Shown here: positions 1-20,234 of the stretch, one piece after another
Position numbering within the stretch: the first letter of the stretch is position 1
How the letters are laid out: the number at the start of each line of letters is the position of its first letter
DNA from: a virus
Length of the DNA stretch: 20,234 nt
Reading direction: 5' to 3' (one strand)
IMG/VR virus record: IMGVR_UViG_3300020467_000078
Coordinates: 1-20,234 of that record
The notes under the pieces: model-generated
What the model was told of the DNA's origin: nothing
The model's input: only the letters and a program-made list of their open reading frames with translations
The model's database searches: none
Program-made: the position numbers and the translations under genes

Positions 1-1136
1 CTAAATTTAATTGAGTCAGCCGCTATGTTGAAGAATTCGTTGCCCACACCTAACTGAGTTGCAATTAATTTTTTATTAGCCTCGTCCATGTTGGCAATTT
101 CTTCACCGTTTCTCGCTAGTGCTTGAATGAACATATCACTTGCACCAGGCACGCCGTCTCTCAATGCCGCGACTGCTTCTCGCACACCATTCACAGCAAA
201 GATACCTACTTGTTCACCACCTTCTGGGAATCCTTTTGCAAGTAGTCCTGTGACAGCATTAACCATTTCAGGAGCCGCCGCCTTGACCCTTACCATGGTT
301 GCTTCTATTTCATCATTCGAAATCAAACGTAATTCCCTCGCATCTGCCACCGCTTGGAGTTCCGCTTTAACTTGATCCCTTTGTAAACCAGTCAGTTTGG
401 ATAATTGATCCAAACGTAATAGATATTCTTGCGAACCAGTTACCAGTTGTTGGTTGGTCATTGATTGAGATCTACCTAATGTGGTTTGCAAAGTTACGTA
501 GTCCGCGAAACCTTCAGTAATATCTCCCATACTGAAGCCAAGTGCAGTTAAAGTCTGTCTAAAGTTGCTTTGTGTCAATCCTGTGATAATCTGATTAAAT
601 CTTCTTGCACCTACTTCTGCATCACCACCAAAGCCTGCAAGTGCCACATTGGTGCTTACAAGAGCCGTTGTTAACCTGTCAAGATCAACGCCGGCCTGAC
701 CTGCTGTAAACCTTAATCGACTCACGTTGTCCGAAGTATTGGCTCCAATGGTTGCCAATGTTCTAAATACATCAACGTTTTCAAACACAATAGCAGAAAG
801 GTTTGCAATGGCCTCAACCAACACTTTGTTGAAACCTGTCATAGAATATTTGACAGTTTCTAATCCTTGTATCAGACCATCTGCACCTTTGGTCACACTG
901 CTAAATCCAGTGCCAGCCGCGGATAAAAATTGATTGAAGTCTACCTGTTTCTTTTTGGCTTTTTCAGTCTCATCTCGGAGACCCATGAAAGACTTACGCA
1001 CCTTGTCCTGTGCGGCATTTCTAGCATTAGGGTCTAGTGATGCTAATATTTTTTGGGCAGTATCTTCCGTAGCAGGTCCTTTGCCTTTTGCAAGGTCACC
1101 TACTATTTTGTTTATTTCTGCTTCGTCTAATGCCAT
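1..1136 (-). CDS. Tail tape-measure-like protein (partial, C-terminus off the left edge)
   Basis: The minus-strand frame is open from an ATG at 1136 to the window edge, giving 378 codons with no stop. The first in-frame stop upstream of this ATG is at 1158-1160, and no other ATG lies between, so the start is secure. The N-terminus is charged (MALDEAEINKIVGDL, then a KAKKKQ stretch near residue 60). A long, mostly helical, Ala/Thr/Leu/Gln-rich body follows with few aromatics, as in tape-measure or virion structural proteins of marine T4-like phages. I recognise the style (for example DNVSRLR and LTGLQRDQVKAEL) but no catalytic motif. It lies divergently next to gene 26/51, the predicted tail assembly chaperone, which fits a tape-measure role because such chaperones act on that protein. 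The family call is inference; another large structural protein is possible. Confidence 0.6.
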   Translation of the reverse strand, partial: MALDEAEINKIVGDLAKGKGPATEDTAQKILASLDPNARNAAQDKVRKSFMGLRDETEKAKKKQVDFNQFLSAAGTGFSSVTKGADGLIQGLETVKYSMTGFNKVLVEAIANLSAIVFENVDVFRTLATIGANTSDNVSRLRFTAGQAGVDLDRLTTALVSTNVALAGFGGDAEVGARRFNQIITGLTQSNFRQTLTALGFSMGDITEGFADYVTLQTTLGRSQSMTNQQLVTGSQEYLLRLDQLSKLTGLQRDQVKAELQAVADARELRLISNDEIEATMVRVKAAAPEMVNAVTGLLAKGFPEGGEQVGIFAVNGVREAVAALRDGVPGASDMFIQALARNGEEIANMDEANKKLIATQLGVGNEFFNIAADSIKF

Positions 1137-1154
1137 ATTTTGGTACCGATACTG

Positions 1155-1162
1155 TATTTAAT
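1155..1162 (-). promoter_or_regulatory. Candidate T4-type late promoter for the tape-measure-like gene
   Basis: Read on the minus strand this is ATTAAATA, six of eight matches to the T4 late -10 box TATAAATA. It ends about 19 nt upstream of the ATG at 1136, leaving room for a leader of roughly a dozen nucleotides. It is supported only by motif and position. Confidence 0.35.
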
Positions 1163-1219
1163 GCCAATCATTAAGTACGCAGTTAATATGCTCTACTAAA
1201 TATTAGCAGTTTAAAACTT

Positions 1220-1227
1220 TATAAACA
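1220..1227 (+). promoter_or_regulatory. Candidate T4-type late promoter for gene 26/51
   Basis: TATAAACA matches the T4 late -10 box TATAAATA at seven of eight positions. It lies 18 nt before the gene 26 ATG and is followed by a modest GGA ribosome-binding element at 1237-1239. A late (gp55-dependent) promoter is what a tail gene should have. The same 109-bp gap also serves the divergent tape-measure-like gene. Confidence 0.5.
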
Positions 1228-1245
1228 ATATTTATTGGAAAATTT

Positions 1246-2112
1246 ATGTCACAAGAACAAATAGGTACAAACACAAACCCACTTAAAAAATATTACAGAC
1301 AAGTTAAGCAATTCGTTAAACTGCCAAGCGGATACAAATTTTATCCTCAAGGAGCAATTGACGTGCCTCAATCGGGCGAGGTCGGTGTGTATCCTATGAC
1401 AGCAAAAGACGAAATGCTACTTAAAACTCCGGATGCATTGTTGAATGGCGAAGCGACTGTAACTGTGATACAAAGTTGTATACCAGCAATCAAGAATGCT
1501 TGGGCAATGCCTTCAATAGATTGTGATGCGGCATTGATGACAATCAGAATGGCAACTTACGGCAACAAGATGACAGTGCCAATCACAGTGCCTGGCACAA
1601 AGATTCAAAAAGACTTAGAACTGGATTTACAGGAAAGTCTAGCAGGCATACTTAATGCAAAATACAATGAAACGTTCTTGTATGAAAATATGGAGGTCAC
1701 GACAAAACCTTTGACATACAAAGAGTTCACTGAAAGTGCAATTCAGACATTTGAGCAACAAAGGATACAAAAAATTATAGATGACACCAAAATGAATGAT
1801 GAAGAGAAAGTCAAACAGTTTCAAATCACATTTAAAAAATTAACTGAATTAAGTGTGGGCATGGTGGCAAACACAATCAGTTCAATCAAAGTGGACGGAC
1901 AGGTGGTTACAGATGCCACACAAATAAAAGAATTCATAGATAACACCAGCAAGGCATTTTTCAATGCTATCATGGCACATCTAGAAAAGAACAGAGAAGC
2001 ATTTCAATTGACTCCTCAAAAAATTAAATCTACAGAGCAAGAAATTAAAGACGGGGCACCTGCCGAATATGAACTTCCAATAGCATTTGATTCCGCAAAT
2101 TTTTTCGCATAA
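1246..2112 (+). CDS. 26: gp26, baseplate hub / tail assembly chaperone (short form)
   Basis: This 288-aa protein is recognisable as the T4 gp26 / T4_baseplate family from its N-terminal third: the LPSGYKFYP segment (about residues 27-35), then YPMTAKDEMLLKTPDALLNG (about 49-68). The middle is helical and charged (residues ~130-260). In T4, gp26 is needed for hub/tail assembly; its position next to gene 51 and the tape measure suggests an assembly-chaperone role rather than a permanent virion part. The T4 protein is shorter (about 208 aa). The ATG at 1246 follows a weak GGAAA element. The gene ends NFFA-stop, and the codons for NFF form a -1 slippery run that opens into a gene-51-like frame (separate entries). 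The family call is firm. The chaperone role is inference. Confidence 0.88.
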   Translation: MSQEQIGTNTNPLKKYYRQVKQFVKLPSGYKFYPQGAIDVPQSGEVGVYPMTAKDEMLLKTPDALLNGEATVTVIQSCIPAIKNAWAMPSIDCDAALMTIRMATYGNKMTVPITVPGTKIQKDLELDLQESLAGILNAKYNETFLYENMEVTTKPLTYKEFTESAIQTFEQQRIQKIIDDTKMNDEEKVKQFQITFKKLTELSVGMVANTISSIKVDGQVVTDATQIKEFIDNTSKAFFNAIMAHLEKNREAFQLTPQKIKSTEQEIKDGAPAEYELPIAFDSANFFA

Positions 2113-2336
2113 AGATAGTTACACTCGACACATCTGAGATCATTAAACTTTCCAAAGAAATGGAAAATGAAATCAAAAATTTCAAAGCAGAACTGTTCAA
2201 GTTGGCTTGGTTCATGCGTGGAGGACTTACTCTGGAAGAAATTTATGCCAGCACACACGAAGACAGAGAAGTGATAGGTGGAGTGATCAAAGACAACCTG
2301 GACACAGCCAAAAAGACAGGACAACCGTTCTTTTAA
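2091..2336 (+). CDS. 51: gp51-like C-terminal segment, expressed as a gp26-gp51 -1 frameshift fusion
   Basis: The frame -1 to gene 26 is open from 2091 (preceding stop at 2088) to TAA 2334-2336. The predicted product, join(1246..2106, 2106..2336), is 363 aa: 287 gp26 residues plus 76 more. The tail is helical and acidic/basic, with FKAELFKLAWFMRGGLTLEE and an ending in DREVIGGVIKDNL...KTGQPFF. That resembles C-termini of gp51 (hub assembly catalyst) in T4-like phages. The only internal ATG (2160) has no Shine-Dalgarno, and protein-like sequence clearly continues upstream of it, which argues against a free-standing 58-aa gene. T4 gp51 is a separate protein of about 249 aa, so here it would be reduced and fused by recoding. 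Reading frame and slippery run are seen; homology and frameshifting are inferred. Confidence 0.68.
   Translation, partial: FRKFFRIKIVTLDTSEIIKLSKEMENEIKNFKAELFKLAWFMRGGLTLEEIYASTHEDREVIGGVIKDNLDTAKKTGQPFF
2097..2106 (+). promoter_or_regulatory. Predicted -1 programmed ribosomal frameshift site in gene 26
   Basis: The run AAATTTTTTC holds two overlapping canonical X-XXY-YYZ heptamers in the gene 26 frame: A-AAT-TTT (2097-2103) and T-TTT-TTC (2100-2106). It lies one sense codon before the gene 26 stop (2110-2112). The -1 frame is open from 2091 to 2336, so a slip here joins both frames. I see only weak downstream pairing (AAAG 2111-2114 with CTTT 2148-2151), so no strong stimulatory hairpin or pseudoknot can be claimed by eye. 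Confidence 0.72.
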
Positions 2337-2352
2337 CGTATATTACACATAA

Positions 2353-2360
2353 TATAAAGT
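2353..2360 (+). promoter_or_regulatory. Weak late-type promoter candidate before the HemD-like ORF
   Basis: TATAAAGT matches the T4 late box at six of eight positions inside the 105-bp gap after gene 51. It lies 81 nt before the HemD-like ATG, farther than at the other late boxes here. The AT-rich context makes a chance match likely. Confidence 0.2.
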
Positions 2361-2409
2361 ATAGAAATATCATACCATACACACATCAAAAAGCAAATAT
2401 GCTGTTTTA

Positions 2410-2445
2410 ATGACTCAACCAACTGTTCTAAATATTCCTGTATGA
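2410..2445 (+). other. Possible 11-codon leader ORF overlapping the HemD-like start
   Basis: An ATG at 2410 opens MTQPTVLNIPV and stops at TGA 2443-2445, overlapping the next ATG (2442) as ATGA. The HemD-like gene has no visible Shine-Dalgarno, so termination-reinitiation coupling from this mini-ORF is one way it could be translated. The mini-ORF also has a poor ribosome-binding site, so this is tentative. Confidence 0.25.
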
Positions 2446-3005
2446 TAGTTTACACACAAATAACTCGACCCAAGGAGTTAAATGAGGACGACGTGTGGCT
2501 TCCCTGTATGAAGACTTATACAGTGGACCACGATCCCGCCAAGCCGCAAGGCTTAATCATCACTCACATAGAATCTGTTAATCATTACCAACACTCGCTG
2601 GAGCCACTATTGGACCAGAAGGTCCTCGCCGTAGGCGCCAAGACCTACGATAGGTTGGCGGAGTTGGGATTCAAGAACATCGAATGGAGACACAAAGCGG
2701 AAGAACTGCGTATCATGGGAAGGGACCTGGGCTCATTGACTTGGCTCCACGGAGACAAGTACGCCAGAGATTTCGGAAAGGTGCAATTCGTGGATGACGT
2801 GCAGACTTACGAATCACGTCCTGACAAGGACGCGGTAAAACAGGTTCTGAAGATGGATCCGGATACGATATATGTTTACAGCGATGCTGTCCTGAAAGAG
2901 TTGGAAGTTAGGAACTGGAGTCACACAAAGTTGAAATGTGCGAACAGTTGTAATCCTGATAGACAGTTGTGGTTGGACTGTGATACGTTTGATCCTAATG
3001 TTTAA
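2442..3005 (+). CDS. HemD-like protein (uroporphyrinogen-III synthase fold), truncated
   Basis: This 187-aa protein is not a standard T4-like gene. Its plan follows uroporphyrinogen-III synthase: an N-terminal TRPKE (8-12), a beta-strand then helix around LIITHIESVNHY (38-49), the family-like KVLAVGAKTYDRLAELGF (60-77), WLHGDKYAR (101-109), a YES (123-125) where HemD has a similar VYE strand, and DTIYVYSDAVLKEL (141-154). HemD closes the tetrapyrrole ring in heme, siroheme and chlorophyll synthesis. The usual length is about 220-260 aa and the last strand-helix unit seems missing here, so activity is doubtful; a binding or moonlighting role is possible. Codons are much more GC-rich than in flanking phage genes (line 2581-2640 has 34 G+C of 60), suggesting recent transfer. 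No Shine-Dalgarno precedes the ATG. The fold call rests on motif memory, not an alignment. Confidence 0.5.
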   Translation: MIVYTQITRPKELNEDDVWLPCMKTYTVDHDPAKPQGLIITHIESVNHYQHSLEPLLDQKVLAVGAKTYDRLAELGFKNIEWRHKAEELRIMGRDLGSLTWLHGDKYARDFGKVQFVDDVQTYESRPDKDAVKQVLKMDPDTIYVYSDAVLKELEVRNWSHTKLKCANSCNPDRQLWLDCDTFDPNV

Positions 3006-3125
3006 GAACGACTGCGTCGTTCTGCTTCGCTAAACGCTCAGCAATTAAGCAATCAACATAACGAAGTTATGTGCCTGCATCATGCAGATACTTGATCCAT
3101 ACTTCACCCATTACGGGGAAGTATG
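3005..3125. repeat. Cluster of four serial hairpins (inverted repeats)
   Basis: Four hairpins follow one another directly after the HemD-like stop. AGAACGAC-TGC-GTCGTTCT spans 3005-3023 (8 bp). ACATAAC-GAA-GTTATGT spans 3056-3072 (7 bp). CTGCA-TCA-TGCAG spans 3075-3087 (5 bp). A stem of 3098-3109 with 3115-3125 makes 11 bp with one bulged A and the loop ATTAC. Three of the four have 3-nt loops. A weaker TGCTT/AAGCA pairing (3023-3027 with 3047-3051) fills the gap between the first two. No T-run follows on either strand, so these are not classic intrinsic terminators. Confidence 0.65.
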
Positions 3126-3382
3126 AACATCATGCGAGATGACTCCGCCATTTTGCAAGAGGAAATTTTGTACGGAAGCGGTGACCCGCCAACTCCCTAT
3201 TCCAGACTTCATAGTCACGGGAAACTGCATCACCCTTTGCAAACAAAGTGTGCAGTCTTGATGTTGTATCTTTTTCACAGAGCATCTTCTTTTGTGCCTT
3301 CAGTTAGCACTCTACTTGCAACTCAGGATTCACCTAACGTCTCATCGACTGCATTTCCTGGATATCTCTATCAACGGTGTTG
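3006..3382. other. 377-bp gap between convergent genes; hairpin-rich, no supported gene
   Basis: This lies between the HemD-like stop (plus) and the GIY-YIG stop (minus). The first half carries the serial hairpins listed separately, then a GCGG-TGAC-CCGC stem (3178-3189) and an interrupted 13-bp stem at 3224-3256. The second half (about 3260-3382) is T-rich on the plus strand like the minus-strand coding region beside it, but holds no open minus-strand frame of note. The HemD-like frame would run on for 29 codons past its TAA if read through. A structured RNA, transcript-end stabilising hairpins, or decayed insert sequence would all fit. Confidence 0.5.
3224..3256. repeat. Imperfect 13-bp hairpin
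   Basis: ACTGCA (3224-3229) pairs with TGCAGT (3251-3256), CAC (3231-3233) with GTG (3248-3250), and TTTG (3236-3239) with CAAA (3244-3247). The loop is CAAA, with single T and double C bulges on the 5' side. It has no T-tail on the plus strand. On the minus strand it would form in the transcript downstream of the GIY-YIG gene. Confidence 0.5.
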
Positions 3383-3814
3383 CTATGTGGCCTTGTGTGT
3401 TTTCAATTCTTCTTTTAGGACTTTGGATCCGCCTACGCGAACGTTTATTATGCCATTGTAGTATTCGTCTGTCTCTAGCACTCTTCTGTCAAACTGTTCC
3501 TTGGCTTCCAAGTAACTCATTGTGCCTCTGTTGGTGCATATGTAAAGTATTTCCCTAGTAAATTTGTCTTCCCCTAGTGCCTTGACGTCAGCAACCAAAT
3601 GATCATTGGAACCCCAATAGTCTCTCCAGTCACTTTCGACTTTGCTTCTACGTTTGTTTATTCTTCCCTTGAGTGGTGGACGTGTCTTCTTGAATTTCGC
3701 CAGTTTCTTACCCACGTATTTCTTATCGTTGGTTGTATTTGTTATGAGATACACAAATCCTTCACAGTCTTCTGGCAGTTCTGTGATTGTGTTTCCCTTG
3801 TAAGTCCACTGCAT
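3383..3814 (-). CDS. GIY-YIG endonuclease (free-standing, homing-type)
   Basis: This 143-aa protein carries a GIY-YIG nuclease core: GFVYLITN (19-26) supplies the GIY strand and KKYVGKK (31-37) the YIG strand. YLEAKEQF (101-108) supplies the likely metal-binding glutamate and YYNGII (118-123) the conserved Asn. The SDWRDYWGSND segment (61-71) and FTREIL (85-90) are typical of the small GIY-YIG enzymes scattered through T4-like marine phages. It would nick or cut DNA, and related genes spread by homing. It is last in the gp55-47-46 operon, 18 nt after the small basic ORF. Its Shine-Dalgarno is weak. No intron core or split gene is visible around it, so it is treated as free-standing. The target site is unknown. 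Confidence 0.82.
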   Translation of the reverse strand: MQWTYKGNTITELPEDCEGFVYLITNTTNDKKYVGKKLAKFKKTRPPLKGRINKRRSKVESDWRDYWGSNDHLVADVKALGEDKFTREILYICTNRGTMSYLEAKEQFDRRVLETDEYYNGIINVRVGGSKVLKEELKTHKAT

Positions 3815-3832
3815 GAACTTACTTACCGGGTG

Positions 3833-4048
3833 CTATTTTTGGTTTTGCTGTTTTTGGATCTTGGCAGACTGATATTCATCTGTTAATTCTTTCCTACGTG
3901 AACGTGCCAAAATTCGAATTTCCGCGAGCGCCTTTCTGGCGGCTACTTTTGTAGCGAGGCTCCGCCTCTTCGCGAACTGCTCGTTAGCCTTGAAATACGC
4001 CATGTACGCCTTGGTCAGTTTATCATGAGTGTCATCTGGTATGCTCAT
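3833..4048 (-). CDS. Small basic conserved phage protein downstream of gp46, function unknown
   Basis: The protein is 71 aa, starting MSIPDDTHDKL. I chose the ATG at 4048 over the upstream ATG at 4108 because a GGAG (4053-4056) precedes it by 4 nt and it overlaps the gene 46 end by only 17 nt, a normal coupled start. The longer reading would overlap gene 46 by 77 nt. The protein is predicted to be almost entirely helical, with two charged blocks (LTKAYMAYFKANEQFAKRR and ARKALAEIRILARSRRKEL) and a Lys/Gln-rich tail. It is very basic, so nucleic-acid or gp46 binding is conceivable but unproven. I recall similar small ORFs next to gene 46 in T4-like marine phages and can name no function. Confidence 0.7.
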   Translation of the reverse strand: MSIPDDTHDKLTKAYMAYFKANEQFAKRRSLATKVAARKALAEIRILARSRRKELTDEYQSAKIQKQQNQK

Positions 4049-5816
4049 AAGTCTCCACATCGTTGGCGTATTGTGTGAATCCGTTTTCTTTGACCACACG
4101 TAACACATTGTTCACACGTCCAATCAATTCATCTTTATGACTGATTAAGAATATATTCTTCGCTCTTTCCCTGCTCATTTTCTTCAATATCGCTAGGGCA
4201 CTCTCAACACCTGCTGTATCCATACCACTGTCTATCAATTCATCTAGGAACAACAGATTAATATTTTGATACAAGTTTTCCCATACATCTCTGAATGCAA
4301 AACTCATACCCAATATCAATCTGTTACGTTCACCTCTACTCAAATTGTCAAAATCTAAACTTTGACCGAGTTGAGTGATTTCCACACTTAAATCATTTTG
4401 GAAAGTGACCAAGTGTGGAAGTCCTAATTGATCCAAGTAGTGTGTTAACCTGTTGTTCAAGAAGGTCAGGTTTTGATCAATTATCTTTTTCCTTATGAAG
4501 GAATCTTTGTTTGTAAGCAATTTGTATAGGAACTCTTCATGCTCTTTTAATTTTTGCATTGTGTTGACTGTGTCATAGTTCACTTCTTGTATTGCTTGTT
4601 TTTGTAGTTCATCTATCTGATCCAGATAAGGATTAGATTCATCTTGTTTGTTTTTCAATGCAGTTTTCAGTGTGTCCACATATTGTCTGTGTTCGTATGC
4701 TTCTTTAATTGTTTCATAATAAGTGGTCGGTCTCTGTTGCAGATCACCTATTTTGTTTATTTTTTCATCTGTTTTATCTATTTTGTCTTGTAAATCCATC
4801 ACATAACTGTTTGCATCACCAAATTCTTCTTCAATTTTTCTTTGCATTTCTTCAATTTTTTCTTTTGGAAGTTCTTGTCCGCAGGCGTAACAAGTCGCTT
4901 CGTCATGTAATTTTTCTAAATCTTTGTCCAGTTTCTTCGCAGTCTTGTCTGCTTGTACTATTGTTGCTTCTAAATTACTTTTGTCTTTGTTTAATTGTCC
5001 AAGTTCATCATTAAGTTTGTTCCATTGTTCTAATTTTTGGTGTGCTTCTAGTTCGTTGTCTATGTCCAAACTTTCAATTTCTGTAATACTTTCTTGTAAT
5101 TTTTCTATGTCAACTTTGTTTTGTGTTGTCCATGCACTGCTTTTGCTCTGTAAACTTTGTATTGTTTCTTCTACTTTTTCATTACTAATTTTTAATCCAT
5201 CTAATCTTGCAGTTTCCATAGCAATATCTTCTTTGGATCTTTTAATCTTTGTTTTTAGTATATCTGCCTTTTCAGATAGTAATTGTATTCCAAGTAATTG
5301 TTCAATGATGTCTTGTTGTTCTGTGTGATGTAAACTCAAGAAAGGTTGTGTGTAAGTGTTCAATGCCACAAGATGTTTGAACATCCTTGGAGTCATGCCA
5401 ATCATTTTGTTTAGATCTTCTTGTGTCTTTCTTGAATCACCCTGACTTACATCCGATAGTTCTTGTTCTTCATCATCGATAAAGTATTTCATTACGTTTG
5501 GTTTTCTGCCACGTTCAACTCTATACTTTTTGCCTTCCTTTTCAAATGTGATTGTGACCAGCATACCTTTTCCGTTGGTCTTGTTTACAAGATTATCTCT
5601 GCGTATTTTTGTAAGTGCTTCACCATATAATGCGTAGGACAGTGCGTTTACAATGGTTGTTTTACCTGTACCATTACGTGATCCCGCATCGTCACCGCCC
5701 ATGTCCAAGTTCTCACCTAGCACCAGTGTCAATAATTTTTGTTGGAAATCTATGGCTTGGGTCTGATTACCCACACTCATAAAATTTTTAACTGTAAGTG
5801 TTTTAATTAGTATCAT
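4032..5816 (-). CDS. 46: gp46, SbcC/Rad50-like ATPase of the recombination nuclease
   Basis: This 594-aa SMC-type ATPase is close to T4 gp46 in length (about 560). The P-loop is SRNGTGKTT (46-54). A long coiled coil is broken near its middle by the zinc hook CYACGQ (Cys309 and Cys312), through which two molecules join. The ABC signature reads LSRGER (about 490-495) in place of the usual LSGGE. Walker B is LLFLDEL (about 519-525), followed by the H-loop LISHKDEL. With gp47 it resects double-strand ends, feeding recombination-dependent replication and host DNA breakdown. The ATG at 5816 lies inside the end of gene 47 (14-nt overlap) with no strong Shine-Dalgarno, so translation is probably coupled to gp47, suiting a fixed complex. 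Confidence 0.96.
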   Translation of the reverse strand: MILIKTLTVKNFMSVGNQTQAIDFQQKLLTLVLGENLDMGGDDAGSRNGTGKTTIVNALSYALYGEALTKIRRDNLVNKTNGKGMLVTITFEKEGKKYRVERGRKPNVMKYFIDDEEQELSDVSQGDSRKTQEDLNKMIGMTPRMFKHLVALNTYTQPFLSLHHTEQQDIIEQLLGIQLLSEKADILKTKIKRSKEDIAMETARLDGLKISNEKVEETIQSLQSKSSAWTTQNKVDIEKLQESITEIESLDIDNELEAHQKLEQWNKLNDELGQLNKDKSNLEATIVQADKTAKKLDKDLEKLHDEATCYACGQELPKEKIEEMQRKIEEEFGDANSYVMDLQDKIDKTDEKINKIGDLQQRPTTYYETIKEAYEHRQYVDTLKTALKNKQDESNPYLDQIDELQKQAIQEVNYDTVNTMQKLKEHEEFLYKLLTNKDSFIRKKIIDQNLTFLNNRLTHYLDQLGLPHLVTFQNDLSVEITQLGQSLDFDNLSRGERNRLILGMSFAFRDVWENLYQNINLLFLDELIDSGMDTAGVESALAILKKMSRERAKNIFLISHKDELIGRVNNVLRVVKENGFTQYANDVETYEHTR

Positions 5817-6822
5817 TGTTCAGATCTCTATAGATGCCTAGCAATACACTTTTATCATATGCGTCTGACTCAATTGATTCAATTTCTTTAGAAACTATCT
5901 GATCAACACTTTCAAACTTTGTTATGTCTATGTCAGTATTGATTTCTTCGTCTTTCTTGTTTGGAATCAATGTGATTTCTCTGCATCCATATTCTTTCAT
6001 AAATGTTTCTTTAATAAAACTTGCCTCTTCAAAACTGATGTCTATGTCTAATGTAACTCTTAAATGCATTTTGCTTTTCATTATTTCTTTTGTCTTATCC
6101 AGCAGTGTGCTTAATTTTACATTTCTGTACTTGGGACAGTTGCCCCAATTAAAATATACAGGCTCTTTGCCATGTTCTAGTATCATCATGCCACGTTCAT
6201 CATCATCTACGTCTGCGTAGTTGTGTGGAAATGGATTACCCAAGTAATGAATATTATTTTTAAATTGTCTTTTGTGGAAGTGTCCAGAGAACACATATTC
6301 CTGTGCAACAAAGTCACTGCCTTTTAGTTCACCAGTGTCTGGCATCTCGACCATTGCGTTCATAAAAAAATTAGGCAGTTCAAAGTGACCGAACATATAC
6401 TTGCATTTCATTTTGCCAACTTTTTTCCATTCATTGCCTACTAACCACGGCACCATTACCACATCATCTATCTTTGTAATTTCATTTACCATTGTGATGC
6501 CTGGAATAAATCTTCCGAATTCAGTTGACTGAATATCTCTGCTGTCCTTGTAATATAAATCGTGATTGCCTGGAAAGAAATAAAATTTGTCGAACGCCTT
6601 TCCTATTTTTTCTAAACTTCTTATAGAAGCGTCCATAGTGGTTATGTTCACACTATTTCTATTGTGATGCCAGTCACCACAAAACATTCCTGTTTCACAG
6701 CCATGCTGTTTCGCAAGGTCTATGTACCAGTCTACAAATTCTTCGCAATCATCGTTGTGTAACTTTGAGTTGGATTTCAAGCCAAAGTGTATGTCAGTAA
6801 AAACCGCTAATTTCTTGAACAA
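5803..6822 (-). CDS. 47: gp47, SbcD/Mre11-like nuclease subunit
   Basis: The 339-aa metallophosphoesterase has the same length as I recall for T4 gp47. The two-metal site motifs are in order: FTDIHFG (Asp10, His12), CGDWHHNRNS (Asp50), FFPGNHD (Asn86, His87, Asp88), GHFE (145-148) and FSGHFHK (His181, His183). The C-terminal third, rich in Asp/Glu/Lys, should cap the site and bind gp46. It starts at TTG (6822-6820), not ATG; an AGGAG 7 nt upstream at 6830-6834 supports this, and the first motifs sit at the usual distance from it. It is the second gene of the operon after gp55, with a hairpin in the gap just before its ribosome-binding site. Confidence 0.96.
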   Translation of the reverse strand: MFKKLAVFTDIHFGLKSNSKLHNDDCEEFVDWYIDLAKQHGCETGMFCGDWHHNRNSVNITTMDASIRSLEKIGKAFDKFYFFPGNHDLYYKDSRDIQSTEFGRFIPGITMVNEITKIDDVVMVPWLVGNEWKKVGKMKCKYMFGHFELPNFFMNAMVEMPDTGELKGSDFVAQEYVFSGHFHKRQFKNNIHYLGNPFPHNYADVDDDERGMMILEHGKEPVYFNWGNCPKYRNVKLSTLLDKTKEIMKSKMHLRVTLDIDISFEEASFIKETFMKEYGCREITLIPNKKDEEINTDIDITKFESVDQIVSKEIESIESDAYDKSVLLGIYRDLNNDTN

Positions 6823-6829
6823 TTTAATT

Positions 6830-6834
6830 CTCCT
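6830..6834 (-). promoter_or_regulatory. Shine-Dalgarno for the TTG start of gene 47
   Basis: Minus-strand AGGAG with 7-nt spacing to TTG at 6822. It is among the best ribosome-binding sites in the window and decides a non-ATG start. Confidence 0.75.
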
Positions 6835-6842
6835 ACTTGTCT

Positions 6843-6865
6843 ACAGCATAAACTAAAAATGCTGT
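6843..6865 (-). repeat. Hairpin in the gp55-gp47 gap
   Basis: ACAGCAT (6843-6849) and ATGCTGT (6859-6865) form a perfect 7-bp stem with a 9-nt AT-only-plus-C loop. In the minus-strand transcript it lies 8 nt after the gp55 stop and 8 nt before the gene 47 AGGAG. No U-run follows, so attenuation, processing or transcript protection is more likely than termination. Confidence 0.55.
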
Positions 6866-6873
6866 CGTGTCAA

Positions 6874-7710
6874 CTACTTCTTCTTCTTTTTGGCAAATTT
6901 ATTCTGGCTGGGTTTTGTTTTCGGATTTGAGTCTTGAGTCTGTCTAGTCATACTAGGCATCATGTCATTCATTTCTAAAATATCATCTCTTATGTTTTGA
7001 TTTCTTTTTTCGATATTGATAATTCTTACAAATGAATTTGTAACCGCCGCTGTGTAGTATGCAAATGGATTGTTCGATTTGGATTCATCAAACTGCAATC
7101 CAATTTGTGCTAATTGTAAAATTGCCTGTCCTTGCATTTCATCGTTGTATGTGTAACCTCTCACGTTTCCTCTTGTGGCATATCTCTCACACAATTTCAT
7201 CCACATACGTGCCAATTCGTTCGTGGCTTGTCCTGCCTCTTTGTTAAATCTACCGTTGTGCAATCCACCTTCCCAATGACTTTTGCCAATGCACACCAAA
7301 TTTCCTTTACGATCATATTTGAAATGTTGAAATGGTGGGAAGTTCACTTTTTCTTTTTTATCAGCAATAGTCCTTGGATTTCGTTTTCTGCCAGGGTCAT
7401 CCGGAACGTGTTCATAGGTCATAACTCTAAAGACCAAATCATCCTTTTGTATCTTGCGATAATCTACCTCGCATTCACTCAATTTAGTTTTAGGATTGAC
7501 TTTTTTGCGTTGTTCGTAATCTATCTGCGTCAATTTCTTGGCTTTATTACGTTTTGCTTGGGCCACAGTCCTTATGTTAATCTTGTCTATATCTTTAACA
7601 ATTAGGTCGTAATCTGAGTATTTGGCGTCTATAAAACTGCAATATGAACTTTTGGACTTGTGAATTTGATCTAAAAGGTCTTTATTATTAAGGTAATTTA
7701 CTTTTTTCAT
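6874..7710 (-). CDS. 55: gp55, sigma factor for late transcription
   Basis: This 278-aa protein has a sigma-70 region 2-like block at about 163-245: NELARMWMKLCERYATRG, then YTYNDEMQGQAILQLAQIGL, then NPFAYYTAAVTNSFVRIINIEKR. This matches the T4 gp55 class of late sigma factors, which direct host RNA polymerase to TATAAATA-type boxes. Adjacent genes 47 and 46 reproduce the T4 gene neighbourhood. T4 gp55 is only about 185 aa; here residues 1-90 form a basic extension and residues 95-160 a PPFQHFK...SHWEGG segment that I recall from marine T4-like phages. T4 gp55 ends in a hydrophobic-acidic tail that binds the gp45 clamp; this one ends in FAKKKKK, so that contact looks absent. The start ATG is 19 nt from the predicted transcription start of a strong sigma70-like promoter. 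Confidence 0.88.
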   Translation of the reverse strand: MKKVNYLNNKDLLDQIHKSKSSYCSFIDAKYSDYDLIVKDIDKINIRTVAQAKRNKAKKLTQIDYEQRKKVNPKTKLSECEVDYRKIQKDDLVFRVMTYEHVPDDPGRKRNPRTIADKKEKVNFPPFQHFKYDRKGNLVCIGKSHWEGGLHNGRFNKEAGQATNELARMWMKLCERYATRGNVRGYTYNDEMQGQAILQLAQIGLQFDESKSNNPFAYYTAAVTNSFVRIINIEKRNQNIRDDILEMNDMMPSMTRQTQDSNPKTKPSQNKFAKKKKK

Positions 7711-7735
7711 TAATACTTTCTATTAGTTATCTCAC

Positions 7736-7764
7736 AGTATAATATATGCACTTAATTTTGTCAA
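7736..7764 (-). promoter_or_regulatory. Sigma70-type promoter for the gp55-47-46 operon
   Basis: On the minus strand, TTGACA (7764-7759, perfect -35) is followed by a 17-bp spacer and TATACT (7741-7736, five of six for -10). Predicted initiation near 7729 gives a leader of about 19 nt before gp55. This is the strongest host-type promoter seen in the window, and fits early or middle expression by unmodified host polymerase. Confidence 0.78.
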
Positions 7765-7770
7765 TAAATA
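7763..7770 (+). promoter_or_regulatory. Late-type promoter box before gene 48
   Basis: AATAAATA (seven of eight to TATAAATA) lies 16 nt before the gene 48 ATG. An AAGGA ribosome-binding site (7776-7780) follows, so the leader would be very short. It shares bases with the -35 element of the opposite-strand gp55 promoter. Confidence 0.5.
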
Positions 7771-7786
7771 AATGTAAGGATTCAAA

Positions 7787-8701
7787 ATGACAATAGATAA
7801 AAATTTAAAAAACGTACCCAAAGACCTAGTAGGTAAACTCAATGATGCCAAACCTGCCTTAGAGAAGTTGGGCAATACTATTGGCAATACAATATCCACA
7901 CTAGGAAATAAAGTTACTGACTTCGCAACCAATTTTCTGGACATTGGAAAAAGTAAAAGAATGAAAGGTGTGGTAAAAACAATCGCAAATGGAGTTGTAA
8001 GTTTTGAGAAAAATGCAATGCCAATCTTTACCAATCCAGACGGAAAAGTAGGAGCCAAGGATTGGAGAGTAAGCATTTCAGTACCACCAAGAATTCAAGA
8101 ATACATGATGGGAGGATCACTTTTAGATCCATTGAAGAGAACCAATATGAAATGTATATTTCCATACACACCTACTGTATTAGTATCACACAGCGCCAAT
8201 TATAATGCAATGCAACCATTACACACAAACTATCCTTACTATGCATATGAAAATTCACGTGTTGACCAAATAACAATCACAGCGGATATGTTCGTGCAAA
8301 ACGAGGCAGAAGCGAAATATTGGATAGCGATGGTGCATTTCTTTAAGACTGTAACAAAAATGAATTACGGTGGAACAGATCAGGACAGAGGTTTACCACC
8401 GCCCGTTTGTAGGTTGAACGGTTATGGTGATTATACTTTCAATAATGTGCCAGTGGTTATATCAAACTTTCAGTTTGATCTCAAAAAAGATGTAGACTAC
8501 ATTTCAACAAAATTACAAGGTGGAACGACTTCTAATTTAGACTTTGCACAAGGAGACCAAGGAGTTGCATATGCTCCGGCAGAAAGTTTACTTACAGTTG
8601 GCTTGATGCCACAATACAGCAGAACTAAACAGAACCAATTCAATTTAAGATCATTTGTAAAAGGCGAACACACTTTGCCTGGTAAGGACGGATTTATTTA
8701 A
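7787..8701 (+). CDS. 48: gp48-like baseplate tail-tube cap protein
   Basis: This 304-aa protein resembles marine T4-like gp48. It has an amphipathic N-terminal helix region (1-55), then WRVSISVPP (92-100) and LLDPL...CIFPYTPTVLVSHSANYN (about 111-141), followed by YYAYENSRVDQITITADM and a long helix EAEAKYWIAMVHFFKTVTKM. Near residue 205 comes a GLPPPV...LNGYGDY element. The cap sits on the baseplate hub and starts tail-tube polymerisation; T4 uses gp48 and gp54, which are related in fold, so gp54 is the alternative. A good AAGGA site and a late-type box precede it. Its stop overlaps the gene 53 start as TAATG, so the two are translationally coupled. Confidence 0.75.
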   Translation: MTIDKNLKNVPKDLVGKLNDAKPALEKLGNTIGNTISTLGNKVTDFATNFLDIGKSKRMKGVVKTIANGVVSFEKNAMPIFTNPDGKVGAKDWRVSISVPPRIQEYMMGGSLLDPLKRTNMKCIFPYTPTVLVSHSANYNAMQPLHTNYPYYAYENSRVDQITITADMFVQNEAEAKYWIAMVHFFKTVTKMNYGGTDQDRGLPPPVCRLNGYGDYTFNNVPVVISNFQFDLKKDVDYISTKLQGGTTSNLDFAQGDQGVAYAPAESLLTVGLMPQYSRTKQNQFNLRSFVKGEHTLPGKDGFI

Positions 8702-9006
8702 TGACAGCGAAATATAGTGCAACAAGTCCTTATGGTGCAACAGGCTTCGATGCCGAAGACCATCTAGGTTATTTTAAGATTAGACCTATTCCACAACAGG
8801 CAGATGATTTCCTATACACTGTGGAACCACAGTATAATCACAGACCGGACTTGTTGGCATATGACTTATATAGTGACGCAAAACTATGGTGGGTGTTTGC
8901 ACAAAGAAATATGGACGTATTGATAGATCCGGTTTATGATTTGATTCCTGGAACACAAATCTATATTCCTCAAGGACCGCAATTACGTTCTTTGTTGGGA
9001 ATATAA
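8701..9006 (+). CDS. 53: gp53, baseplate wedge protein (short form)
   Basis: At 101 aa it is about half the length of T4 gp53 (196 aa), but it keeps the family core: RPDLLAYDLYSDAKLWWVFA (48-67), then DPVYDLIPGTQIYIPQ (77-92). The last part is LysM-like, as in gp53, which joins neighbouring wedges around the hub. Gene 53 starts on the last base of the gene 48 stop codon and ends 1 nt before the next ATG, as expected for a tightly coupled structural operon. The short length is usual for marine T4-like phages as far as I recall, so it is not called truncated. Confidence 0.88.
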   Translation: MTAKYSATSPYGATGFDAEDHLGYFKIRPIPQQADDFLYTVEPQYNHRPDLLAYDLYSDAKLWWVFAQRNMDVLIDPVYDLIPGTQIYIPQGPQLRSLLGI

Positions 9007-9007
9007 A

Positions 9008-11539
9008 ATGGGCGGAAGAAAAAAAGCAAATAACGAATTCTGGAAAAAGAAACAATTCGAGAAAAAGAACAACGCTGTCGACCACGTAAAAAGAAATTAT
9101 GATAGACGTGGAAACAAAATAGGTCCCAAAATAAATCCTGCCATATCTACTGATGAAGTTGCTCTCACAGGAGCCACTGCCGATATGAAAGGATTTAACA
9201 ATAACGATTATGAAGGTGTTGTCACACAAACGCAGGAAGACAGTGATGAACAAAAAGTATTCAAAAGAGAATTAATAGAAAATCCATTACATAAATTTGC
9301 CACTGTAAATCATGTGATAACTTTGGCTGTGCTTGATGCACAAGAAATTAATTTTACAGGACTGGTGGTACGTAATGGACCTAAATATCCTGTGGCCCAA
9401 ACAGCAGGAAGAGTTGGCAAAGATCCAACAGCATTTGGTCAAGCAGGATTGGATCTTGAAATATTAATTAATAATCTCACAGTAGATGCTGTGGTTTCGC
9501 CCAGTCCAAAAAACCGCCACTCAATGGCAACCAACATAGATTTTGAGGTCATTGAGCCTTTTAGCATTGGTATATTTTTCCAGGCAATGAAAGTTCAGGC
9601 AATCAAGGCATACGGACCTGACGCAGATTATTTAAGAGTTCCTTTTGCATTGATAATAGATTTCAAGGGATATGACGACGATGGTAATGTATCGAAGGAT
9701 GACGGAAATTTAAGAAGACTTCGCAGAGTAATTCCTATAGGTATGAAGCAAGTAGAAATGTCCGCAAGTGCGGGTGGAGGTAGATATGCCTGCTCGGCTT
9801 ATCCTTTCAATGAAACGGCAATGCGTGATGCATATGTTTCTATAAAGAAACAGGTCACATTGACCGGATCAACAATACACGAATTGTTGCAAACTGGCGA
9901 AGAAAGTTTGATGAATCAATTAAACAGCATAGGTTCAGACAAGAAAGCAAAACAAAAGCAGAATAAAGAGGGAGAATCAACTCCCGAATTGCCACACGAA
10001 TCAACGGTGATATTTTTTCCAGATCCATTTGGTGTTGATGCAGATGAATTAATTCCTTCGGAAGCGGATATAGCCGCACTCAACGAAGACAGAGCCACAG
10101 TAACAAATTTTGGAGGTGCAGGAGACGAACAATATACTTCGTTGTTTACAGAAGCACGTGTGGCAGACAAACAATTAACAAATATTTTTAGCACTGGTCA
10201 AAATGGTGCTGTCAATGTCAGTAACTTCCTTGGAAGCACAGTTGGTGATGGCGGCGGATTAAGATTAAATCAGGGCAAAGGACAAAACTTCTTTGGAAAT
10301 GATATAGGAAAATCTAAAATGCTGACTGCTGGAACTAATCCATTTAACAAAAAGAAATTTGAGGAAATGGGTCTTGTATACGATCAAAGGACTAAAACAT
10401 TCAACAGAGGAAAAAGCACAATTAATTTCTTAAATGATGGTATCACAATGAATTTTGAGAAGGGCACAAAAGTTACAGACATAATTGAAAACGTTATTTT
10501 ATTCTCTGAATATGGTCAGAGCATAGGAAGAGCAATAGAAAGAAATAAAGAACCTGCACCCTTTGTTCCATGGTTCAGAATCCATCCACAAACTTGGCAA
10601 TTGAAAGATTCTTATGTGAACAGCCTCACAGGTAACAATCCTAGGGTTTTTACCTACAATGTTATTCCTTACAAAGTGGCGGAGTCAATGTTTGTTGATC
10701 CTACAGATTTTTCAAAAGGATACGATTTATTACGAGCCTCGGTTGTAAAAAAATACGATTACATATACACGGGCACAAACAAAGATATATTAAATTTTGA
10801 CATAAATTATAGATTTACTTTCTTTGATGCACAGAGAGAACGTCCCAACGTAACCAGTAACACCAGTGATAGGGGTGAAGGAGAAAGATTTGAAACTGAA
10901 GTAGTGGGAAACAAAGATTCTAAATTTGAATACTTTCCAAGGTCACAAAAAGTAATTACAGCAGGTACTCCGTTGGCTACTTCGGAAGACATGAATACAA
11001 GAGCGAGTGGATTAGAGGTAGATTCACCGGAGGTACAAGTGGCTAGACAAATTAATGAAAAAATAGTAAACAGTGATGTTGACCTTCTTCAGTTGGAAAT
11101 GGAAATTGTGGGTGATACCTACTTCTTGCCTAACAGCGGACTGGGAAATTTAATTATTTCTGACATTAGAAAGCAGAATAAATCTGTAGATTTCGGACGG
11201 AACGAAATGGATTATTTGAACACCCAGGTATGTGTTGAGGTTAACTTCAACACGCCAGTCGACATAAATGAACAGACTGGCGATATGAATTTGGCGGCAA
11301 TACAATCAGTTGAAAAGAAACAAACACTCAAACTTGGTGTTTTCAGTGCCATCTACAGAGTAATTAAATGTACGAGTCAATTCAATGGCGGAAGATTTAT
11401 ACAAAATTTAAGTCTTGTTGCACCTTCGTCAATGACATTAGGACAAAAAACAAAATCGACTTCGGAAGCAACACAAAAGAAAACAGATGACAAAAAAAAA
11501 GTTGATAACAGTCTTGCCACAAGAAAAGGGAATAGATAA
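9008..11539 (+). CDS. Large baseplate hub-like structural protein
   Basis: This is an 843-aa protein. The N-terminus is very basic (MGGRKKANNEFWKKKQFEKK). A first domain at about 90-260 is beta-rich (VITLAVLDAQEINFTGLVVRNG; IEPFSIGIFFQAM). A linker at about 285-420 is Lys/Glu/Gly-rich. The C-terminal half (about 510-815) reads like a gp27/gpD-type hub domain: WFRIHPQTWQL, VFTYNVIPYKVAESMFV, KYDYIYTGTNKDILNFDINY, then GDTYFLPNSGLGN. It has no recognised enzyme motif. It lies between gp53 and gp5, exactly where a gp27-like hub platform for the gp5 spike is needed, and no other gp27 is seen in the window. The tail (SEATQKKTDDKKKVDN) is charged and probably disordered. The hub call is inference from context and style. 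Confidence 0.6.
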   Translation: MGGRKKANNEFWKKKQFEKKNNAVDHVKRNYDRRGNKIGPKINPAISTDEVALTGATADMKGFNNNDYEGVVTQTQEDSDEQKVFKRELIENPLHKFATVNHVITLAVLDAQEINFTGLVVRNGPKYPVAQTAGRVGKDPTAFGQAGLDLEILINNLTVDAVVSPSPKNRHSMATNIDFEVIEPFSIGIFFQAMKVQAIKAYGPDADYLRVPFALIIDFKGYDDDGNVSKDDGNLRRLRRVIPIGMKQVEMSASAGGGRYACSAYPFNETAMRDAYVSIKKQVTLTGSTIHELLQTGEESLMNQLNSIGSDKKAKQKQNKEGESTPELPHESTVIFFPDPFGVDADELIPSEADIAALNEDRATVTNFGGAGDEQYTSLFTEARVADKQLTNIFSTGQNGAVNVSNFLGSTVGDGGGLRLNQGKGQNFFGNDIGKSKMLTAGTNPFNKKKFEEMGLVYDQRTKTFNRGKSTINFLNDGITMNFEKGTKVTDIIENVILFSEYGQSIGRAIERNKEPAPFVPWFRIHPQTWQLKDSYVNSLTGNNPRVFTYNVIPYKVAESMFVDPTDFSKGYDLLRASVVKKYDYIYTGTNKDILNFDINYRFTFFDAQRERPNVTSNTSDRGEGERFETEVVGNKDSKFEYFPRSQKVITAGTPLATSEDMNTRASGLEVDSPEVQVARQINEKIVNSDVDLLQLEMEIVGDTYFLPNSGLGNLIISDIRKQNKSVDFGRNEMDYLNTQVCVEVNFNTPVDINEQTGDMNLAAIQSVEKKQTLKLGVFSAIYRVIKCTSQFNGGRFIQNLSLVAPSSMTLGQKTKSTSEATQKKTDDKKKVDNSLATRKGNR

Positions 11540-11541
11540 GG

Positions 11542-12987
11542 ATGAAATTAGATAAAAGGCAATCACTCAACAAAGGCATAGAGAAAAATGCAGGACCCTA
11601 CGAGGCAAAGGTTATAAATGTCTTAGATCCTGTGTACAGTGGTTCTATCGAGGTTGAATTATTGCGAAGCACAGATTCTGGTGCAGACGAATCTACAGGA
11701 CAAAAAGTCGTGTGTAGATATCTTCATCCATTCTATGGTACAACCCACGTTCGTGGTCTCACAAAGAACGATGGATATGCTGACAGCCAACAAAGTTATG
11801 GTATGTGGTTCGTTCCACCGGACATTGGCAACAGAGTATTAGTGATGTTTGTAGAAGGTAATATCAACAGAGCGTTTTGGATTGGTTGTGTGCAACAGGC
11901 TACAATGAATTTTATGTTGCCAGATGGAAGACCTGCAACCACTATCACTGACACAGAAGATACATCTTTAATTGGAAAAAAATTGCCTGTTGGTGAACAC
12001 AATAAATTAAGGAATAGCGACACCACAGTTACCAGTCCTCTTAATATAAAAAAACCAATTAATATTTTGTTCAAAGCAGTTTTGGATACGCAAGGCTTGA
12101 CCGCCGACGAAACAAGAGGATTAACCACATCTAGTGCAAGAAGAGAAGTTCCTAGTTCTGTGTTTGGAATCAGCACACCAGGGCCTGTAGATAAAAGTGT
12201 TGTGGCAGGAGAATTTGCCACTTCAAGACTTGGCGGTACTTCAATTGTTATGGATGATGGTGATGACAAATTTATTAGAAAAACAAAAGCAAGTGCTGGA
12301 AAATTTGAATATGTAAATGTTGAAGGCGCAGAAAGTTCAGATGGTGATGTATCAGTACCACACAATGAATTATTTAGAATTAGAACACGTACAGGACATC
12401 AAATACTTTTACACAATTCAGAAGATTTAGTTTATGTTGCAAACGCAAATGGTTCTGCGTGGATAGAAATGACCTCAAGTGGTAAGATTGATATATTTGC
12501 AAACGACAGTGTAAGTGTCCACAGTAAGGGTGATTTTAATTTTAAAACAGATAGGGATTTTAATCTTGAAGCGAATAGAAATATTAATTTAAAAGCAAAC
12601 ACAATTAACACAGAAGTTGCAACAGAAAATTTAAAAGTGACTGGTACACAGACTAACCAGATAGGTGCTACACAAAATACAACTGTAGGTGCTACATCTA
12701 ATCTTTATGCTGGTGCAAACGTAAACATTGATGTTGGCGGACTTGTTAATATTGCTAACGGTATATTTTCTGGAGCGCCGGTTACAGATTTATCTGTGTT
12801 CACTAATCCAGGTGAAACAACAGATTCAATAATGAAACGTATTCCACAGCATGAACCTTGGACACATCACGAAAACTATGATCCAATAGCGGTGGCAGTT
12901 GACAAAACAGACAGAAGTGTAACTGATCAGATTGTTGTCGCAGAACCAGTAAACATTCCAGACACATTTAAAAATGCAAGGACTTAA
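11542..12987 (+). CDS. 5: gp5-like baseplate hub spike, without lysozyme domain
   Basis: This 481-aa protein begins with the gp5 OB-fold: YEAKVINVLDPVYSGSIEVELL (about 19-40) and SYGMWFVPPDIGNRVLVMFVEG (about 89-110), then NRAFWIGCVQ. The C-terminal part (about 310-415) is a run of short alternating strands (SVSVHSKGDFNF, INLKANTINTEV, NVNIDVGGLVNIANG), the pattern of the trimeric beta-helix that forms the spike in T4 gp5. T4 gp5 carries a lysozyme between these parts; here the middle (about 130-310) shows no lysozyme E...D...T arrangement or similar sequence. The spike would pierce the outer membrane mechanically. The gene starts 2 nt after the hub-like gene. The family call is firm. Confidence 0.88.
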   Translation: MKLDKRQSLNKGIEKNAGPYEAKVINVLDPVYSGSIEVELLRSTDSGADESTGQKVVCRYLHPFYGTTHVRGLTKNDGYADSQQSYGMWFVPPDIGNRVLVMFVEGNINRAFWIGCVQQATMNFMLPDGRPATTITDTEDTSLIGKKLPVGEHNKLRNSDTTVTSPLNIKKPINILFKAVLDTQGLTADETRGLTTSSARREVPSSVFGISTPGPVDKSVVAGEFATSRLGGTSIVMDDGDDKFIRKTKASAGKFEYVNVEGAESSDGDVSVPHNELFRIRTRTGHQILLHNSEDLVYVANANGSAWIEMTSSGKIDIFANDSVSVHSKGDFNFKTDRDFNLEANRNINLKANTINTEVATENLKVTGTQTNQIGATQNTTVGATSNLYAGANVNIDVGGLVNIANGIFSGAPVTDLSVFTNPGETTDSIMKRIPQHEPWTHHENYDPIAVAVDKTDRSVTDQIVVAEPVNIPDTFKNART

Positions 12988-13004
12988 GGAGCGTAAATAG
13001 TAGT

Positions 13005-13445
13005 ATGTCAGAGAAAAAGTTATATAAAGATGTTACAGTAAACAAAGGAACACTGCCTACGGCAACTCCTACACAGAGAGCATATAGAGGCATAAGCACA
13101 GCCAATTCTGATAACCAAAAATTTGGCTTATATGATGTGGGACTTATAAAGCAAGACATCATCAATCATTTCCACATATCTCAGGGTGAAAAACTTGAGA
13201 ATCCAACATTTGGCACTATAATCTGGGATATTATCCATGATCCAATGACTGAGGATTTAGAAGATGCAATTAAACAAGATGTATTGAATATTATTAACAA
13301 CGACCCAAGGGTCAGAGCAACTCAGGTCATTATCACTCCCTTCGAAGCGGGTATACAGATTGAAGTTGATTTGCAATATCTAAATTATAATGTATCAGAA
13401 AAACTTAGATTAACGTTTGATGAAAAGAATGGATTATTGAATTAA
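13005..13445 (+). CDS. 25: gp25, baseplate wedge / sheath initiator
   Basis: This 146-aa member of the GPW/gp25 family carries the diagnostic core: DIINHFHISQGEKLENPTFGTIIWDIIHDP (about 51-80), then DVLNIINNDPRVRA (about 90-103) with the EPR-like DPR. An alternating strand pair follows (IQIEVDLQYLNYN). gp25 forms part of the inner wedge and templates the first sheath ring; T4 gp25 is about 132 aa. The nearest good Shine-Dalgarno (AAGGAG at the end of gene 5) is about 13 nt before the ATG, longer than ideal, with no better start in frame. The next gene, gp6, is its direct structural partner. Confidence 0.93.
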   Translation: MSEKKLYKDVTVNKGTLPTATPTQRAYRGISTANSDNQKFGLYDVGLIKQDIINHFHISQGEKLENPTFGTIIWDIIHDPMTEDLEDAIKQDVLNIINNDPRVRATQVIITPFEAGIQIEVDLQYLNYNVSEKLRLTFDEKNGLLN

Positions 13446-13465
13446 ATGCGTAGTTTACTTACACA

Positions 13466-13473
13466 AATAAATA
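13466..13473 (+). promoter_or_regulatory. Late-type promoter box before gene 6
   Basis: AATAAATA, identical to the box before gene 48, lies 21 nt upstream of the gene 6 ATG inside the 49-bp gap after gene 25. AAGGA (13484-13488) then gives a well-spaced ribosome-binding site. It would provide an internal start for the long gene 6 and the gene after it. Confidence 0.5.
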
Positions 13474-13494
13474 ATGGTATAAAAAGGAAAGTCA

Positions 13495-16400
13495 ATGTCA
13501 TCAACAGATAGATTAAACAGATTACTATTAGCAGAAGATTGGAAAAGAGTATACCAATCATACAAAAATGCAGAATTCCAAAGTTACGATTTTGATACTT
13601 TACGTAGAACAATGATTCAATATCTACGTGACAACTATCCTGAAGATTTTAACGATTATATAGAGTCTTCGGAGTATCTTGCACTAATAGATTTAGTGGC
13701 TTTTCTTGGACAAAACATATCATACAGAATAGATTTAAATGCACGTGAGAATTTTTTAGAACTTGCAGATAGAAGAGATAGTGTTTTAAGACTTGCAAGA
13801 CTTATTAGTTACAACGCAACAAGGAATCAAACTGCAAACGGTTTATTAAAATTAGTTGCTGTATCAACTACACAGAATATTGTAGATAGCAATAATTTGA
13901 ATTTATCAGGACAAACTGTTACTTGGAACGACTCGGGTAATGCAAACTGGAATGAGCAATTTACAAAAGTTTTAAATGCGGCTTTATCTGAAAATGAAAA
14001 ATTTGGAAGTCCAGTGAAAAGTGGAACTATAGATTCTATTCCTACTAATCAATATAGATTTAATTCTGCAAATTCAGATGTACCTGTGTATTCATTTACA
14101 AAAAATGTAGATGGACTGAATTTAGATTTTGATTTAGTATCAACAGGATTTAATGACAATGCAATCACAGAAGAAACTCCGACAGCAGGACTACCATTTA
14201 AAATTATCCATAGAGATGATGGAAAAGGCAGTGCAAGTAACAACACAGGATTCTTTGTGCATTTCAGACAAGGTGTTTTAGACCAAGGTGACTTTAATTT
14301 AGTTACTCCTTCAAATAATCAAACAGTTTCAGTTGATGCAAGTAATGTAAACAACACTGATGTTTGGTTGTGGGGATTAGATGGAGATGGTGTTGAAACT
14401 AACCTTTGGACTAAAGTCGAATCAACATTAGGAAATAATGTAATTTACAATTCAACTGCAAAAAATATTAAAAACATTTACACTGTTCTTACAAAAAATA
14501 GAGATGCCATAGAATTAAAATTTGCTGATGGCACTTTCGGAAATTTACCTCAAGGCTCTTTTAGAGTATATTACAGAACAAGTGCAAATCGTTCAATTAG
14601 AATTACTCCAGAAGATATGCAAAATATTTCAATAGATATTGATTACACTTCTGCAAATGGTCAAACTGAAACAATGACGTTAACATTTGGATTGCAATAC
14701 ACAGTTGATAATGCAACAGGTTCGGAGTCAAGCGAAAACATAAAACAAAATGCTCCAGCAACTTATTACACACAGAACAGGATGATCACTGGTGAAGATT
14801 ACAACGTTGCACCATTGGGTACAAATCAAGAGATAGTAAAAGTAAAAGCAACAAATAGAACATCTAGTGGAATATCAAGATATTTTGATTTAATTGATAG
14901 CACTGGAAAGTACAGCAATACAAATATTTTTGGAGCAGATGGTTCTATCTATAAAGAAGATACAGAAACTTTAGACAGTTTTAGTTTTAGCACACAAACA
15001 GATGTGGAAGGCGTAATTGCAAATAAAATAGAACCATTGTTAAGTGACAAAAAAACAAGAAACTATTATATTGAAAAATTTCCAAAAATTTTATTGACAG
15101 ATTTAAATGCTACATGGAACCAGGTCACTTCGGCTACAAATTTATCGACTGGTAAGTTCACAAACAGTTCAACAGGAACGAACTATCAAGTAGGAACCTT
15201 TACAGCCAGTCAGATGAAATACATTGAACCGGGTGCAATGATTAAATTTGAGGCACCAACAGGTCAACATTTCATGGGTGACGACAATAATAAATTGATG
15301 AGCGGTAGTGCCGACCATCCTAATTCAAGAACTTATGTATGGACTTCAGTTGTCAGTGTATTGAATGATGGAGTAACAAATTCAAGCACAGGAGATGGCG
15401 CAATACAATTAAATGATGTGATACCAACAAACGCAATAGCAACACAAATTTTACCTAAGTTTAGCAAACAATTAAGCGATGATGTAAAAACTTTGATGAT
15501 TGACCAAGCATTTGCATACAACAATTTTGGATTGAGATATGATGTAGCAAGTAGAAAATGGCAAGTAATTGACGAAAATAATCTAAATGTTTACGGTGTT
15601 TTCAGCACAGGAAAAACAGGCGACTTAACAAATCAACAATTAGACGCAAGTTGGATCATAAGATTTATTACTAACGGTTCCACATATACAGTCACTTCAA
15701 GAGGATTGCGTTATGTGTTCGAAAGTAAAAAAGAAGTAAGATTCTTTTATGACAGTGCAGATAGAAACTTTAACGTGCAGACTGGAAAAACTTTGCAGGA
15801 CAAAATATCTGTCCTTGCAGTAAACACCAAACCAGACACAACTGCAAACTTCAATGTTGATATTAATTTTAGTGTTTCGACAGAATACAGAAACATAGAA
15901 GGTTATGTTGACAGTTCTAAAATTGAATTAAGTCAATACGACAGTGACCAAGATGGCATAGTGGATAATCCAGATGCTTTTAATCATGTTGTGGATCCAT
16001 CAACAAATCCATTAACAAAATATGTATTCCAAAAATTAGTTACAGGAAGCACGGGCACAACAAGATATGATTATGTTGACGCCGCAACTGAAAAAATATA
16101 TGTGAGACAAACTAGCGTAGGCACAATAGGTGACTACACTAATGGAGATATTGTGTATCTTGTAGACAGCGATTCTTTTAAACAAATTAATACCACTACA
16201 AACACAACATCAGATGTAACAAATTATATTGCCCACGTTGGTAGAGACAAAGTTAAATTTCAGTATGTGCATACAGTTGATGGCAACACTAGACTGGATC
16301 CGAGTGCATCAAACATTATTGATATGTACATCTTAACAAGAACATATGACACTGACTTTAGACTATGGTTAGATGGCACAAACGCAACAAAACCATTGTT

Positions 16401-17025
16401 ACCAAGCAGTGATTCACTGTTTACAAATTTCAATACTGCACTTGCTCCAATCAAATCAATAAGTGACACAATAATATATCATCCAGTAAAATATAAAGTA
16501 TTGTTTGGATCGAATGCAGATTCAAGCCTACAGGCTACATTTAAGGTTGTAAAAAATCCAGATCAAGTCACTAACGATGCTGACATCAAGAGCAGAGTTA
16601 TTGATGCAATGAACTTGTTCTTTTCTTTGGACAACTGGGAATTCGGCGATACTTTTTTCTTTACAGAATTAAGCACATTTGTGATGAACACACTTGCGCC
16701 GGATATTTCAACATTTGTAATTGTACCTAATGCGGGATCACAGACATTTGGAAGTTTATATGAATTAAGAAGTGAGAATGATGAAATATTCATCAGTGGT
16801 GCTAAAGTAACAGACGTACAGATTATTGATGCCATAACTGCAAGTAACTTGAAAGCGTCAGGATCAATTGTTACAAGCACATCATCAGACACAGGATTAA
16901 GTGGCACATTGACACTAGGCAGTGCGTCATCATCTACGTCCACTTCAACAAGCACTAGTACAAGTACAAGTACAAGTTCGGGTTCAGGATCATCAGGAGG
17001 CTCTAGTGGAGGAAGTGGATATTAA
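13495..17025 (+). CDS. 6: gp6, baseplate wedge protein (extended)
   Basis: This 1176-aa protein is recognised by its N-terminal block: RTMIQYLRDNYPEDFNDYIESSEYLALIDLVAFLGQNISYRIDLNARENFLELADRRDSV is the gp6 hallmark of marine T4-like phages (about residues 38-98, read in the sequence as shorter motifs). A baseplate-J-type region follows (about 340-450, AIELKFADGTFG onward). gp6 forms the inner wedge ring with gp25 and gp53. T4 gp6 is about 660 aa, so this is far longer. Extra features are a calcium-loop-like DSDQDGIVD (816-824), a C-terminal domain at about 990-1130, and a low-complexity Ser/Thr then Ser/Gly tail (about 1140-1176) ending GGSGY. AAGGA with 6-nt spacing supports the ATG. The stop overlaps the next start as TAATG. 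Confidence 0.92.
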   Translation: MSSTDRLNRLLLAEDWKRVYQSYKNAEFQSYDFDTLRRTMIQYLRDNYPEDFNDYIESSEYLALIDLVAFLGQNISYRIDLNARENFLELADRRDSVLRLARLISYNATRNQTANGLLKLVAVSTTQNIVDSNNLNLSGQTVTWNDSGNANWNEQFTKVLNAALSENEKFGSPVKSGTIDSIPTNQYRFNSANSDVPVYSFTKNVDGLNLDFDLVSTGFNDNAITEETPTAGLPFKIIHRDDGKGSASNNTGFFVHFRQGVLDQGDFNLVTPSNNQTVSVDASNVNNTDVWLWGLDGDGVETNLWTKVESTLGNNVIYNSTAKNIKNIYTVLTKNRDAIELKFADGTFGNLPQGSFRVYYRTSANRSIRITPEDMQNISIDIDYTSANGQTETMTLTFGLQYTVDNATGSESSENIKQNAPATYYTQNRMITGEDYNVAPLGTNQEIVKVKATNRTSSGISRYFDLIDSTGKYSNTNIFGADGSIYKEDTETLDSFSFSTQTDVEGVIANKIEPLLSDKKTRNYYIEKFPKILLTDLNATWNQVTSATNLSTGKFTNSSTGTNYQVGTFTASQMKYIEPGAMIKFEAPTGQHFMGDDNNKLMSGSADHPNSRTYVWTSVVSVLNDGVTNSSTGDGAIQLNDVIPTNAIATQILPKFSKQLSDDVKTLMIDQAFAYNNFGLRYDVASRKWQVIDENNLNVYGVFSTGKTGDLTNQQLDASWIIRFITNGSTYTVTSRGLRYVFESKKEVRFFYDSADRNFNVQTGKTLQDKISVLAVNTKPDTTANFNVDINFSVSTEYRNIEGYVDSSKIELSQYDSDQDGIVDNPDAFNHVVDPSTNPLTKYVFQKLVTGSTGTTRYDYVDAATEKIYVRQTSVGTIGDYTNGDIVYLVDSDSFKQINTTTNTTSDVTNYIAHVGRDKVKFQYVHTVDGNTRLDPSASNIIDMYILTRTYDTDFRLWLDGTNATKPLLPSSDSLFTNFNTALAPIKSISDTIIYHPVKYKVLFGSNADSSLQATFKVVKNPDQVTNDADIKSRVIDAMNLFFSLDNWEFGDTFFFTELSTFVMNTLAPDISTFVIVPNAGSQTFGSLYELRSENDEIFISGAKVTDVQIIDAITASNLKASGSIVTSTSSDTGLSGTLTLGSASSSTSTSTSTSTSTSTSSGSGSSGGSSGGSGY
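16927..17022 (+). repeat. Low-complexity Ser/Thr/Gly-coding tract at the gene 6 end
   Basis: The tract is built on imperfect repeats of ACAAGT-like hexamers (for example ACAAGTACAAGTACAAGT within 16960-16977). It encodes repeated Ser-Thr pairs, then Ser/Gly-rich sequence. Such a tract can change in length by slippage and gives a flexible C-terminal tail. Confidence 0.7.
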
Positions 17026-20000
17026 TGGCATACGACAAAGATCAACAGGAATTTCCGTTACCAACTGGGTCGAATAATTCAGATAGAAAGTCAGCAGAAT
17101 TTCTACCCAAGTATTTTCGTACTCCGGTAAACAATAAATTTTTACATAGCACAATAGACCAACTCATTTCCCAAGGTAGACTGGAAAAAATAAATGCCTA
17201 CTATGGCAGGAAAGACACTCCAAACTATCAAGCGGGTGATCTGTATGTGGGTGAAGTAAACAAGGACAGAGAAAATTATAAACTAGAACCAAGCATTGTA
17301 CAAAAAGACAGTTTGGGAAATGTAAATTTTTATTCAGACTACATTGACTACTTCAGCCAAATTAAAAATTTGGGCGGCTCCGCCGATAATCATAGTAATC
17401 TCAATGCCCAGGAATATTACGCATGGTCTCCAAAAATCAATTGGGACAAATTTGTTAATTACAGAGAATACTTTTGGTTACCATACGGAGCAGATACAGT
17501 TACGGTTACAGGGCAACAAAGAAGTGTTGTCAGCACATACACAGTCACAAAATCAGATGCAGGTAACAATTATGCCTATGTGTTCACGCCAGACGGACTA
17601 ACTTCCAATCCCACTTTAAAACTGTATCGGGGACAAACTTACAAATTTGAAATAAACACACAAGGTTTGCCTTTTACAATTAAAAAAGAACGCAATCTTG
17701 ATGACAGTTACAATTACAATGACGGAGTAAGTGGACAAAAAATTGAAAAAGGCACAATTACTTTTGTAGTAGGAGATACTACACCTAACGAATTATACTA
17801 TGGTTCAAGCACAGACATCAACACATTTGGTTTAATAAAGATATACGACATCGCAGAAAACTCTGCAATAGATGTAAGCAATGATGTCATTGGTAAGAAA
17901 GATTATACTTTAGGCAACGGTACCGCTCTTTCAAACGGAATGAAAGTAAATTTTAGAGGTACAGTCACACCAACAACATATGCAGAAGGGGAATATTATG
18001 TAGAAGGTGTAGGGGAAGCAATTAAACTTATTAATGTGCAAGATTTAGAAGTTGTAAGTTCATACACTCAACAATCACAGATACCATTTGATACTGTAAA
18101 CTTTGACACAGTTGGATTTGGTACTGCTACTTCTTATGCTGTCAGTAAAGATTATGTGGTTATTAACAAGGCATCATCAGATAGAAATCCTTGGAGTAGG
18201 CACAATAGATGGATCCATAAATCCGTTATTGAAGCAAGTGCAACAGCAAATGGCAATGTTCCAAATATTGATCAAAATTTAAGAGCAAGAAGACCTATTA
18301 TAGAATTCGAGGCTGGACTAAAATTATATCAATTTGGAACATCTTCAAAAGGCATCATAGATTTAATTGATGACAAAACTACAGACGTGATGAGCAACGT
18401 CGAAGGAGCAACAGGATATTTTGTTGATGGTGTAAATTTAACTGACGGAATGAAAGTTTTGTTTACAAAAGATGTTGACCCTTTAGTAAAAAATAAAATT
18501 TATACTGTCAAAATTTTAGCGTTCACTAAAAATAAAGTTACAACTAATCAGATAAGTTTAGTAGAAACAACAACTAGTCCTGCTTTAACAGATGAAACTG
18601 TTCTTGTACGTAATGGAACAAAGAATGCAGGAAAAATTTACTACTACAATGGAACAGATTGGAAACTTACACAAGAAAAAACCAAAGTAAATCAAGCGCC
18701 TTTATTTGAATTATACGACAAGGACGGAAATAGTTATTCATCTACAACTTACGCAAACTCAAATTTCGTAGGAAATAAAATATTTTCTTACAAAGAAGGC
18801 ACAGGTACTAATGATACAGAATTAGGTTTTCCTTTAACTTATCTTAATGTAGAAAATATAGGTGACATTGTTTTTGATTACAATTTAGCGAACAGTTCAT
18901 TTGTATACGTTGACAATCAAACACAGACAACAAAATCTACTGACACTAGTTTTTTAAGAAAATACACAGACAGATCGACATTCACAACTGTAAACGGTTG
19001 GCAAAAAGCACCAACTGAAAGTTATCAGCCAGTTGTAAGACAGTACACAGCCACATCCAATATATTAAACAATTTTGCTATAGACGTGTACAATAACAGT
19101 GGCGACTTAAATGATCTTACTGCTAAAGTTTTTGTAAATGACAAACTGAAAGTCGAAAATACAGATTGGACATTTCACAGAGTAAACCAAATTGCATACG
19201 TTAGATTTACAAACGCATTAAAAGTAAATGATGTGGTTGTGATAAAATCTAGAAGTGCAACAGTAAAAAATGTAAATGGTTATTATGAAATGCCTTCTAA
19301 CTTGCAAGGTAATCCATTAAATGATGATGTAAAAACTTTTACAACAGGACAAATAAATGACCATGTAAAAAGCATTACAAGTGAACTGCCTGGTGTTGTA
19401 GGCAACACTCCAGGAGTCAGCAACCTAAGAGATTTCCCTAATGCTACAGAATATGGCAGAAAGTTTGTAAAACATTCTGGACCTATAGGACTTGCAACAT
19501 ATCTTTTAAACAAAAAAGATGTAAGCATAATCAACGCAATAAAATACAGTCAAAACGAATATACAAAATTTAAGAGAGCATTTGTAAGTGCAATAGACAC
19601 ACTAGGATACGAAGGATCAGTACAAACAACTGTAGATAAAATTTTAGAAAAACTTAACAAGGATAATACTAAATCTTCTCCATTCTTCCAAACAGATATG
19701 ATTGGTCGCGGAGCATTCAAAAAAACTCAGCACACAGTATTAGACACCGATAGTAAATTCTATCAATTGGAAACAACATTTGATCTAACAACACTTTCAA
19801 AAACTGCGGTTTATGTTTATCACAATGAGGTTCAACTTATTCAAGGAAAAGATTACACATTTGAAAACGGATTTGTTAACGTTTCTAAAACATTGACTTT
19901 AAATGATATTATAGATGTTTATGAATATGAAACAACAAATGGCAGTCATATTCCTGCAACTCCTACAAAACTAGGATTGTATCCTGCGTATAGACCTATG

Positions 20001-20234
20001 AAGTATTCAGATACAACATTAGTGACACCTGTGAACGTCTTACAAGGGCATGACGGAAGTATTACTGTTGCATACAACGACTTTAGAGATGACTTAATTT
20101 TAGAACTTGAAAAAAGAATCTTTAACAATATTAAAGTCACGTATGACGAAAACATATTGAATTACAAAGATTTATTACCAGGTACCAATAGGACCAATAT
20201 TTTTTCAAGCACTACAATTAATAATAGCGTGTTA
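17025..20234 (+). CDS. Large baseplate wedge-type structural protein with cupredoxin-like domain (partial)
   Basis: The frame is open from ATG 17025 to the right edge (1070 codons, no stop). The N-terminus (FLPKYFRTPVNNKFLHSTIDQL, about 26-47, then YYAWSPKINWDKFVNYREYFWLP, about 129-151) is one I recall from very large virion proteins after gene 6 in marine T4-like phages; by position it would take the place of T4 gp7. Residues about 186-285 look like a cupredoxin-type beta-sandwich: TLKLYRGQTYKFEINTQGLPF, then a GTITFVVGDTTPNELYY strand pair and FGLIKIYD. The usual copper-binding Cys/His are absent. The rest is repetitive beta-rich sequence, as in wedge or fibre-attachment proteins. It starts within the gene 6 stop (TAATG), so it is coupled to gp6. 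The gp7-equivalent role is inference. Confidence 0.62.
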   Translation, partial: MAYDKDQQEFPLPTGSNNSDRKSAEFLPKYFRTPVNNKFLHSTIDQLISQGRLEKINAYYGRKDTPNYQAGDLYVGEVNKDRENYKLEPSIVQKDSLGNVNFYSDYIDYFSQIKNLGGSADNHSNLNAQEYYAWSPKINWDKFVNYREYFWLPYGADTVTVTGQQRSVVSTYTVTKSDAGNNYAYVFTPDGLTSNPTLKLYRGQTYKFEINTQGLPFTIKKERNLDDSYNYNDGVSGQKIEKGTITFVVGDTTPNELYYGSSTDINTFGLIKIYDIAENSAIDVSNDVIGKKDYTLGNGTALSNGMKVNFRGTVTPTTYAEGEYYVEGVGEAIKLINVQDLEVVSSYTQQSQIPFDTVNFDTVGFGTATSYAVSKDYVVINKASSDRNPWSRHNRWIHKSVIEASATANGNVPNIDQNLRARRPIIEFEAGLKLYQFGTSSKGIIDLIDDKTTDVMSNVEGATGYFVDGVNLTDGMKVLFTKDVDPLVKNKIYTVKILAFTKNKVTTNQISLVETTTSPALTDETVLVRNGTKNAGKIYYYNGTDWKLTQEKTKVNQAPLFELYDKDGNSYSSTTYANSNFVGNKIFSYKEGTGTNDTELGFPLTYLNVENIGDIVFDYNLANSSFVYVDNQTQTTKSTDTSFLRKYTDRSTFTTVNGWQKAPTESYQPVVRQYTATSNILNNFAIDVYNNSGDLNDLTAKVFVNDKLKVENTDWTFHRVNQIAYVRFTNALKVNDVVVIKSRSATVKNVNGYYEMPSNLQGNPLNDDVKTFTTGQINDHVKSITSELPGVVGNTPGVSNLRDFPNATEYGRKFVKHSGPIGLATYLLNKKDVSIINAIKYSQNEYTKFKRAFVSAIDTLGYEGSVQTTVDKILEKLNKDNTKSSPFFQTDMIGRGAFKKTQHTVLDTDSKFYQLETTFDLTTLSKTAVYVYHNEVQLIQGKDYTFENGFVNVSKTLTLNDIIDVYEYETTNGSHIPATPTKLGLYPAYRPMKYSDTTLVTPVNVLQGHDGSITVAYNDFRDDLILELEKRIFNNIKVTYDENILNYKDLLPGTNRTNIFSSTTINNSVL

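Follow-up and report, generated by a model that had tools for sequence, protein, structure and literature searches.

Short and long forms of a putative tail assembly chaperone are very probably produced by −1 frameshifting at the end of gene 26 in relatives of phage T4

The stretch of DNA analysed here (the window), 20,234 bases long, is a record from an uncultured virus and has T4-type baseplate genes. It carries a homologue of T4 gene 26 that starts at ATG 1246 and stops at TAA 2110-2112. The product belongs to the gp26/T4_baseplate family, with a score against PF12322 of 45.1 bits (gathering cut-off 24.5, E 1.2e-11). The features of this region are listed below.

3..1136, minus strand: divergent neighbor, the beginning of a virion protein of roughly 720 aa and candidate tape measure protein (full-length relative in locus L007)
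1246..2112, plus strand: gene 26 homologue, short form (TAC-N), 288 aa; PF12322 / phrog_150
2091..2112, plus strand: overlap of the 0 frame with the open −1 frame, from the window sequence
2097..2103, plus strand: slippery heptamer A_AAT_TTT, found in the majority of marine relatives; sole heptamer of 5 loci
2100..2106, plus strand: slippery heptamer T_TTT_TTC, the main site; T_TTT_TT[C/T] in 96/101 loci
2106..2336, plus strand: −1 frame tail (TAC-C) of 76 aa and the TAA; counterpart of the T4 gp51 C-terminus
2110..2172, plus strand: possible weak downstream RNA structure (stimulator), z = −1.63, not convincing in this sequence alone

The 3′ end of gene 26 (2095-2112) reads GCA AAT TTT TTC GCA TAA. 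The two heptamers overlap, both are in the X_XXY_YYZ phase of gene 26, and a single sense codon (GCA) separates the slip site from the TAA. The −1 frame is open from 2091 to 2333, with a TAA at 2334-2336. A slip at either heptamer would give the identical product, ...SANFF-RIK..., with 287 + 76 = 363 aa, as compared to 288 aa for the unshifted protein. The initial annotation had placed two in-phase heptamers at 2097-2106, one codon before the gene 26 stop, and had predicted a short form of 288 aa and a long form of 363 aa; the heptamers prove correct base for base, and the sizes agree with the window sequence. It was also right that the −1 tail lacks a usable start. The sole ATG, at 2160, is located 18 codons into the tail and has no Shine-Dalgarno core.

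A scan for relatives found 80 uncultured contigs, whose gp26 is between 98% and about 31% identical to that of the window. Of these, 79 reach the end of gene 26, and all 79 have a heptamer there, with the −1 frame staying open past the stop. The full comparison covers 101 loci: 80 uncultured contigs (including the window), 16 cultured jumbo phages (including the RaK2-type and Atu_ph07/PA5oct lineages), the two cyanophages Syn9 and S-PM2, the pelagiphage HTVC008M, phiM12, and phiW-14. Over all loci the identity of gp26 to the window falls from 98% to about 24%. An in-frame heptamer near the gene end, located by a search of the 60 bases that precede the stop, is found in 101/101 loci (T_TTT_TTC in 92, T_TTT_TTT in 4, and A_AAT_TTT alone in 5). 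Every locus thus has the in-phase X_XXY_YYZ before the 0-frame stop that is expected of a programmed −1 frameshift of the tandem-slippage type. The comparison of gene 26/51 junctions in marine T4-like phages, which had been proposed as a check, therefore shows both a conserved slippery run and a conserved −1 tail.

This conservation is far above the background. Elsewhere in the gene, heptamers occur in frame at 6.6e-4 per codon, or in about 1.3% of 20-codon stretches (59 relatives), versus 101/101 at the gene end. Codon choice at the site is also constrained. Among 59 representatives that are less than 90% identical, TTT serves as the first Phe codon in 59/59 and TTC as the second in 51/55, compared to 64% TTT for Phe overall. 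Judged by these frequencies, the slip site and the −1 tail are not due to chance.

Homopolymer runs are prone to indel errors, and loss of a T, or decay of the gene, could in principle mimic the arrangement in the window. The same run and frame are, however, found in a contig of 98% identity that comes from a different sample, and they are kept in all other relatives, finished phage genomes included. An artifact or gene decay is refuted by this conservation, and we assign it virtually no probability. It is also highly improbable that the shift into the −1 frame arises during transcription, by the polymerase slipping on the T run, and not at the ribosome. The site does have a run of six T, which is extended to 7-8 T in 4/59 representatives, but six T is short for polymerase slippage. 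Moreover, another 4/59 representatives have only five T and yet the exact A_AAT_TTT, and the phase of the heptamer is fixed across all loci.

The end of the gp26 homologue in Rhodothermus phage RM378 (L124:1510-2390; NC_004735 about 25,794-26,670) reads TCC TTT TTT TGG ... TGA. The sole long downstream frame there is +1 (or −2), not −1, and the tail has no profile match. This frame may reflect a different frameshift, a sequencing error, or an unrelated sequence.

The −1 tail is complete in 98 of the 99 loci that can be read through (those of L018 and L055 run off the contig ends), with a length of 59-80 aa. Substitutions in the tail fall on positions 1/2/3 of the −1 frame codons in numbers of 175/82/554, counted over 23 non-overlapping pairs of relatives, several of which come from closely related contigs and are not fully independent. 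In the stretch that follows the gene 26 stop and precedes any possible start, the corresponding numbers are 36/21/68. As this bias lies upstream of any start, that stretch is also under protein-level selection. By its pattern of substitution, the tail evolves as a −1 frame protein.

In one contig (L031:3800-3860) the tail is truncated. The sequence matches those of L030 and L032 through the slip site, and then most of the tail is missing, its middle having been lost relative to these two sisters. This is a local deletion, natural or from the assembly, that removes the C-terminal domain of the long form.

Public records present the tail differently. In S-PM2, Syn9, HTVC008M, phiM12 and many jumbo phages it is annotated as a small gene of its own, and in the records of the first four (L136/L137/L138/L140) this separate 'gp51' has its start placed inside the tail, so that the conserved N-terminal part is cut. 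If these annotations were correct, the tail would be the true gp51, translated from its own start or by reinitiation at the gene 26 stop. The ATG at 2160 in the window and an ATGA stop-start overlap in 5/59 representatives are consistent with such a gene. Against it, the tail of PA5oct has zero ATG, GTG or TTG, the first start lies beyond codon 20 in 18/59 representatives, and a near start with a Shine-Dalgarno-like core is found in only 3/59. In addition, the residues ahead of the first start are conserved as −1 frame protein, and independent initiation would not hold the heptamer fixed. We regard a separate gene as very unlikely. The downstream frame is under protein selection and lacks its own start, as expected of a frameshift extension. 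Two observations had been named in advance as arguing against frameshifting, an unconserved slippery run and a tail with a well-placed start and Shine-Dalgarno sequence; neither a loss of the run nor a consistent start of that kind is seen over the loci compared. As read from these sequences, the longer protein very probably arises when ribosomes move back by one base shortly before the end of gene 26.

The RNA signals around the site are modest. Folding of the region 3′ of the slip site, which the initial annotation had suggested, gives a weak result for the window itself, with a modest excess when the relatives are taken as a group. The mean z for the 59 relatives is −1.04 versus −0.24 in gene-body controls, and 25% versus 5% are below −2. 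Clear downstream hairpins are present in S-PM2, L027, L065, and Atu_ph07. An upstream Shine-Dalgarno-like stimulator is not enriched (5/59 representatives versus a background of 8.5%).

The structures of gp26 and the tail were predicted as separate chains. The AlphaFold2 model of gp26 (the short form) has a pLDDT of 88.9 and most closely resembles T4-like baseplate hub assembly proteins. No solved structure was found for gp26, either by sequence or by fold. The tail is predicted to be a confident helical domain (pLDDT 91.7); its fold was compared with viral models only. In a Foldseek search against viral models, the gp26 model (1246-2109) also matches proteins of about 500 aa from Erwinia Special G, phiEaH2, Ralstonia RSF1, and RP12 (E 1e-4 to 1e-7). 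These large-phage proteins are perhaps distant chaperone homologues.

The link to T4 is firmer than had been proposed. Both T4 gp26 and T4 gp51 match PF12322 and phrog_150, and they match each other (BLAST 2e-6; hhalign E 5e-10). T4 gp26 aligns to residues 17-203 of the 249 residues of gp51, which has about 46 residues further. On this sequence evidence, T4 gp26 and gp51 are paralogues, corresponding to the short and long forms. T4 gp26 terminates in GLKEFFELL, the same short-form end as GLxSFF of the cyanophages, but its FF codons are TTC TTT, and there is no slippery run. The last 46 residues of T4 gp51 are matched by the cyanophage −1 tails with an hhalign probability of 92%. The match between the cyanophage tails and those of the window type is weaker (55%), and the direct match between window-type tails and T4 gp51 tails is weak (8%), so that the link passes through the cyanophage tails. 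The whole window fusion is colinear with T4 gp51 across the junction (E 2e-4). The description of the tail as gp51-like thus holds for the last part of T4 gp51, by weak profile similarity, and extends no further: the tail alone gives no significant family match in the profile libraries searched. Cyanophage gp51 was noted earlier to lack the first ~200 residues of T4 gp51 (Sullivan et al. 2010, PMC3037559), and a frameshift extension would explain this. The T4 genes 26 and 51 are on opposite strands. T4 therefore appears to encode as two genes the short and long forms that its relatives would make from one gene by −1 frameshifting.

Taken with the conservation of the site, these comparisons give us high confidence that the product of gene 26 is a tail assembly chaperone with two forms, which share one start and differ by a −1 slip, and that T4 obtains the same pair by duplication. 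Most ribosomes would stop at 2110 and release the 288-aa short form. A minority, with AAT-TTT or TTT-TTC being decoded, would shift by −1 on AAATTTTTTC and continue to the 363-aa long form, with an extra helical C-terminal domain of 76 aa. The slip itself, its efficiency and the ratio of the two forms are inferred, as are the chaperone function and the binding to the tape measure protein. On the model of lambda G/GT, the tape measure protein would be coated by numerous short copies together with a few long ones, and these would bring in subunits of the tail tube or hub. In T4, the short form would come from gene 26 and the long form from gene 51. T4 gp51 is needed for assembly yet absent from the finished particle (PMC3004832).

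The G/GT-style interpretation offered by the initial annotation gains support from the nested forms with a common N domain, from the conservation of the site, and from the T4 paralogue pair. As in lambda gpG/gpGT, one gene would give nested short and long forms by a −1 slip near its stop, with a small C-terminal domain added. The lambda heptamer is G_GGA_AAG, however, unlike those of the window, and the N domain is larger in the window type (about 285 aa) than in gpG (about 140 aa). No sequence or fold similarity was detected between the lambda proteins and the window chaperone. The gp26 model does not match significantly the solved HK97 chaperone 2ob9 of the lambda-type fold (E 5.4), and the claim is therefore that the window protein works like G/GT, not that it is a proven homologue of lambda G. 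T4 gp26/gp51 (PF12322, phrog_150, phrog_634) is the closer comparison, with a homologous short form, the C-terminal extension in the same position, and the same pair of products; it differs in having two genes on opposite strands and having lost the slippery run, whereas the window and the other relatives have a single frameshifted gene. Phage Adele and the Vandenendeviridae/Andersonviridae (PMC12846349) share with the window a −1 slip at a poly-T motif, conserved close to where TAC-N ends, and a tail mis-annotated as a separate hypothetical gene. Their motif is GTTTTT and they belong to a different phage lineage.

Frameshifting in T4-like chaperones has already been described and is not new in kind. 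Vladimirov and colleagues are said to have found it conserved in several T4-like groups, with the group of T4 itself using separate genes. Vladimirov, Gautam and Davidson 2022 (Virology 566:9-15; doi 10.1016/j.virol.2021.11.003) identified the tail assembly chaperones of T4-like phages. A 2025 article (PMC12846349), in a passage on TAC-N genes of T4-like phages, cites them for poly-T −1 frameshift signals, and they are also cited in PMC10274946. The present finding therefore belongs to a known class; apart from that study and the papers citing it, no other description was found in the literature searched. The chances seem to us evenly balanced that a single ancestral poly-U −1 frameshift underlies the cyanophages, pelagiphages, rhizobial T4-like phages, RaK2-type and Atu_ph07/PA5oct jumbo phages, and uncultured marine lineages, and that it was lost once, on the T4 branch, with the gene duplication. 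Its extension to the jumbo phages and to these marine lineages may be unreported. Cyanophage genes annotated as a tiny 'gp51', like the small hypothetical genes that follow gp26 in jumbo phages, probably represent extensions made by frameshifting and not genes in their own right, and such annotations could be widely corrected.

The neighbors of the chaperone gene were compared with the order tail tube, chaperone, tape measure of G/GT-type systems. The divergent neighbor in the window (3..1136, minus strand) has weak similarity to RaK2 ORF088 and no family match in a profile search; its identity as the tape measure protein is unproven. In HTVC008M and phiM12, the tail tube gene is directly upstream of the chaperone. 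Further along the window, a 143-aa ORF at 3383-3814 (minus strand) matches phrog_447, labelled NAD synthetase, as well as several homing endonuclease families, and the NAD synthetase label looks doubtful. In S-PM2, a 1167-aa virion-type protein is located downstream of the chaperone. This large protein, S-PM2p209 (L146:57-3557), contains a Phage_lysozyme2 domain and an apparent NAD:arginine ADP-ribosyltransferase domain (PF01129, 1.3e-5).
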